A stretch of 64,000 nucleotides of DNA from Elusimicrobia bacterium HGW-Elusimicrobia-1 (GTDB lineage: Bacteria > Elusimicrobiota > Endomicrobiia > PHAN01): the NCBI GenBank assembly GCA_002841695.1, contig PHAN01000003.1, positions 62,001 to 126,000 of the forward strand, read 5' to 3'. Position numbers and translations under genes: made by a program. Shown piece after piece: positions 1 to 64,000 of the stretch. Under the pieces are notes generated by a model, which had not been told where the DNA came from, did not search any database, and worked only from the letters and a program-made list of their open reading frames with translations. Positions within the stretch are counted from its first letter, which is position 1. Each line of letters opens with the position of its first letter.

Positions 1-824
1 CCAAAATGCGCTGCGTGGTGCTCATCCCCGACGGAGCCATCGCTCTGGGCAAACTTTCGCAGGCGCTGGTTCACGGCGCGGAGGTCTTCGCCGTAAGCGG
101 TAACTTCGACGAAGCGCTCAACATAGTGCGGGAACTCTCGGAAAAATATCCGCTCACGCTGGTCAATTCCGTCAATCCTTACCGCATCGAGGGGCAGAAG
201 ACGGCCGCCTTCGAGATAATCGAGACGCTCGGCCGCGCGCCGGACTTTCACTTTATACCGGTGGGCAACGCCGGAAACATCACCGCTTACTGGAAGGGCT
301 ACAAAGAATACGCCGACGGGAAATTCTTCATAGCCGCCGCTTCTGCGCCCTATCCCCTATCCACTATCCACTATCCACTGCCTCATATGATGGGCTTTCA
401 GGCCGAAGGCGCCGCGCCCATCGTAAGGGGCGCGCCGGTAGCCAAACCTGAGACCGTCGCGACCGCCATAAGAATAGGAAACCCCGCCTCGTGGCGGCAG
501 GCCGTCGAGGCCAGAGACGAGTCGCTCGGCGCGATAGACATCGTGACCGACGACGAAATTCTGGCCGCCTACAAACTGCTGGCTCGGTCGGAAGGCGTGT
601 TTTGCGAACCCGCCTCCGCCGCATCCGTGGCCGGCCTGATCAAATACAAAAAAATCATTTCCGATTCCGGCGGCTCCGACGGCAAAGATTCCCCGGTCGC
701 CGTCTGCACCCTTACCGGCCATGGTCTTAAGGACCCCGACTGCGCCGTCAAGAATTCCTCCCGTCCAATGTCGGTTCCCTGCGACGCGGCGAAAATCGTT
801 TCTCTTTTGGGGATAAAATCATAG
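1..824 (+). CDS. thrC: Threonine synthase, C-terminal part (gene enters from upstream)
   Basis: PLP enzyme that converts O-phospho-L-homoserine to threonine. The frame is open at the left edge, so the N-terminal part with the PLP-binding lysine lies outside the window; residues are counted here from the ATG at 6. The phosphate-binding turn [18 protein letters not shown] (about 85-102) and [13 protein letters not shown] are family hallmarks. Between them, residues about 112-126 ([15 protein letters not shown]) are encoded by bases 339-383, which match one arm of the palindromic repeat seen at 10551, 13298 and 63950; relatives have only a short linker here. The enzyme is probably still functional because the frame stays open. 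An AT-rich DUF3800 gene begins 6 bases after the stop. Confidence 0.93.
339..380 (+). repeat. In-frame copy of the AGTGG/CCACT palindromic repeat inside thrC
   Basis: The stretch starts with GCTTCT and continues as a run of CTATCCA/CCACTAT units ending in CCACTG. It matches the right half of the palindrome at 13298-13380, which also runs from GCTTCT through CACTATCCACTA to CCACTG. It adds a whole number of codons and contains no stop. Confidence 0.75.
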
Positions 825-830
825 TTAATC

Positions 831-1499
831 GTGAATAACATGGGGGGACATCTTTATATTTTTCTCGATGAAGGCGGCAACCTTGATTTTTCCGCGCGGG
901 GCACTAAATATTTTGTTATGACCGCCATAGTCAAGACAAGACCTTTTGATGCTTACAAGGAACTCGCCGAAATAAAATATGACTTGATAGAATCCGGGCT
1001 GGATTTGGAGTATTTTCATGCCTCCGAAGACAGGCAGATAGTCAGAGATGTTGTATTCAGAGTGATTAAAAAGCACTTGGACGTGATTTTGGATAGTTTG
1101 GTAGTAGAAAAAAGAAAGGTCGATCCCGTATTGCGGGCGGAGGAAAGATTTTTCCCTGAAATGCTGGGTTATCTGTTAAAATATGTATTGGGTTGTTGCG
1201 AATTATCGGGATATGATGAGATTTTAATATTTACCGACGCCATTCCCTTAAAGAGAAAAAGGGAAGCCATAGAGAAAGCCATCAAAAAAGTGCTTAAAAG
1301 AGTTGTGCCGCCGTTTACCAAGTACAGAATTTTCCACCATGCCTCAAAGTCCAGTTATGATTTACAAATAGCGGACTATTGCAATTGGTCGATTTTTCGC
1401 AAATGGGAAAGCGGCGACGCAAGGTCTTACGATATTATATCTTCTGCGGTAAGAAGCGAATATGACATATTCCGTGCAGGCGGGCGTTATTACTACTAA
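831..1499 (+). CDS. DUF3800 family protein (copy A)
   Basis: A 222-residue protein of the DUF3800 family, whose function is unsettled. The N-terminus has IFLDEGGNLDF, a variant of the family motif DESGD; further conserved acidic positions are in ILIFTDA (about 130) and LQIADYCNWSIFRKWE near the C-terminus. This spacing of aspartates would suit an RNase H-like nuclease fold, which is inference. The start is GTG 831 or ATG 840; no clear Shine-Dalgarno sequence is seen. Base composition is clearly more AT-rich than thrC and the genes downstream, pointing to acquisition. It is a paralogue of 35949-36581, sharing the FRK(W/Y)E C-terminal block, and like that copy is followed by a convergent structured-RNA locus. 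Confidence 0.85.
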   Translation: MNNMGGHLYIFLDEGGNLDFSARGTKYFVMTAIVKTRPFDAYKELAEIKYDLIESGLDLEYFHASEDRQIVRDVVFRVIKKHLDVILDSLVVEKRKVDPVLRAEERFFPEMLGYLLKYVLGCCELSGYDEILIFTDAIPLKRKREAIEKAIKKVLKRVVPPFTKYRIFHHASKSSYDLQIADYCNWSIFRKWESGDARSYDIISSAVRSEYDIFRAGGRYYY

Positions 1500-1569
1500 A
1501 AATTAAGACCGCCCCGACTACCCTTGCGGGAGAGCCCCATGGGCTCTTGTCATCGGAGCGGTACCTTTT
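1498..1569 (-). ncRNA. Putative structured RNA A, convergent with DUF3800 gene A
   Basis: Read on the minus strand, this segment starts about 7 bases after a strong promoter. It folds into a 10-bp closing stem (ACCGCTCCGA, 1562-1553, with TCGGGGCGGT, 1517-1508, one G:U-type difference) that encloses a hairpin AGAGCCC/GGGCTCT (1547-1531) and a small hairpin CCC-GCAA-GGG with a GNRA loop (1530-1521). It ends in a U-rich tract (AATTTTTAG) that abuts the DUF3800 stop codon. No open frame is present. Structured RNA motifs next to DUF3800 genes have been described as a class from comparative genomics; membership of this one is not tested. Confidence 0.55.
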
Positions 1570-1575
1570 GACGAT

Positions 1576-1604
1576 AGTGTATAAAATTGGCAGAGGATTG
1601 TCAA
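1576..1604 (-). promoter_or_regulatory. Sigma70-type promoter for putative RNA A
   Basis: On the minus strand TTGACA (1604-1599) and TACACT (1581-1576) are separated by 17 bases. The expected start point, near 1569, falls just ahead of the RNA's closing stem. The -35 region, the -10 region and the CGTCAA just after the -10 are shared with the promoter at 36687-36716. Confidence 0.65.
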
Positions 1605-1619
1605 GTTGTGTATCAAAAA

Positions 1620-3185
1620 ATGAAACAGCGCGAAAACTGGGGCTCCAAGCTCGGCGTTATATTCGCCGTCGCCGGCTCGGCGGTCGGCCTGGGAAATTTC
1701 TTAAGATTTCCCGTGCAGGCGGCCCGCAACGGCGGCGGCGCTTTTATGATTCCATATTTTGCCGCGCTGATTTTTCTGGGCATCCCTCTTATGCTCATTG
1801 AATGGACGGCCGGACGTTTCGGCGGCGGATTCGGCCACGGCACGGCTCCCGGAATATTTCATTCGATGTGGCGCAAGAACCGCTTCATCAAATATTTCGG
1901 CGTCATAGGCATTTTCGGGCCCGTCATAATTTTCATCTATTATACTTATATCGAGTCGTGGCTTCTCGGATACGCTTTCTTTTCCCTCGTCGGGAAATAC
2001 ACTCCCGCGACCGCTTCTATGGAAACAATGAAAGAATTTCTGAGCGGCTATCAGGGCGCGCCCGGGAACCCTTATTTCGGCGGTCTGAGATGGGCGTATC
2101 TTTTTTTTGTGCTGACTTTTACGGCAAACATTGTCGTGGTTTATTACGGCATAAAAAATGGTATCGAAAAACTCGCCAAATGGGCTATGCCGATATTATT
2201 CGTGCTCGGCGCGATAATAACCGTCCGTGTTCTTACTCTGGGAGTCGTCGACCTTGCCCGACCGGAGCGCAATCCCGTAAACGGACTCGGGTTTCTCTGG
2301 AATCCGGATTTCTCGCAGCTTAAAAGCGCCAAGGTCTGGCTTGCCGCCGCAGGGCAGGTTTTCTTCACGCTTTCCGTCGGAATAGGCGTGATACTTACTT
2401 ACGCGAGTTATCTTAAAAAACGCCAGGACGTCGTGCTTTCGGGCATTACATCGGCGATGACAAACGAGTTCATAGAAGTGGTGCTCGGCGCCAGTATAGT
2501 GATACCCGCCGCCGTAACTTTTTTCGGAGTCGCCGGAGCGACCGAAATAGCGGGCAGCGGTTCGTTCAATTTGAGTTTCGTCACGATGCCTATGATTTTT
2601 ACGCGGATCCCGATGGGAGCGCTCTTTGCGTTTATGTGGTTCGCGCTTCTGTTCCTGGCGGGAATCACGTCGAGCGTTTCACTGGCCACGCCGGCCATAT
2701 CGTTTCTTGAGGACGAATTCGATATTTCAAAAAAAGACGCCGTAATGATTTTTGCCGCGGTTACTTTTGTATTGTGCCAGCCGGCGATTTTCCTTTTGGG
2801 ACAGGGCGTCGTCGACGAAATGGATTTCTGGGGAGGGACTTTTTGTCTTGTGCTGTTTGCCGCGATAGAGGCGGTGCTTTTTTCGTGGATATTCGGGATT
2901 GATAAGGCGTGGGATGAAATGCATCTGGGCGCCGACATCAGAGTGCCGGGGTTTTACCGCTTCATCATAAAATATATTACGCCGGTTCTTTTGCTGACGA
3001 TTCTGGGCGCGTGGTTTTATCAGGAAGGACTCGACGTGATACTTATGAAAAACGTCGCCGAAGCAAACCGCGCCACTGTGCTTTATACAAGGATAAACCT
3101 CGCTTCGATTTTCGTGATTCTGTGCGTTCTCGTCAGAACGGCGTGGCGCAGGCGGGAAAAAATGACAGCCGCGGGAAATATATGA
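1620..3185 (+). CDS. Sodium-dependent symporter of the NSS (SNF/SLC6) family
   Basis: A 521-residue multispanning inner-membrane protein of the neurotransmitter:sodium symporter family, which couples uptake of an amino acid or similar solute to sodium. The hallmark first helix with its unwound sodium site, AGSAVGLGNFLRFP (18-31, including the conserved Asn26), is present. About 11-12 hydrophobic segments follow, and TSSVSLATPAISFLED matches the family's helix 8 region. ATG 1620 is preferred over upstream TTG/GTG codons because it gives the usual MKQRENWGS N-terminus. The substrate cannot be read from sequence. It overlaps a MetS-like small subunit gene by ATGA, which implies a two-component transporter as in MetPS. 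Confidence 0.92.
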   Translation: MKQRENWGSKLGVIFAVAGSAVGLGNFLRFPVQAARNGGGAFMIPYFAALIFLGIPLMLIEWTAGRFGGGFGHGTAPGIFHSMWRKNRFIKYFGVIGIFGPVIIFIYYTYIESWLLGYAFFSLVGKYTPATASMETMKEFLSGYQGAPGNPYFGGLRWAYLFFVLTFTANIVVVYYGIKNGIEKLAKWAMPILFVLGAIITVRVLTLGVVDLARPERNPVNGLGFLWNPDFSQLKSAKVWLAAAGQVFFTLSVGIGVILTYASYLKKRQDVVLSGITSAMTNEFIEVVLGASIVIPAAVTFFGVAGATEIAGSGSFNLSFVTMPMIFTRIPMGALFAFMWFALLFLAGITSSVSLATPAISFLEDEFDISKKDAVMIFAAVTFVLCQPAIFLLGQGVVDEMDFWGGTFCLVLFAAIEAVLFSWIFGIDKAWDEMHLGADIRVPGFYRFIIKYITPVLLLTILGAWFYQEGLDVILMKNVAEANRATVLYTRINLASIFVILCVLVRTAWRRREKMTAAGNI

Positions 3186-3316
3186 AACCTTCGGGATGGG
3201 CGCTTTTAATTCTTTCGTGGAGCGTAATCATAGGGTCTCTGACGTTTTGTTTTTATAAAATCTTTTCTGCAAAATCCGACGACAAAGGGGAAGACGACAA
3301 TGGAAACCAAGAATGA
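3182..3316 (+). CDS. MetS-like small subunit of NSS transporter
   Basis: A 44-residue protein with one membrane helix (about residues 5-28, WALLILSWSVIIGSLTFCFY) and a charged tail (KSDDKGEDDNGNQE). Its start overlaps the symporter stop as ATGA. Small single-helix partners directly downstream of NSS genes are known, for example MetS of the methionine transporter MetPS, and the tryptophan plus glycine/serine helix resembles them. Function is inferred mainly from size, topology and position. The 3' end overlaps the next gene by 17 bases. Confidence 0.72.
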   Translation: MKPSGWALLILSWSVIIGSLTFCFYKIFSAKSDDKGEDDNGNQE

Positions 3317-3596
3317 AAAACAGATTCAGATAGAAATCGACGACGCCGTCGCGCAGGGCGCCTATTCGAATCTGGCGCTCATATCTCATTCGGAGAGCGA
3401 AGTGGTGCTGGATTTCGTTTTCGTGCAGCCGCAGGCCCCCAAAGCCCGCGTCCGCTCGCGCGTGATAACGTCGCCTTTGCACGCGAAACGCCTGCTCAAG
3501 GCCCTTGAGGAAAATCTTAAAAATTACGAATCGCGTTTCGGCGAAATAAAAATGCCGCAGCAGGATCAAAACAAGCAGGTCGGCTTCCTGAATTAA
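3300..3596 (+). CDS. DUF3467 family protein
   Basis: A 98-residue soluble protein. The central block (about 12-70: GAYSNLALISHSESEVVLDF, then the FVQP, RVITSP and HAKRLLKAL segments) is the DUF3467 signature, a small family of unknown function found in many bacteria and often translationally coupled to neighbours. No catalytic residues or membrane segments are seen. It overlaps the small transporter subunit by 17 bases and precedes cinA by 25 bases. Confidence 0.8.
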   Translation: METKNEKQIQIEIDDAVAQGAYSNLALISHSESEVVLDFVFVQPQAPKARVRSRVITSPLHAKRLLKALEENLKNYESRFGEIKMPQQDQNKQVGFLN

Positions 3597-3621
3597 AAAA
3601 AGGCCGGCATTTCCGCCGCGT

Positions 3622-4887
3622 ATGACAATGAGAATAGAAATTATTTCCGTCGGCACGGAGCTTTTGGAAGGGAAAGCCAATTCCGATTTGACCCGTCTCG
3701 GCGACGATATTTACAAATCCGGCCTCGACGTCGCAAAGGCCGTTGTCGTGGGAGATTCGCGCCCCGAGACGGAGAAAGCCGTTAAGGACGCCCTCGCGTC
3801 CGCCGATGTCGTAATAATTACAGGCGGCCTCGGCCCGACTTTCGACGATATTACCGTCTCGGCCGTCGCGGCCGCTCTGGGCAGGACTACGTATCTTGAC
3901 CCCGCCGTGCTCGAAAAAATAAAACAGCGTTTCGCCAAACGAAATCTCGAATATAATCCCGCGGCCAACGATTCGCAGGCGCGCATAATTTCAGGCGCTC
4001 GTCCCGTCGATAATCCGCACGGGACCGCTCCCGGGCAGATTATCGAAATAGCAGGCAAACCTCCCAAAATACTGGCGTTGCTGCCCGGTCCGCCAAGGGA
4101 GATGCGGGCAGTGTACGAGAATGGCATTGCGCCTATTTTAAGGGCGCGCGCCGCGACATTAAGAAAAAATCTTACCCTCAGAATATGCGGTTTGAGTGAA
4201 TCGGCGGTGGACGCGAAAATCCGCAGAATAGTCGAAGATGAAAGCGTGACGGACAAGGGTCTTCTTAAATTTACGATACTGTGCCATCAGGGTATTGTCG
4301 ATATAAAAATAACCGCCGCGGAATCCGACGAACTGCTGCTCGACGAAATGCTGCATAACGTCCGCGCCGAATTTTATAAGGCGCTGGGCGACAATATATT
4401 CGGAGAAAACACCGACACCCTCGAAAGCGTCGTCGGACGGCTGTTGATGAAAAATAAAATGACACTCGCCGTGGCCGAGTCCTGCACGGCCGGTCTCATC
4501 TCGGCCAGAATAACTAATATTCCCGGAAGTTCGTTTTACTTCCGCGAGGGCTTTGCGGTATATTCCAACGAGTCCAAGATAAAACGTCTGGGCGTTAATC
4601 CCGCTACGATAGAAAAGCACGGCTCGGTGTCGCGTGAAACGACAGCCGAACTGCTCGACGGATTAAAGAAAAACGCTTCGGCCCATTGCGGCATAGCCGT
4701 CACCGGTTACGCCGGGCCCGTCGGCGCCGGCGGCAAGGAAAGCGGTCTTGTTTACATCGGGGTTTTCACGCCGCTGGAGACCGCCGTCGCGGAATACAGA
4801 TTCTCCGGCAGCCGCGGCGATGTCAGGGAACGCGCCGTCATATCCTCCCTGGATATGCTCAGAAAGTTTCTTTTGAGGATAAAATAA
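3622..4887 (+). CDS. cinA: CinA-like protein (putative nicotinamide-nucleotide amidase)
   Basis: 421 residues, the usual two-domain length. The N-terminal MoCF-like domain starts IISVGTELLEG and contains GGLGPTFDDITVSAVAAALG and LLPGPPREM. The C-terminal CinA domain (about 275-421) carries AVAESCTAGLISARIT and AVTGYAGP, where most relatives have a GIAGP-type motif. Family members hydrolyse NMN to nicotinic acid mononucleotide in NAD recycling and some have ADP-ribose pyrophosphatase activity. Translation may start at 3622 or at a second ATG at 3628. The deacetylase gene follows 5 bases after the stop. Confidence 0.92.
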   Translation: MTMRIEIISVGTELLEGKANSDLTRLGDDIYKSGLDVAKAVVVGDSRPETEKAVKDALASADVVIITGGLGPTFDDITVSAVAAALGRTTYLDPAVLEKIKQRFAKRNLEYNPAANDSQARIISGARPVDNPHGTAPGQIIEIAGKPPKILALLPGPPREMRAVYENGIAPILRARAATLRKNLTLRICGLSESAVDAKIRRIVEDESVTDKGLLKFTILCHQGIVDIKITAAESDELLLDEMLHNVRAEFYKALGDNIFGENTDTLESVVGRLLMKNKMTLAVAESCTAGLISARITNIPGSSFYFREGFAVYSNESKIKRLGVNPATIEKHGSVSRETTAELLDGLKKNASAHCGIAVTGYAGPVGAGGKESGLVYIGVFTPLETAVAEYRFSGSRGDVRERAVISSLDMLRKFLLRIK

Positions 4888-4892
4888 CGCTT

Positions 4893-5618
4893 ATGCGTTT
4901 GATAATAAAAAAATATGAGGCGATACTTTTCGCCGCGACTCTGCTGGTAGCGGTTTTCGCCGCTTCCGGCGTGCGTCGGAGCGACATCGTAACGGGGCAG
5001 GCGCATGCCACACCCGCCATTCCTTCCGCCGGCACGGTTGCGTTGACTTTTGACGACGGCCCGCATCCCGTCTATACCGCGCAATTGGCGGCCAAACTTA
5101 AAAAATACGGCGTCCCCGCCACGTTTTATCTGGTGGGAAAACAAATAGAAAAGCATCCGTCGCTGACGGCTCTTCTTGCCGAAAACGGTTTTGAAATAGG
5201 CGGGCACACTTATTCGCACGACAATCTGACGCTGTTGGACGAAGCGCGGGTAATTTACGAACTTGAAAAGACCCGAATCCTCATAAGACGGCACGCATCC
5301 GTGGATTCCTACGGTTTTCGTCCCCCCGGCGGCCGCCACGACGAAAGAATAAGGCGCATCGCCGATGGTATGGGATACAGAATGGTTTTGTGGGACATCC
5401 TGCCGAAAGACCACGAAGACATATCGAGCCGCGACATTGCCCGCCGGGTTTTAGACGGCGTAAAGAGGAATCACGGAGGCATTGTTCTGCTTCATTCGGG
5501 GAAAGCGTCCACCCTTGAGGCGCTCGACGATATAATACCGGCGCTTCTTGCCGAAGGTTTCAAATTTTCCGCCGCCGGCGCCCTCTCGGAAACAAATGCC
5601 CAGAATACTGGCGATTGA
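4893..5618 (+). CDS. Polysaccharide deacetylase (NodB domain), membrane-anchored or secreted
   Basis: 241 residues with a hydrophobic N-terminal segment (about 9-25) acting as anchor or signal. The NodB homology domain has all motifs: TFDDGPH with the catalytic/metal aspartates, GHTYSHDNL with the metal histidines, RPPGG, a WDILPKDHED motif and IVLLHSG. It removes acyl groups from a polysaccharide such as peptidoglycan or another amino-sugar polymer in the envelope; the substrate is unknown. The frame is open much further upstream, but ATG 4893 is the first start after cinA and directly precedes the signal segment. It overlaps ruvX by 23 bases. Confidence 0.88.
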   Translation: MRLIIKKYEAILFAATLLVAVFAASGVRRSDIVTGQAHATPAIPSAGTVALTFDDGPHPVYTAQLAAKLKKYGVPATFYLVGKQIEKHPSLTALLAENGFEIGGHTYSHDNLTLLDEARVIYELEKTRILIRRHASVDSYGFRPPGGRHDERIRRIADGMGYRMVLWDILPKDHEDISSRDIARRVLDGVKRNHGGIVLLHSGKASTLEALDDIIPALLAEGFKFSAAGALSETNAQNTGD

Positions 5619-6033
5619 TTACGGTTCTAAAAATATGGGCATAGCCGTCTCCGATGCCCTGGGGATGACGGCGCAGCCGCTGGTCACTTACAAAAGAATT
5701 TCCTTCGAGCGCGACATTGAGTATGTGAGCCGCCTTGCGTCGGAGTATTCCGTAGAAAAAATCGTCATGGGACTGCCGGTGCATCTCGACGGCCGCGAGA
5801 GTGATTCCTCGCGCTCGGCTCGGGATTTCGGCGAGCGCCTGACGGCTTCCGCGGGGGCGGGCGTGGAATATTTCGACGAAAGAATGACGACCTCCGTCAT
5901 CGACAGAATGCTCATAGAGGAAGCCGACGTCTCCCGCGCCAAAAGAAAAAAAGTCAGGGATAAACTGGCCGCCGTTCTGATACTCCAAAACTATCTGGAT
6001 TCCAAAGCGATTACCGACGACAATACGTTATGA
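5596..6033 (+). CDS. ruvX: Putative pre-16S rRNA nuclease / Holliday junction resolvase-like RuvX (YqgF)
   Basis: 145 residues, normal for YqgF. RNase H-like fold with IDYGSKNMGIAVSD at the N-terminus (first catalytic Asp), a GLPVHLDGRES motif, and FDERMTTSVIDRML carrying the later acidic residues. The E. coli protein processes the 5' end of 16S rRNA. ATG 5596 is chosen because translation from it begins directly with the core strand. The gene lies inside the 3' end of the deacetylase frame and overlaps mltG by ATGA, so the three are probably co-transcribed. Confidence 0.9.
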   Translation: MPRILAIDYGSKNMGIAVSDALGMTAQPLVTYKRISFERDIEYVSRLASEYSVEKIVMGLPVHLDGRESDSSRSARDFGERLTASAGAGVEYFDERMTTSVIDRMLIEEADVSRAKRKKVRDKLAAVLILQNYLDSKAITDDNTL

Positions 6034-7052
6034 AGCGGAACCTCCCGCCCACCCGCGATTTCAAAATCTCTTTTTCGTTTCGCCTGCCGTCATCCGGCAG
6101 ATTCTCCGCGACTCTGACCGCGCTTGTTCTTGCCACCGCGTTATATTTTTTCTACGCCGCGGTGATTGCCAACGATCTGGAGACAAAAATACTGGTCGAT
6201 ATTCCGCGTGATTCGACAGCGGCGCGCGCCTCGCGCATTCTTGCGGACCGCGGCGCCGTGAAATCGCCGGGGATTTTCAGATATTGGCTCAAGCTGGCGC
6301 GCGCGGAGTCGCGCATAAAAGCGGGGGTTTATGAGATTGCGCCGCGCGAATCCGTTTTCGGCGTGGCGTCCAAAATCGTGAGGGGCGATAGTCACAGGAT
6401 ACGGCTTACAGTTCCCGAGGGTTACGAGGCGGCGCGAATAGCCGCGCTTGCGGAATCCTCCGGCCTCGGCGCCTCCGCGGAATTCCTTGCGTATGTCGCA
6501 AAAAATGGTCTGGAGGGGTATCTGTTCCCTGAAACTTATTTTTTTGATTACGGCTCGACCGCCGAGGCCGTTGCCCGACGGATGAAAGAGGAATTTGATC
6601 GCAGGATAACGCCGGATATGCTTGAGCGCGCCAAAGAGACGGGACTTGATTTGCGGCGACTGGTAATTCTGGCATCCATCATCGAGAAAGAAGCCACGAA
6701 AAACGATCGCCGTCTGGTATCCGCGGTGTTTCATAATCGTCTGAAAAGAAGGATGTATCTGGAAAGCTGCGCGACCGTGCTTTACGCTCTCGGAAAACAT
6801 AAAGATCGGCTGATTTACGCCGACCTCAGAGTAAAATCGCCGTATAATACCTACCTTAATTACGGTTTGCCGCCCGGACCGATATCGAATCCCGGCATGG
6901 AGTCCATTATGGCGGCGCTTTATCCCGACGACTCCGCCGCTCTGTTTTTTGTCGTCGACGAAACATCGGGGACGCATATTTTTTCCCGATACTACAAAGA
7001 TCATCTCGGTGTGCAGAAAAAACCCGCCGCACAAAAAACGACCTCCCGCTAA
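6030..7052 (+). CDS. mltG: Endolytic murein transglycosylase MltG (YceG family)
   Basis: 340 residues with one N-terminal membrane helix (about 28-46) and a periplasmic YceG domain. Family motifs are LEGYLFPETY, the catalytic IIEKEA, VFHNRL and YNTYLNYGLPPGPISNPG. The usual LQSDPTV region reads LESCATVLYALG here. MltG cuts nascent glycan strands and sets their length. It is the last gene of the cinA-deacetylase-ruvX-mltG run; the ruvX-mltG pairing is common in bacteria. Confidence 0.93.
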   Translation: MKRNLPPTRDFKISFSFRLPSSGRFSATLTALVLATALYFFYAAVIANDLETKILVDIPRDSTAARASRILADRGAVKSPGIFRYWLKLARAESRIKAGVYEIAPRESVFGVASKIVRGDSHRIRLTVPEGYEAARIAALAESSGLGASAEFLAYVAKNGLEGYLFPETYFFDYGSTAEAVARRMKEEFDRRITPDMLERAKETGLDLRRLVILASIIEKEATKNDRRLVSAVFHNRLKRRMYLESCATVLYALGKHKDRLIYADLRVKSPYNTYLNYGLPPGPISNPGMESIMAALYPDDSAALFFVVDETSGTHIFSRYYKDHLGVQKKPAAQKTTSR

Positions 7053-7079
7053 TGCCGGCAAAAACGATTATTGACGGAC

Positions 7080-7108
7080 TTGACATGCCGCAAAAAAAAT
7101 GTTACAAT
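7080..7108 (+). promoter_or_regulatory. Sigma70-type promoter for the outer-membrane protein gene
   Basis: TTGACA (7080-7085), a 17-base spacer and TACAAT (7103-7108) lie in the gap after mltG. A strong AAGGAGG ribosome-binding site (7173-7179) precedes the ATG at 7185. Confidence 0.75.
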
Positions 7109-7184
7109 TTCCATAAACGTAATATTTGGAATCATCCGCGACGGGTTGTGTCCGCGCGCGGAATATCAAATTAAGGAGGCATAG

Positions 7185-7928
7185 ATGAAAAAAAATATGA
7201 TTGTGGCGGCGGTTCTGACCGTTGCTCTTTCGACCGCTTCTTTCGCGGGCAGACCGTTTTTGACCGAGGACGCCCCTGTTTCGGATGTCGGAGTCGTCGG
7301 CGTGGAACTTGGCGCGGACTATAAAACGCCGATTTCGGAGGTTGACTCGAATTTTGTGTTCTACGGCGGGATACTTCCTTCTCTCGAACTTTATCTGGAG
7401 GTGCCTTATACCGGATTAGGAGGGGGCGCACCCGGGAAATTGGAAGTTTTTAACGTCGGGTCGAAATACAATCTATTCAAAGTCGGCGAGGAACAGATTC
7501 TCACGCTGGTGTTCAATATTGCCAATCTGCCGAAAAAGTGGTCGTCGCTTTCTTATGGCGCGGCTGCGGCGGCATCCAAGAATATCGGATTTCTTACCGT
7601 GCATTCAAACCTTGGATTCAGTTTTTTGTCGGGAGAAAATAATGATTATGTTTTTGATGGTTACATCTGGGGTGTTGCCGTCGAAAAGTCGTTATCCGAA
7701 ACTTTGACACTATGCGGAGAGGTTCACTCAGGGAGCACTCTTTTTGACAAGGCGTTCGACGATAATCACGTTACCGGCATGGGTGGCGTAAGATGGTCGC
7801 TTAATCAGAAACTTTGTCTGGATTTCTCGGTGCGGCTACCCCTTACCTCTGCCGCCGAGAATCGCGCCGAGGACGGCGCCCCGACGGAAAAAGCGCATTA
7901 TGTCGTCGGTCTCACTTATGAGTTCTAG
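7185..7928 (+). CDS. Secreted beta-barrel outer-membrane protein, putative
   Basis: 247 residues. A signal peptide (about 1-21, MKKNMIVAAVLTVALSTASF, with cleavage near AFAG) is followed by RPFLTEDA. That start resembles barrel proteins of the 'MetA-pathway of phenol degradation' family, which often begin with RPLxTxDA. The rest alternates polar and hydrophobic residues in beta-strand fashion and ends in phenylalanine (GLTYEF), a typical signal for insertion by BamA. The gene has its own promoter and a near-ideal Shine-Dalgarno sequence, suggesting good expression. The transported or bound substrate is unknown. Confidence 0.7.
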   Translation: MKKNMIVAAVLTVALSTASFAGRPFLTEDAPVSDVGVVGVELGADYKTPISEVDSNFVFYGGILPSLELYLEVPYTGLGGGAPGKLEVFNVGSKYNLFKVGEEQILTLVFNIANLPKKWSSLSYGAAAAASKNIGFLTVHSNLGFSFLSGENNDYVFDGYIWGVAVEKSLSETLTLCGEVHSGSTLFDKAFDDNHVTGMGGVRWSLNQKLCLDFSVRLPLTSAAENRAEDGAPTEKAHYVVGLTYEF

Positions 7929-8016
7929 AAAATCCGGCGCTGAAACCATTTATTTACGCCGGGGCGCTTGAAGATTTGATTTTCAAGGATTTTGAATATG
8001 GAGGTAAAATAATAAT

Positions 8017-8655
8017 ATGCACATACCCGACGGCTTTCTGGCCAAAGAAGTTTTTATTCCTCTGATGGTGGTTTCCGCTCTCGGGGTGGCCGCCGCGTCC
8101 CGCTCGGCTTCCGGTCGTTTAGGGGCTCGCGCGGCGCCCCTCGCGGGGGCTATGGCCGCTTTTGTCTTTGCGGCGCAGATGATAAACTTTCCCGTGGGCG
8201 CCGGCGTTTCCGGACACTTTGTCGGGACGGCTTTTCTTGCGGCTGTTTTGGGCGTACCGTCGGCGATTCTTGCCATGACGGCCGTCCTGGCTGTGCAGGC
8301 CTTCCTGTTTGCCGACGGAGGAATCGCCGCCCTGGGCGCCAATATTTTTAATATGGCGATAGTCGGAGCCCTTGCGGCGGGCGCGGTTTTTTCCGCCGGT
8401 CGACGGTTTATGCCCGATCGCGCCGCGGTTTTTGCCGCGGGCTTTTTCTCGACGGTGGCCGCTGCGGTTTTTTGCGGAATCGAGCTTGCCGCCTCCGGAG
8501 TCGCCCCTGCTCTGCCGGTCGTGAGCGCGATGGCGCTTACGCACGCCGTAATAGGACTTGCCGAGGGCGCCATAACCGCCGCCGCCTACTCCGCGGTAAA
8601 AAAAACGTCGCCTGAAATATTGGCCGCGGCGGCTCTTGAAGGGAGAGCGCAATGA
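8017..8655 (+). CDS. cbiM: Cobalt/nickel ECF transporter substrate-binding membrane component CbiM
   Basis: 212 residues with about six membrane helices. The N-terminus MHIPDGFL supplies the metal-binding amino-terminal residues and His2 typical of CbiM/NikM, and a second metal-site histidine is in SGHFVG. It binds Co2+ or Ni2+ and delivers it through the CbiQ-CbiO energising module encoded next. A GGAGGT ribosome-binding site lies at 8001-8006. Which metal is carried is not decidable from the sequence. I see no obvious cobalamin riboswitch in the 88-base upstream gap. Confidence 0.92.
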   Translation: MHIPDGFLAKEVFIPLMVVSALGVAAASRSASGRLGARAAPLAGAMAAFVFAAQMINFPVGAGVSGHFVGTAFLAAVLGVPSAILAMTAVLAVQAFLFADGGIAALGANIFNMAIVGALAAGAVFSAGRRFMPDRAAVFAAGFFSTVAAAVFCGIELAASGVAPALPVVSAMALTHAVIGLAEGAITAAAYSAVKKTSPEILAAAALEGRAQ

Positions 8656-8948
8656 GCGTATCCGCCAAAAAAATTACGATATTGTTCGCCGTCGCCGCGA
8701 TTGCGCTGGCCGCGCTGTCTTTTATGGCTTCAGGGCTGCCCGACGGACTGGAAGCCGTGGCCGAACATTTCGGTTTCGCCGGGATGGCTGCAGAGTCGAT
8801 CAAATCTCCCGCGCCCGGTTACGTTTTTCCGTCGATAGCCGATGAAAAAACTTCGGGGATTCTGGCAGGGTTCTTCGGCGCCGCGATGGTTTTTGCGCTG
8901 AGCGCGCTGGGCTTTCGCCTGGCCGCGGGCAAAAAAAGACCGCGCTGA
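8652..8948 (+). CDS. PDGLE-domain small subunit of cobalt/nickel transporter (CbiN/NikN-like)
   Basis: 98 residues with two membrane helices (about 8-28 and 68-90) flanking a periplasmic loop that begins SGLPDGLEAVAE, the PDGLE motif of the NikN/CbiN-like small subunit. It overlaps cbiM by ATGA, the usual arrangement for this auxiliary component, which helps CbiM load metal. The PDGLE version is often fused to or found next to nickel-type CbiM proteins, so nickel is at least as likely as cobalt. Confidence 0.85.
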   Translation: MSVSAKKITILFAVAAIALAALSFMASGLPDGLEAVAEHFGFAGMAAESIKSPAPGYVFPSIADEKTSGILAGFFGAAMVFALSALGFRLAAGKKRPR

Positions 8949-8963
8949 ACGGCATTTCAAATT

Positions 8964-9605
8964 ATGCGCAAATCTGTCCGCTTGCCCTCCATCGACGGCA
9001 AAACGTCAATTCTCCCCGGATGTCCGGCGAATTCCGGCTCGGGCGTTCCGAACTCCGTCGACCCGCGCTTAAAACTTGCCGCGCTGATAAGTTTTGTGCT
9101 TGCCGTCAATTTGACGCGCCCGTCGACAATTTATTTCGCGCTGTCTGTGGCGGTCGTTTTTTGCGCCGCGGTATTTGCGCGCCTCGCGCTCTCGCGCTTC
9201 GCCCGAAGATTTTTTGCGGCGGCATCGTTTGCCGCTCTCCCCGCAGCCGCCGGCTACGTCGGAGGCAATTTCGACGGCGCGAGAATCGCCGTTGTTTTAT
9301 CCAAATCGTGCGCGTGCATCGCCGCCGTTTCGATTTTTTCGTCGGTGACGACTTTCGGCGAGACCGTCAAAGCGATGGGTAATTTCGGAATGCCGCGGGG
9401 AGTTCTTGCGGTGGCTGTGTTTCTGCACAGGTATTACGCTGTCGTAGCCGACGAGCTCATCAATAAAAAATACGCCTTGGCCCTGCGCCCCCGCTTTTTT
9501 CTCATTAAGACCTACGGATACGCGCTCGCCGATATTTTTGGCCGCAGTTACAAACGCAGCGCGGCTATTTCGCGTTCCATATCCCTTCGCTCGGAGGGTT
9601 TTTGA
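8964..9605 (+). CDS. cbiQ: Energy-coupling factor transporter transmembrane protein CbiQ
   Basis: 213 residues, multispanning. An unusual polar N-terminal stretch of about 30 residues precedes DPRLKLAALISFVLAV, a typical EcfT/CbiQ start. The coupling-helix region near FLHRYYAVVADELINKKYAL contacts the ATPase in this family. It links CbiM to CbiO. The gene sits 15 bases after the PDGLE gene and overlaps cbiO by TTGA. Confidence 0.85.
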   Translation: MRKSVRLPSIDGKTSILPGCPANSGSGVPNSVDPRLKLAALISFVLAVNLTRPSTIYFALSVAVVFCAAVFARLALSRFARRFFAAASFAALPAAAGYVGGNFDGARIAVVLSKSCACIAAVSIFSSVTTFGETVKAMGNFGMPRGVLAVAVFLHRYYAVVADELINKKYALALRPRFFLIKTYGYALADIFGRSYKRSAAISRSISLRSEGF

Positions 9606-10357
9606 ATCGGAATCCTGCGTCATCGTCATCGGCGGAATCCTGTTTGTCTCCGGCCGTTTCGGCGGATGAACTCCGCTACGCCTATCCGGATACCGGCCAT
9701 AGCGCTGTTGACGGCGTAAGTTTCAGTGTCGCGTCCGGTGAAACACTCGTGGTCGCGGGTCCTAACGGAGCCGGCAAGACGACGCTTCTTATGATGGCGG
9801 CGGGCCTTATCGAGGGCGGAGGTTGCGCCGGCATATTCGGCGTCCGCGCTTCGCCGGCCTCGCTGCCGCGCTACCGGCGGCGGCTTGGTTTTCTATTCCA
9901 GAATCCCGACGAGCAACTTTTTATGCCTACGGTTTTCGACGATGTGGCGTTTTCTCTTGCCGACGACAAACTTCCGCCCGAAGATGTCGGCCGCAGAGTT
10001 TCGGATGCGCTTGCGCGCGCGGGTTTTACGGCTTCCGCGGCGACATCTCCGCACAATTTGAGTTTCGGCGAGAAAAAACGCGCTGCGCTTGCCGCCGCTC
10101 TTGTGACAAACCCCGACATTCTGATTCTTGACGAACCGACACTTGGCCTTGACCCCCCGTCTAAAAGAGATTTTATTGCGCTTCTCGGCGGGATAAAGGC
10201 CTCAAAACTGATATCAACCCACGACTTGGAATTAGCCGGACGTCTGGCCGATAAAATCTTGTTTATTGAAAGGGGAAAATCAGTTTTTTACGGACCATCC
10301 GGCGAATTCTTCGCCGGTTCCCTTTCGTCCGATTTCTTCGGCGACCCCCGCCCCTGA
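9602..10357 (+). CDS. cbiO: Cobalt/nickel ECF transporter ATPase CbiO
   Basis: 251 residues, one ABC ATPase domain: Walker A GPNGAGKTT (about 57-65), the Q-loop FLFQNPDEQLF typical of ECF ATPases, signature LSFGEKKRAALA, Walker B ILILDEPTLGLD and a switch histidine in STHDLE. TTG 9602, overlapping the cbiQ stop, is the best placed start; the first 20 residues are non-conserved, so a later GTG is possible. It powers the transporter encoded by the three genes before it. Confidence 0.9.
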   Translation: MNRNPASSSSAESCLSPAVSADELRYAYPDTGHSAVDGVSFSVASGETLVVAGPNGAGKTTLLMMAAGLIEGGGCAGIFGVRASPASLPRYRRRLGFLFQNPDEQLFMPTVFDDVAFSLADDKLPPEDVGRRVSDALARAGFTASAATSPHNLSFGEKKRAALAAALVTNPDILILDEPTLGLDPPSKRDFIALLGGIKASKLISTHDLELAGRLADKILFIERGKSVFYGPSGEFFAGSLSSDFFGDPRP

Positions 10358-10376
10358 ATAATCCATCCCGCCGCAT

Positions 10377-10405
10377 TTGACAATACAAGGGCATTTTGTT
10401 ATAAT
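10377..10405 (+). promoter_or_regulatory. Promoter of the tRNA-Gly gene
   Basis: TTGACA (10377-10382), a spacer of exactly 17 bases and TATAAT (10400-10405) form a consensus sigma70 promoter ending 16 bases before the tRNA. Confidence 0.88.
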
Positions 10406-10421
10406 TCCCGACGTTAATGAC

Positions 10422-10494
10422 GCGGGCGTAGTTCAGTGGCTAGAACGTCTCGTTGCCAACGAGAAGGTCGTGGGTTCAAGTCCCATCGCCCGCT
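10422..10494 (+). tRNA. tRNA-Gly (anticodon GCC)
   Basis: A 73-base cloverleaf: acceptor GCGGGCG/CGCCCGC, D-arm with TTCAGTGGCTAGAA, anticodon stem TCTCG/CGAGA around the loop TTGCCAA (anticodon GCC), T-arm GTGGGTTCAAGTCCCAT, discriminator T. The 3' CCA is not encoded. It has its own promoter upstream and a terminator downstream. Confidence 0.97.
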
Positions 10495-10511
10495 TTTCTT
10501 TCGTCCTCAAA

Positions 10512-10545
10512 ACGGCCGGCCGCGCTTATCGGAGCCGGCTTTTTT
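10512..10545 (+). terminator. Intrinsic terminator after tRNA-Gly
   Basis: A GC-rich hairpin GCCGGC (10515-10520) and GCCGGC (10534-10539) is followed directly by six T residues (10540-10545). Confidence 0.85.
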
Positions 10546-10550
10546 AATGC

Positions 10551-10633
10551 AGTGATTAGTGGATAGTGGTCAGTGGTTAGTAAAAACTCTTTTTTGCTTC
10601 TACTCGCCACTAATCACCAGTCACTAACCACTC
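10551..10633. repeat. AGTGG-hexamer palindromic repeat, imperfect copy
   Basis: Left arm (10551-10581) is built from AGTGATTAGTGG/ATAGTGG/TCAGTGG units and the right arm (10607-10633) from their complements, joined by the loop AAAAACTCTTTTTTGCTTCTACTCG. The arms pair with several differences, unlike the perfect copy at 13298. It lies between the tRNA terminator and the M50 protease start. Confidence 0.85.
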
Positions 10634-10639
10634 AAACTT

Positions 10640-11266
10640 ATGACCTGGCTATATCAGATACCCATACTTCTTTTCTCGGTAATACTTCACGAATACGCCC
10701 ACGGCTGGATGGCCGAGCGCAAAGGCGACGATACCGCGCGCGTAATGGGACGTCTCACGTTCAATCCTTTGGCGCATATCGATCCCGTAGGAAGCGTGCT
10801 GTTGCCGCTTATCGCCGCGCTTACCGGCGGACCTCTTATCGGCTGGGCGAAGCCGGTGCCCGTCAATCCCTACCGGCTCAACGACCCGACTCGCGATATG
10901 ATGTGGGTCGGCGCGGCCGGACCCGTTTCCAATCTGCTTTTGGCGGTGGTCTGTTCTTTCGCGCTTTTTTTTCTGAAATTCGCGGGCATTGAGGACAAGC
11001 TGATATATTCTTTTCTGGGTTATGCTGTAGTGATAAATGTTCTTCTGCCGGTTTTCAATATGGTGCCGGTGCCGCCCCTCGACGGCTCCCGCGTCCTGTC
11101 CGGACTTTTGCCGTCGCGCATCGCTTACGAATATATGAAAATCGAGCCGTACGGAATTTTTATAATTTTCATACTGATATCGTCGGGCTTTTTCTGGCGG
11201 CTCATAATGCCCGCGGTATATGCCATAGTCGGCCTCCTGGTGGGGTGGCACACAATGATAATATGA
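10640..11266 (+). CDS. Site-2 protease family (M50) membrane metalloprotease
   Basis: 208 residues, about five to six membrane helices. The zinc motif HEYAH (HExxH, about 18-22) and the third-ligand region PVPPLDGSRV (LDG form) define a minimal M50 rhomboid-free S2P without PDZ domain. Proteases of this short type commonly sit just before trpS-scpA-scpB in bacterial genomes, as here. The substrate is unknown. It overlaps trpS by ATGA. Confidence 0.9.
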   Translation: MTWLYQIPILLFSVILHEYAHGWMAERKGDDTARVMGRLTFNPLAHIDPVGSVLLPLIAALTGGPLIGWAKPVPVNPYRLNDPTRDMMWVGAAGPVSNLLLAVVCSFALFFLKFAGIEDKLIYSFLGYAVVINVLLPVFNMVPVPPLDGSRVLSGLLPSRIAYEYMKIEPYGIFIIFILISSGFFWRLIMPAVYAIVGLLVGWHTMII

Positions 11267-12291
11267 GTAAAAATTTTGAGGTTTTATCAGGGAAAGAACG
11301 CATACTTTCGGGTATGCGCCCGACGGGTAATCTGCACATAGGTCATTTTTGGGGTGTGCTTGAAAACTGGCGGCGGCTCCAGGAAAACAACGATTGTTTT
11401 TTTATGGCGGCCGACATCCACGCGCTGACCACCGAGTATGAGCGTCCCGACGCCATCGCCGCGGCTTCTATTGAAATAGTGAAGGACTGGCTGGCCTCCG
11501 GCATGGATCCGCGAAAATCCGTTATTTTCCGTCAGTCCGACGTAACCGAGCATTCCGAACTTCATCTGTTGCTGTCCATGATAACCCCGCTGGGATGGCT
11601 TGAGCGCTGTCCGTCGTACAAAGAACAGTTGCGCGAGTTGGCGGGACGCGACCTTCACACCTACGGTTTTTTGGGCTATCCGCTTCTTCAGGCGGCCGAT
11701 ATTCTGGTTTATAAGGCCACCGCCGTTCCCGTCGGAGAAGACCAGTTGCCGCACATAGAATTGACCCGCGAAATCGCCCGCAGATTCAATTCGCTTTACG
11801 CCGGAAACAAACCGGTTTTTCCGGAGCCCAAATCGATTGTTACGCCGTCGCCCAAAGTGCCCGGCACCGACGGGCGAAAGATGTCTAAATCCTACGGAAA
11901 CGCCATCGAACTCTGCGACGAGCCGCCGGTCTTGAAAAAACGGGTGAACTCAATGTTTACCGACCCCGTAAAAATAAAAATTGACGACAAAGGCCACCCC
12001 GACGCCTGCGTGGTTTTCGCGTTTAATAAGTTGCTTAATCCTTCGGTTTCCGCGTCGCGCGAAATTTCCTGCCGCAATGGCGAAACCGGCTGCGTCGAAT
12101 GCAAAAGAGAATTGCTCGCGCTTCTCGACGGGCTGCTTTTGCCCATACGCGATAAAAGAAAGACGATAAAAAATTCGGACGCCGCCGACGTTCTGTCCGA
12201 CGGCGCCGTCAAGGCGCGCGCCGCCGCCGCCATCGTCCTGGAAGAGGCCAAAAGAGTTATGGGTCTTGGTTCCTCCACGCTAAAAAAATGA
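11263..12291 (+). CDS. trpS: Tryptophan-tRNA ligase
   Basis: 342 residues, class I aminoacyl-tRNA synthetase. The HIGH-like motif is GNLHIGHFWG and the KMSKS motif is GRKMSKSYGN; MRPTGNLH and VGEDQLPHIELTREIARRFN are specific to TrpRS. Translation starting at ATG 11263, overlapping the protease stop, is preferred to an upstream ATG at 11245. A short cysteine-containing stretch (CRNGETGCVEC) near residue 275 might bind metal, a feature of some bacterial TrpRS. Confidence 0.95.
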   Translation: MSKNFEVLSGKERILSGMRPTGNLHIGHFWGVLENWRRLQENNDCFFMAADIHALTTEYERPDAIAAASIEIVKDWLASGMDPRKSVIFRQSDVTEHSELHLLLSMITPLGWLERCPSYKEQLRELAGRDLHTYGFLGYPLLQAADILVYKATAVPVGEDQLPHIELTREIARRFNSLYAGNKPVFPEPKSIVTPSPKVPGTDGRKMSKSYGNAIELCDEPPVLKKRVNSMFTDPVKIKIDDKGHPDACVVFAFNKLLNPSVSASREISCRNGETGCVECKRELLALLDGLLLPIRDKRKTIKNSDAADVLSDGAVKARAAAAIVLEEAKRVMGLGSSTLKK

Positions 12292-13100
12292 CATACGAAG
12301 TCCACATTCCGATTTTTGAAGGGCCGCTGGATCTTCTGCTCCATATCATCAAAAAAAATGATATGGATATACAGGAGGTCAAGGTTTCCCAGATTACGCA
12401 GGAGTTCCTTGAATACGTTAATCTGATGAAAGAACTCAACCTGGACTTGGCGGGCGAGTTTCTGGTGATGGCGGCCACGCTTCTTGAAATGAAGTCGCGT
12501 TCGATGCTGCCGTCGACCGAGGAAGAAAGCCAAGAGCCCGAGATGTTTGCCGATCTTAAAGAGCGGCTTACGGAATACCAGAAATACAAGCAGATCGCCT
12601 CGGTTCTGGCCGGCCACGAAGAAAAAAACCGCGATATTTTCTACCGCTCCCGCCCGGAGTTCTCGACGGACGATTACACCCTCGACGTTTCGCTCTTCGA
12701 CCTGCTTGACACTTTCAAACATGCCATAACGATACTCCCCGACGACGTCAAAAAAATCGTTTACGAGGAAATACCCATTGAGCGCAGAATCACGGAGATA
12801 CTCGAAATTCTACGCGAAAAAAGATTCATTCCGTTTAAGGAACTTTTGCTCCGCGAAAAAACGCGCATGGGCGTGGTGGTAAGTTTTCTGGCCGTTCTGG
12901 AACTTACCCGCCTCGGTCAGATAATCGCCCGCCAGAAAGAGACCTTTGGCGAAATTCGTATCTATTTGATAGAATACAAGCCCGACGAACAGGGAGCCGT
13001 TTCCGACGGCGAACCCGCTCCTGCGGATGCCTCCGTATCCGCGGAAACAGAATCGGCCCAAACCGATACCGAACCTCAACAGGGAGAATCCAATGCCTAA
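12288..13100 (+). CDS. scpA: Segregation and condensation protein A
   Basis: 270 residues. The kleisin N-terminus FEGPLDLLLHIIKKNDMDI is diagnostic, followed by FLVMAATLLEMKSRSML. ScpA bridges the SMC heads and binds ScpB in the condensin complex that organises the chromosome. The last 30 residues are an acidic, low-complexity tail beyond the winged-helix end. Start overlaps trpS by ATGA. scpB is not adjacent: rpmI and a palindromic repeat lie between. Confidence 0.94.
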   Translation: MTYEVHIPIFEGPLDLLLHIIKKNDMDIQEVKVSQITQEFLEYVNLMKELNLDLAGEFLVMAATLLEMKSRSMLPSTEEESQEPEMFADLKERLTEYQKYKQIASVLAGHEEKNRDIFYRSRPEFSTDDYTLDVSLFDLLDTFKHAITILPDDVKKIVYEEIPIERRITEILEILREKRFIPFKELLLREKTRMGVVVSFLAVLELTRLGQIIARQKETFGEIRIYLIEYKPDEQGAVSDGEPAPADASVSAETESAQTDTEPQQGESNA

Positions 13101-13290
13101 GATGAAAACGCACAGCGGCGCGAAAAAACGCTTTTCGGTCACAAAAAACGGCAAGGTAAAGCACAGAAAAGCCGGTTTAAGACACCTTTTGACAGGAATG
13201 AAGGCATCGCGCGGAAGACGTCTTCACAAAACCGGTATTCTTCATACCGCGTCCGCCGCAGCCATACTGAAAAAATTGCCGTACGCCTGA
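13093..13290 (+). CDS. rpmI: 50S ribosomal protein L35
   Basis: 65 residues, the standard length. MPKMKTHSGAKKRF and the C-terminal ILKKLPYA are hallmark L35 sequences, with a strongly basic middle. ATG 13093 overlaps the scpA stop by 8 bases. L35 is normally encoded in infC-rpmI-rplT; here it is placed between scpA and scpB and no rplT or infC is nearby. Confidence 0.95.
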   Translation: MPKMKTHSGAKKRFSVTKNGKVKHRKAGLRHLLTGMKASRGRRLHKTGILHTASAAAILKKLPYA

Positions 13291-13297
13291 CGAAAGG

Positions 13298-13380
13298 CAG
13301 TGGTTAGTGGATAGTGAATAGTGGATAGTAAAGACTTTTTTTGCTTCTACTCGCCACTATTCACTATCCACTAACCACTG
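13298..13380. repeat. AGTGG-hexamer palindrome with perfect 27-base arms
   Basis: The left arm 13298-13324 (CAGTGGTTAGTGGATAGTGA... through AATAGTGG) is the exact reverse complement of 13354-13380. The 29-base loop contains ATAGTAAAGACTTTTTTTGC then TTCTACTCG, also present in the copies at 10551 and, inverted, at 63950. It separates rpmI from scpB and may act as a transcription barrier. Confidence 0.93.
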
Positions 13381-13385
13381 TTTTT

Positions 13386-14003
13386 ATGGAATTCAGCGAG
13401 CTTATCAATATCGTAGAGGTTCTTCTGTTTATCACCGATCGCCCGCTTTCTTCGCGGCGTCTTAAGGACGTCGTAGGGGAAGATGCTACCGAGGATGAAA
13501 TACGCGCCGCCGTCGCCGAATTGTCAAAACGTCTGGCCGATTCGTCGTCCCCGCTTGAAATAAGGGACGTGGCCGGTGGATGGCAGTTCGCCACGCGCGC
13601 CGATTATTCCGCGTGGGTCAAAAAACTCTACCGCGACAAGACCCGCCTCAAACTTTCCCAGTCGGCGCTGGAGACGCTTTCAATTATCGCCTACCGGCAG
13701 CCCATAACGCGACTTGAGATAGAGCGTGTAAGAGGCATAGAATCAGGCGGCGTGACGGAGACGCTGCTGGAGCGAAAACTAATCAAGATAGTCGGCCGCA
13801 AGGAAACTCTGGGACGGCCGTTACTTTACGGCACGACTCAGGAATTCCTGAAGTATTTCGGCCTCAAGCATCTGAGCGAACTCCCCACCATAGAAGATTT
13901 TTCTCCGCCGGAGGAATCCTCCGCTGTATCGACATCCGACGATTCCGAACCCGAAGGCGATATCCCCGCCGACGATGCCCCCGCGGAAGAAACCGCAGGT
14001 TAA
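13386..14003 (+). CDS. scpB: Segregation and condensation protein B
   Basis: 205 residues. Two winged-helix domains: EVLLFITDRPLSSRRL at the N-terminus and LSQSALETLSIIAYRQPITR with ERVRGIESGGV in the second, which is the most conserved ScpB block. The last 30 residues are acidic and variable. ScpB dimers bind ScpA in the SMC complex. ATG 13386 is used because the frame upstream consists of the palindromic repeat. Confidence 0.95.
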   Translation: MEFSELINIVEVLLFITDRPLSSRRLKDVVGEDATEDEIRAAVAELSKRLADSSSPLEIRDVAGGWQFATRADYSAWVKKLYRDKTRLKLSQSALETLSIIAYRQPITRLEIERVRGIESGGVTETLLERKLIKIVGRKETLGRPLLYGTTQEFLKYFGLKHLSELPTIEDFSPPEESSAVSTSDDSEPEGDIPADDAPAEETAG

Positions 14004-14016
14004 GGCGCTCCCCGCA

Positions 14017-14931
14017 ATGATCGGACTTTCCACCGTATATCTTAACGGCCCATCCTGTCGCGACTGGCCGCGACTGCTTAAAGCCGCGCGCCGTCTGGGT
14101 TACGACTCTTTTGAGCTGGACGTGGCCGTTCCGTCGGCCTGGCTGCCCGGCATAAAAAAATCTGTCGCTTCCGGCGAGGCAAAAATATTGAGTGTTCACA
14201 ATTTCTGCCCCAAGGTCGAAAGCGTACCCGACGGCAGAAGTATCTGGAGCGCCTATCTGATAACCTCCGAAGACGAAACGGAGCGCCGTCGCGCCGTCGA
14301 CCTTACCAAGCGCTCCGTGGATACGGCCTCAGCCGTGGGCGCCTCGGTGGTTGTCGTGCATTCCGGTCAGACCGAAGTCACACCGCACGGACGCGACCTG
14401 GCCAAGTTCCTGCGCGATTTCGGCGCCGGCTCGGCTATGTACGCCGCGCGCCGCGACGAACTCAAAAAAAACCGCGCGGCCGTCGCCGAGCGTTATGTGC
14501 ACAACGCCGTAAAATCCCTCGACGAATTGGCGCGTTTTGCCGCCGGATCGGGTGTTCGCCTGGGGCTGGAAAACAGATTTTTCTATCACGAGATACCGCT
14601 GCTTGACGAATTCGGCGAGATATTCCGGGCCGTCGGCTCGCCTTCGCTCGCGTTCTGGTACGACGTGGGACACGGCGAGGTTTTTATCCGCATGGGGCTG
14701 ATGTCGTCGCACGAAGAGATACTTGAGCCGTACCGCGACCGGATAGCGGGATTCCATCTGCACGACGTCAGGGGGACGCAGGACCACTACGCTCCCGGCG
14801 AAGGCGAAATGGATTACACCCGTTTTCTGGGATATATGCGGCCCGATACCATAAAAATAATCGAGGCGCATCCGTATTCTAATCCCGATGCGGTGAGGTC
14901 TGCGCGGGATATTTTTGCCGTCGCGGATTGA
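14017..14931 (+). CDS. Sugar phosphate isomerase/epimerase-like TIM-barrel protein (AP endonuclease 2 superfamily)
   Basis: 304 residues with the xylose isomerase-like TIM-barrel pattern: VVVHSGQTE, GLENRFFYHEI, FWYDVGHGEVF, FHLHDVRG and IIEAHPYSN, giving the usual His/Glu/Asp metal ligands. Members include endonuclease IV and many sugar isomerases; which reaction this one catalyses cannot be told. ATG 14017 is chosen 13 bases after scpB; an upstream ATG inside scpB would add a non-conserved basic tail. Confidence 0.8.
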   Translation: MIGLSTVYLNGPSCRDWPRLLKAARRLGYDSFELDVAVPSAWLPGIKKSVASGEAKILSVHNFCPKVESVPDGRSIWSAYLITSEDETERRRAVDLTKRSVDTASAVGASVVVVHSGQTEVTPHGRDLAKFLRDFGAGSAMYAARRDELKKNRAAVAERYVHNAVKSLDELARFAAGSGVRLGLENRFFYHEIPLLDEFGEIFRAVGSPSLAFWYDVGHGEVFIRMGLMSSHEEILEPYRDRIAGFHLHDVRGTQDHYAPGEGEMDYTRFLGYMRPDTIKIIEAHPYSNPDAVRSARDIFAVAD

Positions 14932-14959
14932 CTCGCGGACAAAAATATAAGACGCAAGA

Positions 14960-15113
14960 AAGTTGAGATTGTTGAAAAACCCCGTAATTTGTCATTGCGA
15001 GCCCCGACTTGTCGGGGCGTGGCAATCTCTCACACGACGATGATAGCGAGATTGCTTCGTCACTTCGTTCCTCGCAATGACAGCCAAGAGGACTTTTTCA
15101 ATAATCTCAAGTT
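14960..15113. mobile_element. MITE-like element 1 (14965-15108) with 5-base target duplication
   Basis: Terminal inverted repeats GAGATTGTTGAAAAA (14965-14979) and TTTTTCAATAATCTC (15094-15108) differ at one position. AAGTT occurs directly outside each end (14960-14964, 15109-15113), as expected for a 5-base target-site duplication. The interior is a CATTGCGAG...CTCGCAATG palindrome with the hairpin GCCCCGACTTGTCGGGGC. No coding capacity. Same termini as the element at 40496. Confidence 0.82.
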
Positions 15114-15172
15114 GATGGAATAAGCGCTGAGGGGGCGATATATCGCGGGTGGAAGTCCGGAGGAAAAAAATT

Positions 15173-15715
15173 ATGAAAAAAAATCTTTACGCGCTCAGTG
15201 TTTTGGGCCGCGACCGTGTGGGAATAGTCGCAAAAGTCGCCGGACTGTTGGCCCGTTCGGGCATAAACATCGACGATTCGTCGATGGCGCGTCTGAAAAA
15301 CGAGTTTTCGATGATACTCCTTTTGAGTTCCCCGCGTCCTATCGGCGACGGGTTGCGGCGCTCGCTCAAAAAGATTCTGCCGGGATTGGAGTTTTCAATC
15401 AGGGAGCTTAATTCCGCCGAAGTTACGGCATCGACCGCGCCTCGCCGTGTTTTTTCCGTAAAAATTTACGGCGCCGACCGAATCGGCATTGTGGCCGAAG
15501 CGACCCGTATTCTGGCGTCGCTTAAAGCCAATATTATAGATATGCGCACGCGGCTTATAAAGACGCCACGCCGTCCCGACGTGTATATTCTGATTCTCGA
15601 CGCAATTCCGCCCGCGAAACTTGCGCGCAAAACTCTTGAAAAAGAGCTCAAACGCGCCGCCGGACGTATGTGTGTCAACGCCGAAATTACCGAGTACGCG
15701 CCCGTCGAACTGTAG
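15173..15715 (+). CDS. Two-ACT-domain protein, glycine cleavage regulator (GcvR)-like
   Basis: 180 residues consisting of two ACT domains: ALSVLGRDRVGIVAKVAGLL (about 6-85) and KIYGADRIGIVAEATRILAS (about 95-175), each beginning with the (D)RxGIV ligand-binding turn. ACT-ACT proteins of this type sense amino acids; GcvR is the best-known member. No DNA-binding domain is present. GGAGG at 15159-15163 supports ATG 15173. It is followed by def after 14 bases. Confidence 0.8.
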   Translation: MKKNLYALSVLGRDRVGIVAKVAGLLARSGINIDDSSMARLKNEFSMILLLSSPRPIGDGLRRSLKKILPGLEFSIRELNSAEVTASTAPRRVFSVKIYGADRIGIVAEATRILASLKANIIDMRTRLIKTPRRPDVYILILDAIPPAKLARKTLEKELKRAAGRMCVNAEITEYAPVEL

Positions 15716-15729
15716 AGGCCGCCTGAACC

Positions 15730-16278
15730 GTGAGCATTAAAATAATCGCGCTGCCCGACGAGCGTCTTAAATTAAAATCCGCCCGTGTGGATGTTATAAC
15801 GCCGCGCGCGCTCGCTGTCGCGCTTTTGCTTTCCGACGCGCTGGATGAAATTCCTCACGCCGTGGGCATAGCGGCTCCGCAAATTGCCGAGCATTTAAGA
15901 GTAATCGCCGTCGACGCCGGCAAGTCCAAACATCCCTGTAATAATCGCGGCCGTTTGATTCTTATCAATCCGGAAATATCCGCTTCCTCGGGCAGAATGC
16001 TCTCGCGGGAGGGATGTATGAGCGTTCCGGGATTTCAGGGTATGGTAGAACGGGCTTCCGATATAAAAATCACCGCTCTGGCGCTGGATTCGCGTTTGAT
16101 AGCTCGAATCCGCTCGTGCAAATTGTCGTCGGGGTTGAGTTCGGGCGAAGCGGTTTCGGTATGCAAAAAAATCGTACCGGCAACCTTCCGTTCGTCGGGA
16201 TTTGAGGCGGTTGTTTTACAGCACGAGATAGACCATCTCGACGGAATTCTGTTTATCGACCGCATCAGACATATTTGA
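15730..16278 (+). CDS. def: Peptide deformylase
   Basis: 182 residues. All three motifs are recognisable: GIAAPQI (GxGxAAxQ with Ala for the second Gly), EGCMSVPG (metal Cys; usual form EGCLS) and VVLQHEIDHLDG (HExxH). Removes the formyl group from nascent proteins. The stretch between motifs 2 and 3 (about 120-157) is longer than usual and contains two extra cysteines. Start is GTG 15730. Confidence 0.9.
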   Translation: MSIKIIALPDERLKLKSARVDVITPRALAVALLLSDALDEIPHAVGIAAPQIAEHLRVIAVDAGKSKHPCNNRGRLILINPEISASSGRMLSREGCMSVPGFQGMVERASDIKITALALDSRLIARIRSCKLSSGLSSGEAVSVCKKIVPATFRSSGFEAVVLQHEIDHLDGILFIDRIRHI

Positions 16279-16293
16279 TTTTTTCTTTGTAGC

Positions 16294-16313
16294 GGCGGGA
16301 TTGCTATCCCGCC
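16294..16313. repeat. Short perfect hairpin GGCGGGAT/ATCCCGCC
   Basis: GGCGGGAT (16294-16301), loop TGCT and ATCCCGCC (16306-16313) follow def by 15 bases and are flanked by TTGTAGC. A second GC-rich inverted repeat (GGGCGCG/CGCGCC) comes next. It may end the def transcript, though no T-run follows. Confidence 0.7.
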
Positions 16314-16338
16314 CGCGGGCGCGTTTCCGCGCCGACCC

Positions 16339-16367
16339 TTGACAATCCTTCTTTCGTTTTGTATAAT
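16339..16367 (+). promoter_or_regulatory. Sigma70-type promoter of groES-groEL
   Basis: TTGACA (16339-16344), 17 bases, TATAAT (16362-16367). The last base of the -10 box is the first base of the CIRCE-like operator. Confidence 0.9.
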
Positions 16368-16393
16368 TAGCAATCAAGCAGCAGGACTGCTAA
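16367..16393 (+). promoter_or_regulatory. CIRCE-like operator (HrcA site) upstream of groES
   Basis: TTAGCAATC-N9-GACTGCTAA matches the CIRCE consensus TTAGCACTC-N9-GAGTGCTAA with one difference in each arm. It overlaps the -10 box and transcription start region, so a bound HrcA repressor would block the groESL promoter until heat stress. Confidence 0.85.
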
Positions 16394-16427
16394 AATAAAC
16401 CCACAGTGTCACAGGAGGTCAAAGCGT

Positions 16428-16718
16428 ATGAAATTGCAACCGCTCGGAGACAGGGTGCTGGTAAAAGCCCTTGAGCCAAAAGAAGTCAAGAAAGGCGGAA
16501 TCATCATTCCCGATACCGCAAAAGAAAAGCCGCAGGAAGGCGAGGTTATCGCCGTAGGCCCCGGCAAGAAGAACGATGAGGGCAAGGTGATGCCCATGAA
16601 TGTCAAAGTGAAAGATAAGGTACTCTTCGGCAAGTATTCCGGCACGGAAGTCAAGATCGAGAACGAAGATTATCTCATTATGAACGAAGACGACATCTAC
16701 GCCGTCATTCAGGAATAA
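16428..16718 (+). CDS. groES: Co-chaperonin GroES
   Basis: 96 residues. [20 protein letters not shown] is the signature start, and the mobile loop [16 protein letters not shown] that contacts GroEL is intact. Forms the heptameric lid of the chaperonin. AGGAGGT (16413-16419) is an excellent ribosome-binding site. First gene of the bicistronic heat-shock operon. Confidence 0.98.
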
Positions 16719-16768
16719 AAGCAGTCGTATAATAATAAGGATAAAGTTTAAACGGAGGATTCAATAAT

Positions 16769-18385
16769 ATGGCAAAGCAAATAGTTTACACCGATGAAGC
16801 CCGCAGAAAAGTAAAAAACGGAGTCGACAAACTTTCCAACGTAGTCAAAGTCACGCTGGGCCCCAAAGGCCGCTACGTGGTGCTCGATAAAAAATTCGGC
16901 TCGCCCACGATAACCAACGACGGCGTTACCATAGCCAAAGAAGTGGAACTCGAAGACCCCTTCGAGAACATGGGCGCGCAACTCGTAAGAGAAGTCGCTT
17001 CCAAGACCAACGACGTTGCCGGAGACGGCACCACGACCGCCTGCGTTTTGGCGCAGTCGATTATCGCCGAGGGATTAAGAAACATCACCGCCGGCGCCAA
17101 TGCCATGCACGTAAAAAAAGGCATAGACAAAGCCGTAGCCGCGGTTGTGGAAGAAATCAAAAAGGTCTCCAAATCCGTCAAAGGCAAAGAAGAGATAGAG
17201 CAGATAGCGGCTATCTCGGCCAGCGACAAGGAAATCGGCAAACTCATAGCCAATGCCATGGACAAAGTCGGCAAGGACGGCGTAATTACCGTCGAAGAGG
17301 GAAAATCCGCCGAAACCACGCTCGACGTCGTCGAAGGTATGCAGTTCGACAGAGGTCACATCTCTCCGTACTTCGTAACGGATGCCGAGAGAATGGAAGC
17401 CGCCTACGACGATCCTTATATGGTCATCACCGATAAAAAAATATCGTCCATGCAGGACTTCCTGCCGCTTCTTGAAAAAATCGCGCAGACGGGACGTCCT
17501 TTCGTCCTCATAGCCGAGGACATCGAAGGCGAAGCGCTCGCTACCCTGGTGGTCAACAAACTCCGCGGCACGCTCAAAGTCGTGGCCGTAAAAGCCCCCG
17601 GATTCGGCGACCGTCGCAAAGAGATGCTTCAGGATATAGCGATATTGACCGGCGGACAGGTCATCTCCGAGGAAGCCGGAATGAAACTCGACAAAGCGGG
17701 CCTTGAGCTTCTGGGCAGCGCCAAGAGAGTTGTCGTCGACAAAGAGAACACGACCATTGTGTCCGGCAAGGGCGACAAGAAAGACATAGACAACCGCATC
17801 GCCCAAATCCGCAAGCAGATAGAAGAAACCAAGTCCGACTACGACAAAGAAAAACTGCAGGAACGTCTTGCCAAACTCGTCGGAGGAGTCGCCGTAATCA
17901 ACGTGGGCGCCGCCACCGAAACCGAGATGAAAACCAAAAAGTTCAAGATAGAAGACGCCATGCACGCCACCCGCGCGGGCGTGGAAGAAGGCATTGTTCC
18001 CGGCGGCGGAGTCGCTCTTTTGAGAGCAGCGACTGTCCTTGAAACAATGAAGGCCTCCGATATTGACGAGCAGACCGGCATTAACATTGTCCGTCGCGCG
18101 ATAGAGGAGCCCGTAAGGCAGATCGCCGAGAACGCCGGAGTGGACGGCGCCGTTGTCGTCGACAAGATAAAGGCCGGCAAGGACGCTAATTTCGGCTACA
18201 ACGCGGATACGCAGGAGTACTGCGATATGCTTAAGGCCGGAATAGTAGACCCCGTCAAGGTCACCCGCACGGCGCTTCAGAACGCGTCTTCGATAGCGGG
18301 TCTCCTGCTTACCACGGACGCTCTGATAACCGACTTGCCCGAGAAAAAAGAAAAAATGTCGATGCCTCCTATGCCCGAGTATTGA
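16769..18385 (+). CDS. groEL: Chaperonin GroEL
   Basis: 538 residues, standard length. ATP-site motifs [14 protein letters not shown] and [11 protein letters not shown] (with the catalytic Asp), [15 protein letters not shown] and [11 protein letters not shown] are intact. The C-terminal tail reads [15 protein letters not shown] and lacks the Gly-Gly-Met repeats usual in bacterial GroEL. It is 50 bases after groES with GGAGG at 16755, in the same operon. Confidence 0.98.
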
Positions 18386-18413
18386 GCGTCAGGCAGGTTC
18401 GATAATAAATAAT

Positions 18414-18446
18414 GAAGGCCCTCGCGATAAGCGGGGGCTTTTCATT
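18414..18446 (+). terminator. Terminator of the groESL operon
   Basis: GGCCCTCGC-GATAA-GCGGGGGC hairpin followed by TTTTCATTTT, 29 bases after the groEL stop. Confidence 0.75.
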
Positions 18447-18451
18447 TTAAT

Positions 18452-18611
18452 AATTCCCCCTTAACAAAGGGGGATACAGGGGGTTGTGTTTTTCCCGGCG
18501 ATTTGACAACCCCCGTGCCTTGCGTTGGTTAGAAAATGAGAACTTGAAATTCCGGTTGTGTTTTTCCCGGCGATTTGACAACCCCCGTGCCCCCTTTTCT
18601 AAGGGGGAATT
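18452..18611. repeat. Palindromic CCCCCTT/AAGGGGG element with an internal 38-base direct repeat
   Basis: The ends AATTCCCCCTTA and TAAGGGGGAATT are inverted repeats, extended inward by AGGGGGTTGT and ACAACCCCC. Inside, 38 bases beginning GGTTGTGTTTTTCCCGGCGA and ending CAACCCCCGTGCC occur twice without difference (18482-18519 and 18554-18591), 34 bases apart. The region lies between the groESL terminator and the yggS promoter and has no gene. Confidence 0.88.
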
Positions 18612-18656
18612 TTGTTTATGCTTCACCGTCGGAACGCGCGTTTTTCTCTCTAAATA

Positions 18657-18665
18657 TGATATAAT
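18657..18665 (+). promoter_or_regulatory. Extended -10 promoter of yggS
   Basis: TGATATAAT is an extended -10 box (TGnTATAAT) ending 12 bases before the yggS ATG; no good -35 box is visible and the leader would be only about 5 bases. Confidence 0.5.
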
Positions 18666-18677
18666 AACGCTGATTTT

Positions 18678-19379
18678 ATGTCAGTATCCCTTCAGTTGGA
18701 AGATATCCGCAAAAGAATTGAAAGCGCCCGCCGAAGTCCGCGCCGACCGCCTCAAGCAGGTCCCGTCCGCTTGGTCTGCGTCACAAAAGGCGTCGCGGAA
18801 GACAAAGTCCGCGAGGCGATAGCCGCGGGCGTTCTGGACGTGGGCGAGAGTAAAGTTCAGGAGGCATCTTCCAAGCGCGTTCGTCTGGCTCAGGCCGCCG
18901 ATTCCGTGTCGTGGCATCTCATAGGGCATCTTCAGACGAACAAGGCCGCCCGGGCCGTTGCGATATTCGATTTGATACACTCTGTCGACAGTTCGCGGCT
19001 TGCCAGGGATATAAACTCGAAAGCCGGCGCCGCCGGCAAAATCCAGAATGTTCTCATAGAAGTAAAAATTTCAGGCGAAGATTCAAAGTATGGATGTTCA
19101 CCCAAGGCCGCGCCCGCTCTGGCAAAAGAAATTGCCGGCCTCAAGAATCTTAGATTGTGCGGCGTAATGGCGATGGCTCCGTATTTTGCCGATCCCGAGG
19201 ACGCCCGCCCGTATTTTGCCTCCGCCCGCAAGGTCTGCGAGGCCATACCGGAATCGCTTGCCGCCCCCAATCCTTATTCGGGGGTTCCGGTTCTTTCAAT
19301 GGGTATGTCCGGCGATTTTGAGGTGGCCATTGAAGAGGGGGCGAATATGGTTCGCATAGGGACTTCGATATTCAAGTAA
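18678..19379 (+). CDS. yggS: PLP homeostasis protein (YggS/YBL036C family)
   Basis: 233 residues, alanine racemase-like barrel without a second domain. LVCVTKGV holds the PLP lysine (usual form AVSK), followed by GESKVQEA (usual GENyvQE), WHLIGHLQTNKA, VLIEVKISGEDSKYG and LSMGMSGDFEVAIEEGANMVRIG. These are all family blocks. The protein buffers pyridoxal phosphate. It is paired with proC, 7 bases downstream, a conserved association. Confidence 0.94.
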   Translation: MSVSLQLEDIRKRIESARRSPRRPPQAGPVRLVCVTKGVAEDKVREAIAAGVLDVGESKVQEASSKRVRLAQAADSVSWHLIGHLQTNKAARAVAIFDLIHSVDSSRLARDINSKAGAAGKIQNVLIEVKISGEDSKYGCSPKAAPALAKEIAGLKNLRLCGVMAMAPYFADPEDARPYFASARKVCEAIPESLAAPNPYSGVPVLSMGMSGDFEVAIEEGANMVRIGTSIFK

Positions 19380-19386
19380 ATCCGAA

Positions 19387-20238
19387 ATGAAAAAAAATAA
19401 AATCACCGCCCGCGGAAAAATAGTTTTTATAGGCGCAGGCAAGATGGCCGAGGCGCTTATGTCCGCGGTTATATCCGCGGGGATTTCTCCGACGAGAATA
19501 GTCGCCGCCGACGTGTCGGCGGTCCGCCGCGCGGCTGTAAAGCGCAAATTCGGCGTATCCGTCGAGCGCGACAACTCCAAGGCCGTCGCCGGTTCTGCCG
19601 TAACTTTTTTGTGCGTCAAGCCGCAACAGTTATCCGCTGCGCTCGATGAAATTTCGACGGCGGTGTCCGCATCGGGTACGCTTGTCGTATCCATTGCGGC
19701 GGGGGTTGATTTGCGATCCATAGAGCGTAAGATTCCTGCCGCGCGCGTCATAAGGGCTATGCCCAACACGCCCGTAGCGGTCGGCGAAGGCGTTGTATGT
19801 TTCGCGCGAGGACGTCGGGCTACGGCAAAGGACGCCGCGCTGCTTAAAAGTTTGCTGGGCGGCTCCGCCCGTATGGCGGAACTTCCCGAAAATATGATCA
19901 ATGCCGTCACGGCAGTGACCGGTTCCGGCCCCGCGTATTTCTACTATTTCGCCGAGGCGCTGGAGTCGGCCGCCCGAACAATCGGTTTCGACGCTAAAAC
20001 GGCTTCCGCGCTTGTCGAGGCAACGGCTTCCGGCGCCGCGGCAATGATGGTTCGCGCGAATAAATCGCCTTCGGAGCTTCGCGCCGATGTGACATCGGCC
20101 GGCGGAACTACCGCCGCCGCAGTAAAAGTGTTCGACAGGGCTCGTCTGCCGCAAATTATTCGCGGAGCAGTCGATGCCGCGCGCAGGCGCGCGGAGGAGC
20201 TTTCCGGATCCGCGCGTAATTCCTTAAACGGAAAATAA
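19387..20238 (+). CDS. proC: Pyrroline-5-carboxylate reductase
   Basis: 283 residues. Rossmann motif FIGAGKMAEALMSAVI at the N-terminus, VKPQQL, RAMPNTPVAVGEG and the C-terminal dimer/active-site region TAVTGSGPAYFYYFAEALE with TSAGGTTAAAVKVFD. It carries out the last step of proline synthesis. The N-terminus has about ten extra basic residues (MKKNKITARGK) before the core. Confidence 0.95.
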   Translation: MKKNKITARGKIVFIGAGKMAEALMSAVISAGISPTRIVAADVSAVRRAAVKRKFGVSVERDNSKAVAGSAVTFLCVKPQQLSAALDEISTAVSASGTLVVSIAAGVDLRSIERKIPAARVIRAMPNTPVAVGEGVVCFARGRRATAKDAALLKSLLGGSARMAELPENMINAVTAVTGSGPAYFYYFAEALESAARTIGFDAKTASALVEATASGAAAMMVRANKSPSELRADVTSAGGTTAAAVKVFDRARLPQIIRGAVDAARRRAEELSGSARNSLNGK

Positions 20239-20259
20239 AAATCAGGAGGTAGTCGATCC

Positions 20260-20523
20260 ATGATGATAAAGGTCAGAGTGATACCGAACGCGAGGCGGAA
20301 CGAAATCATTTCGCGCATAGGAACCATTCTGAAAATCAACCTGATGTGCTCCACTTTCGCCGGAGCCACCAACCAGATGCTGCTGGACTTTCTCTCGGAT
20401 TTTTTTGAGACCGGCGACGGGAACGTCTTTTTAAGAAAAGGCGCCCGCGGTCGCGAAAAGACCATAGAGATTTGCGATCAATGCGAGGAACGTCTTCGTA
20501 AAATGCTCGATACCATCCCTTGA
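20260..20523 (+). CDS. DUF167 family protein (YggU-like)
   Basis: 87 residues with the DUF167 pattern: RVIPNARRNEI at the N-terminus, LKINLMCSTFAGATNQMLLD in the middle and VFLRKGARGREKTIEI, where relatives have a conserved GxxSRxK-type strand. Function unknown; the family is commonly found after yggS-proC as here. AGGAGGT (20244-20250) supports ATG 20260; a second ATG follows immediately. Confidence 0.85.
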   Translation: MMIKVRVIPNARRNEIISRIGTILKINLMCSTFAGATNQMLLDFLSDFFETGDGNVFLRKGARGREKTIEICDQCEERLRKMLDTIP

Positions 20524-20542
20524 TGTTCCGCCTTAACAGACC

Positions 20543-20721
20543 GTGTCGCAATTATCAAAAATCCAGTCATTCCCGAATGCCTGCCCTCGAATGTTTTTAT
20601 CGAGGGTTGTTATCCCCGATAAAGACATTCGGGGACGAATCCAGTCCCCAACGATAACATAACTTAACTGGATTCCCGTTTTCACGGGAATGACAAAACC
20701 AGAAAATGTTAATTGCGACAC
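20543..20721. mobile_element. MITE-like palindromic element with GTGTCGCAATTA ends
   Basis: Terminal inverted repeats GTGTCGCAATTA (20543-20554) and TAATTGCGACAC (20710-20721) are exact. Inside lie CAGTCATTCCCGAATGC and GGATTCCCGTTTTCACGGGA, the latter of the ATTCCC-N-GGGAAT form known from many genomes, and a GAATGTTTTTATCGAGGG/CCCCGATAAAGACATTC inverted repeat. No clear target duplication and no coding capacity. Confidence 0.8.
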
Positions 20722-20773
20722 ACGCTCTGATACACGGTATTTTCAAAAAAATGCCACGGTGTTTTCAAAAAAA

Positions 20774-21820
20774 ATGAAAGTACGCCCGCTCTATTTCAAA
20801 AACGACGCTTTATGGCTGCTCGACCAGAGGCTTTTACCCGGCCGCCTGAAATACGTGGCGTGCCGCGACTACGCTTCTACGGCCAAAGCCATCAAAGATA
20901 TGGTCATAAGAGGCGCTCCGGCAATCGGCTGCGCGGCGGCTTACGGATATTACCTGGCTTCCGTAGAAAAGGAATTCGATTCGTTCGATGCCCTGAGAAA
21001 ATATCTTTCCCGCGCCGCCGATGTCCTTAACGCGGCCCGCCCCACGGCGGTTAATCTCAAATGGGCCGTCACCAGAATGTCTCGCGCCGCGCTCGGCCGG
21101 TCGTCCGTGGACTCCGTCCACCGTCGACTCATCGCCGAGGCCGCATCCATTTACAAAGAAGATGAAGCGATGAACAAAAAAATCGGCGACCTCGGCGCCC
21201 GCCTCCTTTCCGGCAAATCCAGCGTACTGACGCATTGTAACGCCGGAGCTCTTGCCACCGCCGCCTACGGAACCGCTCTGGGCATAGTCCGTTCCGCCTT
21301 CCGCGCGGGGAAAATAAAAACAGTTTATGTCGACGAGACGAGGCCGTATCTTCAAGGCGCCCGGCTTACCGCGTGGGAACTTTCGCGCGAAAAAATTCCT
21401 CATTTTCTTATCACCGATAATATGGCCGGACACTTTATGTCCCGCGGCGACATAGACGCCGTTATCGTCGGCGCCGACCGCATTGCCCGCAACGGCGACA
21501 CTGCCAACAAGATAGGCACTTATTCGCTGGCGGTTCTAGCCGCGTATCACAGCATTCCTTTCTATGTCGCGGCCCCGTCTTCTACCATAGACCCGTCTAC
21601 GAAAAATGGCTCGCTCATACCCATAGAGGAGCGTTCCTCCGACGAGGTCACGCGGGTGTGCGGATGTCGTATCGCGCCGCGCGGCACCAAGGCGCTGCAT
21701 CCGGCTTTCGACGTAACACCTTCAAAACTTATAACGGCGATTGTAACCGAGCGGGGCGTGTTTCGCCCTCCTCATAAATTTAATCTGGATTTTTCACGGA
21801 AAGGCGGTTGTCATAAATGA
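20774..21820 (+). CDS. mtnA: S-methyl-5-thioribose-1-phosphate isomerase (MtnA family)
   Basis: 348 residues. MtnA blocks are intact: VIRGAPAIGCAAAYG, LTHCNAGALATAAYGTALG with the catalytic Cys, VDETRPYLQGARLTAWEL with the Arg/Thr substrate site, IVGADRIARNGDTANKIGTY with the catalytic Asp, and FDVTP. It isomerises methylthioribose-1-phosphate to the ribulose form in methionine salvage; related aldose-1-phosphates are possible substrates in some organisms. The frame extends upstream into the repeat at 20543, so ATG 20774 is used; no clear ribosome-binding site. Confidence 0.92.
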   Translation: MKVRPLYFKNDALWLLDQRLLPGRLKYVACRDYASTAKAIKDMVIRGAPAIGCAAAYGYYLASVEKEFDSFDALRKYLSRAADVLNAARPTAVNLKWAVTRMSRAALGRSSVDSVHRRLIAEAASIYKEDEAMNKKIGDLGARLLSGKSSVLTHCNAGALATAAYGTALGIVRSAFRAGKIKTVYVDETRPYLQGARLTAWELSREKIPHFLITDNMAGHFMSRGDIDAVIVGADRIARNGDTANKIGTYSLAVLAAYHSIPFYVAAPSSTIDPSTKNGSLIPIEERSSDEVTRVCGCRIAPRGTKALHPAFDVTPSKLITAIVTERGVFRPPHKFNLDFSRKGGCHK

Positions 21821-23010
21821 AGAAAAAATATGTCGCCGTATTGCTGCTTGTCGTATCGGCGGGGCTGTTTTGGCTGGGCAGGCAAATCGTCGCCGACGGC
21901 GCGCCGCCGGAAAATGCCGCCGATCCCGTTAAAAAGATTGTCAGGCGCGAGATAAAAAAACCGATGTTTGTCCGCGGCGTGCATTTGAGCGCCTGGGCGG
22001 CGGGCTCTAAGAATTCCCGCGCCCGCGTCGACAAGCTGCTCGAAGAAACGGAACTCAATCACGTCGTGGTCGCGATTAAAGAATACAAGGGCGACGTCTA
22101 CATAGCCGGTGTCGCGGATGTGGATAATCTCGTCGGCAGCATAAAGGCCGTGCCGGACATGGAAAGCTACATCGCCGGACTGAAGGCCAAAGGCATTTTC
22201 CCTTCGGCAAGAATAGTTGTCTTCAAGGACGATGCCGTCGCTCGCGCGAAACCCGAATGGGCCGTTAAAGACCCCGACGGCAACATCTGGCATGACCGCA
22301 AGAAAATCGCCTGGACAGATCCTTACAACCGCGAAGTATGGGACTATAATATTAAAATCGCCGAACGCGCCGCACAGCTGGGCTTCGACGAAATACAGTT
22401 CGACTACATACGCTTTCCGTCCGACGGCAACACGCGACTGTGCCGCTACTCGGTGCGTCATAGTTCCGTAGCCGCCGCGGCCGCTCTGGCGGACTTTCTT
22501 GCTTACGCGCGCGAACGTCTTAAACCTTACGGCGTAGACATCTCCATCTGCGTGTTCGGCCTCACGACGACTTCGTCGCACGATCTTGGCATCGGACAGA
22601 GAATAGTCGATATGTCCGCATCTATCGACGCCGTGTGCCCGATGGTTTATCCCTCTCATTACAACCCCGGCGAATACGGCCTCGCAAGTCCCAACGCCGA
22701 ACCGTACAAGACCGTCTATTTCAGTATATCCGGCGCCGCGAAGCGACTGGGCGACATGCGCACAAAGATAAGACCTTATCTGCAGGATTTTTCGCTGGGG
22801 CACAAATACGGAGCGAAGGAAGTCCGCGACCAGATACAGGCCTGCTATGACGCCGGCGTGTACCAGTGGCTTTTGTGGGATCCGAAATGTCGCTACACCC
22901 GCGACGCGCTTGAATCAAAAGAATCCTACGGGCGATTCGTAAAAGAATGGAAAAATATTCCGCCTGCAAGTTCTATAAAGCCCGCCGAAGTTCCCGGCGG
23001 TAATCAATAA
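21817..23010 (+). CDS. Putative glycoside hydrolase (DUF4015), secreted or membrane-anchored
   Basis: 397 residues with an N-terminal signal/anchor (about 5-22). The rest matches the DUF4015 TIM-barrel: VRGVHLSAWAAG, VVVAIKEYKGDVY, DPYNREVWDYNIKIAERA, FDEIQFDYIRFPSDG with candidate acidic catalytic residues, and VCPMVYPSHYNPGEYG. The family is thought to act on alpha-linked polysaccharides, but activity is unproven. It overlaps mtnA by ATGA; sua5 follows. Confidence 0.82.
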   Translation: MKKKYVAVLLLVVSAGLFWLGRQIVADGAPPENAADPVKKIVRREIKKPMFVRGVHLSAWAAGSKNSRARVDKLLEETELNHVVVAIKEYKGDVYIAGVADVDNLVGSIKAVPDMESYIAGLKAKGIFPSARIVVFKDDAVARAKPEWAVKDPDGNIWHDRKKIAWTDPYNREVWDYNIKIAERAAQLGFDEIQFDYIRFPSDGNTRLCRYSVRHSSVAAAAALADFLAYARERLKPYGVDISICVFGLTTTSSHDLGIGQRIVDMSASIDAVCPMVYPSHYNPGEYGLASPNAEPYKTVYFSISGAAKRLGDMRTKIRPYLQDFSLGHKYGAKEVRDQIQACYDAGVYQWLLWDPKCRYTRDALESKESYGRFVKEWKNIPPASSIKPAEVPGGNQ

Positions 23011-23018
23011 CCCCGAAT

Positions 23019-24050
23019 ATGAAGATAGTCCGTTCCGATTCCCGACGAGGCATTCAATACGCCGCGTCGGTGATTAAGAGCGGCGGCGTCGTCGTTTTTC
23101 CTACCGAGACGGTCTACGGCATGGGCGCCGACGCTTTTAATCCCGCCGCCTGCCGCAGAATATTCCGCATTAAAGGCCGTCCGTCGAACAATCCTCTTAT
23201 CGTGCACGTGGCTTCGGTCTCATGGGTCGGGCTTTTGGCGCGCGACATACCTTGCGCGGCTTCCGTTCTGATGAAACGTTTCTGGCCGGGGCCGCTGACG
23301 CTGGTGCTTAAAAAAAGAAAAGAAGTTTCTTGCGCGGTAACGGGCGGTCTTGATACCGTGGCCGTCAGGATGCCGTCTTCGCGCGCGGCGCTGGATTTCA
23401 TAAAAGCCGCGGGCGTTCCCATCGCCGCTCCCAGCGCGAATGTTTCGGGGCGGGTAAGTCCCGTGGCGCACGCGGATGTCGTCGACGATTTTTCGGCGCG
23501 CCCGAAGCGCGGGCCGTCGCCGGACGTGCTCATCGCGGGAGGGCGCAGCCGCCGCGGAATGGAATCGACCATAGTGGATCTTTCCAGGCGCCGCCCCGCG
23601 ATACTGCGCCACGGTTCGATTACGGCCGAGGCCGTGGCGGACGCGCTGGGAATATCTGCGGAAGAATTGCTGCGCCGACGCCTCGCCGCAGGGGCCGTCG
23701 AGGCGCCGGGAATGTTGAAAGCGCATTACCGTCCGCGGATACCTCTGGTGGTTTTCTCCACCGCCGCCGCGATGAAAAAAAATCTTCTGGCGGGCCGGTT
23801 TCCGTATCCGCATAAGGCGGTTTTCGTTATTTCGCCGTCCAAGATGACGGCTGTTTTCCGTCGCGCCGGTTTTGCCGCGGAAGGATTCCGCGGTTCAGCC
23901 GAGTTGTCGCGGAATCTTTATTATCTTTTAAGAAAGGCCGCCAAGTCGCGCGCAAGAGTTATTGCGGCGCCCCTTCTTGCCGGCGCCGGTCTTGCGCGCG
24001 CGGTAAACGACCGCCTTCGCCGCGCGGCGTCCGAAATTACCCTCGGATAG
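23019..24050 (+). CDS. sua5: Threonylcarbamoyl-AMP synthase, Sua5 type
   Basis: 343 residues: a YrdC domain (about 8-205) with GGVVVFPTETVYGMGADA, IKGRPSNNPLIVHV and AAPSANVSGRVSP, followed by a Sua5 C-terminal domain beginning around APGMLKAHYRPRIPLVVF. The enzyme makes threonylcarbamoyl-AMP for the t6A modification of tRNAs that read ANN codons. No partner tsaD/B/E genes are in the window. Confidence 0.93.
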   Translation: MKIVRSDSRRGIQYAASVIKSGGVVVFPTETVYGMGADAFNPAACRRIFRIKGRPSNNPLIVHVASVSWVGLLARDIPCAASVLMKRFWPGPLTLVLKKRKEVSCAVTGGLDTVAVRMPSSRAALDFIKAAGVPIAAPSANVSGRVSPVAHADVVDDFSARPKRGPSPDVLIAGGRSRRGMESTIVDLSRRRPAILRHGSITAEAVADALGISAEELLRRRLAAGAVEAPGMLKAHYRPRIPLVVFSTAAAMKKNLLAGRFPYPHKAVFVISPSKMTAVFRRAGFAAEGFRGSAELSRNLYYLLRKAAKSRARVIAAPLLAGAGLARAVNDRLRRAASEITLG

Positions 24051-24091
24051 ATTTTGCCGTAATGTGATTTTTAATATGTTTCCGCGCGGCC

Positions 24092-24120
24092 TTGTTTTTT
24101 GCCGAGTTTTGTGTTATAAT
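24092..24120 (+). promoter_or_regulatory. Promoter of the LPP20 lipoprotein gene
   Basis: TTGTTT (24092-24097), 17 bases, TATAAT (24115-24120). A repeat element (24141-24290) now lies between this promoter and the ribosome-binding site at 24296. Confidence 0.65.
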
Positions 24121-24140
24121 AAAAAAATCAATCGCAATTT

Positions 24141-24290
24141 GAGTCAATTGAAAAAGTGTCCAAAATGTCACCCTGAACGGAGTGAAGGGTCTCCCACCTG
24201 CGGGTGGTCGTCGGAAGACGAGATTCTTCGCGGAGTTTATCCTGAGGCATTATGAGATTCTTCGCTACGCTCAGAATGACGCCGCCGAAT
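24141..24290. mobile_element. Truncated MITE-like element (relative of 40496-40717, inverted)
   Basis: Begins GAGTCAATTGAAAAAGTGTC, which is the inverse of the right end of the element at 40496-40717, and continues with GTCACCCTGAACGGAGTGAA, GAGATTCTTCGCGGAGTTTA and a TTCTTCGCTACGCTCAGAATG segment shared with it. The opposite terminal repeat is missing, so the right end is lost. It forms most of the leader of the lipoprotein mRNA. Confidence 0.82.
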
Positions 24291-24306
24291 ACGACAGGAG
24301 GGTCTT

Positions 24307-24849
24307 ATGAAAGGTATTGTGAAGTTGTCGATGGTTTTGGCTCTTGCGGGTGTGATGGCAGGTTGTTCGAGCGCGCCGAAAAAACCGGATTGGATAACAA
24401 AAGGTCCGGCGGCTTTCAAAAGCGACAAAAAATCTCTCTACGGCGTGGGACTGGCGGAAAATATCAAATCGGAAGCGTTAAGACGCACCACCGCCGACAA
24501 CCGCGCCGTTGCCGAGATATCCAAGCAGCTCTCGGTGATGTCCACATCGCTTATGCGCGATTATATGGCTTCGGCCGACGCCACCGAGCAGGATAAATCT
24601 TCCGGCGAGCAGTACGTCGAAAATACCGTTAAGACCTTCGCGTCCAACACCATCACTGGCGCAAAGATCATAGACCGCTGGGACGACGGCAAGAAAACAT
24701 ACTCGCTGGCTTCCCTGAATGTCGACGACCTTAAAGATCTTACCGATAAAATCCGGCAGTTGAGCGCGCAGGCGCGGGAGTACATAAAGGCCAACGCCGA
24801 GAAGGCCTTCGATAAATTGGAAGTCGAACAGAATAAACAGGGAAGATAG
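24307..24849 (+). CDS. LPP20 family lipoprotein
   Basis: 180 residues. A lipoprotein signal peptide ends in the lipobox VMAGC (Cys20), followed by SSAPKKPDWI. The body has the LPP20-like pattern (LYGVGLAENIKSEALRRTTA, then DNRAVAEISKQL and IIDRWDDGKKTYSLASLN), as in small outer-membrane lipoproteins of unknown role. The C-terminal third is rich in charged helix. AGGAGG (24296-24301) supports the start. It converges with the PBP1A gene across a palindromic terminator. Confidence 0.85.
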   Translation: MKGIVKLSMVLALAGVMAGCSSAPKKPDWITKGPAAFKSDKKSLYGVGLAENIKSEALRRTTADNRAVAEISKQLSVMSTSLMRDYMASADATEQDKSSGEQYVENTVKTFASNTITGAKIIDRWDDGKKTYSLASLNVDDLKDLTDKIRQLSAQAREYIKANAEKAFDKLEVEQNKQGR

Positions 24850-24875
24850 TCCGCAAAAAACGCAAGCCGAAAGTT

Positions 24876-24925
24876 AAAATCCCCCTCACTCCCCCTTTAA
24901 TAAAGGGGGACACAGGGGGATTTTT
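24876..24925. terminator. Bidirectional palindromic terminator (CCCCCTT repeat)
   Basis: AAAATCCCCCT and AGGGGGATTTT form the outer arms and CCCCCTTTAATAAAGGGGG the inner hairpin. A T-run follows on the + strand and an A-run precedes it, so it can terminate both convergent genes. It belongs to the same CCCCCTTT repeat family as 18452-18611. Confidence 0.82.
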
Positions 24926-24956
24926 ATTTTTAATCGTTGCGTACCATTCGCCGGCA

Positions 24957-27086
24957 CTAAAAACCTTCGGCGTCGTCCTTTATGTCGGAGATCAACGCGG
25001 GCAAAAGCGCGGGGTCTTCCGGAGCGGTTTGCGTGGGCTCCGTTCCGGCGATAAACGCTTCGGTGAACACCTGGCGGGTTTCCGGCAGCGCCAAAAATCC
25101 CGTCGCCCGGTCTATGCCGGCCAGCACTACGCCCTTAGGCGCGGCGAAATCCGTCAGTCCCGCTTTTTCTTGGCCGACGCCTCTGAAAAAATCGCGCCAT
25201 ACAGGCGCCGAGACGCGTCCGCCGGTCATACCGTCGCCCAAAGAAGTTTTGTCGTCGAAACCTACCCACACTCCGCAGGCCACTTCGGGGGTATAACCTA
25301 TGAACCACGCGTCGGTGTTGTCGTTAGTTGTGCCGGTTTTGCCTGCCGCGGCCACGTTTCCGAGCCGAGCCGCTCTGCCTGTGCCTCTTTCAACCACGCC
25401 TTTCAGAAGGTGAGTCATTATAAAACACGTGGCCGCCGACATCACTTCCTCTTCGTGGGGCCTGCCCTCGTATATCAGCCGCCCGTCCTTATCCTCGACT
25501 TTTGTAACGGCGTACGGACGGGTTTTTATTCCGTAATTGGCCAGTGTGGAGAATGCCCGCACCATTTCGTAGAGAGTGACGTCGCTTGAACCCAGCGCCA
25601 GAGACAAAGTGTTTGTAAGAGGCGAAGTGATGCCCATTCTTCTGGCGTAATCAATGGCCCTCGGCGGCGAGACGGTTTCAAGTATTCTTATGGACACGGA
25701 GTTCATGGACTGCTCCAGTCCTTGTCTTAAAGATACCGGTCCGTGATATTTTCGTTTATAATTCTGCGGAACCCATACTTTCATCGGGTCTTCGAGTAAT
25801 TGCGGGTCGAGGGTTTCAAGAAAATCCGTCGAGCGCGCGGCAAGCCGCCAGTCGCGCCCGTCGTTGAGATAAACAAGCGGAGCGTCGTCGAGAACGCTCG
25901 TGGCCTTGAAGCCGTTTTCCAGCGCCGAGGCATATATAACGGGTTTGAAACTCGATCCGGGCTGTCTCATCGCCTGTGTAGCGCGGTTGAATTGAGACAC
26001 CCTGAAATTTCTGCCGCCTATCATCGCCAATATCCCGCCTGTTTTCACGTCCACGGCCAGCAGCGCGCCTTGCAGGGTAGCCGATGATTTGTTTTGTTTG
26101 GCCAGATTGGCGACGAATTTAGTGTCCGCTTCGACCGCGCGTATATTTTTTTCAAAGGCATCCTCCGCCGATTTCTGGAAGTCGGCGTCAAGTGTCGTAT
26201 ATATGGAAAGCCCGCCGCGGTATATCAAGTCCTCGCCGAATAGCGGCTCCAGTTGCAGCCGCACATACTCCATAAAATAAGGGCTTACCGTCGACGCCGG
26301 AGGCGGTCTTTGCGATTGTACCGGAGCTTCGAGAGCTTCGGCGGCCTTCGCCGGGGCAATAAGGCCTATGCCGGCCATGCGCATTAGAACGATATTTCTC
26401 CTTATTTTGGTTCTTTCCGGGTCGTTGAAAGGCGAATAATAGTTCGGCGCTTTGATCAGGCCTGCCAGCAGCGCCGCCTCGTCAAGAGTGATTTCCGACG
26501 GAATCTTTGAAAAATAAATGCGGCTCGCCGCCTCTATCCCGTAAGCGCCCGCGCCGAAATATATTTGGTTGAGATAAAGTTCCAGTATTTCGTCTTTGGA
26601 CAGCGTTCTCTCAAGCTGAACAGACATCATTAATTCTTTGAGCTTTCTTGATAAAGTTCTCTCTCTCGACAAAAATATGGTTTTGGATAGTTGCTGTGTC
26701 AATGTCGAGCCGCCCTGTATGCCACGGCTCCTCTTATAGACGGTATTATTTACCGCCGCCCGGATTATTCCCCGCGGACTGAATCCGTAGTGGTGATAGA
26801 AATTAGTGTCTTCTATGGCCAGGACGGCTTTTTTTACGCTTTCGGGTATTTCGGCAAGGGTCGTCATCCGCCGCTTTTCCGTGAATAGTTCGTAAACCAG
26901 CGTTCCGTTGCGGTCATAAATTTTGGTGGCCAGCGCGGGGCTGTAGTTCTGCAGGTTCTCAACCGGCGGCAATTCCCGTATGAGAGCATTGAAGTATGCC
27001 GTCACGGACAATGGCGCAAGAACGGAGGCGATTATCAGCGCCGTCCTGTATTTTCTGACATAGAAAAAGAAGAGTTCCCTGTTCAT
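24957..27086 (-). CDS. Penicillin-binding protein 1A (bifunctional transglycosylase/transpeptidase)
   Basis: 709 residues, class A PBP. One N-terminal membrane helix (about 15-35), then a GT51 domain with IEDTNFYHHYGFSPRG, RGIQGGSTLTQQL and LELYLNQIYFG, then a transpeptidase domain with SSFK (catalytic Ser378-x-x-Lys381), QSMNSVS and KTGTT (Lys583). It polymerises and cross-links peptidoglycan at the inner membrane. It has its own minus-strand promoter and is divergent from the CDF gene. Confidence 0.95.
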   Translation of the reverse strand: MNRELFFFYVRKYRTALIIASVLAPLSVTAYFNALIRELPPVENLQNYSPALATKIYDRNGTLVYELFTEKRRMTTLAEIPESVKKAVLAIEDTNFYHHYGFSPRGIIRAAVNNTVYKRSRGIQGGSTLTQQLSKTIFLSRERTLSRKLKELMMSVQLERTLSKDEILELYLNQIYFGAGAYGIEAASRIYFSKIPSEITLDEAALLAGLIKAPNYYSPFNDPERTKIRRNIVLMRMAGIGLIAPAKAAEALEAPVQSQRPPPASTVSPYFMEYVRLQLEPLFGEDLIYRGGLSIYTTLDADFQKSAEDAFEKNIRAVEADTKFVANLAKQNKSSATLQGALLAVDVKTGGILAMIGGRNFRVSQFNRATQAMRQPGSSFKPVIYASALENGFKATSVLDDAPLVYLNDGRDWRLAARSTDFLETLDPQLLEDPMKVWVPQNYKRKYHGPVSLRQGLEQSMNSVSIRILETVSPPRAIDYARRMGITSPLTNTLSLALGSSDVTLYEMVRAFSTLANYGIKTRPYAVTKVEDKDGRLIYEGRPHEEEVMSAATCFIMTHLLKGVVERGTGRAARLGNVAAAGKTGTTNDNTDAWFIGYTPEVACGVWVGFDDKTSLGDGMTGGRVSAPVWRDFFRGVGQEKAGLTDFAAPKGVVLAGIDRATGFLALPETRQVFTEAFIAGTEPTQTAPEDPALLPALISDIKDDAEGF

Positions 27087-27094
27087 ATACCGGA

Positions 27095-27122
27095 ATTATA
27101 CCAATTTGTAAATCTCCGTCAA
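27095..27122 (-). promoter_or_regulatory. Promoter of PBP1A, close to the start codon
   Basis: Read on the minus strand: TTGACG (27122-27117), 16 bases, TATAAT (27100-27095), then only 8 bases to the ATG at 27086. The transcript would be leaderless or nearly so; no Shine-Dalgarno sequence is present. Confidence 0.7.
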
Positions 27123-27180
27123 AAAAATGTAAAATTTGAGACGAACAGGCGCTTTCGTCGCTTATGCGTATCCCAATATT

Positions 27181-28047
27181 ATGCAAGTCAAAAATAAACT
27201 TCTCATAATCATTTCTTTTAACCTTGTTCTGATGGCCGCGGAGGTTGTCGGGGGGCTTGTCTCCGGCTCTCTGGCGCTTCTTTCCGACGCCGGTCATATG
27301 CTGACGGACACAACCGCTCTTTTGATTTCTTATGTTGCGATTTTCATTGCGGTAAAGGGCGCCTCGGTTCGCAATACTTTCGGCTGGAAACGGGCCGAAG
27401 TCCTGGCCGCTCTTTTTAACGGGGCGCTTCTTGCGGCGCTCGCCGGAGCGATTTTATACGAATCCGCTTTAAGGTTTATGCGTCCCGTGGAGATAAAAAC
27501 CACGGTGATGCTTGCGGTGGCGATGGTCGGTCTCGCCGGAAACGCCGTCGGCATTTTGCTTCTTCGGCGCGAGCATTCGCATAACATAAACATAAAAGGG
27601 GCGTATCTGCATATTGTGGGGGATTTGCTTTCCTCCGTCGGAGTTATCGCGGGCGCGTTGATAATCCGCCTTACGGGACTTTATTTTATCGACTCCGTGC
27701 TCGGTCTCGTCATAGCGGCGGTAATAGTGCGCAACTCCGCCCGTCTGATAGGAGCGTCTTTAAATATTCTTCTTGAGGCCGCCCCGCCCGACATAAACGT
27801 GGCCGACATCGCCGCCGATATAAAAAACATAACCGGAGTAAGGGATTTTCACGATGTGCATGTCTGGAGCATATCCGGCGAGGCGCGGGCTATATCGGGG
27901 CACATTCTCGTCGACGACATAAAAACAAGCGAATCGCAGAAAATACTCTGCGAACTCCGCGCCATATTGCTTGACAAATACAGAATATCGCACACAACGC
28001 TTGAAGTCGAATGCGTATCGTGCGAAACGGGGAAATGCTATGTATAG
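27181..28047 (+). CDS. Cation diffusion facilitator (CDF) family metal efflux transporter
   Basis: 288 residues: six membrane helices and a cytoplasmic C-terminal domain. Helix II has LLSDAGHMLTDTTALLISY and helix V HIVGDLLSSVGVIAG, giving the HxxxD/DxxxD zinc site; a His-containing loop EHSHNINIKG lies between helices IV and V. The C-terminus ends in a cysteine-rich CVSCETGKC. Likely exports Zn2+ (or Co2+/Cd2+). ATG 27181 is used as start, giving MQVKNKLL. It overlaps the ZIP gene by 8 bases. Confidence 0.92.
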   Translation: MQVKNKLLIIISFNLVLMAAEVVGGLVSGSLALLSDAGHMLTDTTALLISYVAIFIAVKGASVRNTFGWKRAEVLAALFNGALLAALAGAILYESALRFMRPVEIKTTVMLAVAMVGLAGNAVGILLLRREHSHNINIKGAYLHIVGDLLSSVGVIAGALIIRLTGLYFIDSVLGLVIAAVIVRNSARLIGASLNILLEAAPPDINVADIAADIKNITGVRDFHDVHVWSISGEARAISGHILVDDIKTSESQKILCELRAILLDKYRISHTTLEVECVSCETGKCYV

Positions 28048-28765
28048 CGTGGCTCTTTACTCTTTGGCCGCCGGGGGTATAACTCTTGTCGGAACGCTTC
28101 TTGTCCTGCGCTACGAGGGTTTCGTAAAAAAATACGCCAAATACCTTCTGAGCTTTGCCGCCGGCGTAATGCTGGCCACCTCTTTTATGCATCTGTTGCC
28201 CGAAGCCGCCGAAGCCGCCAATGCAGCGGTTTTTCCGTGGGCGCTGGCGGGTTTTGCCGCTTTCTATGTAATCGAGAACTTCGTAATGTTCCATCCCTGC
28301 GTCGACGAGCACTGCGAACTTCACCGTTTGGGTATAATTTCTTTCATAGGGCTTTTCGTGCATTCGCTGCTCGACGGAGTGGCCATAGCCGTGGGTTTTG
28401 CCGTAGGTAGCGGCGTAGGTTTTTTTACGGCCGTCTCGGTAATACTTCACGAACTCCCCGAAGGCATTTCAATAAGCGGCATCCTCTCGCACGCGGGCGA
28501 GTCCCGTAAAAAGATACTGGCGTTGTCGTCTCTGGTAGCGCTGGCAACGCCCGCGGGCGCCATAACTTTTCGTCTGCTGGCTCCGAACTTCGGAGAATAC
28601 GCCCTTGCCGTTCTGCTGTCTGTGACGGCCGGCTCGTTCATATACATCGCGGCCACGGATCTTATACCGGCGGCGCATAAGAAAAACAATCGGCTTATTA
28701 CGCTGGCATTTTTTGCCGGAGCGCTGCTGGTCGCCGTCGGCGGACTTATGCTCAACGGGCATTAA
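28040..28765 (+). CDS. ZIP family metal transporter
   Basis: 241 residues, about eight helices. The binuclear metal site is in HSLLDGVAIAVG (helix IV) and ILHELPEGISISG (helix V). A variable cytoplasmic loop holds FHPCVDEHCELH, a likely metal-binding patch. ZIP proteins bring Zn2+ or Fe2+ into the cytoplasm, so coupling to an overlapping CDF exporter gene suggests joint homeostasis or different target membranes/metals. The stop codon overlaps the first bases of the repeat element that follows. Confidence 0.9.
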   Translation: MYSVALYSLAAGGITLVGTLLVLRYEGFVKKYAKYLLSFAAGVMLATSFMHLLPEAAEAANAAVFPWALAGFAAFYVIENFVMFHPCVDEHCELHRLGIISFIGLFVHSLLDGVAIAVGFAVGSGVGFFTAVSVILHELPEGISISGILSHAGESRKKILALSSLVALATPAGAITFRLLAPNFGEYALAVLLSVTAGSFIYIAATDLIPAAHKKNNRLITLAFFAGALLVAVGGLMLNGH

Positions 28766-29036
28766 TTAGTTGCTCCTGAAATAAGTCATAAAACTGTCAC
28801 CCTGAACGAAGTGAAGGGTCTCGCTTATCGTCGGACAAAGAGATTCTTCGCGGAGTTTATCCCGAGTGAAAAACTGAGATTCTTCGCGGAGTTTATCCTG
28901 AGGCATTATGTGATTCTTCGCTACGCTCAGAATGACGCCGCCGAAGGGCTCAGAATGACACCGCCGAAGGACTCAGAATGACGCCGCCGAAGGACCCAGA
29001 ATGACAAAGTGTATAGTTTTTCAGGAGCAACTAATT
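28764..29036. mobile_element. MITE-like element with 18-base perfect terminal inverted repeats
   Basis: AATTAGTTGCTCCTGAAA (28764-28781) and its exact complement (29019-29036) bound a 273-base element. The interior carries GTCACCCTGAACGAAGTGAA, two copies of GAGATTCTTCGCGGAGTTTA and a 23-base tandem unit (CTCAGAATGACGCCGCCGAA plus GGG/GGA) repeated about 3.4 times at 28926-29005. No coding capacity. It separates zip from the phoH remnant. Confidence 0.87.
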
Positions 29037-29053
29037 GTGCGCGGTTCGACAGT

Positions 29054-29434
29054 ATGGTGACAAAAAGAATAATCCTGAATAATTTCGACGAGGCGATGGC
29101 TCTCTTCGGATCCAAGGACGAGCATCTCAGGAGCATAGAATCGGGGTGCGGAGTCCGGATATTTTCCCGACAGTCGCCGTCGAGCGGGGATTTCGTCATT
29201 TCCGTCCGCGGAGCTCCGGCAAAAGTCGAAGCGGCCGTGCGCGCCATAGAAGACGCCGGACGTCGCGGCCGATTTGAAGCCCGCACGCCGTCGGCTTCGG
29301 CGGCGGGCGATGCCGTTATACTGGCGCACAACGGCAAGGCCATAAAACCTCGCAGTCCCGCGCAACTGGATTATGTCGACGCCATAGACGCTTACGAAAA
29401 GTGGCGCGGGCCGGGTTCCGGCAGCAAAGATTGA
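29054..29434 (+). CDS. PhoH-like protein reduced to its N-terminal domain
   Basis: 126 residues. The N-terminal KH-like half of PhoH is recognisable (NNFDEAMALFGSKDEHLRSI, CGVRIFSRQ, then NGKAIKPRSPAQLDYVDAID at about 93-112, matching the GRPIRPRTxGQxxYVxAI linker). Full PhoH proteins continue with a P-loop ATPase (GPAGTGKT); here the sequence ends GPGSGSKD-stop at exactly that point and the HD gene begins 22 bases later. About 200 residues are missing with no remnant in other frames. Position (phoH-HD-ybeY) is conserved, so it is a truncated orthologue; whether it retains an RNA-binding role is unknown. Confidence 0.8.
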   Translation: MVTKRIILNNFDEAMALFGSKDEHLRSIESGCGVRIFSRQSPSSGDFVISVRGAPAKVEAAVRAIEDAGRRGRFEARTPSASAAGDAVILAHNGKAIKPRSPAQLDYVDAIDAYEKWRGPGSGSKD

Positions 29435-29456
29435 CCGCGCCGGACATCGGGACATT

Positions 29457-30974
29457 ATGAAAATTTTCGCAAAACTGCTTATCGGCGTGTTCAGACACGT
29501 GAAAACATTCGTGGATTCCGAGATGGAACGTCTTGAAGCCGCGGCGTCCGGGCGCTCCGCCCGCTCGTCGGGGAGAATATGGCTCCGCGATGTCAGGATA
29601 CCGCCCCTGCTTTTGGACGCCGCGGTGGCCGGCCTGCTGGTATTACAGAGTCGTTTTTACGCCGCCGATTTCTTTCATTTCATTTCTCTGGTGGTTTACT
29701 CCGTGGGGATGTACGGAGTTTTTGTTTATGCCGTAAGCTTGGCCGACCCGGAAATACGCTCGGAGACATCGTCGTACACGCTTTTGATTTTTCTTTTGCT
29801 TGTAAATCTATACACATTGTTTATAGCCGAGATATACGGCGCCGCCTACATTTTTTCTACGACGGCCGTGGTGTTTACGGCGGCAATGCTTTTTCCCAAA
29901 AAAGTCGTATCGGTCTTTGCCGTATTTTCACTTCTGGTTTGCCGCTCTTTTCTGCCGATGAGACACTGGTATTTTCTCCCGGGTTACGTCCTGTCGTCGT
30001 TCGCGGCGATTATTCTGGCGTCACCCGTAACATCGAGAAAGGCCGTGATCAGCGCCGGTTTCAAACTTTCTCTGGTCAACACGCTGATATTCGCTTTCGG
30101 CAAGGAACTTTTCGGTATCAAGGGCGATGTCGGAGTTGATATTTACTACGCGCTCGGATCGGGACTTGCCGCCGCGGCGGCCGGGCTCATCGCGCTTCCG
30201 TACCTCGAGGCGATTTTCGGAAGAATGAGCTCTATAACTTTGGTCGAGATGTCGGACACAAACAAGCCCCTGATAAAACGTATGATGGTCGACGCTCCGG
30301 GCACTTACCATCATTCGCTTATAACGGCTTCGCTTGCGGAAGCGGCTTGCGACGCCATAGGAGCTTCCGGTCCGCTGGCCCGCGTGGGCGCCTATTATCA
30401 CGACATCGGTAAACTGTTTAAGCCGGAATATTTCATCGAAAATCAGATATACACCGGCAATCCGCACGACACCGTTTCTCCGACGATGTCGAGTATGGTG
30501 CTTATGGCGCACGTAAAGGAAGGACTGGAACTTGCCAGACAGCACAAATTGAATCCAAAAATCGTCGAGTTTATAGGAGAGCACCACGGAGAATCGCTGA
30601 TTTTGCAGTTTTATCACAAGGCCGTCACCAAGGACGTGAACGTGGAGGAAAAAGATTTTCGATACGACGGTGTCCGTCCCAGGAGCCGTGAGACGGCCGT
30701 AGTCATGCTGGCCGACTCGGTTGAAGCCGCGAGCCGGTCTCTTACGGCGCTCAAACCGTCGGCGATAGCCGACACGGTAAAAAAAGTCGTAAATAACAAA
30801 TTCGTCGACGGCCAGCTCAACGACGCGCCGCTTACACTGAAGGATCTTGAGATTATCACCGAAGTTATGACGCGCACCCTCTGCGGAATCCTGCACGTGC
30901 GATATCAAAAGCCCGACGACGAGCCGCCCCTGTCCGCTGTTGACGCCGCGCCCGCCGCTCCTCCGGCAGAATGA
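29457..30974 (+). CDS. 7TM-HD family phosphodiesterase (PgpH/YqfF-like), short form
   Basis: 505 residues. About seven membrane helices (45-270) precede a cytoplasmic HD domain with HHSLITASLAEAA (His about 285), YYHDIGK (HD, about 315-316) and GEHHGES. PgpH-type enzymes hydrolyse cyclic di-AMP. Unlike typical ~700-residue PgpH, the large extracytoplasmic 7TMR-HDED sensor domain is absent: only about 40 residues precede the membrane domain. Overlap with ybeY by ATGA and position after phoH agree with the conserved cluster. Confidence 0.85.
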   Translation: MKIFAKLLIGVFRHVKTFVDSEMERLEAAASGRSARSSGRIWLRDVRIPPLLLDAAVAGLLVLQSRFYAADFFHFISLVVYSVGMYGVFVYAVSLADPEIRSETSSYTLLIFLLLVNLYTLFIAEIYGAAYIFSTTAVVFTAAMLFPKKVVSVFAVFSLLVCRSFLPMRHWYFLPGYVLSSFAAIILASPVTSRKAVISAGFKLSLVNTLIFAFGKELFGIKGDVGVDIYYALGSGLAAAAAGLIALPYLEAIFGRMSSITLVEMSDTNKPLIKRMMVDAPGTYHHSLITASLAEAACDAIGASGPLARVGAYYHDIGKLFKPEYFIENQIYTGNPHDTVSPTMSSMVLMAHVKEGLELARQHKLNPKIVEFIGEHHGESLILQFYHKAVTKDVNVEEKDFRYDGVRPRSRETAVVMLADSVEAASRSLTALKPSAIADTVKKVVNNKFVDGQLNDAPLTLKDLEIITEVMTRTLCGILHVRYQKPDDEPPLSAVDAAPAAPPAE

Positions 30975-31465
30975 AAGAAATATTAGTTGTCGACGAATCC
31001 GCCCATCCCCCCGACGGCAAACCGCGCCTCGCGCGCCGGTTCCCCGCGATTCTGCGATTGTTGCTGCTGCGGGCCGCGCGCAAGTTTTTCGCGTCGAGAC
31101 CTTGCTCGGTAAGTTTTATCCTCATCGACGACATCCGGACGAGGCGGCTGAATCGCAAATATCTTTCCCGCGCCGGAACGACCGACGTCATAGCTTTTTA
31201 CTACGACGATAACCCCGCCTCCCGCAATATCGAAGGCGATGTATTCATAAATATCCGGCAGGCGGCCGCACAGTGTCCCGACGAAGATGATTTTGATAAA
31301 GCCGTCGAAAAAGAAATATTTCTTTTGGCCGTCCACGGTTTGCTGCATCTGGCCGGTTACGACGACCACGGCGCGGCCCGCAAAGCGCGCATGTGGCGTA
31401 TGCAGAACCGGATAGTCCGCGGGATATTCCCGAAAGTGTCTCGTATTCAAGTTGCCGACAAATGA
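30971..31465 (+). CDS. ybeY: Endoribonuclease YbeY (rRNA maturation factor)
   Basis: 164 residues. The zinc motif reads HGLLHLAGYDDHG; relative to the common HGxLHLxGYDH there is one extra residue before the third ligand. Upstream features RRLNRKYLSRAGTTDVIAFYY (split: RRLNRKY, GTTDVIAF) and GDVFINI are normal. It takes part in 16S rRNA 3' maturation and ribosome quality control. The N-terminus is about 25 residues longer than many homologues. Confidence 0.92.
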   Translation: MKEILVVDESAHPPDGKPRLARRFPAILRLLLLRAARKFFASRPCSVSFILIDDIRTRRLNRKYLSRAGTTDVIAFYYDDNPASRNIEGDVFINIRQAAAQCPDEDDFDKAVEKEIFLLAVHGLLHLAGYDDHGAARKARMWRMQNRIVRGIFPKVSRIQVADK

Positions 31466-32571
31466 TACCGGCTATAGTCGCGTCCATCGTAATTCTTTTT
31501 GCCCTCTCGGCTTTCTGGTCCGGAACCGAGACGGCTTTGACGTCTCTTTCCGTAACCAGGGTAAAAAAACTTATCGCCCTTAATCCCCGCCGCGCCGTAG
31601 TTCTGAAATATTGGCTTGAAAAACCCTACTACATACTCACCATAATTCTGGTCGGCAATACTTTCACCAACATGCTTCTGAGTTCTTTGACCGCGGTATT
31701 CGCGGTGAGCGCGCTGTCGTGGGCGCTGCCGCGCGAGGCCATAGAAATCGTGGCGTGGCTCGGGATAACTTTTCTTCTTCTTGTTCTGGGCGAGATTACC
31801 CCCAAAATTTACTGCCGTCGTCAGCCGGAGCGCATATCCGTAATGGCGCTGCCGATTTACGAGCGACTGGTGAAATTACTGGGCCCCGTGATGAGACCGC
31901 TTGAGTTCGCGTTCAGGAAATTTTTTCCTCCCGACATCATATCGCCTTTCGGCCGACTCGCGCATTTCAGTTCCGATGAGATGAGCCAACTCTTCTCGGA
32001 ATCGAATCTTGACGCGATGTTCGGCGACGGCACTTCGTCGGCCGTCGACAGGGTGCTTAAAATCGGCAATATCGACGTTTCCCGCGTAATGACTCCCGTG
32101 GATAAAATAGAGGGCGTGTGCCTCGATTGCCGCGACGAAACCGGGCTGCTCGATAAGTTCATCGAGACAAGCCGCAGCCGCATACCCATAGTCAAGCGTT
32201 CGCCCTACCGCATATCCGGTTACGTCCACATAAAAGATATCTTAAAGCGCCTGTCCGTTGGCGGAGAGACAATAAGCGAGGACATAGTGCGGATGCCTTA
32301 CATCATACCCAAGGATAAAAAAGTCGGCCGTCTTTTAAGAGAGTTTCAATCGGGGAACACTCACGTGGCCTTTGTGTCGGATACTGAAGGAGCAATACTG
32401 GGGATGGTAACGCTGGAAGACATTCTGGAAGAAATAGTCGGAGAGATACTCGACGAGTACGACGCCGCCAGAGATTCTGCCGCCGTCGCGGCAAGCGTTG
32501 ACGCTTCACCGGAAACAGCCGGTGTCGAGGCAGCCGACGGACAGTCCGCCGAACTGCCGCGGGAAAACTGA
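31462..32571 (+). CDS. CNNM/CorC-type transporter, no CorC_HlyC domain (DUF21 + CBS pair)
   Basis: 369 residues: a DUF21 membrane domain (about 5-180; SAFWSGTETALTSLS, LGEITPKIYCRRQPE) followed by a CBS pair (about 205-330; VMTPVDKIEG, VTLEDILEEIVGEI). The C-terminal FAD-like CorC_HlyC domain of the neighbour is replaced by a 35-residue alanine-rich tail. Such proteins take part in Mg2+/Na+ exchange or Mg2+ homeostasis. Start overlaps ybeY by ATGA. It is paralogous to the next gene. Confidence 0.9.
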   Translation: MIPAIVASIVILFALSAFWSGTETALTSLSVTRVKKLIALNPRRAVVLKYWLEKPYYILTIILVGNTFTNMLLSSLTAVFAVSALSWALPREAIEIVAWLGITFLLLVLGEITPKIYCRRQPERISVMALPIYERLVKLLGPVMRPLEFAFRKFFPPDIISPFGRLAHFSSDEMSQLFSESNLDAMFGDGTSSAVDRVLKIGNIDVSRVMTPVDKIEGVCLDCRDETGLLDKFIETSRSRIPIVKRSPYRISGYVHIKDILKRLSVGGETISEDIVRMPYIIPKDKKVGRLLREFQSGNTHVAFVSDTEGAILGMVTLEDILEEIVGEILDEYDAARDSAAVAASVDASPETAGVEAADGQSAELPREN

Positions 32572-32575
32572 AAAA

Positions 32576-33823
32576 ATGGAATCAGCCGTATTAATTATTA
32601 TCGTCAAACTTCTGATATACGCCGGATTTTTCGCCGCGCTGGCTTTTTTTGCCGGCAGCGAGACAGCGATAACGTCACTTGATAAACGCGGTATGGAGTC
32701 GGCCGGCAGAGCCGAAAAATTCGACTTCTGGACCCGCCATCCCGAACGAATACTGAGCACGATACTTGTGGGCACCAATCTGGCTATGGCGGGAGTAGGT
32801 GTCGTGGCCGTGAGCATCGCAAAGGATATGGCGGCATCCAATCGCATTCTGGCATGGACTATTCCGTCCGTTACGCCGGCGCTGGTGCTGATATTCGGCG
32901 AAATTCTTCCCAAAACATATTCGCGGTATAACGCGGTTTCCGTCGGCAAACACAGTATCGGAGCGCTGGTCGCGCTTTCCTCGGCGTTTGATATCGTAAA
33001 TAAATTTCTTCTTAAAATATCGGAATTCTTCATCGGAGTGTCGCCGGGAACGGAGCCGTCTTTCAAAAGCAGCCGCGAAATAAAAAGATTTCTCGACGCC
33101 ACGGATATAGGCGTTGCCCGCGACACCAGGACACTTCTTAAAAATATAATAGATTTCCGCTCCAGGCGCGTCAAGGACGTAATGATTCCTCGCAGGGAAA
33201 TAGTGGCGGTTGATATATCGCGTCCGAGAGAAGAGATATTCGATAAAATCATAAAATCGGGATATTCGCGCCTGCCGGCATATCGCGGTACGCTTGAAAA
33301 TATGGCGGGTGTAATATACGCCAAAGATATAGCGTTTTCTTACCGCAACAAGGACCTTATCGTTATAGACGACCTCATACGTCCGGCTTATTTTCATCCC
33401 GAAAACGCGCTCGTGGCGAAGCTCCTGAGAAAATTCCGCGAGGGCCGGTTTCATATGGCCGTAATCGTCGACGAACACGGGCTTATAACCGGACTGGTCA
33501 CTATCGAGGATATCGTCGAAGAAATAGTCGGAGAAGTGTGGGACGAACACGATGTCAGGGAAACCAACGTCACCAGATTTCCCGACGGCAGCGTTATGTT
33601 CGACGCGAAAGAATCCCTGTCCGCCGCCGCAACGGAGCTGAAGACCGCATTGCCGTCCGCGGATTATTCCACCGTCGGAGGATGGATAACCGGCATTTTC
33701 GGGGAAATACCCCGCGCCGGCGCGCGCGTTTCGTGGGAAAATCTCGACATAGAAATTGTGGAAGCCGACGGCAGACGGGTGAAAAAAATAAAAATCAGCA
33801 AAATCCAAAAGGAACCTAACTGA
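32576..33823 (+). CDS. CNNM/CorC-type transporter with CorC_HlyC domain
   Basis: 415 residues: DUF21 domain (FFAGSETAITSLDKRG, FGEILPKTYSRYNA), CBS pair (VMIPRREIVAVD, VTIEDIVEEIVGEVWDEHD) and a C-terminal CorC_HlyC domain (about 330-410; FPDGSVMFDA, YSTVGGWITGIFGEIP). Probably a magnesium transporter or regulator of magnesium efflux. Placed between its shorter paralogue and mgtE, with 4 and 2 bases between genes. Confidence 0.92.
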   Translation: MESAVLIIIVKLLIYAGFFAALAFFAGSETAITSLDKRGMESAGRAEKFDFWTRHPERILSTILVGTNLAMAGVGVVAVSIAKDMAASNRILAWTIPSVTPALVLIFGEILPKTYSRYNAVSVGKHSIGALVALSSAFDIVNKFLLKISEFFIGVSPGTEPSFKSSREIKRFLDATDIGVARDTRTLLKNIIDFRSRRVKDVMIPRREIVAVDISRPREEIFDKIIKSGYSRLPAYRGTLENMAGVIYAKDIAFSYRNKDLIVIDDLIRPAYFHPENALVAKLLRKFREGRFHMAVIVDEHGLITGLVTIEDIVEEIVGEVWDEHDVRETNVTRFPDGSVMFDAKESLSAAATELKTALPSADYSTVGGWITGIFGEIPRAGARVSWENLDIEIVEADGRRVKKIKISKIQKEPN

Positions 33824-33825
33824 AT

Positions 33826-35226
33826 ATGAACTCCCGCAAAAAAAAGATACAGTCATGGGCGCTGTTTTATCCGGAGATGGTTATTGCCGTAAAAGAACGA
33901 GATTATGAACGTCTGAAAGAAATCCTCGACGAAATACATCCCGTGGACATCGCCGATGCCTGGGAAAAATTCGACGCGGACGGACGGCTGGTTATCTTTA
34001 AGCTTTTGAGGCCGTCTAAAGCCATAGAAGTTTTTGAGGAACTCGACGTGCCGGATCAGCGTCATATACTCGATAATATCGAAGCCGCGCAGGCGGGGCG
34101 GCTCCTCGACGAAACGCCTTCCGACGTGAAAGCCCAGATTTTCTGGAAGATATCTCCCCGTCAGCACAAAAAATTTATGTCGCTGATGCGCTCCGAGGAA
34201 GCCGAGAAAGTCAGAAAAACTCTTGAATATCCCAAGGGCACGGCGGGTTTCCTGATGAACGCCGACTTCATCGATCTGAAACCCGACATGACCATCAAAC
34301 AGGCGCTCGAAAGAATCCAGCGTCTCGGCCGCTCCCGCAGGATAGAGAATCTCTACGCTTTTTATGTCATCGACGATGACTCGAAACTGCTGGGCGGCCT
34401 CACCCTCAGGCGCATCATAGCTCTGCCGCCGGACTCAAAAGTCCGCGATTCGATGTCTTCCGTCGGAGTGATTACACTTTCGCCCGATATGCCCGAAGAT
34501 GAAGTCGCGCGGATTTTCGCGCGCTACGACCTTACGTGCGCTCCTGTGTCCGACGAGAACGGGCGGCTTGCGGGTATTGTCGTGATAGACGACGTCGTCG
34601 ACATAATTCAAAAACTCAATACCAAAGAGATGTACGAAATCGGCAAGATGTCGTCGGAAGGCGGCGAAATAATCAGTTACAAGACGGCCAAAGTTTTCGA
34701 TTTGGTCCGCCGCCGCGCCGGATGGCTGATATTTCTTCTGGCCGTCAACTTTCTATCGGGTACGGTGCTTCAGACCTTTGAGTCGGCGCTGGCAGCGGTT
34801 GTTTCACTGGCGTTTTTCATACCGATGCTTCTTGACGCGGGCGGCAATGCCGGCGCGCAGACGTCGATTACGATAATTCGCGGCCTTGCCACGGGCGACG
34901 TCGATTTGAGCAATGTTAAAAAAATCGTAAGAGTGGAGATGGCCGCAGCGTTTTTTATGGCGATAATAGTCGGAGTAGTGGCGTTTATGAGAGCGTCTCT
35001 GATAGGCGAGGGGATATTTCTGGCGCTTACGGTGGGACTGAGTATGGCGACCGTCATAATGGTTGCCATATCGACGGGCATAGCGCTTCCTCTGATATCC
35101 AAAAAAGCCGGCCTCGACCCAGCGGTTCTGGCGGGGCCCATCACCACAACAATAGTGGACGTCATCGGATTGATAGTTTATTTCAAGATAGCGCAGATGC
35201 TTCTGCCGCAACTTAAACATTTGTGA
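33826..35226 (+). CDS. mgtE: Magnesium transporter MgtE
   Basis: 466 residues. N-terminal MgtE_N superhelical domain (about 1-140), CBS pair (about 145-265), plug helix and five membrane helices. PMLLDAGGNAGAQTS is the pore motif and AGPITTTIVDVIGLIVYF the last-helix motif with the conserved Asp. Mg2+ channel gated by cytoplasmic Mg2+ through the CBS domains. Together with the two CNNM-like genes it forms a magnesium-handling block inside the ybeY-recO interval. Confidence 0.95.
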   Translation: MNSRKKKIQSWALFYPEMVIAVKERDYERLKEILDEIHPVDIADAWEKFDADGRLVIFKLLRPSKAIEVFEELDVPDQRHILDNIEAAQAGRLLDETPSDVKAQIFWKISPRQHKKFMSLMRSEEAEKVRKTLEYPKGTAGFLMNADFIDLKPDMTIKQALERIQRLGRSRRIENLYAFYVIDDDSKLLGGLTLRRIIALPPDSKVRDSMSSVGVITLSPDMPEDEVARIFARYDLTCAPVSDENGRLAGIVVIDDVVDIIQKLNTKEMYEIGKMSSEGGEIISYKTAKVFDLVRRRAGWLIFLLAVNFLSGTVLQTFESALAAVVSLAFFIPMLLDAGGNAGAQTSITIIRGLATGDVDLSNVKKIVRVEMAAAFFMAIIVGVVAFMRASLIGEGIFLALTVGLSMATVIMVAISTGIALPLISKKAGLDPAVLAGPITTTIVDVIGLIVYFKIAQMLLPQLKHL

Positions 35227-35867
35227 GATACGAAAAGACAAATTGCATAGCGCTCGACGCATCGCCTTCGGGAGAATCCGATAAGACGCTGCTGTTGTGC
35301 ACGCAAACCTTCGGCAAGATAACGGCGGTGGCTCCCGGAGCGCTCAAACCCGCCGCCAGATTATCGGCGTCGCTGGAACCGTTCAGAGAATCGCGTATAT
35401 CGCTGTGGGGACGACCGCATTCTTTCAGAAACAGAATAACTTCGGCCGTGGTCGAGGAGCCGTTCGCGGGACTTTTTGACTCGGGCGAACGGATTCGGCA
35501 GGCCTTTGAATGCGCGCGCATATACGCGGCGGTTACGCCGTACTTTGAGACCGACGACGTAAAATATAATCTTGTGCGTCGTTCGCTGGAATTGCTGAGC
35601 CGCTCGGACAATCCGCGAGTGATCACGCCGGCGTTCACTTTACGGATGCTTAAAATTTCCGGCTATGACTTTGCCAGACAATATCCGCGCGCCAGGCTCG
35701 CCGACCGCCGTATAGCCGTTCTGGCGGAGCGGCTCGCGCGGCTCTCCGGCGATGACCTTGCTTTCGAGAAGGTCGACGATGAGTCTGCATCGCGGCTGAC
35801 ATTCGCTCTGGAAGCATACATAGAAGACATCTGCGGCGCGAAAAGGCGTCCTGCGGCCGCGTTATAA
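35223..35867 (+). CDS. recO: DNA repair protein RecO
   Basis: 214 residues. An OB-fold N-terminus (ALDASPSGESDKTLLLCTQT, FGKITAVAPGALK) and a helical C-terminal part (FELARIYAAVTPYF-like region; LRMLKISGYDF) match RecO. The zinc-finger cysteines of some RecO proteins are absent. RecO loads RecA onto SSB-coated DNA with RecR. Start is GTG overlapping the mgtE stop (GTGA). The usual downstream partner glyQ is separated from it by the DUF3800 module. Confidence 0.85.
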   Translation: MRYEKTNCIALDASPSGESDKTLLLCTQTFGKITAVAPGALKPAARLSASLEPFRESRISLWGRPHSFRNRITSAVVEEPFAGLFDSGERIRQAFECARIYAAVTPYFETDDVKYNLVRRSLELLSRSDNPRVITPAFTLRMLKISGYDFARQYPRARLADRRIAVLAERLARLSGDDLAFEKVDDESASRLTFALEAYIEDICGAKRRPAAAL

Positions 35868-35948
35868 AAATAAAAGGGGCGGGGCAGTGGAATTTAGTAA
35901 AACGGGGTTTCAAAATTTCTTCCTTTGTAAAGGGAGATTAAAGCGTAT

Positions 35949-36581
35949 ATGTATATTTTTTTGGATGAATCCGGCGATTTGGGTTTTGATTTTAGCAAGG
36001 CCCATACAACAAGCCATTTGGTAATAACCGTATTGGTTGCGCGGGACAAAACGGGATTTGAAAGAGCTGTTAAAAGAACACTGAAGAATAAAGTAAATCG
36101 CCGTAGAAACAGCGTTAACGAGATAAAGGGTTCGGATACCGCGTTCGAAGTAAAAAAATATTTCTATAACACGCTCTTAAAATATGAAACTGATTTTGAG
36201 ATTTACGCGGTGATATTGAATAAGAGGCGAGTTTACAAGTATTTATCTTCGGAGCCGGAGATGCTTTATGCCTTTCTTTCAAAGTTTCTTTTGGAAAAAT
36301 GCCCCTTCGAGCAAGCTATAGACAGGATAATATTAACGATAGATAAAAGAAGCCGCAAACAGGGAGTGGAAAGTTTTAACAAATATCTCCTGAGTTATTT
36401 GAAAGCGCAATTGCCTAAGATAGACATATATCATAATCATTCGTACGCGAGCAAAGGTCTGCAAGCGGTTGATTTGTTCTGTTGGGGGGTTTTCAGAAAG
36501 TATGAACGGAAAGATGCGGAATGGTACGATATGTATAAAGATAAAATCAGATTCGAGACCATGTATCTACCACAGAAATAA
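35949..36581 (+). CDS. DUF3800 family protein (copy B)
   Basis: 210 residues. Canonical N-terminus MYIFLDESGDLGFDF, a middle aspartate in IILTIDKRSRKQG, and C-terminal SKGLQAVDLFCWGVFRKYE. These three acidic motifs are the conserved ones of DUF3800 and are compatible with an RNase H-like active site (inference). GGGAG lies 11-15 bases before ATG 35949. Markedly AT-rich and lysine-rich compared with recO and glyQ. Paralogue of 831-1499 and, like it, followed by a convergent promoter and structured RNA. The module interrupts the recO-glyQ neighbourhood. Confidence 0.92.
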   Translation: MYIFLDESGDLGFDFSKAHTTSHLVITVLVARDKTGFERAVKRTLKNKVNRRRNSVNEIKGSDTAFEVKKYFYNTLLKYETDFEIYAVILNKRRVYKYLSSEPEMLYAFLSKFLLEKCPFEQAIDRIILTIDKRSRKQGVESFNKYLLSYLKAQLPKIDIYHNHSYASKGLQAVDLFCWGVFRKYERKDAEWYDMYKDKIRFETMYLPQK

Positions 36582-36680
36582 AGAAGGAAGCGACCCCTTT
36601 TGAACGCTTCCCCGCGAATATTATCCAATCTTACGAAAGGGAACTTCGCGGGAATTCAAAAGGACTTACTCGCTTCCTCT
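36579..36680 (-). ncRNA. Putative structured RNA B, convergent with DUF3800 gene B
   Basis: On the minus strand the predicted transcript folds into one long interrupted hairpin: AGGAAGCGA (36678-36670) with TCGCTTCCT (36593-36585), CCTTTTGAA (36663-36655) with TTCAAAAGG (36604-36596), and CCCGCGAA (36652-36645) with TTCGCGGG (36618-36611), around a 26-base apical loop. A U-rich 3' end (CTTCTTTATTTC) abuts the DUF3800 stop codon. All three helices are perfect. No reading frame is present. Sequence differs from RNA A. Confidence 0.6.
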
Positions 36681-36686
36681 TGACGC

Positions 36687-36716
36687 AGTATATAAGATTG
36701 CTTGCCGGCTTGTCAA
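36687..36716 (-). promoter_or_regulatory. Sigma70-type promoter for putative RNA B
   Basis: Minus strand TTGACA (36716-36711), 18 bases, TATACT (36692-36687), followed by GCGTCAAG and then the first helix of the RNA at 36678. Nearly the same arrangement as at 1576-1604. Confidence 0.7.
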
Positions 36717-36749
36717 GTCCGCCATGCTTCAATTTCAAGGAGACACAAT

Positions 36750-37649
36750 ATGACATTTCAGGAAATCATTATGGCTTTGGAGCGTTTCTGGGCGCGGCGC
36801 GGATGTGTTATATGGCAGCCCTACGACATTGAGAAAGGCGCGGGCACTTTCAATCCGGCGACGTTTTTAAAATGTCTGGGGCCGACGCCCTGGAAAGCGG
36901 CCTACGTGGAACCCTCGCGTCGTCCCGCCGACGGAAGATACGGAGAAAATCCCAACCGGCTGTGCCACTATTACCAGTATCAGGCAATTCTTAAGCCCGC
37001 CCCCGAAAACGCCCAGGGGCTGTATCTTGAATCTCTGGCGGCTATCGGATTGACGCCAAAAAAACACGACATAAGATTTGTGGAAGACGACTGGGAATCG
37101 CCCACTCTCGGCGCGTGGGGACTCGGATGGGAGGTCTGGCTCGACGGTATGGAAGTCACTCAATTTACCTATTTTCAGCAGATAGGCGGAATTACGCTTG
37201 ATCCCATCTCTCTTGAAATAACCTACGGGCTGGAGCGTCTGGCGATGTTCGCGCAGGGAGTTTCCAGCGTCTACGACGTAAAATGGAACCGCGACTTGAC
37301 GTACGGCGACATCCACAAGCGCGACGAATACCAGTTTTCCAAATATAACTTCCAAGAGGCCGACGTCGAAACGCTCCGGCAGGATTTCCAGAGGCACGAA
37401 GCCGAATGTCGCCGCCTCGTCGGTAAGGGACTTTTTCTTCCCGCCTATGATTTCGTCATGAAGGCCTCTCACGCCTTCAATCTGCTCGACGCCAGAGGCG
37501 CCATATCCGTATCGGAGCGCACCGCGTTCGTCGGACGTGTCAGGGGTCTTGCTAAGTCGGTAGCCGCCGCGTATGCGGAAGCCGAAGAGGCAAAAAAAAT
37601 CCCCGGTTCGGAAAATCCCGGGGAAATACTTTCTGCTTCGGGCGTCTGA
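36750..37649 (+). CDS. glyQ: Glycine-tRNA ligase alpha subunit
   Basis: 299 residues. [55 protein letters not shown] and FTYFQQIGG are GlyQ signature blocks; the class II motifs 2 and 3 are intact. The enzyme is an alpha2beta2 tetramer, so a beta subunit (glyS) is required; glyS does not follow here. AAGGAG (36737-36742) with 7-base spacing fixes ATG 36750. A minus-strand PilZ gene converges on it. Confidence 0.96.
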
Positions 37650-37661
37650 TGCGTGTCGGCG

Positions 37662-38090
37662 TCAGGCCTGCTTGTTTTGCCCGGTCGCGTTCTTGGCTGC
37701 CGCCGCTCTCATTCTGTTCATCTCTTCTCTGGCGAAAGCCAGCACTTGTTTTACGGAGTGCTTGTCGTTGGCGTAGTCGTCGAACCTAACGCCGTAAACC
37801 CACGTGGGCGGCTGAGCGTGTCTGCGCATAACCTTGCCCGATAACGTGACTTTGTGCGCAGGCAGCGTGAATTCAAGAACCACTTCGTCGTCCACTTTGT
37901 ATTCGGTGAAACATTCCACGGCCGCACCGCCGGAGCTGATGTCCACAACGGCAGCCCGCGCGTAGCGCTCTTCCTCGCTGCGGAAGCGCGCCGGAGCTAT
38001 GGCCACCATTCCGTGTATCTTGAATCTTTCGGGTCTTTTGGCGAAGCCGTATCGCGCGCGAAGGTACGCGTCTTTGAGCCACTTTATCAT
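37662..38090 (-). CDS. PilZ domain protein
   Basis: 142 residues. VVDISSGGAAVE matches the (D/N)xSxxG motif of PilZ, preceded by an arginine-containing stretch (ARFRSEEERYAR) that could supply the RxxxR c-di-GMP ligands, and followed by a beta-rich region ending VYGVRFDDY. A probable c-di-GMP receptor; the window also has pilus retraction/assembly genes near its end. TATAAT (38103-38098 on the minus strand) lies only 7 bases before the ATG, so the transcript may be leaderless. Confidence 0.8.
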   Translation of the reverse strand: MIKWLKDAYLRARYGFAKRPERFKIHGMVAIAPARFRSEEERYARAAVVDISSGGAAVECFTEYKVDDEVVLEFTLPAHKVTLSGKVMRRHAQPPTWVYGVRFDDYANDKHSVKQVLAFAREEMNRMRAAAAKNATGQNKQA

Positions 38091-38175
38091 GTTTTGAATT
38101 ATATAAAATTTATGTTAAAATAACTCGCGCGAAAGACGGAAGTGAGCAAAATCACACCCGTCGCGCCTACCCCCG

Positions 38176-38811
38176 ATGAGGAAGCATCTTTTTATCACTC
38201 TGGAAGGCCCCGAAGGTTCGGGCAAAACAACCCACGCAAAGCTTCTGAAAAATTACCTCGTAGAAGCGGGTTATTCCGTCGTGCACACCCGCGAGCCCGG
38301 CGGCAATCCGGTCGCCGAAGCCATAAGGCATATTCTTCTGTCGCCGGACAACCGCGTTCATCCCATGACGGAATTGCTTTTATACGAGGCGGCCCGCAAT
38401 CAGCATACGCAGGACGTCATCATTCCGGCGCTCGGCGCCGACCGCGTCGTAATATGCGAGAGATACACGGACGCCACCGTCGCCTATCAGGGTTACGGCA
38501 GAGGCATCGATCTGGAAATTGTGGCTTCTCTTAACAGGATAGCCACCGACGGCATAAAGCCCGACCTTACGATATACCTCGACATTGACGCCGACGAAGG
38601 CCTTGCAAAGGCCCGTCGCAAGGATGATTTTGTCGACGGCGACAGAATGGAAAAAGAGTCGGTCGTATTTCACCGCAAGGTCAGACAGGGCTATCTTAAA
38701 AGCGCCCGCAGCGAATCCCGCCGAATAAAAGTAATCCCTGTTCAGCCGGACATCAACTCCACCCACAGAAGGATTCTCTCTGAGGTCCTCAAGGTTCTGA
38801 AAGCAAAATGA
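38176..38811 (+). CDS. tmk: Thymidylate kinase
   Basis: 211 residues. P-loop GPEGSGKTT (11-19), TREPGGNPVAEAIRHILL (DRx/REPGG dTMP site), ERYTDATVAYQGYGRG and the LID region GDRMEKESVVFHRKVRQGYL. Phosphorylates dTMP to dTDP. It starts the tmk-holB-ricT-metG run, an order also found in Firmicutes. Confidence 0.95.
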   Translation: MRKHLFITLEGPEGSGKTTHAKLLKNYLVEAGYSVVHTREPGGNPVAEAIRHILLSPDNRVHPMTELLLYEAARNQHTQDVIIPALGADRVVICERYTDATVAYQGYGRGIDLEIVASLNRIATDGIKPDLTIYLDIDADEGLAKARRKDDFVDGDRMEKESVVFHRKVRQGYLKSARSESRRIKVIPVQPDINSTHRRILSEVLKVLKAK

Positions 38812-39695
38812 GTTTTGAAAACATAATCGGCCAAAAAAAAGCCGTGGAGATTCTCGGTAAGTACGCCGCGTCTTCTCCGCCGCAGGCGTTGCTTTTCACC
38901 GGCCCCGACGGCGTAGGACGGTCGGCCTCGGCGCTGGAGTTCGCGCGGGCGCTTAACTGCGAAAACGGCCACGCCTCAACGAGCGATTGCCAATGCCGTT
39001 CCTGCCGCGCCGTGGCCGACTTGAGCCATCCCGCGGTAATTTACGTCGACGACGAATATCAGTGGCAGATTCTTGGGCGCGATGTCAAAGAATTCAGCAT
39101 CGACACTGTGCGGGCCATACAGAAAGCGCTTTCACTGAAGCTTTCGTACGGTCGCAAGGCGGTTGTAATAGTGACCGACGCCCAAAAACTTTCGGGCGAA
39201 GCGGCCAACTCTTTTTTGAAAACGCTCGAAGAACCGTCGTCCGCCGCGGTGCTTATATTGATTTGCCGCTCCAAGAAGGAAATGCCGCGAACAATCGTGT
39301 CGCGCTGTCAGTCGGTTTTTTTCGCGGCTTTGTCTGACGGAGACGTTGAGGGGATTCTTAAGCGGCTCCGTCCGGATTGCGCCTCCGCCGCCGCCATCGC
39401 GCGGGCTTCCGTGGGGTCGGTATCGAGGGCGCTTCTGTTTGAGGAAAAAGCCGACAGGTACAGAGAACTCAAAAAAAAGTTCGAGCGTCTGGAATTGGGC
39501 GAATTCAAGGACGAGGATCTCGGCGGATTTTTGGATTATATGGCCGCGGCTTTCCGCGCGGGTTTCACGTCGTCGCCGTCGGAGAATCTTTTCCGGATAG
39601 AGGCGCTTCACGACGCCCGCCGGCTTGCCGCCGAGGGCGTAAATAAAAATATGGTGCTTTCCAATCTGCACGCGCGGCTCCGCGCGTCCGGTTAA
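38808..39695 (+). CDS. holB: DNA polymerase III delta' subunit-like protein
   Basis: 295 residues, AAA+ clamp-loader type. FTGPDGVGRSASALEFARAL is a degenerate Walker A (Lys replaced by Arg, as expected for the non-hydrolysing delta' subunit). A zinc-binding patch CENGHASTSDCQCRSC follows, then TDAQKLSGEAANSFLKTLEE and SRCQSVFF (SRC motif). Start overlaps tmk by ATGA. It could also be annotated as a DnaX-like protein, but the altered P-loop and length favour delta'. Confidence 0.88.
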   Translation: MSFENIIGQKKAVEILGKYAASSPPQALLFTGPDGVGRSASALEFARALNCENGHASTSDCQCRSCRAVADLSHPAVIYVDDEYQWQILGRDVKEFSIDTVRAIQKALSLKLSYGRKAVVIVTDAQKLSGEAANSFLKTLEEPSSAAVLILICRSKKEMPRTIVSRCQSVFFAALSDGDVEGILKRLRPDCASAAAIARASVGSVSRALLFEEKADRYRELKKKFERLELGEFKDEDLGGFLDYMAAAFRAGFTSSPSENLFRIEALHDARRLAAEGVNKNMVLSNLHARLRASG

Positions 39696-39701
39696 AATCA
39701 T

Positions 39702-40490
39702 ATGCCTCTTGCAATAGAAATATCCGTAAGAAAAAAACGCGACAAACTAAATTGCGACGCCGGCGAACACGACCTGTCTATCGGCGACAAAGTGCTGGTC
39801 GAATCCGAACACGGCCTTGAGACCGGAGTTGTCGTGCGCAAGGAAAGGTTCGTCGACAAAGACGTGCGCTCCGACGGCAAAGTCGTCCGGCGTCTCACAA
39901 AAGAAGATGAAAGCCGCCTGGCCGACAACCGCCGCAACGAATGCAGGGTGCTCAGATTGATAGCGCAAAAAATCGAGGACAGCGAGATAGAAATGCGCCT
40001 GAGCGCCATAGAATATAACTTCGACCGGAGCAAATTATTCGTTTATTATACCGCCGAGAGCAGGGTCGATTTCAGAGAATTCATCAAATCCTTGGGGCAC
40101 ACTCTAAAGACGCGCATACAAATGGTTCAGATAGGCGTAAGAGACGAATCCAAAATGTTGGGCGGTTTGGGCGTTTGCGGGCGTGTATTTTGCTGCGCCG
40201 GTCACATGAAGGGATTCGGTTCAATATCGATAGATATGGCCAAGCATCAGGACCTTACGCTCAATATGCAGAAACTCTCCGGTCATTGCGGACGCCTGTT
40301 GTGCTGCCTGGCGCACGAGGACAGGTTTTACGTCGAAGAAAAGAAAAAATATCCGAAGACCGGTATGCAGGCCGTGACCCCGGAGGGCCGCGCCGCGGTT
40401 CTTTCGTGCAATTATCTTACGGCCACGGTAACCGTGCGCCTTGCCGAGGGCGCGATAAAGACATTTAAACTCGCGGAAGTGAAATTTTAG
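39702..40490 (+). CDS. ricT: PSP1 family protein (RicT/YaaT-like)
   Basis: 262 residues. The PSP1 C-terminal core is unmistakable: FDRSKLFVYYTAESRVDFRE, MLGGLGVCGRVFCCAGH, and LSGHCGRLLCCLAHE with the paired cysteines that bind an iron-sulfur cluster in the Bacillus Ric complex. There RicT works with RicA and RicF in RNA maturation. The holB-ricT adjacency is conserved. No ricA/ricF are in the window. Confidence 0.9.
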   Translation: MPLAIEISVRKKRDKLNCDAGEHDLSIGDKVLVESEHGLETGVVVRKERFVDKDVRSDGKVVRRLTKEDESRLADNRRNECRVLRLIAQKIEDSEIEMRLSAIEYNFDRSKLFVYYTAESRVDFREFIKSLGHTLKTRIQMVQIGVRDESKMLGGLGVCGRVFCCAGHMKGFGSISIDMAKHQDLTLNMQKLSGHCGRLLCCLAHEDRFYVEEKKKYPKTGMQAVTPEGRAAVLSCNYLTATVTVRLAEGAIKTFKLAEVKF

Positions 40491-40722
40491 AAAGAGAGTC
40501 AGTTGAAAAACCCTATTATTTGTCATTCTGGGTCCTTCGGCGGCGTCATTCTGAGTTCTTCGGCGGTGTCATTCTGGGTCCTTCGGCGGCGTCATTCTGA
40601 GCGTAGCGAAGAATCTCATAATGCCTCAGGATAAACTCCGCGAAGACATTTTCCGATGAGAAACGAGACCCTTCACTTTGTTCAGGGTGACATTGTGGAC
40701 ACTTTTTCAATTGACTCAAAGA
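40491..40722. mobile_element. MITE-like element 2 (40496-40717) with 5-base target duplication
   Basis: Terminal inverted repeats GAGTCAGTTGAAAAA (40496-40510) and TTTTTCAATTGACTC (40703-40717) differ at one base. AAAGA is found directly outside both ends (40491-40495 and 40718-40722). The interior contains about three 23-base tandem units (GTCATTCTGGGTCCTTCGGC form, with GG(C/T)) and a GTTCAGGGTGACATTGTGGA end shared with 24141-24290 in inverted orientation. Non-coding. It begins one base after the ricT stop plus the duplicated target. Confidence 0.88.
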
Positions 40723-40729
40723 ATTATTT

Positions 40730-42259
40730 ATGCCCGACAAAAAATACATAACCACGCCCATATACTACGTTAACGACAAGCCGCACATAGGCCACGCTTA
40801 CACCACCGTCGCCGCCGACATCCTGGCGCGCTATTGGCGGCTTGAAGGCCGCGAGGTGCTGTTTCTTACCGGCACCGACGAACACGCCACCAAAATTCCC
40901 GCCGCCGCGAAGGCCGCCGGCAAAACACCCAAAGAATTCTGCGACGGCATGTCAGCCGAATTCAAAAACGCCTGGGGGCGGCTGGGCATAACTTTCGATC
41001 GCTTCATAAGAACGACCGACGCCGACCACATCGCCGCCGTGGGCGACATCCTGTCGCGCCTGCGCGCGGCCGGCCACATTTACAAAGGCGTTTACGAAGG
41101 ACTTTACTGCTCGTCCTGCGAAAAGTTTCTGACGGAAACCGAACTCACGTCCGACGGCCTCTGTCCCGACCACGGCCGCAAACCCGAAAAATACAGCCAG
41201 GAAAATTATTTCTTCCGCCTCTCGGCTTTCCGCGACCGGCTTCTGGAACTTGTCGAGGACGCGGCGCTGCCCGACCATATCGAGATTCTGCCGGAGGAAA
41301 GACGCAACGAAATAATAGGCAAACTGAAGGTCGGCCTCGAAGACATCAGCATTTCCCGCGCCTCGACCGGATGGGGCGTGGCCATTCCGTTCGACCCCTC
41401 GCAGACGGCCTACGTTTGGGTCGACGCGCTGATAAACTACGCCACCGGAGCCGGATGGCCTTCCGCGCCCGATAAGTTCGCCAAGTGGTGGCCCGCCGAC
41501 TGTCATCTGATGGCCAAGGACATTCTGTGGTTTCACTCGGTAATCTGGCCGGCGGTTCTCATCGGCGCGGGGCTTAAGCCGCCCCGCCGCGTATTCGCGC
41601 ACGGTTTTTTCACGCTCGACGGAGCCAAAATGTCGAAGACGCGCGGAAACGTAATAGCCCCCGACGAACTCATAGAGCGCTACGGCGCGGACGCCGCAAG
41701 ATATTTGCTGGTCACCCTTTTTCCTTTCGGCGTCGACGGAGATTTTTCCAAGAGCGAACTTGACCGCAGATACAATTCGGAGCTTGCCAACAATGCCGGG
41801 AACCTTCTTAACCGCGCCGCGACAATGTCGGAAAAATATTTCGACGCTGTCGTTCCTGCCGGCGCCGTCTCGAAACCTTTTGCGGATATGTTGTCGTCGA
41901 AAATTGCCCAATACCGCGCGGCGATGGACGTCGCGCGGCTCCATACCGCCGCCGCCGCCGCTCAGGCCATAGTCGACGAGGCGAATCGTCTTGTTCAGCG
42001 CGAGGAGCCGTGGACACTCTTTAAGCAAAAAGATACCCGCCTTGATACGGTAATGCGCGATCTTTTCGCGGCCATTTCGGCTGCCGCCGTCTGCCTCAGG
42101 CCGTTTATGCCCGCCGCGGCCGAAGCCATGTGGACGTCGTCGGGTTCGTCCATCGGCATAGATGAAGGAGCCCGCAGAATTTTCTCCCGGGATATGTCGG
42201 CCCTGTCCGCAGGCGGCAAGACCGTCAAGCCGCCCCTGCTTTTTCCGAGAGTGGAGTAG
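40730..42259 (+). CDS. metG: Methionine-tRNA ligase
   Basis: 509 residues, class I. ITTPIYYVNDKPHIGHAYTT contains the HIGH-like motif; CSSC (about 124-127) and CPDHGRKPE form the zinc/knuckle insertion; KMSKS appears as GAKMSKTRGN. WVDALINYATG and DILWFHSVIWPA are MetRS-specific. The C-terminal tRNA-binding (EMAP-like) domain found in some MetRS is absent. No clear ribosome-binding site is visible; the start lies 7 bases after the MITE-like element. Confidence 0.96.
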   Translation: MPDKKYITTPIYYVNDKPHIGHAYTTVAADILARYWRLEGREVLFLTGTDEHATKIPAAAKAAGKTPKEFCDGMSAEFKNAWGRLGITFDRFIRTTDADHIAAVGDILSRLRAAGHIYKGVYEGLYCSSCEKFLTETELTSDGLCPDHGRKPEKYSQENYFFRLSAFRDRLLELVEDAALPDHIEILPEERRNEIIGKLKVGLEDISISRASTGWGVAIPFDPSQTAYVWVDALINYATGAGWPSAPDKFAKWWPADCHLMAKDILWFHSVIWPAVLIGAGLKPPRRVFAHGFFTLDGAKMSKTRGNVIAPDELIERYGADAARYLLVTLFPFGVDGDFSKSELDRRYNSELANNAGNLLNRAATMSEKYFDAVVPAGAVSKPFADMLSSKIAQYRAAMDVARLHTAAAAAQAIVDEANRLVQREEPWTLFKQKDTRLDTVMRDLFAAISAAAVCLRPFMPAAAEAMWTSSGSSIGIDEGARRIFSRDMSALSAGGKTVKPPLLFPRVE

Positions 42260-42413
42260 CGCGGTATCCGGCTTTTTGAAAGTATATTCATTAAATGATA
42301 AAATCGTCGTTTGTAACGATTGCCGTCCGAAAAATATCAGAATTGCCCGTGTTCGGGCGGCATTGCGCGATACGAAAATAAAGCGATATTTTTGAAGCGC
42401 GGCGAAAGGATAA
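42260..42413 (+). other. Gap between metG and bamA without a recognised gene
   Basis: Contains a small hairpin GCCCG-TGTT-CGGGC (42347-42360) and a possible 28-codon frame from ATG 42295 with no recognisable similarity. AAAGGA at 42405-42410 probably serves as the bamA ribosome-binding site. Confidence 0.4.
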
Positions 42414-44711
42414 GTGAGCATTATGAAAACTAAAATCAGAATACTCCCGTTGTCGATGTACATTGTTTTTGCGGCGGCTGCCGTTTTTGTATCCGCATCG
42501 CCGGTTTTGGCCGCTTCCAAAAAGGAAAATGCCCCGCGCATAGCCGCTGTAGTCGTCAACGGACTTTACAACGTAAGAGAGCGCTCAGTCATAGCCGAGA
42601 TGAAATCCCGCCGCGGCGCCCTTTATGATCCCGCTAAAATCACCGCCGACATAGAGGCCCTGGCCGCGATGGGGCATTTCCAGAACGTCGAAATATCTTT
42701 CGACCCTGCCTATAATGTCGTTACCGTGGACGTAGTCGAAAAACCTTTTGTGCGGAAAGTGGAATTCCGCGGCAATAAGCGTTTCTCGCGCGGCCGGCTT
42801 CTCGACGAAATAACCGTAAAAGAAAAAGAATATCTCGATAAGCTCTCCGTAATGGAATCCGAAGCCAAGATTCTGACGCTTTACCGCGACGAAGGATACG
42901 CCGACTGCTCGGTTGAGACCATAACTTCCGTCGACGATGAAAACCGCGTAACCGTCAATTTTCTTGTTACCGAAGGCAACAAAATTCTCATCTCCGACGT
43001 TTTTATAAGAGGCACGAAAGTATTCAACGAGAAGAAAATAATCTCGCTGATGAAAACACGCCGCAAAAAGGTCTACAAGCAGGACGTTGTTGAAAACGAC
43101 ATAAAGGAAATCGAGAACTTTTACAAAAATCGCGGCTGGCAGGAGATAGCCGCGGGGCGTCCGGAAATAGTTTTCAACGAGGCGAGAACCGCGATGACGG
43201 TTCTTCTGATTATTTCGGAGGGCGTGCGTTACCGCGTCGGCGAGGTTACTTTCGAGGGCTATACGGCCGCCACTCAAAAAGAACTCAAAAAGCTGGTGGC
43301 GCTCAAAAAAGGCCGTTTCTACAACGACGAGAAATTCCAGGAAACACTTTCAAGCGTACAGCAACTCTATTCGGATAAAGGATACCTTCGCGCGCTTGCG
43401 CGCCCCGAGTTTGCCAAGGATAAAGAAACGGGCAAAATGGACATAGTATTTCATATCGACGAGGGTCCGGTTTTTTATCTCGGATACGTGGATGTTACGG
43501 GGTTGACCTATACGAAGGAAAAAGTCATCCGCCGCGAAGTGCTGCTCAAAGAGGGCGATGTCTTCCGGATGGGCACTCTGAGACGCAGCTTAGAAAAAAT
43601 ATACAATTTGGGTTTTCTGGAATTCGTCGAGCCCGAAATACGTCCGACCGCGCAGGATAACGTGGTCGATCTTGTAATAAATGTCGCGGAAGGAAAACCC
43701 GGGATTCTCACCGCGGGCGCGGGATACTCGTCGGTGGACAAGCTGGTCGGCACTCTTCAGGTTCAGCACATAAATCTGCTGGGACGCGCTCAGCGGCTCA
43801 ACCTGATGTGGGAGTTCGGCGAGCGAAAGCAGAATTATGAAATATCGTGGACGGAGCCGTGGCTTTTGGACAGGCCCATGAGTTTTGGTTTTGATATTTT
43901 CAACACCGAACGCGCCAGAGAGTACGGAGCCATATACAGCGCTTACCGCGAACTAAGAAAAGGAGGCGCGCTCAGAGTTGGCCCGCGCCTTTCCGATTTG
44001 CTGTCGCTGCTTTTCTCGTACTCGTACGAAGAAATAGAAATATTCGACATCGCTTCGTCGGCGGCCGACCTTGGCATAACGCCGTCGAAGAGCGTTACTT
44101 CGAGTATTTCTTCGCAGATTATCAGAGATTCCAGAGACAACGTATTCGACGCCTCGCGCGGGTCGCGCAACTCGCTTAGCATTCAGTACGCGGGCGGCGT
44201 TATGGGCGGCGACGTTAATTTTGTAAAAACTATCGGCGCCACGTCGTGGCACTTTCTTACTTTCTGGAAGTTCGTGCTGTCCACCAACCTCAGAGTCGGA
44301 TGGATCGGCGCCTTCGAGCCGTCGACGGGCGTGCCGATATACGAGAGGTTCTACGTGGGCGGCGCCGAAACCGTCAGAGGTTACAGATATCGCGGCGAGA
44401 TCGGGCCCGATGAGGGCGGCCGCGCGATGATGGTGGCAAACATCGAATATAAATTCCCCATCATCCAGGAACGCAATCGCACCGTGCTGCAAGGCGCTTT
44501 TTTCTATGACATCGGAGGAGCGTGGAGGGAATTCGGCGATATCGATTACCGCGCGGGCACCGGAGAAAACGATTTGAAGAGCGGCGTGGGCTTTGGCATC
44601 AGATTCACCACGCCGGTGTTTCCCATACGTCTCGACTGGGGCTACGGACTCAACCAAAAAACGGGTGTGGATCCCAGTCAGTTCTATTTCACGATAGGAC
44701 AAATTTTCTAA
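42414..44711 (+). CDS. bamA: Outer membrane protein assembly factor BamA
   Basis: 765 residues. Signal peptide (about 10-34, ending VLAAS), five POTRA domains (roughly 40-430) and a C-terminal 16-strand barrel ending in FYFTIGQIF. The barrel holds VGGAETVRGYRYRGEIGPDE, the (V)RGY/F lid-loop motif, and SSQIIRDSRDNVFDASRGSR. BamA inserts barrel proteins into the outer membrane. Either GTG 42414 or ATG 42423 could be the start; the Shine-Dalgarno spacing is short for the first and long for the second. It leads the envelope cluster that runs to msbA. Confidence 0.96.
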   Translation: MSIMKTKIRILPLSMYIVFAAAAVFVSASPVLAASKKENAPRIAAVVVNGLYNVRERSVIAEMKSRRGALYDPAKITADIEALAAMGHFQNVEISFDPAYNVVTVDVVEKPFVRKVEFRGNKRFSRGRLLDEITVKEKEYLDKLSVMESEAKILTLYRDEGYADCSVETITSVDDENRVTVNFLVTEGNKILISDVFIRGTKVFNEKKIISLMKTRRKKVYKQDVVENDIKEIENFYKNRGWQEIAAGRPEIVFNEARTAMTVLLIISEGVRYRVGEVTFEGYTAATQKELKKLVALKKGRFYNDEKFQETLSSVQQLYSDKGYLRALARPEFAKDKETGKMDIVFHIDEGPVFYLGYVDVTGLTYTKEKVIRREVLLKEGDVFRMGTLRRSLEKIYNLGFLEFVEPEIRPTAQDNVVDLVINVAEGKPGILTAGAGYSSVDKLVGTLQVQHINLLGRAQRLNLMWEFGERKQNYEISWTEPWLLDRPMSFGFDIFNTERAREYGAIYSAYRELRKGGALRVGPRLSDLLSLLFSYSYEEIEIFDIASSAADLGITPSKSVTSSISSQIIRDSRDNVFDASRGSRNSLSIQYAGGVMGGDVNFVKTIGATSWHFLTFWKFVLSTNLRVGWIGAFEPSTGVPIYERFYVGGAETVRGYRYRGEIGPDEGGRAMMVANIEYKFPIIQERNRTVLQGAFFYDIGGAWREFGDIDYRAGTGENDLKSGVGFGIRFTTPVFPIRLDWGYGLNQKTGVDPSQFYFTIGQIF

Positions 44712-44717
44712 GCACAT

Positions 44718-44834
44718 TGTCATTGCGAGGTCATCTCCCGCAGGGAGATGGCCGTGGCAATCTCACAATAAGCGAAATTGCTTTGTCAGTAGGGACAGGT
44801 CGCGACCTGTCCCTACAAAATCCTCGCAATGACA
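44718..44834. repeat. Palindromic CATTGCGAGG element with a nested 28-base palindrome
   Basis: TGTCATTGCGAGG (44718-44730) and CCTCGCAATGACA (44822-44834) are exact inverted ends. Inside is the hairpin CATCTCCC-GCA-GGGAGATG (44732-44750) and a perfect palindrome GTAGGGACAGGTCG/CGACCTGTCCCTAC at 44789-44816, which itself looks like a second repeat inserted into the first. Non-coding; lies between bamA and the Skp gene. Confidence 0.9.
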
Positions 44835-44864
44835 GAAGGTGAGAGCGAGGACAATGAGTTAATT

Positions 44865-45524
44865 ATGAAAACATTTGTTTTTCGCGCTATAAGACATTTA
44901 TTCACGGCGGCCGTATGCGGATTTTTTGTGTCTCCGGCCGTTGCTCTTGAAATACCGGTTTCCGCGGTTACGGACGGCAAAGCGATGCGCATCGCCTACG
45001 CCGATATGGAGCTTATTTATAACGTCTGTCCGCAAAAAGCCAGAGCCACAAAGGAATACCGCGACGCCAAAGACGCCTACGAAACGGCCATATCCTCGAT
45101 TACCGCTGCCCTGGCCGTCAGGCGGGGCGATACGGAACGGCTGCAAAAGGAAATAGAAGAATACCGCCGCGGAACGTCCGCCGCGCCTGTGGACGTATCC
45201 ACGGAAACTTTGCCGCCTGCCGCGGATAAAACCGCTTCCGCAAAGACGGTCGAAGCCGTATATGAAAAAGAGATCGCCAGAAAGGCGGCCGATACGGATA
45301 TAACAAAACTTGAGGCGTCTTTGGATAAAGCGCGCGCGGAAATGGTATCGGGCATCTCGGATATCGAGAAAAATTGTTCGACGGACATACTTCAAACCAT
45401 ATACAAAGTTCTTGAACAGATAGCCGTCGAAGAAGAGCTTCTTGTGATAATCGACAAAAACTATATTCTTTACGCCCCCGAAGCGTACGATATTACTTCC
45501 AAAGTTATAGACCGGCTTAAATAA
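44865..45524 (+). CDS. OmpH/Skp family periplasmic chaperone
   Basis: 219 residues. A signal peptide (about 1-26, ending AVAL) precedes [20 protein letters not shown], the typical OmpH start, then a long charged coiled-coil and the conserved C-terminal block ([20 protein letters not shown], usually xVVDxxxVLY). It is longer than E. coli Skp because of a central Ala/Thr/Pro insertion (about 100-125). It chaperones outer-membrane proteins to BamA. ATG 44865 is used because the upstream frame lies in a repeat. bamA-skp-lpxD order is conserved. Confidence 0.85.
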
Positions 45525-46549
45525 TGAAAATAACCGCCGCCGAAATCGCAGCGCTCACCGACGGACGTGTCGAGGGCAAGTCATCCGCGGCAGTGTCGGC
45601 GGCCGCTCCCATAGAAGAAGCAGGGCCTTCCGACATCACATTTATAGCAAACCCCAAGTTCCGGAAGTGTATCGCCGCCACGCGGGCCGGAGTTATTTTG
45701 GCGTCCCGCAGCTACGATTTCAAAGACAAGACATTTGTAATCGTCAAAAATCCGACGGACGCCCTGGCCAAAGTTTTGTCGATATTCGCCGCGGACATAT
45801 TTCCGTTGTCGACGCCCGGAATATCGTCCCGCGCTTCGGTATCGCCTTCGGCGCGTCTGGGCAAAGACGTCAGCGTGGGAGATTTTGCCGTCGTTTCCGA
45901 CGGAGTCGTAGTCGGCGACCGGACTGTCATACATTCAGGATGCCGCCTGGGAGCTTCCGCGCATATCGGCGCCGATTGCGTTCTGCATCCTTCGGTAACC
46001 GTTTACGGCAGATGTGTACTTGGCGACAGAGTCATTGTGCACGCGGGCACCGTCATAGGTTCCGACGGTTTCGGGTACATCCCCACGGACGGTCTGCCTG
46101 TCAAGATTCCTCAGATCGGCATAGTTAAAATCGGAAACGACGTGGAAATCGGCGCCAACACGGCCATCGACAGAGCCACTATGGGCGCCACCGTCATAGG
46201 CGACGGCACAAAAATAGACAATCTCGTCCATATAGCCCATAACGTAAAAATCGGACGCAACTGTATGCTGGCCGGTCAGGTAGGTTTCGCGGGTTCCGTT
46301 GTTGTGGGCGACGGCGTAATGATGGCCGGTCAGGCGGGTATTAACGGACATATCGAGATAGGCGCCGGCGCCGTAATCGCGGGTCAGGCGGGTGTCATAG
46401 GCGATGTGCCGCCGGGCGTAACTGTTTCCGGATTTCCGGCCAGACCTCACGCCGGGATGATGCGTATATACGCTTTAATGGAAAAACTTCCCGAAATTTA
46501 TGCGGCCGTCACCGAAAAAAAAACGGGCCGCGTCACCGGCAAAAAATGA
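45524..46549 (+). CDS. lpxD: UDP-3-O-acylglucosamine N-acyltransferase
   Basis: 341 residues. N-terminal uridine-binding domain ([10 protein letters not shown]) and a left-handed beta-helix of hexapeptide repeats, with [32 protein letters not shown] and [14 protein letters not shown] carrying the catalytic His. Third step of lipid A synthesis: adds the second acyl chain. Its start codon shares one base with the skp stop, and it overlaps lpxC-fabZ by ATGA. Confidence 0.96.
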
Positions 46550-47853
46550 ATCAGGCCACGATATCAAAATCCTTCGCGCTCAAAGGCCCGGGTCTTCATA
46601 CGGGCAAGAACACGAAAATAAATTTTAAGCCGGCTCCGGAAGGCACCGGCGTTGTTTTTGTAAGAGACGATCTGCCCGGCGCGCCCATGATACACGTGGA
46701 GTTTGCCAAGGTTCTTGGTGTTACGCGCGGCACTACCATCGGCACAAAAGAAGCGCGCGTTCATACGGTGGAACATATATTGTCGGCATTGTCCGCCATG
46801 GGAGTGGACAACGTTTTTGTGCATCTTACGGCTTCCGAGCCGCCGGTTCTCGACGGAAGCGCCAAGCCGTATGCCGAAGCCATTATGTCCGCCGGCCTCC
46901 AGCCGCAATCGGCTCCGAGAAATTATTTTGTGGTAACCAAACGCGTCGAATACGTTTCGGACGGGACCACAATCGTCGCGGAGCCGTCCGATGATTTCAC
47001 ACTGGATTGCTCCATAGTATACGACCATCCTCTCATAGGTTCGCAGCGGTTTTCATCCGTTGTAACACCCGGAAAATATCTTTCCGATATTGCGCCCGCG
47101 CGCACTTTCTGCCTGGATTATGAGATAGAGGCAATCCATTCCAAGGGCTACGGCAAGGGCGGCGACTTCACGAACACCGTCGTATTCAGTATGGATAAAG
47201 TCCACGCCCACGGCGGCCAGAGATTTTCCGACGAGCCGGTAAGACACAAGATGCTCGATATCATAGGCGATATGGGGATTCTGGGCAAGCCGCTCAAGGG
47301 TAAAATAACGTCGGTCAAATCCGGCCACCTTCACAACATAAATTTCCTTAAAAAACTGGTCGCCGAACACAGCGAAAATTCAACGGAGGAAAAGATGAGT
47401 CAGCCGGAAATCAAAATAGGAGAGTTGATAGGCGCCGTCGACATCCAAAAAATCATTCCGCACCGCTATCCTTTCCTGATGATAGACAAAGTCGTAGTCA
47501 CGGAGGCCGCAAAAAAGGCCGTCGGATACAAATCCGTCAGCGGCAACGAGCCGTTTTTTCAGGGGCACTTCCCGGGCAATCCCATAATGCCGGGTGTTCT
47601 TATCGTCGAGGCGCTGGCTCAGACGTCCTGCGTGCTTTTACTTTCTCGTCCCGATTTGTCGGGGAAAGTGGCCTATTTTATGGGGATAGAACGCGCCAAA
47701 TTCCGCAAGACGGTTTTGCCGGGAGATAATCTGGAACTGAAGATAGAAGTGCTAAAAGCCAAAGAGCGCGTGGGCCGCGTGAAAGGCGAGGCCTTTGTCG
47801 GCGCCGCGCTGGTTGCCGAGGCCGAGTTCACTTTTATTATCGTGGACAAATAG
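46546..47853 (+). CDS. lpxC-fabZ: Fused UDP-3-O-acyl-GlcNAc deacetylase / 3-hydroxyacyl-ACP dehydratase (LpxC-FabZ)
   Basis: 435 residues. LpxC part (about 1-275): [44 protein letters not shown] and SGHLHN give the zinc ligands and catalytic residues. After a short linker ([12 protein letters not shown]) the FabZ part (about 290-435) has [34 protein letters not shown] with the catalytic His/Glu. It links the committed step of lipid A with fatty-acid elongation. LpxC-FabZ fusions are known in Bacteroidota and some other diderm phyla. An internal ATG at the linker (47395) could also yield free FabZ. Confidence 0.97.
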
Positions 47854-47862
47854 GAAAAAGAT

Positions 47863-48663
47863 ATGACTAAAATACATCCCACTGCCATTGTGGATAAAAC
47901 CGCCGAGATAGATCCTTCGGTCACTGTAGGGCCTTATGCCATTATCGGCGCGGGCGTGTTTATAAATAAAAACACGACCGTGGGACATCACGCGTGGATT
48001 GAAAGCGCGCGCATCGGTTCCGATAACAGTATATATCCGTATGCCGTAATAGGGGCCGCGCCTCAAGACCTCAAACACGACGGAACCAAGACGGAAGTTC
48101 AAATCGGCAATGGCTGCGTGGTGAGGGAATTCGCCACTATACACCGCGCTACCAATCCCGCCGCGCCCACGCGCATAGGCGACAATTGTTTCCTTATGTC
48201 GGTAACGCACGTCGGGCACGATTGTCGGGTCGGCAACAATGTCATAATAGCAAACGGCACACAAATAGCCGGACACGTGGAAATCGCCGACGGCGTGGTA
48301 ATGTCGGCTCTGGTGGGTATTCACCAGTTTGTCCGCATAGGCCGGCTCGTTATGATAGGCGGCGGCGCCATGGTTTCACAGGATATTCCGCCTTTCGTTC
48401 AGGCCCAGGGCGACAGAGCGCAGCTCGTCGGCCTGAATGTTGTCGGATTAAAGCGCAATCGCATAAAACCGGAATCCATTTCCGAGATAAAAAGCGCTTT
48501 CAGGAACATATTCATTTCCGGAATTCCCATGCAGGAAGCGCTTGACCAAATCGCGGCCGCGGAGCCCGTCTCCGAGGTCAGGGAACTCATTGAGTTTATA
48601 CAGAAATCCAAACGGGGTGTTTGCCGCGCCCGTTTCAAAGAAGCATTGTCGGAGGATGAATGA
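47863..48663 (+). CDS. lpxA: UDP-N-acetylglucosamine O-acyltransferase
   Basis: 266 residues, left-handed beta-helix. IHPTAIVDKTAEIDPSVTVG start, HAWIESARIGSDNSIYPYAV, REFATIHRAT, MSVTHVGHDCRVGNNVIIAN with the catalytic His, and the C-terminal helical domain (GLNVVGLKRN). First step of lipid A synthesis. AGGAAAAAG lies before ATG 47863. With the GnnA-like gene nearby, the acceptor could be a 3-amino sugar nucleotide, which is untested. Confidence 0.96.
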   Translation: MTKIHPTAIVDKTAEIDPSVTVGPYAIIGAGVFINKNTTVGHHAWIESARIGSDNSIYPYAVIGAAPQDLKHDGTKTEVQIGNGCVVREFATIHRATNPAAPTRIGDNCFLMSVTHVGHDCRVGNNVIIANGTQIAGHVEIADGVVMSALVGIHQFVRIGRLVMIGGGAMVSQDIPPFVQAQGDRAQLVGLNVVGLKRNRIKPESISEIKSAFRNIFISGIPMQEALDQIAAAEPVSEVRELIEFIQKSKRGVCRARFKEALSEDE

Positions 48664-49499
48664 CCTCTCCGGCCCGCCCCGAAGTTTCGCCGCTGTCGCG
48701 CGGCGACAGAGTCGTTATTCTGGCGGGCGCCGGGGATTTTCCGCTGATTCTGGCGCGCGCTCTCAAAAAAAAGGGCTGCGTCGTTTCGGCGGTGGCTTTT
48801 CGCGGCGAGACGTCCGAGGCCATCACCGACGCGGCGGATTCCGTCGGCTGGGCGGAGGTCGGGTCGCTTGCCGCCGTAATCGGAGCCATACGGGAATCCA
48901 AATCCCCCAATCTTATTTTATCAGGCAAGATAGAGCATAAATATATATTCACCAAAAAACTCGACGCCGAGGCGGCCGCGTTATTTGCGTCGCGCCCCGA
49001 CGCCCGCGCGGAAAATCTGCTCTATTCGCTGGCAGGAAAGTTCGCCGAAATGGGCGTGAGAGTTCTGCCGCAATCGTCGGCGCTCGAACATCTTCTGGCG
49101 CCCAAAGGATTTTTGAGCCGCCGCCGTCCTACGGAGGGCGAGTCGGCGGATGTGGAGCTCGGACGTAAAATCGCGTCGGCGCTGGCGAATCTTGACTGCG
49201 GTCAGACCGTCGCGGTAAAAAACGGAGTGGTCGTGGCTCTTGAGGGCGCCGAAGGCACCGACGAAACAATAAAACGCGCGGGCGCGCTCGCCGGACGCGG
49301 GATAGTCGTCGTAAAGATGTCGCGGCCCCGTCAGGATATGCGTTTCGACGTTCCGGTCGCCGGCCCTGACACGCTTAGAACGGCCCTCGCCGCCGGCGCG
49401 ACGGTCGTCGCCGTGGAAGCGGGAAAAACACTGTTGCTGGATCCGGAAGCCATGAAGGCCTTCGCCGACGAAAATGACATGGCTTTCGTCGGAGTGTAA
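48660..49499 (+). CDS. lpxI: UDP-2,3-diacylglucosamine diphosphatase LpxI
   Basis: 279 residues. DUF1009/LpxI motifs: ILAGAGDFPLILARALKKKG at the N-terminus and, in the C-terminal catalytic domain, LDCGQTVAVKNGVVVALEG with AEGTDETIKRAG, then VVKMSRPRQDMRFDVPVAGP. Hydrolyses UDP-diacylglucosamine to lipid X in organisms that lack LpxH. It overlaps lpxA by ATGA, inside the lipid A cluster. Confidence 0.94.
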   Translation: MTSPARPEVSPLSRGDRVVILAGAGDFPLILARALKKKGCVVSAVAFRGETSEAITDAADSVGWAEVGSLAAVIGAIRESKSPNLILSGKIEHKYIFTKKLDAEAAALFASRPDARAENLLYSLAGKFAEMGVRVLPQSSALEHLLAPKGFLSRRRPTEGESADVELGRKIASALANLDCGQTVAVKNGVVVALEGAEGTDETIKRAGALAGRGIVVVKMSRPRQDMRFDVPVAGPDTLRTALAAGATVVAVEAGKTLLLDPEAMKAFADENDMAFVGV

Positions 49500-49507
49500 A
49501 AACTGTG

Positions 49508-49523
49508 GCCGACCAAGGTCGGC
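49508..49523. repeat. Short palindrome GCCGACC-AA-GGTCGGC
   Basis: A perfect 7-base hairpin with a 2-base centre between lpxI and the oxidoreductase, extended by TG/CA outward. It resembles the small GTTGCCGACC-type repeats of other bacterial genomes. Confidence 0.7.
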
Positions 49524-49553
49524 AACTACAATTATGAAAACGAAAAATATATT

Positions 49554-50477
49554 ATGAAAATACTTGTAGCCGGTTTGGGACAATTGGGACAGCATCACGT
49601 AAGGATACTGGCCAAAAACGGAACAGTGGAGGTTTGCGCTCTGGTGGATTCCGACGCGCGCCTGTCCGAGTCCTTCGGCAAGAAGTACGGCCTCCCGCAC
49701 TTTGCGTCCGTCGACGCCGCCCCTAAGCCGGATGCGGCCGTGATAGTAACCCCCACGCCGTTTCACTATCCGCTTGCCAAAAAATTTCTTGAAGAGGGCG
49801 TTCACTGCTTCGTCGAAAAACCATTCACAGCCACTCCCGCCGAAGCCGACGAACTCATCGACCTTGCCGCCAAAAAAAATCTGGTCTTGCAGGTCGGCCA
49901 TATAGAAAGATTCAATCCCGCCGTCGTGGCGGCCAAGCCCTTTATCACCAAACCCATATTTATCGAGGCCAACCGCATAGGGCCGTTCAGTCCCCGTGTG
50001 GCCCACATAGGCGTCATAATGGATCTGATGATACACGACATAGACATACTGCTTTATCTCGTCGGAGAAAAGGTCAAAGACATAGAGGCCTACGGCGCCA
50101 GAGTTCTGACCGACCACGAGGATATGGCTAAAGTCAGGATACGTTTCGAGGGCGGCTGCGTCTGCGATCTTTCAGGTAGTCGTGTTTCTCTTGAAAAACA
50201 GCGCAAGATAAGAATATTTCAGCCGGACAGTTACGTCTCCATAGATTACGCCGCGCGCAGCGTAAAAGTGTATTCCAAACGCGTGCCGGAGCCGAAGAGT
50301 TTTCTTGATATTTCCGTTGAGAAACCCAAACCGCCGGTCTACGATCAGCTTGAGCGGGAGCTTGAGCACTTCATAGAATGCGCTCGGCACGGAAAAAGGC
50401 CCGCCGTAACCGGCGAGCACGGACGCGACGCGCTGGAACTTGTTGGCGAAATCTACAAGATAATTCGTTTGCAGTAA
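49554..50477 (+). CDS. Gfo/Idh/MocA family oxidoreductase (GnnA-like candidate)
   Basis: 307 residues. N-terminal Rossmann fold LVAGLGQLGQHHVRIL, VTPTPFHYPLA and the catalytic-lysine motif FVEKPFTATPAEADEL; C-terminal alpha/beta domain with GHIERFNPA and LMIHDIDILLYL. NAD(P)-dependent sugar dehydrogenase. Its place between lpxI and lpxB resembles gnnA, whose product oxidises UDP-GlcNAc to a 3-keto form before transamination by GnnB for amide-linked lipid A; however, no gnnB is seen here. It could equally act on another sugar nucleotide. Confidence 0.85.
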   Translation: MKILVAGLGQLGQHHVRILAKNGTVEVCALVDSDARLSESFGKKYGLPHFASVDAAPKPDAAVIVTPTPFHYPLAKKFLEEGVHCFVEKPFTATPAEADELIDLAAKKNLVLQVGHIERFNPAVVAAKPFITKPIFIEANRIGPFSPRVAHIGVIMDLMIHDIDILLYLVGEKVKDIEAYGARVLTDHEDMAKVRIRFEGGCVCDLSGSRVSLEKQRKIRIFQPDSYVSIDYAARSVKVYSKRVPEPKSFLDISVEKPKPPVYDQLERELEHFIECARHGKRPAVTGEHGRDALELVGEIYKIIRLQ

Positions 50478-50485
50478 AAATAATA

Positions 50486-51643
50486 ATGACGCCACTTGCC
50501 GCGGACGATTCTCGTCCGATAATTTTTATATGCGCCGGCGACCCGTCGGCCGAGAATCACGCCGCCGGAGTCGCATCGCTGCTTAAAGAAGGCGGCCTCG
50601 CCGTGTCGTCGGCCGGCGGCGAAAAGCTCAAAAACCTTTCCGATATATTCGTCGGAGATACGATATCTCTTGAGACCTTCGGCTTCGCGGTTTCGCCGCG
50701 CGCCGCCCTGGGAATTTTAAAAGTGTACCGCGCTGTGGAGCGGCACCTCGACGAGCGAAGGCCTTCGGCCGTTCTGCTTGTGGATTTTTTTGGATTCAAC
50801 GCGAAGGTGGGCGCCGCTGCCGCCCGTCGGGGTATTCCGGTATATTATTACATTCCGCCCCAGATATGGGCCACGCGTTACGGAAGAATAAAGGCGATAA
50901 AAAGTTTTGTCAAAAAAGTTTTTACGACCCTGCCGTTTGAAAGCGAAATATACGCAAGGGAGGGGATACCCTTCGAGCAGGTGGGACATCCGCTGCTTGA
51001 GACAACGCCGTCCGGCGTAGAAAGTCGTCGGGCGGGGCTGCCGCCACTTGTGGGTTTTTTTCCCGGCAGCCGCACGCACATAGTGCGCAGGCATGTGGAC
51101 ATCATTAACGCCGTCGCCGCGAATTTGAACGACATCCGTGGAGCGGGCAAAACAGAGTTCGCGCTTTTCGGACTTTCGGCGCTTAAGGATTCCTACCGCC
51201 GTCTGGCGAGTGGAATAAATCTTATTCTTGACGCGGGATCCCGCGGCGTGGCCGCCGCCGGGCCGTCGGCCGCGGTCAGTGTTTCCGGAACGATAGCGAC
51301 GGAACTCGCCCTGATGAAAATCCCGACGGCGATTTTCTACAACGTCAGCGCTCTCAACGCGTTTATCCTTCGCTCTATGATAAAAATACGGACAAAATAC
51401 GTGTCGCTGCCCAACATATTGCTGGACGAAGAATTGCAGCCCGAGTTCCTGCAGGAGAAAGCCCTCGGCGGCGATATAGCCGTCCGCGTCGCCGGTTTCA
51501 TAGACGGCGAGCCGCGCGATACCGCCGAATCGTTCGCGCGCGTGCGGCGGCTTCTTGAGCCGGCCGACGCTTCCGGCAGGGTCGCCTCGTCCATTATCAA
51601 CGATATTCTCGGCGCTTCGTCCGACGGAAGGTCGAACCAATGA
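50486..51643 (+). CDS. lpxB: Lipid-A-disaccharide synthase
   Basis: 385 residues, GT19. ICAGDPSAENHAAGV matches the family's GExSGDxxGA-type start, with SxAGGEKL, LVDFFGFNAKV, YYYIPPQIWATRYGRI, VGHPLLE, FFPGSRTHIV (LPGSR motif) and AAVSVSGTIATELALM (SGTATLE). Condenses UDP-diacylglucosamine with lipid X. ATG 50486, 8 bases after the oxidoreductase, is preferred to a start inside it. It overlaps msbA by ATGA. Confidence 0.94.
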   Translation: MTPLAADDSRPIIFICAGDPSAENHAAGVASLLKEGGLAVSSAGGEKLKNLSDIFVGDTISLETFGFAVSPRAALGILKVYRAVERHLDERRPSAVLLVDFFGFNAKVGAAAARRGIPVYYYIPPQIWATRYGRIKAIKSFVKKVFTTLPFESEIYAREGIPFEQVGHPLLETTPSGVESRRAGLPPLVGFFPGSRTHIVRRHVDIINAVAANLNDIRGAGKTEFALFGLSALKDSYRRLASGINLILDAGSRGVAAAGPSAAVSVSGTIATELALMKIPTAIFYNVSALNAFILRSMIKIRTKYVSLPNILLDEELQPEFLQEKALGGDIAVRVAGFIDGEPRDTAESFARVRRLLEPADASGRVASSIINDILGASSDGRSNQ

Positions 51644-53358
51644 ATAATCTTGCCCGCCTGATAAAATACGTGCTGCCTCACAGAAACCGTCTTATTCTGG
51701 CGGCCTTCTTGACGGCGCTGGTTTCGGGCATAACCGGCGCGACCATGCTTTTGATAAAACCCATAATCGACAAGGTCTTCATTGCCAAAGATACCGGTAT
51801 GCTCTTTATGATTCTGTGGCTGGTTCCGCTTATGTGGTTCATACGCGGGATAGCGTTTTACGGACAGGCGTATCTTCTTCAGTACGTCGGACAGCGCGTC
51901 ACGCTGGCCCTCCGCGGAGATTTGTTCGCCAAACTTATGTCGCTGTCGCACGATTTTTACAACCGCAACTCGTCGGGCAAAATCCTATCGCGAATGACGA
52001 ACGACCTCTACATAATACAAAACGCCCTTCTTCGTCTGCCGCTGAATTTTATCGGCGATTTTCTGACGACACTGGTTCTGATAGGCATAATTTTCTGGCT
52101 TAACTTCAAGTTTGCCGTCATAGCATTCGTGGTGTTTCCCGTGGTGGCTCTTCCTCTGGTGGATTTTGCGCGCCGTATGCGCAAGGCCGCCCACGCCGGT
52201 CAGAAACAGATGGCCGAAATCTACAACAGAATTCAGGAGGCAGTCACCGGTATTTCCGTTATAAAGACCTTCCGGATGGAAGAAAGGCAGAAGGCGGTAT
52301 TCGAGAAGGAAAACACGGAATTTTATTCGCACCAGATGAAATTCGTAAAAGTCGATTCGCGGTCGAGTCCGATTATGGAGTTTATAAGCGCCGTCGCGCT
52401 CACTTTAATAATATGGTACGGCGCGATGGACGTTCTTAAAGACGTGTGGACCAGCGGAGCGTTTTTTGCTTTTCTGGGCGCCGCGATGTCGATTTACAAG
52501 CCCATAAAAAACTTTTCTTCGGCGAACGCGCTTTTGCAGCAAACCGTTGTCAGCGCGGGGCGCATATTCGAGATTATCGACGAGAAACCCGCCATAGCCG
52601 ACGCTCCCGGAGCCGCGGATTTCGGGGAATTCCGCCAAGCCGTCACGCTTGAAGACGTGGACTATTATTACGACCACAAGCATCCCGTTCTTAAAAAACT
52701 CAATATCAAAATATCCAGAGGCGAAAAGGTTGCCCTTGTGGGGCCATCGGGAGCGGGTAAGACGACCGTGGCCCATTTAGTGTTGAGGTTTTACGACGCC
52801 TGCTCCGGTCGGGTGGCCATAGACGGCGTCGACGTAAGGGACATTACTCTGGCGTCTCTTCGCGCGCAGATGGCTCTTGTGACGCAGGATATAATTCTTT
52901 TCAACGACACCATAAAAAACAATATATTATGCGGACGTCCCGGCGCCTCCGACGAAGATGTGCGCGAGGCGGCCCGCCGCGCCAATGCGGCGGATTTCAT
53001 AGAATCGCTGCCCGACGGTTACGAAACCGTGGTCGGAGAGAGGGGCGCTTTGCTTTCCGGCGGACAGAAACAGCGGGTGGCGGTGGCCCGCGCTATTCTT
53101 AAAGACGCTCCGATACTTATCCTCGACGAGGCGACGTCTTCGCTGGACGCGGAGTCGGAAAAATCCGTGGCCGAAGCCATAGAAAACCTTATGGCGGAAA
53201 AAACCGTGCTGATGATAGCCCATCGCCTCGCCACCATAAAAAACGCCGACAGAATACTGGTTATCGACGACGGAGCCGTCGTGGAAGAGGGCAGCCACGA
53301 CGAACTGGTGCGCCGTCAGGGCGTTTATCACCGCATTTGTCTGCTCCAACTTCTTTAA
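51640..53358 (+). CDS. msbA: Lipid A export ABC transporter MsbA-like (TMD-NBD fusion)
   Basis: 572 residues: six membrane helices (about 1-310) and an ATPase domain with Walker A GPSGAGKTT, Q-loop LVTQDIILFNDTI, signature LSGGQKQRVAVARAI, Walker B ILILDEATSSLD and IAHRLATI. Half-transporter that works as a homodimer. Direct coupling to lpxB suggests that it flips lipid A-core across the inner membrane. Other type IV ABC exporters look alike, so the assignment rests partly on context. Confidence 0.9.
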   Translation: MNNLARLIKYVLPHRNRLILAAFLTALVSGITGATMLLIKPIIDKVFIAKDTGMLFMILWLVPLMWFIRGIAFYGQAYLLQYVGQRVTLALRGDLFAKLMSLSHDFYNRNSSGKILSRMTNDLYIIQNALLRLPLNFIGDFLTTLVLIGIIFWLNFKFAVIAFVVFPVVALPLVDFARRMRKAAHAGQKQMAEIYNRIQEAVTGISVIKTFRMEERQKAVFEKENTEFYSHQMKFVKVDSRSSPIMEFISAVALTLIIWYGAMDVLKDVWTSGAFFAFLGAAMSIYKPIKNFSSANALLQQTVVSAGRIFEIIDEKPAIADAPGAADFGEFRQAVTLEDVDYYYDHKHPVLKKLNIKISRGEKVALVGPSGAGKTTVAHLVLRFYDACSGRVAIDGVDVRDITLASLRAQMALVTQDIILFNDTIKNNILCGRPGASDEDVREAARRANAADFIESLPDGYETVVGERGALLSGGQKQRVAVARAILKDAPILILDEATSSLDAESEKSVAEAIENLMAEKTVLMIAHRLATIKNADRILVIDDGAVVEEGSHDELVRRQGVYHRICLLQLL

Positions 53359-53362
53359 AAAA

Positions 53363-54463
53363 ATGAAAATTAAATTTCAGGCGGCGCCTTTGACGGCCGC
53401 TCCGGCCGTCTATTACGAAGGCGACGACATTTTGAGCCGCCGTTTCGCCAAGGACTTCACCGGCGACGGCCTTGCCGCGTTTGTCGTCGAAAAAGCCATA
53501 CTCGACAAATACAGACGCCGGTTCGCGGGGATTTTAAGCGTAAAGCCCGTAATCATATTTTTCGGCGGAGAGTGTTCTTTGGGCGAAGTCGGACGGCTTG
53601 AAAAGTCCGCCCGCGCCGCGGCCCGCGGGCCCGTGAAAGCGATTTTTGCCGCCGGCGGCGGCAAGGCCATCGACGCGTCTAAAATACTTGCCGCCCGTCT
53701 GGGCGCGCGTCTTGCGGCCATACCTACTTCGACCGCCACCTGCGCCGCTTTTACGTCCATCGCCCCCACGTATTTTTCCGACGGCACAAAGCGCAAGACG
53801 CTGGATATGGCCAAGGCGCCCGACGTCTGCGCGGCGGATTACGGAGTTCTTATCAGACAACCTGCGCGTCTTGTGGCCGCAGGTATAGCCGACGCCGTAG
53901 CCAAGTACTATGAGACGTCGGCTTATGTGAGCGCGAATCCCGCCGCATTGACGAATCCCTCAGTCCGCGCCGCGTTCGCCCTGACGACGGAAATTATGCG
54001 GCTTGCGTCCGAGTGCGTCGCCGGAGCCGTCGACGCCGTGTCGAAGGGAAAAGTCACCCGCGACTTCCGCCGCTCGATTTATCTGAATCTTGTTCTTCCC
54101 GGTCTTGTCAGCGGAATCGGCGGCAAAAAGTGCCGCGCCGTTGCCGCGCACGCCCTCTGCAACGGGCTGGGACACGCGCCCGAAGCACGCGGGTCTCTGC
54201 ACGGAGAAAGGGTGGGATGGGGGCTGTTGGTTCAGTTGATGCTGGAAGGCAAAAAAAAAGACGCCCGTCGTCTTAAGATTTTTTTGAACTCCGTGGGCGC
54301 CCCGACGACACTCGGTGTTTTGGGTATAGCCGATCCGGACGGCGCAGGTATAAAAAAGGCGCTCGCCGTCGCTTCGTCATCGCGGGAAAGTATGAGATTT
54401 TTGGGAAGGAAAATAAGCCGGACCGAACTTGCCGGCGCGGTGCGCGCCGTCGAGAGGATTTAA
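53363..54463 (+). CDS. Iron-containing alcohol dehydrogenase / glycerol dehydrogenase-like protein
   Basis: 366 residues of the dehydroquinate synthase-like/Fe-ADH superfamily. AAGGGKAIDASKILAARLGA is the NAD-binding GGG motif, IPTSTATCAAFTSIAPTYFS the nucleotide/substrate strand, and metal ligands are likely in AGIADAVAKYY (Asp), VAAHALCNGLGHAP and LHGERVGWG (His). Similar to GldA and to glycerol-1-phosphate dehydrogenases; the substrate is undetermined. It starts 4 bases after msbA, so may belong to the envelope operon, and converges with rpmB, leaving 7 bases between them. Confidence 0.82.
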   Translation: MKIKFQAAPLTAAPAVYYEGDDILSRRFAKDFTGDGLAAFVVEKAILDKYRRRFAGILSVKPVIIFFGGECSLGEVGRLEKSARAAARGPVKAIFAAGGGKAIDASKILAARLGARLAAIPTSTATCAAFTSIAPTYFSDGTKRKTLDMAKAPDVCAADYGVLIRQPARLVAAGIADAVAKYYETSAYVSANPAALTNPSVRAAFALTTEIMRLASECVAGAVDAVSKGKVTRDFRRSIYLNLVLPGLVSGIGGKKCRAVAAHALCNGLGHAPEARGSLHGERVGWGLLVQLMLEGKKKDARRLKIFLNSVGAPTTLGVLGIADPDGAGIKKALAVASSSRESMRFLGRKISRTELAGAVRAVERI

Positions 54464-54470
54464 GAAAAAC

Positions 54471-54662
54471 CTATACCGCTTTGCGCACGCGGCCCGATTT
54501 AAGACACGTGGTGCAGACATAAGCCCTTACGGCTTTTCCGCCGAGCATTATTTTGTGCCGGCCGAGGTTGGGCATAAATCTTCTGTTCGACGCTTTGTGA
54601 GAGTGGCTGATCGATTTTCCGGCCGAAGGGCCTTTTGCGCAGATTGAGCATTTGAACGACAT
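54471..54662 (-). CDS. rpmB: 50S ribosomal protein L28
   Basis: 63 residues, with SHSHKASNRRFMPNL and KAVRAYVCTTCLKSGRV typical of L28. CSIC near the N-terminus and CTTC near the C-terminus form a zinc-ribbon (C+ form). AGGAGA lies 9-14 bases before the ATG on the minus strand. It is divergent from recG across a 77-base gap, an arrangement also seen in other bacteria. Confidence 0.95.
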   Translation of the reverse strand: MSFKCSICAKGPSAGKSISHSHKASNRRFMPNLGRHKIMLGGKAVRAYVCTTCLKSGRVRKAV

Positions 54663-54739
54663 AATGTTGTCTCCTGTTTTTCGACGCGATTGATATCGCG
54701 GAACCTGAGTATATAAAATTATTCGACTCAACCCAAAAA

Positions 54740-56824
54740 ATGTCTCTTGAAACATCGGTCAGATTCGTTAAAGGCGTGGGACCGGGCGTAGCCGGAAAAC
54801 TCGCGCGGCTGGGCATATCGACGGTGGGCGATTTGCTGGAGCACTATCCCGTTTCCTACCAGGATCGCACGAAGATACTCGCTTTCTCGGAGTTGGCCGA
54901 CGGCATCGACGCCTTTGCGCGCGGTAAGGTGATATCGGCGGTTGTCTCGCCCGCCGGATTCGGCCTTGCGGTTTTCAAAAGCACTATTTCCGACGGCAAA
55001 GACGTCGCCCGAGTGACCGCGTGGCGCAAATTCAATCCGTGGGCGCGTTACGATATTTTCGCCGCGCTGAAGCGCGATTTTGAACGGGGGAAAGAAGTTT
55101 TTGTCTGGGGCCGCGTCAGAAAAAGCGGTCAGGATGTCGAAATAACCCTCAAGGAATACGAGCCGGCGGACGCCGGAGAATCCGGCCGCGTGACCGGAGG
55201 CATTATTCCCGTGTATCCTCTTACCGAGGGCATAAAGCCCGCCGGTTTCAGAAAAATAATGAAAGCCGCCGTCGACGGCTATGCCGCTTCCGCCGCGGAT
55301 TTCGCGGCGGCGTCGCCGGTTGTCCCCGACGGCCTGGCGCCCCGCCGGCGGGCTATCGCCGAGATACATTTTCCGCCGGACTTCGAGGCCGCCGAACGCG
55401 CCCGCCGTTCCCTGGCTTTCGGCGAATATCTGATTTTTCAGACGGCGATGGCCGTCGCGCGCGGCGTCGCCGACAGTCGCAGGAAACCGCGTCCGCTTGA
55501 AATTCGCCGCAATTTGCTGACCGGTTTCAAGGCCAACCTGGGTTTCGAGTTCACGCGCGCCCAGAAAAAAGCCATCAACGAAATATTCCGCGATATGACT
55601 TCGGCGCGCCCTATGCGCCGCATACTCATAGGCGACGTCGGCAGCGGCAAGACCGCCGCCGCGATGGCTTCGATGCTTTTGAGCGTGGAAAATTCCCGTC
55701 AGGCCGTGCTGGTCGCTCCCACGGAAATTCTGGCGCGACAGCATTTTGAGACGGTGAGCAAATTTACCGCCGGTCTGGGAGTCAAGGTCGAGCTTGTAAC
55801 CGGCGCCACGTCGTCGCGGGCCGGGAGCAAAACGGCGGCGCGGCGGCGGATGTCGTCGGGCGAAGCCGATATTATTATCGGAACTCACGCCCTTATGGAA
55901 GACCCCGTGGCTTTTGCCGACGCCGGCGTCATAGTTATAGACGAGCAGCATAAATTCGGCGTTTCGCAGCGTCTGAAACTTCGGCTCAAGGCGCCGTGCG
56001 CCGACATACTTTTGATGAGCGCGACACCCATTCCGCGCTCGCTGGCCATAGTAATGTACGGCGATCTCGACGTATCCGTAATAGACGAACTGCCGCCGGG
56101 AAGAATACCCGTAAAAACTATGATGATGACCGATTCCGAAGCGTGCGGCTTTGCCGCAAAAGAACTTGCCGGCGGAAATAAAGTTTTCATAGTTTATCCG
56201 ATTATCGACCCGTCGGAAAATCTGTTTATCCGGTCGGCCAAAGCCGAAGCCGAGCGTCTTTCAAAAGAGGTTTTCGCTGATTATAAAGTAGGACTTCTGC
56301 ACGGAAGAATGAAATCCGCCGACAAGGCCGCCGTTATGGAGGCGTTTCGCTCGGGCGCGCTCGACGTGTTGATATCGACGGTGGTGATCGAAGTCGGCAT
56401 AGATGTTCCGTCGGCCACGCTCCTTATCGTGGAACACGCCGACAGGTACGGCCTGGCCGCTCTGCATCAGTTGCGCGGCCGCGTGGGCAGAGGCGACAGG
56501 CAGTCGTACTGCGTTCTGGTGGCCGATTCTCCCACGGACGAGGGAACCGTCCGCCTGCGCGTGCTTCTTGAAACCTCCGACGGATTTGAGGTGTCCCGGG
56601 CCGATATGAGAATGCGCGGCGCGGGCCGCATAATAGGAACCGAGCAGCACGGCCGCGGCGAACTCGATTTAAGAGTGGTCGATTTTGAAAAAGACAAAGA
56701 AATTCTGGAAACTGCCAAAAAGGCGGCCGCTTTAATGTCCCGTGTTACGCCGCTGCCGCCGGCGGTTAAAGCCGAACTCGCGCTAAGATACGGCGACAAT
56801 ATTATGATGCCGCAGGCCGGCTGA
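54740..56824 (+). CDS. recG: ATP-dependent DNA helicase RecG
   Basis: 694 residues. Wedge/OB domain N-terminal (VRFVKGVGPGVAGKLARLGI, then LLEHYPVSYQDRT) followed by SF2 helicase domains: GDVGSGKTAAA (motif I), VLVAPTEILARQHF (Ia), DEQHKFGV (II), LLMSATPIPRSLAI (III), STVVIEVGIDVPSATL (V) and LHQLRGRVGRG (VI). Remodels stalled forks and Holliday junctions. A possible -10 box TATAAA lies about 25 bases upstream of the ATG. Confidence 0.97.
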   Translation: MSLETSVRFVKGVGPGVAGKLARLGISTVGDLLEHYPVSYQDRTKILAFSELADGIDAFARGKVISAVVSPAGFGLAVFKSTISDGKDVARVTAWRKFNPWARYDIFAALKRDFERGKEVFVWGRVRKSGQDVEITLKEYEPADAGESGRVTGGIIPVYPLTEGIKPAGFRKIMKAAVDGYAASAADFAAASPVVPDGLAPRRRAIAEIHFPPDFEAAERARRSLAFGEYLIFQTAMAVARGVADSRRKPRPLEIRRNLLTGFKANLGFEFTRAQKKAINEIFRDMTSARPMRRILIGDVGSGKTAAAMASMLLSVENSRQAVLVAPTEILARQHFETVSKFTAGLGVKVELVTGATSSRAGSKTAARRRMSSGEADIIIGTHALMEDPVAFADAGVIVIDEQHKFGVSQRLKLRLKAPCADILLMSATPIPRSLAIVMYGDLDVSVIDELPPGRIPVKTMMMTDSEACGFAAKELAGGNKVFIVYPIIDPSENLFIRSAKAEAERLSKEVFADYKVGLLHGRMKSADKAAVMEAFRSGALDVLISTVVIEVGIDVPSATLLIVEHADRYGLAALHQLRGRVGRGDRQSYCVLVADSPTDEGTVRLRVLLETSDGFEVSRADMRMRGAGRIIGTEQHGRGELDLRVVDFEKDKEILETAKKAAALMSRVTPLPPAVKAELALRYGDNIMMPQAG

Positions 56825-56855
56825 AAAGCCGCGACCTCCGTCGGAGAGTGAAAAT

Positions 56856-57632
56856 ATGAATAACAAAGACCCGCTGATTATCGCCGGACGGGCGTTTTCT
56901 TCGCGGCTTATTATGGGCACCGGAAAATACGGTTCCAACGAGATTATGAGGCGCGCCATCGCGGCGTCGGGCGCTCAGATGGTAACGGTGGCCGTCCGTC
57001 GCGTGGATGTGTCGAATCCCGGCCACGACATACTTTCGGCGCTCGACGCAAAAACGCTTTTGATACTGCCCAACACTTCGGGAGCGCAGAACGCCGATGA
57101 AGCCGTCCGGCTTGCTCGTCTGGCTCGCGCGTCGGGCGTTTCCGATTGGGTGAAAATCGAAGTCACTCCCGACCCCGGATGGCTTCTGCCCGACGGAGAG
57201 GAGACGCTCAAGGCGGCCAAAATTCTGATTAAAGAGGGCTTTACGGTTCTGCCCTACATAAATGCCGACCCGGTGCTTGCCAGGAAACTTGAAGATGCGG
57301 GCGCCGCGGCGGTTATGCCCCTTGCCGCGCCGATAGGATCAAACAAAGGTATGCGCACACTCGACGCGGTCAAAATCATCGTCGAGCAGGCCGGTGTTCC
57401 GGTAATAGTCGACGCCGGACTCGGAAGGCCGTCGCATGCGGCGCAGGCGCTTGAAATCGGCGTGGACGCCGTGATGGTAAACACCGCGATATCGTCGAGC
57501 GGCAATCCCGAAATGATGGCTCTGGGCTTCAAACTTGCCGTCGAGGCGGGCCGCGCGGCGTATTTGTCCGGCATGGGAGCGTCGGGCGATTACGCGTCCG
57601 CGTCGAGTCCCGCCGACTGGATCATAAAATGA
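56856..57632 (+). CDS. thiG: Thiazole synthase ThiG
   Basis: 258 residues, TIM barrel. SRLIMGTGKY start, catalytic Lys in VKIEVTPDP (EVI-type strand), VLPYINADPVLARKLEDAGA, AVMPLAAPIGSNKG and VIVDAGLGRPSHAAQALEIG. Forms the thiazole phosphate of thiamine from deoxyxylulose-5-phosphate, dehydroglycine and ThiS thiocarboxylate. First gene of a thiG-thiH-thiS-thiE run. The 31-base gap after recG is too short for a TPP riboswitch. Confidence 0.96.
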   Translation: MNNKDPLIIAGRAFSSRLIMGTGKYGSNEIMRRAIAASGAQMVTVAVRRVDVSNPGHDILSALDAKTLLILPNTSGAQNADEAVRLARLARASGVSDWVKIEVTPDPGWLLPDGEETLKAAKILIKEGFTVLPYINADPVLARKLEDAGAAAVMPLAAPIGSNKGMRTLDAVKIIVEQAGVPVIVDAGLGRPSHAAQALEIGVDAVMVNTAISSSGNPEMMALGFKLAVEAGRAAYLSGMGASGDYASASSPADWIIK

Positions 57633-58753
57633 GTTTTCTTGCGGAATTCCGCAAACAAGATTCTAAAGCCGTCGCCGCGAAAATATATTCCGCGACCCCG
57701 TCCGACGTCCGTCGCGCTCTGGCCGCGGAGTTTCCGTCCGTCGGAGATTTTCTGGCGCTTCTTTCTCCCGCGGCGCGGGCTTTCGCGGGTGAAACGGCGG
57801 TCCGCGCCAGGGAACTCACAATCAGCCACTTCGGAAAAAACATCAATCTTTACGCGCCGCTGTATCTGTCGAACGAATGCGACAACGCCTGCCGCTACTG
57901 CGGCTTCAACGCGTCGTCATCCGTCGGTCGGAAAACTCTTTCCGACGACGAAATATTACGCGAGGCCGATTCACTTAAAGCGCGCGGCTTCGACAATGTT
58001 CTTCTTCTTACCGGAGAGTCGCCCTCTAAGGCAGGTTCCGGTTACGTCGAAAAATCCGTGAGGATGCTATCTGAAAAATTTACTTTTACGGGTCTTGAAA
58101 TTTTTCCTGCCGATTCCGATGTCTACCGCCGTTTCGTGTCCGCCGGAGCGTCGGGGCTTACGGTTTATCAGGAAACCTACGACGAAAAAGTTTACGAATA
58201 TATGCATCCCGCCGGCAAAAAAAGGGATTTTGAATTCAGAATTCAATCCCCCGAACGCGCGCTTGAGGCGGGATTCCGCCGCGTGGGACTGGGAGCGCTG
58301 CTGGGTCTGTCCGATTGGCGCCTCGACGCCGCGATGCTCGGGTTGCACGCAAAATATCTCATTGATAAATACTGGCGCGGCGATGTGACGATAAGTTTTC
58401 CGCGGTTAAAAAAATGCGCTTCGGGTTTCAATGCGCCGCATCCCGTATCCGACGGGGACGTGGCTTCGATGATATTCGCGCTGCGGATATTTCTGCCTCG
58501 CGCGGGAATGATTTTATCTACGAGAGAGTCGGACGCTTTCCGTGATTCGCTCATCGGGTGGGGAATAACCATGATGAGCGCGGGCTCGCGGACGAATCCC
58601 GGCGGATACGCGTCGGGCGGCGACGCGCGGGAGCAGTTCGAGGTGTCGGACCGTCGCAGTGTCGACGAAGTTGTGCGGGCCATAGAGCGGAAAGGATTTT
58701 ACGCGGTCTTCAAGGACTGGGACAGAGGTTTCGGCGCGAGCCGCTACGATTGA
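57629..58753 (+). CDS. thiH: 2-iminoacetate synthase ThiH (radical SAM)
   Basis: 374 residues. Radical SAM cluster motif CDNACRYCGF (Cys-x3-Cys-x2-Cys, about residues 87-94) in the setting LYLSNECDNACRYCGF. YQETYDEKVYEYMHPAGKK and GLGALLGLSDWR are ThiH-specific. Cleaves tyrosine to dehydroglycine for ThiG, implying oxygen-sensitive chemistry, in contrast to ThiO of aerobes. It overlaps thiG by ATGA. Confidence 0.96.
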   Translation: MSFLAEFRKQDSKAVAAKIYSATPSDVRRALAAEFPSVGDFLALLSPAARAFAGETAVRARELTISHFGKNINLYAPLYLSNECDNACRYCGFNASSSVGRKTLSDDEILREADSLKARGFDNVLLLTGESPSKAGSGYVEKSVRMLSEKFTFTGLEIFPADSDVYRRFVSAGASGLTVYQETYDEKVYEYMHPAGKKRDFEFRIQSPERALEAGFRRVGLGALLGLSDWRLDAAMLGLHAKYLIDKYWRGDVTISFPRLKKCASGFNAPHPVSDGDVASMIFALRIFLPRAGMILSTRESDAFRDSLIGWGITMMSAGSRTNPGGYASGGDAREQFEVSDRRSVDEVVRAIERKGFYAVFKDWDRGFGASRYD

Positions 58754-58791
58754 CGCGGAGCCCTCTTCGTCCGGCATAATGAGTCGATAAT

Positions 58792-58992
58792 ATGAACATA
58801 ACACTTAACGGCAAGCCCGCGGAGATTCGTTCCCGCGTCACCGCGGGACGGTTTTTGGATGAATTAAAAATCGGGCGGACTCTTGCGGCTGTGGAGGTAA
58901 ACGGAAAAATTCTGGACAAGAGCGAGTTTGATTTTTTTGTAATCCCCGACGGAGCCGTTATAGAAATAATCCGTTTTATGGGCGGAGGATGA
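58792..58992 (+). CDS. thiS: Sulfur carrier protein ThiS
   Basis: 66 residues, ubiquitin-like fold, ending in the required Gly-Gly tail (RFMGGG, one Gly beyond the usual GG). VNGKILDKSEF and IPDGAVIEIIRFMGGG are typical. The C-terminal Gly is thiocarboxylated and gives sulfur to ThiG. The usual activating enzyme ThiF is not encoded in the window. Confidence 0.93.
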   Translation: MNITLNGKPAEIRSRVTAGRFLDELKIGRTLAAVEVNGKILDKSEFDFFVIPDGAVIEIIRFMGGG

Positions 58993-58999
58993 ACGCGCG

Positions 59000-59677
59000 G
59001 TGAAAATATTCGACGGTAAAAACTTTTCGTCGCGGTTGCGGCCTTTTTCGGGTTACGGTCTTTACGCCGTTATCACGGAAAAGTTTTGCGGCGGACGGTC
59101 TTCCGTCGAGGCGCTTGAAAGCGCGCTTCTTGCCGGAATAAAAATCGTTCAACTCCGCGAAAAAGAAAAAAGCAAACGCGAGATATACGAACTCGCGCTG
59201 CGCTTCCGCGATGTCACACGCGCGCACGGCGCGGCGTTTTTCGTCAACGATCATATCGACATAGCGTTGGCCGCCGGCGCCGACGGCGTTCATTTGGGGC
59301 CCGACGACCTGCCGCTTTCCGCCGCCAGGGCCATCGCTCCGAATCTGGCGATAGGAATTTCCACGCACTCCGAGGCCGAAGCGCTTGCTGCGGCCGCCGG
59401 CGGCGCCGATTATGTCAACATCGGCCCGATATTTTCCACGTCCACCAAGGAGGGCCTCATAAAACCCCTCGGCGCGGATTTAGCGCGAAAAATCGCCGGA
59501 CGTATCGACATTCCGTTTACTGTCATGGGCGGGATAAAAGAGGGTAACCTGCCGTCGGCTGTATCGACGGGAACCTCGATATTGGCCATGGTCACGGAAA
59601 TAACCGCCGCGCCCGACATAGCCGCCCGTGTAAAATCCCTTGCCGCCGCGCTCGGACGGCTTCAAGGGATTTCATAA
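59000..59677 (+). CDS. thiE: Thiamine phosphate synthase ThiE
   Basis: 225 residues, TIM barrel. GIKIVQLREKEKSKREIYEL, FFVNDHIDIALAAGADGVHL with GPDDLPL, GISTHSEAEALAAAAGGADY and IGPIFSTSTKEG. VMGGIKEGN holds the phosphate loop. Couples HMP-PP with thiazole phosphate. Starts at GTG 59000, 7 bases after thiS. The first 20 residues (to FSGYGLYAV) are less conserved. Confidence 0.94.
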   Translation: MKIFDGKNFSSRLRPFSGYGLYAVITEKFCGGRSSVEALESALLAGIKIVQLREKEKSKREIYELALRFRDVTRAHGAAFFVNDHIDIALAAGADGVHLGPDDLPLSAARAIAPNLAIGISTHSEAEALAAAAGGADYVNIGPIFSTSTKEGLIKPLGADLARKIAGRIDIPFTVMGGIKEGNLPSAVSTGTSILAMVTEITAAPDIAARVKSLAAALGRLQGIS

Positions 59678-59699
59678 AACACCTATAATTTATTATAAT
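59671..59699 (+). promoter_or_regulatory. Promoter of coaD, close to the start codon
   Basis: TTCATA (59671-59676), 17 bases, TATAAT (59694-59699), then 8 bases to the ATG at 59708. A second TATAAT lies at 59684-59689. A transcript from the downstream box would be almost leaderless, and no Shine-Dalgarno sequence is seen. Confidence 0.55.
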
Positions 59700-59707
59700 A
59701 TCCACCG

Positions 59708-60199
59708 ATGAAAAACACTGCCGTATATCCGGGAAGTTTCGACCCGCCCACCAACGGCCACCTCGACGTCATTGAGCGCGCGTCCAAAATCTTTCCGCGG
59801 CTGATAGTGGCCGTCACCGACAATCAGAGCAAAACTCCGTCCTACACACTCAAAGAACGCCTGACACTTCTTAAATCGATAACAAAAAAATATTCCGGCG
59901 TCAAAGTCGAGATTTTCTCGGGGCTGCTCGTGCATTATCTGAAGAAGAAAAACGCCCGCATACTCATCAGGGGTTTGAGAGCCGTTTCGGATTTTGAATA
60001 CGAGTTTCAACTCGCGCTTATGAACAGAAAACTTTCGCCTTCCACAGAAACGGTATTCCTTATGCCCGACGAAAAATACGTGTATCTTTCGTCGAGGATG
60101 GTAAACGAAGTCGCGCGGCTCGGCGGCAATGTCGGTTGTTTCGTGCCGCCCGAGGTGCGCTCGCGGATACTCAAAAAATGCAAACATTCAAACCGATAA
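59708..60199 (+). CDS. coaD: Phosphopantetheine adenylyltransferase
   Basis: 163 residues. YPGSFDPPTNGHLDVIERA is the nucleotidyltransferase (T/H)xGH motif, with IRGLRAVSDFEYEFQLALMN for pantetheine binding and YVYLSSRMVNEVARLGGNV near the C-terminus (usual ISSxxVxE). Penultimate step of coenzyme A synthesis. The 3' end overlaps the following gene by 22 bases. Confidence 0.96.
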   Translation: MKNTAVYPGSFDPPTNGHLDVIERASKIFPRLIVAVTDNQSKTPSYTLKERLTLLKSITKKYSGVKVEIFSGLLVHYLKKKNARILIRGLRAVSDFEYEFQLALMNRKLSPSTETVFLMPDEKYVYLSSRMVNEVARLGGNVGCFVPPEVRSRILKKCKHSNR

Positions 60200-61623
60200 A
60201 CAAGCGCCTCGGCGATCTGCTCGTCGAAACTAAACTTATAACCCAGGCGCAGCTTGCCGACGCGCTGGACATCCAGCGCAAAAAAGCCGTGAAAATCGGC
60301 CGGGCGCTTCTGGATAAGGGTTACGTGACGGAAGATTTGCTTTTGGCGTTTCTGGGTCGGCAATGCGGCATTTCCTACGTGTCGCTTAAAGAGTTCGGCG
60401 GGATAAGTCCCGAAGCCGTACGCGCCGTTCCGGAATATCTTGCCCGACAGTGGGAAATCTCCCCGCTTAAAGTCGCCGACGATACCATAACCATAGCCGT
60501 TTCCGACCCGTTCAATCTTTTCGCCACCGACGACTTGCGATTGATAACCGGCCTCGCGGTAGCCACGGTAATAGCCCCCGCCGACGAGATAAAGGCCTTT
60601 GTCGACAGGTATTACGTCGCGCGCGCGCTGACAGCCGGACGTTCCGCGTCGGACGCTCCCGCGTCGGCGCTGGAGATGGCCGCCCGCATAGGCGCCACGG
60701 AAATGTATTTTGACGTCGACAGAATCCGATATTTTTTCGGCCAGAAATATCTTAAAACCGTCGAGCTTACCCAAAAAGAGTCCGACGTTCTGGCCAAATA
60801 CTTCAAGCAGCATCCTCGCGCGCGGGTGCGTGTGCCGTTTCGCGGAGGGAATGCCCTTGCCTCGCTGGACATAGAATTGTCCGGCAAACCCGCCGCCGAA
60901 AAAATAAAGATAAGAAACACTTTTCTGCCCGCGTCATTAAGAGAGTTCGGCATATCCTCCGACGACTCGATGGTGCTGGAAAAACATTTGGCGGGGCGGG
61001 GCTTTGTGGCCGTGTCCGGAGCGCCGGCCTCGGGCAAGAGCACTTTTATGGCGGCGTGCGCGCGCTGGGCGGCGACTACTCAAAAAATCGTGTACTTTTT
61101 TTCGGAGACGTCGCCGGAGATACTGTCGGGAACTTCGGCCATCTGCGCCGGCGCGTCCTTAATCGCGGATTATTTGCCCGGAGCGCACAACGTTTTCTTC
61201 GACGGCGGATCTTCGTCGTCCCTGCCCGCGAATATCGATTCACTGTCCGCCGGATCGGCTATGGCGGCGTCTTTCGTGGAAGAGCTGCCTCCCGAAGCCG
61301 CCTCGGCGCGGCTTTACGTCCGCCTTGCGCTGGTCAAAAAACTTTGTCCCGACTGTAAAAAACAATACGCGGTCTCAAGGGATTACATAGTCAATTCCGG
61401 ATTGTCCGTGCCCGTCAAAGACAATCAGTTGATTCTTTCCAAATCGTCCGGCTGTGAATCCTGCGATTACACGGGCTCATCCGGCGCCTCCGCCGTTTAT
61501 TATATGAGCGAGGAATGTTCCCGCCTTACCGTCGAAGAAATCCGCTCCAAGATTCTTGAAGCCGTGTGGGCGAAGGCCCTTGCCGGCGAAGTTTCCGTCG
61601 AGGAGGTTTTACTTTACAAATAA
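60178..61623 (+). CDS. PilB/GspE-like protein with a degenerate, shortened ATPase domain
   Basis: 481 residues. The N-terminal MshEN/T2SSE_N domain is clear (KRLGDLLVETKLITQAQLAD, then ALDIQRKKAVKIGRALLDKG and LGRQCGISYVSL). The C-terminal half has a P-loop-like SGAPASGKST (280-289) and the zinc tetracysteine CPDC (390-393)...CESC (426-429) of PilB/GspE. Between them only about 100 residues remain, and the Asp box, Walker B (usual RQDPDxILVGEIRD) and His box are missing, so catalysis by the normal mechanism is unlikely. It precedes pilT and pilC, suggesting a structural or regulatory role in the pilus platform; c-di-GMP binding by the N-terminal domain is possible. Confidence 0.8.
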   Translation: MQTFKPINKRLGDLLVETKLITQAQLADALDIQRKKAVKIGRALLDKGYVTEDLLLAFLGRQCGISYVSLKEFGGISPEAVRAVPEYLARQWEISPLKVADDTITIAVSDPFNLFATDDLRLITGLAVATVIAPADEIKAFVDRYYVARALTAGRSASDAPASALEMAARIGATEMYFDVDRIRYFFGQKYLKTVELTQKESDVLAKYFKQHPRARVRVPFRGGNALASLDIELSGKPAAEKIKIRNTFLPASLREFGISSDDSMVLEKHLAGRGFVAVSGAPASGKSTFMAACARWAATTQKIVYFFSETSPEILSGTSAICAGASLIADYLPGAHNVFFDGGSSSSLPANIDSLSAGSAMAASFVEELPPEAASARLYVRLALVKKLCPDCKKQYAVSRDYIVNSGLSVPVKDNQLILSKSSGCESCDYTGSSGASAVYYMSEECSRLTVEEIRSKILEAVWAKALAGEVSVEEVLLYK

Positions 61624-61627
61624 AACT

Positions 61628-62692
61628 ATGCTTAATATGAACGACCTTTTGATTCTCATGATGGAAAAGAAGGCCTCCGACCTGCATATCACCGTCGGGG
61701 CTCCTCCCACATTAAGAATCGACGGACAGATGATTCCCACAAACTACGAAAAACTCACCCCCGACGTTTGCCAGCGTCTGGTGTATTCGCTCCTTACCGA
61801 CGCGCAGAAAGAAAAATACGAGGCCACCAGCGAACTCGACCTTTCATTCGGCATAAAAGGCGTCGGCAGGGTCAGAATGAACGTTTTCCGTCAGCGCGGC
61901 GCCGTAGCGGCGGCTCTTCGATCCATTCCGCAGAAAATAATGACTTTCGACGAACTCAACCTTCCTCCGGTCGTCTACGAAATGATGAAAATACCCAAGG
62001 GGCTTGTACTTGTGACGGGCCCCACCGGCTCGGGAAAATCCACCACGCTGGCCTCGATGATAGATTTTCTAAACGAGCGTCGCCGCGGACACATCATAAC
62101 GATAGAAGATCCAATCGAGTACGTGCATCAGCATAAAAATTGCGTAGTCAACCAGCGCGAACTCGGCTCCGATACCATGAGTTTTACCGCCGCGCTCAAG
62201 TACGTGCTCAGACAGGACCCCGACATAATACTGATCGGCGAAATGAGGGATTTTGAGACCATATCCGCGGCGCTTACCATAGCCGAGACCGGCCATCTTG
62301 TGTTCGGCACGCTGCACACCACGGACGCCGTCTCGTCGATAAACCGCATAGTCGACGTATTCCCGCCGCACCAGCAGTCGCAGATAAGAAGCCAGCTCTC
62401 ATTCACGCTCCAGGCGGTTTTTTCTCAAGCATTGCTGCCGCTGGCGTCTGGTTCGGGGCGAGTGCTGGCGTCGGAAATAATGGTTGTGACGTCGGCCATT
62501 AAAAATCTTATACGCGACATGAAGACCGAACAGATTTATCTGTCGATACAGACGGGAGTAAAGTTCGGGATGCAGACGATGAATCAGTCGCTTTACGATT
62601 TGTATATGAAGAAAAAAATAACGTACAATCAGGGCGTCGACGCTTCGACGGATCCCGAAGAACTCAAAAAACTCATGCAGAAGTCGGTATAG
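61628..62692 (+). CDS. pilT: Twitching motility ATPase PilT
   Basis: 354 residues. KKASDLHITVGAPPTLRIDG N-terminus, Walker A GPTGSGKST (about 131-139), Asp box ITIEDPIEYVHQHKN, Walker B RQDPDIILIGEMRD and His box TGHLVFGTLHTTDA are all intact. The usual AIRNLIRE of PilT appears as AIKNLIRDMKTEQIY. Retracts type IV pili by depolymerising pilin. ATG 61628 (or 61637) follows the PilB-like gene by 4 bases. Confidence 0.97.
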   Translation: MLNMNDLLILMMEKKASDLHITVGAPPTLRIDGQMIPTNYEKLTPDVCQRLVYSLLTDAQKEKYEATSELDLSFGIKGVGRVRMNVFRQRGAVAAALRSIPQKIMTFDELNLPPVVYEMMKIPKGLVLVTGPTGSGKSTTLASMIDFLNERRRGHIITIEDPIEYVHQHKNCVVNQRELGSDTMSFTAALKYVLRQDPDIILIGEMRDFETISAALTIAETGHLVFGTLHTTDAVSSINRIVDVFPPHQQSQIRSQLSFTLQAVFSQALLPLASGSGRVLASEIMVVTSAIKNLIRDMKTEQIYLSIQTGVKFGMQTMNQSLYDLYMKKKITYNQGVDASTDPEELKKLMQKSV

Positions 62693-62721
62693 CCCTGTTT
62701 CCGTCGGGCGAGTAAAAACTT

Positions 62722-63945
62722 ATGCCTAAATTTAATTACAGAGCCAGGCCGCCTTCCGGCGCGGTTGTTACCGGCGTAATAGAGGCCGCGGATCAGCGCT
62801 CGGCCATGGATAATCTCAAGGGACAGCGGCTGATTCCCATAGAAGTGACCGAAATCCAGGCCACCGGACTTGCCGCTCTCATCGGCAAAATCAATCCGTT
62901 CAAACCGTCGGTCAAATCCAACGATATAGTGCTTTTTTCCCGCCAACTATCCACCATGGTTTCCGCCGGCGTTCCGATAGTGCAGGGACTGAACATCCTT
63001 TCCGAGCAGATAGAAAACCCCGCGTTTCGCAATGTGGTGACCGGCATAAAAGAGGATATCGAATCGGGCGTTTCCATGCCCGACGCCATGCGCAAGCACC
63101 CTAAGGCATTCAGCGAACTCTATGTCTCCATGATAAAAGCAGGAGACGAGGGCGGTATACTCGATACGATACTTCAGCGTTTGTCGCAGTATATGGAATC
63201 ATCCGAGGAATTGAAGGGCAAAGTCAAAGGGGCAATGACGATGCCGGCGGTCATCGGGTTTATCGCCGTAAGTGTTGTCATATTTCTTCTCGTTTTCGTG
63301 CTGCCCACTTTCAAAAATATATTCGCCAGTTTCGGCGCGGAACTGCCTTTGCCGACGAAAGTCCTTATGCAGTTCTCGGATTTACTGGTAAAGTTTTTCT
63401 ACCTTGTAGTCATTATCCCGATAGGAGGATTTGTCGGGTTCAAACAACTCATAAAAATACCAAAAGTAAGATTCCAGTTCGACGGTATCATACTCAAAGC
63501 CCCGATGTTCGGCATAATGCTCAGAAAAGTCGCCATAGCAAAATTTTCGCGCACGCTGGGCACGCTGATAAAATCCGGAGTTCCCATTATGCAGGCGCTC
63601 GACACCGTGGCCAAGACGTCCGGCAATATGGTTCTTGAAAAAGCGATATTGACCGCCCGCGACGAAGTCAAAAAAGGCGAGCATATGGTCGCGCCGCTTA
63701 AAAAAAGCGGTCAGTTTCCCCCGATGGTAATCCAGATGATTTCCGTCGGAGAACAAACCGGAAATCTCGACACCATGCTTGTGAAAATCGCTGATTTTTA
63801 CGACGCCGAGGTCGATGTAGCCATAAAGAGTTTGACGAGTATGATAGAACCCCTCGTGATGGCCTTTCTGGGCGTGGTCATAGGCGGCATAGTCATAGCC
63901 ATGTTCCTGCCGATGTTTGAGATGAGCCAGTTGGTGGGAAATTAA
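62722..63945 (+). CDS. pilC: Type IV pilus inner-membrane platform protein PilC (GspF family)
   Basis: 407 residues. Two GspF domains (about 70-195 and 275-395), each starting with a helical bundle (FSRQLSTMVSAGVPIVQGLN; FSRTLGTLIKSGVPIMQALD) and ending in membrane helices; MISVGEQTGNLDTMLVKIAD and a C-terminal GIVIAMFLPMFEM are typical. It anchors the motor ATPases PilB and PilT. The active PilB and the pilin genes must lie outside the window. Confidence 0.96.
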   Translation: MPKFNYRARPPSGAVVTGVIEAADQRSAMDNLKGQRLIPIEVTEIQATGLAALIGKINPFKPSVKSNDIVLFSRQLSTMVSAGVPIVQGLNILSEQIENPAFRNVVTGIKEDIESGVSMPDAMRKHPKAFSELYVSMIKAGDEGGILDTILQRLSQYMESSEELKGKVKGAMTMPAVIGFIAVSVVIFLLVFVLPTFKNIFASFGAELPLPTKVLMQFSDLLVKFFYLVVIIPIGGFVGFKQLIKIPKVRFQFDGIILKAPMFGIMLRKVAIAKFSRTLGTLIKSGVPIMQALDTVAKTSGNMVLEKAILTARDEVKKGEHMVAPLKKSGQFPPMVIQMISVGEQTGNLDTMLVKIADFYDAEVDVAIKSLTSMIEPLVMAFLGVVIGGIVIAMFLPMFEMSQLVGN

Positions 63946-63949
63946 AATA

Positions 63950-64000
63950 GTGGTTAGTGGTTAGTGGCGAGTGGATAGTAAAAAGCAAAAAAGTTTTTCT
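63950..64000. repeat. AGTGG-hexamer palindromic repeat, left part (continues beyond the window)
   Basis: TAGTGGTTAGTGGTTAGTGG then CGAGTGGATAGTAAAAAGCAAAAAAGTTTTT, the inverse of the loop-plus-arm seen at 10551-10633. Only half the palindrome is in view. Confidence 0.85.

What the first reader, a model, noticed from the sequence alone, without database searches (positions are those of the whole stretch)
831..1605. DUF3800 gene A faces a strong promoter and a predicted small structured RNA on the opposite strand
Seen: the AT-rich DUF3800 gene ends at 1499. On the minus strand a near-consensus promoter (TTGACA 1604-1599, 17-base spacer, TACACT 1581-1576) points back toward it. Between promoter and stop codon lies about 70 nt with a 10-bp closing stem, two inner hairpins (one with a GCAA tetraloop) and a terminal U-run against the stop codon. 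Established: structured RNA motifs near DUF3800 genes have been reported as a class from comparative genomics, and their function is unknown. Inference: protein and RNA form one mobile or defence-like unit, with the RNA as guide, antitoxin-like partner or substrate.
Basis: partly seen in the sequence, partly recalled or inferred. Interest (0 to 1): 0.8.

Follow-up and report, generated by a model that had tools for sequence, protein, structure and literature searches.

The report
New RNA family paired with nuclease
A tiny gene for an RNase-H-like nuclease (DUF3800) is always followed by its own small folded RNA on the opposite strand, a pair that has spread across at least 14 bacterial phyla, often into anti-phage defence gene clusters, and this RNA is a new family whose most likely job is to hold the nuclease in check.

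Summary
A 62-nt three-way-junction RNA lies on the minus strand right behind the DUF3800 stop codon, with its own promoter and U-tract. In 35 homologous loci 97.3% of paired positions form standard pairs and 15 of 21 pairs show compensatory changes. G-U outnumbers A-C 45:2, so the minus strand is the functional one. No Rfam 15 model matches it. The covariance model finds it beside every intact close relative of this protein that had room for it (43, plus one diverged form), in at least 14 phyla, viral contigs, a Gordonia phage and Roseobacter plasmids. Protein and RNA trees agree. The window's second DUF3800 gene carries a different RNA, Rfam DUF3800-V, in the same layout. A same-genus genome has a precise empty site: the ~0.8-kb insert is just gene, RNA and RNA promoter. 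Half of the scanned loci (13/26) sit beside restriction-modification or other defence genes. The protein folds like RNase HII. A guide role is unlikely: no variable unpaired segment. Best explanation: the RNA is a cognate partner that restrains the DUF3800 nuclease, like type III or AbiF RNA antitoxins. That step is inferred; no toxicity or transcript data exist.

The parts
831..1499 (+). DUF3800 protein A, 222 aa (GTG start 831 or ATG 840), RNase-H-like nuclease fold; invariant D13, G16, F20, K94, Q179, D182, W186
   Evidence: Pfam PF12686 E 6.4e-12; alignment A2; AlphaFold2 pLDDT 93.4, best PDB match RNase HII 1eke E 1.2e-5
1507..1568 (-). structured RNA core AAAGG...GGUC: P1 10 bp, P2 7 bp, P3 3 bp with GCAA loop
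   Evidence: model R1 match 1499-1574 minus, 85.2 bits
1498..1506 (-). U-tract after P1, overlapping the DUF3800 stop codon; probable intrinsic terminator of the RNA
   Evidence: sequence; T fraction 0.57 in the 9 nt after P1 over all loci
1576..1604 (-). sigma-70-type promoter of the RNA (TTGACA 1604-1599, N17, TACACT 1581-1576)
819..1617 (.). inserted unit absent from same-genus genome G001; flanked by a near 6-bp repeat ATAAAA 813-818 / ATCAAA 1612-1617 (empty site has one ATCAAA)
   Evidence: repeat read by eye, suggestive only
35949..36581 (+). DUF3800 protein B, 210 aa, the second unit in the genome
36585..36678 (-). DUF3800-V RNA, the cognate RNA of protein B
   Evidence: Rfam RF02964, 46.4 bits, gathering 37.4
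36687..36716 (-). near-consensus promoter of the DUF3800-V RNA (TTGACA 36716-36711, N18, TATACT 36692-36687)
   Evidence: read by eye

Best explanation
Gene A and the minus-strand RNA are a two-part module: an RNase-H-fold nuclease (DUF3800) and its cognate small structured RNA, made from its own strong promoter and ended at the nuclease's stop codon. The RNA most likely binds the nuclease and keeps it inactive, and the nuclease is released when the cell is attacked (for instance when a neighbouring restriction system is hit). This is a type III-like RNA antitoxin arrangement in a small, horizontally mobile defence unit. Shown by computation: RNA structure, strand, family membership, gene-RNA coupling, precise insertion, defence neighbourhood, fold. 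Inferred: direct binding, inhibition, toxicity and trigger.
For: Covariation: 97.3% of cells paired, 15/21 pairs with double changes, 0/500 shuffles. Strand: G-U 45 vs A-C 2 cells. Promoter at the right place in 23/34 loci vs 5 expected, -10 to AAAGG mostly 5-7 nt in the close group. Coupling: 43 intact genes of the clade have the RNA; of the two others one runs into the contig end and one has a diverged RNA. RNA-first search of 341 genomes finds strong hits only in the 6 with a close protein. Cognate specificity: three RNA types map to three protein clades with the minimum of 2 changes; Mantel r 0.72, p 2e-4. Invariant unpaired residues (AAAGG, the As of GAYAA, UA) suggest a binding partner, not mere antisense. 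L064 has RNA, U-tract, then gene on one strand behind a consensus promoter, the layout of toxIN and of RCd22-abiF. Defence neighbours in 13/26 scanned loci. Precedent: the abiF motif (RF03085) is a proven RNA antitoxin of AbiF by direct binding (PMC12373285). RNAs outlive broken genes (L107, L110, L138, L140, L063), with no intact gene lacking it.
Against: No transcript, binding or toxicity data. An obligate RNA cofactor would give the same coupling. Outliving of the RNA is also expected from its smaller mutational target (62 vs 670 bp). Tandem repeats and pseudoknots typical of type III antitoxins are absent. Half of the loci, the window included, have no defence neighbour. P1 doubling as terminator is unproven.
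Confidence: 0.5

Rival explanations
1. Obligate RNA cofactor: the RNA is a scaffold or activator that the DUF3800 nuclease needs for activity, as an RNP effector, rather than an inhibitor.
For: Same coupling and co-inheritance. DUF3800 accessory nucleases occur in Cas12a2 and type VI-F loci. Other RNase-H-fold nucleases (IscB, TnpB) need an RNA (own knowledge).
Against: No variable guide segment in 35 RNAs. RNA persists where the gene is broken. RNA has its own strong promoter. DUF3800 folds like RNase HII, which needs no RNA cofactor (and own knowledge).
Confidence: 0.25
2. Transposon-like unit: DUF3800 is the recombinase and the hairpin, as RNA or single-stranded DNA, is its recognition end.
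For: Precise empty site and near 6-bp target repeat; spread over 14 phyla; RNase H fold is shared with transposases and RuvC (own knowledge); in L057 two RNAs flank the gene in inverted orientation.
Against: Nearly single copy per genome; no gene-less RNA copies in the window's phylum at strong score; no conserved left end; no terminal inverted repeats; promoter and U-tract point to RNA.
Confidence: 0.1
3. Cis-antisense regulator: the RNA only pairs with the 3' untranslated region of the DUF3800 mRNA, as in type I systems such as RatA/txpA.
For: Convergent layout with the RNA at the gene's 3' end in nearly all loci.
Against: Antisense needs no conserved structure or sequence, yet both are kept across phyla; in L064 the RNA is upstream on the same strand and cannot be antisense to the gene.
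Confidence: 0.08
4. Plain bidirectional terminator between convergent transcripts, with no function as RNA.
For: Stable hairpins and a U-run at the gene end.
Against: G-U 45 vs A-C 2, invariant junction residues, and promoter in place; reverse-strand model scores 9-19 bits vs about 85.
Confidence: 0.02

Closest known systems
DUF3800-V RNA (Rfam RF02964) and the DUF3800 RNA motif group
   Same: Small structured RNA convergent with, and directly behind, a DUF3800 gene; RF02964 is the RNA of copy B in this window and of its relatives.
   Different: The A-type RNA does not match any Rfam model even at E<=5; different junction layout (P1, then P2 and P3 side by side) and sequence; its proteins form a separate clade.
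AbiF / RCd22 (abiF motif RF03085), type III-like RNA antitoxin
   Same: Conserved RNA motif coupled to one defence-protein family, in a prophage; shown to bind and neutralise the protein (PMC12373285).
   Different: Unrelated protein (Abi_2, linked to Cas13 ancestors) and RNA; upstream and co-directional there, convergent here except in L064.
ToxIN / AbiQ type III toxin-antitoxin
   Same: RNA, terminator and nuclease gene; RNA is the predicted inhibitor.
   Different: No repeat array or pseudoknot, different nuclease fold, own promoter on the opposite strand.
PADLOC model DUF3800_VII (PDLC02917)
   Same: Protein A matches it (E 7.6e-7). From memory, this is the DUF3800 effector of type VII retrons, restrained by RT-msDNA.
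   Different: No reverse transcriptase beside the window copy; a structured RNA stands in that place. L047 does sit beside an RT of group UG21.
RNase HII
   Same: Best fold match (1eke, E 1.2e-5, probability 1.00); DE[SAG]G motif resembles its DEAGRG motif (own knowledge).
   Different: About 15% identity, TM 0.46; other catalytic positions differ.

Membership tests
Rfam DUF3800 RNA families | Match to a family covariance model | tested here: not met
   Window RNA and relatives in 13 further loci: no A-type RNA hit at E<=5. Only copy B and the extra RNA in L066 match RF02964.
DUF3800-associated RNA motifs (broad class) | Covarying structure next to DUF3800 genes | tested here: met
DUF3800 protein family PF12686 | Pfam score above curated cut-off | tested here: met
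   46.8 bits vs 21
Type III toxin-antitoxin | RNA antitoxin binds and inhibits the toxin protein | not testable with these tools
   needs biochemistry or a growth assay
Type III toxin-antitoxin | RNA encoded upstream of the toxin gene, separated by a terminator | tested here: not met
   convergent downstream in the window and nearly all loci; met only in L064
Type III toxin-antitoxin | Tandem repeats of the antitoxin unit | tested here: not met
   single unit in the window; two tandem RNAs only in L140
RNA-guided nuclease (OMEGA, CRISPR) | Variable guide segment in the RNA | tested here: not met
   longest unpaired segment inside the core is AAAGGUU, conserved
Insertion sequence | Terminal inverted repeats, multiple copies per genome | tested here: not met
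Insertion sequence | Target-site duplication at an occupied versus empty site | tested here: inconclusive
   near 6-bp repeat with one mismatch, one site, flanks 78-80% identical
Retron type VII | Reverse transcriptase and msr-msd beside the DUF3800 effector | tested here: not met
   window neighbours are a PLP-dependent enzyme and an SNF symporter

The most novel reading that the evidence does not exclude
DUF3800 proteins with their type-specific small RNAs are a very widespread, previously unrecognised class of RNA-restrained RNase-H-fold nucleases. They sit as standby devices inside restriction-modification operons and prophages and fire when the host system or the RNA's supply is disturbed, as PrrC does beside EcoprrI. 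The many DUF3800 RNA motifs would then be orthogonal antitoxins, one per protein clade.
Probability: 0.35. Interest if true: 0.85.

Novelty: new member of a known kind. Interest (0 to 1): 0.62.

Why it matters
RNA motifs beside DUF3800 genes have been catalogued for years without a function. This gives a clean, strongly covarying family with one matching protein clade, a naturally orthogonal pair in one genome (A and B), a precise empty site, a defence-gene context, and culturable carriers (Phaeobacter piscinae P14 plasmid pP14_b, Ruegeria sp. TM1040, Gordonia phage Kenna gene 54). The open question of what DUF3800 RNAs do becomes testable in one co-expression experiment.

Tried and rejected
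Rfam at relaxed E-values for the A RNA: only chance hits such as miRNA models. Empty site for copy B: G001 has a different gene upstream of glyQ, so no conclusion. Weinberg 2017 paper is not held, so its motif drawings could not be compared. NCBIfam gave nothing; PDB sequence search gave nothing. Protein-only scan of viral contigs found nothing, the alignment-based one found 8. Guide RNA rejected: no variable unpaired stretch. RNA-outlives-gene as proof of an antitoxin rejected: the gene is a ten times larger mutational target. The weak R1 hit in G216 (30 bits) is not counted as a member: no A-type protein match in that genome, and its sequence reads as a GC-rich terminator hairpin. Searches failed on wrong input.

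Full report
What is there. Gene 831-1499 (+) encodes a 222-aa DUF3800 protein. The minus strand behind its stop codon folds into a three-way junction: P1 of 10 bp, P2 of 7 bp, P3 of 3 bp with a GCAA loop (-35 kcal/mol, z -3.95). A U-tract overlaps the stop codon and a promoter (TTGACA, 17 nt, TACACT) stands 5' of the RNA. The genome has exactly one other DUF3800 gene, also in the window (35949-36581). It carries an Rfam DUF3800-V RNA in the same convergent place.

It is a real RNA family. A scan of GTDB genomes with the protein brought relatives at 33-63% identity from many phyla and five more from the window's phylum. Nearly all carry the same RNA right behind the gene. In the 35-row alignment the structure is paired in 97.3% of cells (83.7 in shuffles); 15 of 21 pairs have double changes (9.1 in shuffles) and the covariation score is 0.463 vs 0.199, 0/500 each; slid controls collapse. 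G-U pairs are 45 and A-C pairs 2 when read on the minus strand, so the minus strand is the structured one; reverse-strand model scores are 9-19 bits against about 85. G-T wobble also occurs in single-stranded DNA, so this alone does not exclude ssDNA, but the promoter does favour RNA: 23 of 34 loci have a >=9/12 promoter against 5.0 expected, and the commonest distance from the -10 end to AAAGG is 5-7 nt, which puts the 5' end at AAAGG in those loci. No Rfam model matches the A-type RNA at E<=5.

Gene and RNA are inseparable. In a census of held loci all 43 intact genes of the clade that could be judged have the RNA, the window included. Of the two others, L121 ends at the contig end and L118 has a diverged form. 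The script's table lists the window row L004 as lacking the RNA only because its hit was recorded under the name 'window'. A model search of 341 genomes of the phylum gives strong hits only in the six genomes that have a close protein. A search of the 33 source genomes gives mostly one copy each. The clade reaches viral contigs, Gordonia phage Kenna, where the gene lies next to the immunity repressor, and Phaeobacter and Ruegeria plasmids, always with the RNA where enough sequence is held. Protein and RNA distances correlate (Mantel r 0.72, p 2e-4). Three RNA types fall on three protein clades with the minimum of two changes (the third type was assigned by eye). The A clade spans 14 named phyla in 26 rows and needs 15 phylum changes on the tree, where 13 is the least possible. 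With very few rows per phylum this alone is weak, but near neighbours from different phyla (L044 with L047, L053 with L066, L039 with L040) and the presence in plasmids and phages point to horizontal transfer.

It moves as a block. The same-genus genome G001 lacks it. There the upstream PLP-enzyme gene overlaps the symporter gene by ATGA; here about 0.8 kb is inserted. The insert holds only gene, RNA and RNA promoter. A near 6-bp repeat (ATAAAA 813-818, ATCAAA 1612-1617) flanks it, which is suggestive only. No terminal inverted repeats or conserved left end were seen, so an autonomous transposon is not supported.

Where it lives. Of 26 loci whose neighbours were scanned, 13 adjoin restriction or other defence genes: type I HsdS and HsdR (L034), HsdS (L035), HsdR (L037, L038, L009, L010, L043 with a Thoeris-type TIR, L045), a type III-like methylase and ResIII pair (L036), type IIG enzymes (L053, L066), MmeI (L055), and a UG21 reverse transcriptase (L047). 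In L053 and L066 the unit splits homologous type IIG genes at the same point. The window copy has no defence neighbour.

The protein. AlphaFold2 gives pLDDT 93.4. The best solved match is RNase HII (1eke, E 1.2e-5), followed by terminase nuclease domains and, weakly, Argonaute proteins. D13, G16, K94, Q179 and D182 are invariant over 38 diverse members. Median pI of the A clade is 8.9. PADLOC calls it DUF3800_VII, from memory the effector of type VII retrons; a DUF3800 nuclease has also been found in Cas12a2 (V-A2) and type VI-F CRISPR loci.

Mechanism. The unpaired residues AAAGG, the As of GAYAA, and UA are kept across phyla while stems vary by compensation. This fits recognition by a protein, and the cognate clade is the obvious candidate. 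No unpaired stretch is variable, so it is not a guide. In L064 the RNA precedes the gene on the same strand, behind a promoter that is identical to consensus as read by eye and before a U-tract. That excludes cis-antisense as the general rule and matches the RCd22-abiF layout, where a conserved structured RNA motif beside a defence gene is a proven antitoxin (PMC12373285). RNA-first searching in a Nitrospira family shows RNAs left beside broken or missing genes; target size alone can explain this. I therefore favour an RNA that restrains a nuclease (0.5), then an RNA cofactor (0.25), transposon end (0.1) and antisense (0.08).

Limits. No expression data; MAG loci may hold frameshifts; Rfam is the only motif library tested; the defence-neighbour count has no formal background set. 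Steps shown: structure, strand, coupling, insertion, fold. Steps inferred: binding, inhibition, toxicity, trigger.

Noticed in passing
L066 4675-4865: A-type unit and a DUF3800-V RNA lie side by side, but this genome has no V-type DUF3800 gene except a fragment elsewhere: an orphan V RNA inside a split type IIG gene.
   Followed up: partly
L011 122-3616: Four DUF3800-V RNAs spaced about 1.0-1.4 kb apart, each behind a DUF3800 match (G143 contig C62): a tandem array of gene-RNA units.
   Followed up: no
L014, L019, L020, L023, L027 behind the DUF3800 gene: A third RNA type (GUAA..CC..GGGGNUCCGNANGGUUCCUC) with no Rfam match, beside its own protein clade.
   Followed up: partly
L057 107-183: A second A-type RNA (70 bits) upstream of the gene, in inverted orientation to the downstream one.
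   Followed up: no
L108 2092-2162: A diverged A-type RNA lacking a clear P3 and with its own terminator hairpin, with no DUF3800 gene within the 4.5 kb read, in a genome whose A gene is on another contig.
   Followed up: no
L140 3079-3258: Two tandem A-type RNAs behind an interrupted DUF3800 gene.
   Followed up: partly
L062 4671-4713 and L120 3686-3729: RNA with the same junction core (GAUAAG...UAG) but a longer or remodelled P1, beside diverged A-clade proteins; suggests the junction is the functional core.
   Followed up: no

Follow-up and report, generated by a model that had tools for sequence, protein, structure and literature searches.

We found that DUF3800 copy B, one of the two DUF3800 genes of the source genome, is accompanied by a structured RNA read convergently from the opposite strand, and that this RNA, the only one of its kind in the genome, belongs to the Rfam family DUF3800-V. 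Both lie in the window, by which we mean the whole 64-kb stretch of DNA analysed here. Gene and RNA together appear to form a mobile cassette of about 0.8 kb, and the RNA seems to be an obligate partner of V/X-type DUF3800 genes. We propose, giving the idea an even chance, that the two make up a toxin-antitoxin-like pair, with the RNA as the restraint on a nuclease.

The copy B locus and its convergent RNA

Copy B occupies positions 35949..36581 of the plus strand and encodes a protein of 210 aa, for which PF12686 (E 8e-15) is the sole Pfam family above cut-off. Its left neighbour is recO (35223..35867, plus strand; PF11967, E 6e-11) and its right neighbour glyQ (36750..37649, plus strand; PF02091, E 2e-144), within a neighbourhood of MgtE, RecO, GlyQ and PilZ, so that the placement of the gene in a preliminary description of this DNA is borne out by domain matches. 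The same description had reported a 94-base hairpin with helices of 9, 9 and 8 bp on the minus strand, a promoter TTGACA-18-TATACT and a U-rich tract at the DUF3800 stop, and each of these agrees with our analysis. The RNA runs from 36678 to 36585 on the minus strand (94 nt) and consists of three stacked helices, AGGAAGCGA/UCGCUUCCU (9 bp), CCUUUUGAA/UUCAAAAGG (9 bp) and CCCGCGAA/UUCGCGGG (8 bp). Its −35 box TTGACA lies at 36711..36716 and its −10 box TATACT at 36687..36692, both on the minus strand, with a spacer of 18. The U-rich 3′ tail, UUCUUUAUUU (36576..36585, minus strand), overlaps the stop codon TAA of the gene (36579-36581), the edge of the RNA being 3 nt from that codon. Tail and outer helix together are likely to act as an intrinsic terminator, as predicted from their sequence.

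The minimum free energy of the RNA is −43.9 kcal/mol (z = −5.9), and none of 200 dinucleotide shuffles was equally stable. The opposite strand folds nearly as well (z −5.6). Folding stability alone was therefore rejected as a basis for the strand of the RNA, which is instead assigned from the promoter, from the U-rich 3′ tail and from a match in Rfam. That match, which the preliminary description overlooked, covers the full length of the DUF3800-V model (RF02964, model positions 1-96) at 46.4 bits against a gathering cut-off of 37.4 (E 6e-7 in a search of the whole window) and lies beside a PF12686 gene, making the copy B RNA a member of the family. Rfam enters DUF3800-V as an sRNA and does not state a function; its sister families include DUF3800-X, -IX, -VI and others. 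Double (compensatory) changes were found in 21 of 28 pairs of the V RNAs and in 14 of 29 pairs of the X RNAs, with 95-97% of cells paired (RNAalifold, within sub-types). The loop bases of V/X RNAs are invariant and the three-helix shape is fixed. These patterns indicate that the structure is under selection.

The recO-glyQ insertion and the extent of the cassette

The preliminary description held that recO and glyQ had been separated by insertion of the module as a whole, a view supported by two comparisons. The first covered those class relatives for which the glyQ locus was retrieved. In 10 of them recO lies directly upstream of glyQ with a gap of 2-180 bp, and none of these 10 gaps holds a DUF3800 gene or the RNA (sought with the covariance model R3, described below); the gap in the source genome (G000) is 882 bp. 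DUF3800 is thus not an ancestral gene that all relatives carry at this site, and the cassette here appears to be a derived insertion. G330, the only congeneric genome, carries another insert of about 1.5 kb at this place (L063 7919-9411), flanked by the ends of recO and glyQ. This insert consists of an ORF of 53 aa and an uncharacterised gene of 301 aa, and no DUF3800 match was found in G330. It looks as if the gap took inserts twice and is a recurrent insertion point. A clean empty site within the genus had to be rejected, as the gap in G330 is occupied; the proposed comparison of the interval in relatives accordingly yielded the bare gap, whereas the exact ends of the cassette at recO-glyQ are unreadable because of the other insert.

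The second comparison gives the extent of the unit. Between the modules of genomes G263 and G290, homology sets in shortly before the start of the gene and ends a little past the RNA promoter; the flanking DNA is unrelated (49-53% identity), which argues that gene and RNA together are what moves. By this measure the −35 box of the copy B RNA is the probable right end of the cassette. According to our own reading of gene identities, cassettes mostly adjoin housekeeping genes and not defence islands.

At another locus (L065:7731-11900, contig C62 of G142), four DUF3800-V modules stand in tandem, separated by a near-identical repeat of about 230 bp that corresponds to the 3′ end of a neighbouring 234-aa gene (export-like in our own reading). 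The DUF3800 genes of this array are clearly diverged despite the near-identical repeated flank, and the arrangement suggests that cassettes were inserted or exchanged at a single site.

Scattered sites, unrelated flanks and sharp ends, together with tandem arrays in which flanking gene ends are repeated, might also be read as the marks of a selfish mobile element whose RNA serves the mobility or replication of the cassette, with DUF3800 as its nuclease. We consider this quite unlikely, since no transposase, terminal repeats or target-site pattern was seen at the cassettes, no genome has more than a few copies, and the RNA-protein linkage is conserved across phyla and does not occur in bursts.

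RNA-gene linkage, related RNA families and one-sided loss

A profile of 15 proteins (A1) was scanned against GTDB genomes and returned 441 relatives, the best 80 of which were examined; four of these (L217, L244, L253 and L254) are contigs already among the loci known. At 80 of these best 80 loci, which come from many phyla, the RNA lies on the opposite strand and adjoins the stop codon of the gene. Taken together with the RF02964 match, this positional agreement places the copy B RNA beyond chance. The distance from the 3′ edge of the RNA model to the stop codon has a median of −2 nt (range −25 to +80) and is usually within about 12 nt. The covariance model used, R3, has 46 rows drawn from a subset of the 80 loci, a plasmid locus and the window, the copy B RNA scoring 68.6 bits; loci outside the training set match it equally well. 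The same convergent RNA is also present at that one plasmid and at one viral contig, the latter being the one DUF3800 locus found among viral contigs, while no match was found among 50,697 phage records. DUF3800 proteins of archaeal plasmids (28-32% identity) had no V/X, XIII or Rfam RNA.

Distances between RNAs and between proteins are strongly correlated (Mantel r 0.83, n 82, 0 of 5000 permutations). This correlation shows that the two are inherited together as a unit and not that they are in contact, and neighbouring parts with any kind of functional link would be expected to be co-inherited. Among loci of other DUF3800 types in the phylum, only 4 of 20 have an Rfam RNA, so that the rule of an obligate partner is limited to types V/X, XII and XIII (for IX there are few loci). 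Two further arrangements were seen among V-type loci. In L202 (1911-2076), two convergent RNAs come after a V-type gene, first one of type XIII and then one of type V, and additional gene-less V-type RNAs adjoin intact modules in L213 (1480-1580) and L223 (3591-3691).

The second DUF3800 gene of the window, copy A (831..1499, plus strand), matches PF12686 (E 6e-12) and the PADLOC model DUF3800_VII (E 8e-7). Its ORF is listed from a GTG, but translation more probably starts at an ATG that lies a few codons downstream. Copy A has the layout of copy B with an RNA of a different family, which we call XIII: the RNA (1507..1568, minus strand) is convergent, 62 nt long and folds as a three-way junction (z −4.4), behind a putative promoter at 1578..1604 of the minus strand (TTGACA at 1604-1599 and a −10-like TATACA at 1583-1578). 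It gave no match to the Rfam DUF3800 families at E ≤ 10. Besides copy A, XIII RNAs were found beside the same kind of gene in five other genomes of the phylum (L111-L113, L115 and L116). A further RNA that faces other DUF3800 genes, XII, with the core GGGGUUCCGUAUGGUUCC, is present at loci L102-L106, L109, L123, L276 and L279 in two phyla, including two loci of the L221 phylum that are outside its building set. It has double changes in 13 of 25 pairs and, as tested for L102-L106 and L109, no match in Rfam at E ≤ 0.5; in L109 it is retained beside a gene with nine stops. Both XII and XIII thus appear to be newly described RNA families absent from Rfam, one of them represented in this window.

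DUF3800-IX RNAs are likewise convergent with their gene. Unlike V, IX, XII and XIII, the DUF3800-VI RNA lies upstream of the gene and on the gene strand (L151 1419-1472). This difference bears on an antisense, type I-like explanation, in which the RNA pairs with the 3′ end of a long DUF3800 mRNA or convergent transcription blocks the gene. Some type I pairs have convergent 3′ ends, and at copy B the overlap of the U-rich tail with the stop codon, like the convergent geometry in general, would permit pairing. Nevertheless, such pairing needs neither extensive covariation nor invariant loop bases, and in DUF3800-VI a partner RNA persists where pairing of this kind is impossible; we regard the explanation as very unlikely.

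The two partners also differ in their promoters. On the RNA side, a sigma70-like promoter with at most two mismatches was found in 54 of 82 modules, against 3.6 expected from dinucleotide shuffles; the mean number of mismatches to consensus is about 2.1 for the RNA promoter and 4.2 for the gene side, the latter being about shuffle level. An antitoxin RNA would be expected to be in excess over its protein.

Losses were counted in 341 genomes of the phylum and, as an independent replicate, in 123 genomes from the phylum to which locus L221 belongs (Nitrospirae). In the 341 genomes, an intact gene accompanied 19 V, 5 XII and 6 XIII RNAs, and a broken or absent gene accompanied 10, 7 and 0, respectively; in the replicate the counts were 5 and 5. 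In sum, the gene is broken or missing next to 22 RNAs, which come from two phyla. No intact V/X, XII or XIII gene lacking the RNA was found in either search apart from G142:C23, whose gene is truncated at the 3′ end close to the end of the contig and is without an RNA. In G290, where the gene carries 9 stops, the accompanying RNA is 92.6% identical to the RNA of an intact module, and the gene 78%. This one-sided loss is what an antidote predicts, but it is suggestive only: the gene is about five times as long as RNA and promoter together and is thus the bigger target, which makes the asymmetry weak as a test of an antidote role. Under neutral decay proportional to length, P is 0.017 for 0 of 22 and 0.08 if G142:C23 is counted. 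Gene-less RNAs also have lower scores (61.5 vs 71.4 bits, p 0.016), indicating that some are decaying.

Gene-less DUF3800-V RNAs were seen near genes for AbiEii and ORF6N-domain proteins in L068 (RNAs at 7045-7142 and 9560-9653) and L079 (14621-14714). Loci L016 and L021 have a downstream flank in common, yet their RNAs differ in the inner helices and are nearly identical at the ends.

The survival of RNAs without a gene is also at odds with the suggestion that the element does no more than terminate transcription in both directions between convergent units. A stable hairpin with a U-rich tail at a stop codon is in keeping with that suggestion, but a near-consensus promoter of its own, a length of 90-100 nt, conserved loops and the status of an Rfam family are not, and we find it hardly credible. 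Covariation, own promoters and the upstream DUF3800-VI RNA led us to reject both the terminator-only and the antisense-only readings.

The predicted nuclease, its proposed restraint and known systems

A sequence search for a solved structure gave no significant match to the copy B protein. In its AF2 model (pLDDT 84.7, pTM 0.85), the top seven PDB matches found by Foldseek are all RNase HII/HIII, with no others at E ≤ 0.001. The protein resembles these enzymes in predicted fold and in its N-terminal DE..G signature; it differs from them in that the TM score is only about 0.5 and the identity 7-19%. Among 82 proteins, D6, E7 and D132 are conserved in 100% and D175 in 99%. These four, placed in the model like an RNase H active site, are candidate catalytic residues, and the copy B protein models as a compact RNase HII-like nuclease. 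A DUF3800 protein linked to Cas12a2 is reported to have an RNase H fold "with a catalytic rearrangement" (PMC10910872), and at some CRISPR loci, among them certain Cas12a2 and VI-F loci, DUF3800 is described as an accessory with an RNase H fold (PMC10910872, PMC12669027).

In the toxin-antitoxin-like pair that we propose, the RNA would be transcribed convergently, and in excess, from its own strong promoter, bind the nuclease directly and hold it inactive. When the supply of RNA is lost, for example through phage shut-off of host transcription or loss of the cassette, the nuclease would be freed and would damage nucleic acid, and growth would stop. In its action the pair would then resemble a type III-like toxin-antitoxin system, with RNA as the antitoxin, or an abortive-infection system. 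Obligate linkage, loss asymmetry, promoters, RNA structure, co-inheritance, the predicted fold and the precedent of AbiF all point in this direction. Weighing against it are the limits of the loss asymmetry given above, the siting of most cassettes next to housekeeping genes and the lack of a match among the phage records. On balance we judge restraint to be as probable as not. No antitoxin role for DUF3800 is proposed in the passages of the DUF3800 literature that were consulted. The DUF3800 motifs were reportedly described in a paper of 2017.

In the main rival view the RNA activates the enzyme as a cofactor or guide, DUF3800 and RNA forming an RNA-dependent nuclease like OMEGA or CRISPR effectors in which both are needed. 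The RNase H-type fold, RuvC-like in outline, the obligate adjacency of RNA and gene and the company that DUF3800 keeps with some Cas12a2 and VI-F loci are all compatible with it. However, on inspection of alignment and structure no segment long enough for a guide was seen to be both variable and free of pairing: the RNA ends pair together, the variable parts are covarying helices and the loops are conserved. Furthermore, the RNAs persist gene-less, although a cofactor alone should be useless, and the RNA promoter is far stronger than the gene side. We therefore rate a cofactor or guide role as rather unlikely.

The nearest tested precedent for an RNA that restrains the nuclease is AbiF, a toxin neutralised through direct binding by the abiF motif RNA RCd22 (RF03085), a structured partner RNA of about 100 nt with its own sigma-A-type promoter and terminator (PMC12373285). 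Like the DUF3800 RNAs, this RNA family was first known from comparative genomics. The abiF RNA, however, lies upstream of the gene and is co-transcribed with it, whereas the DUF3800 RNA is convergent; the AbiF protein belongs to the Abi_2 family (linked to Cas13), and copy B to PF12686 with a predicted RNase HII-like fold. Toxicity and binding have been shown for AbiF and are proposed for the copy B pair. With the type III systems ToxIN and CptIN the pair would share an RNA that holds a nuclease by direct binding. ToxI is described as a multi-repeat RNA (PMC8860590) and lies upstream of its toxin; the copy B RNA is a single, non-repeated unit on the opposite strand with its own promoter, and the protein is of PF12686 with a predicted RNase HII-like fold and not of the ToxN/CptN type. 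By definition, then, the pair is not type III.

One of the PADLOC defence models likewise carries the name of DUF3800. This model, DUF3800_VII, which copy A matches, presumably describes a type VII retron system with a DUF3800 effector. The likeness lies in a DUF3800 protein in a nucleic-acid-controlled pair; the difference is that no reverse transcriptase stands beside copy B or among the copy A neighbours examined (a PALP enzyme and an SNF transporter).

DUF3800 RNAs have been catalogued without a function, and DUF3800 itself is a domain of unknown function that is also present at some CRISPR loci. To RF02964 our study adds the quantified obligate linkage, the promoter asymmetry, the loss asymmetry, the cassette ends and a functional hypothesis. 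It is possible, and we would put it slightly short of an even chance, that DUF3800 V/X, IX, XII and XIII form one phylum-spanning class of RNA-restrained RNase HII-like toxins, distinct from types I and III, in which each nuclease clade has a dedicated tail-to-tail RNA and which spreads as cassettes of about 0.8 kb. The families XII and XIII extend the class of DUF3800 RNAs beyond Rfam, and linkage, promoter asymmetry and one-sided loss together lead to one clear and cheap prediction, namely that the RNA restrains the nuclease.
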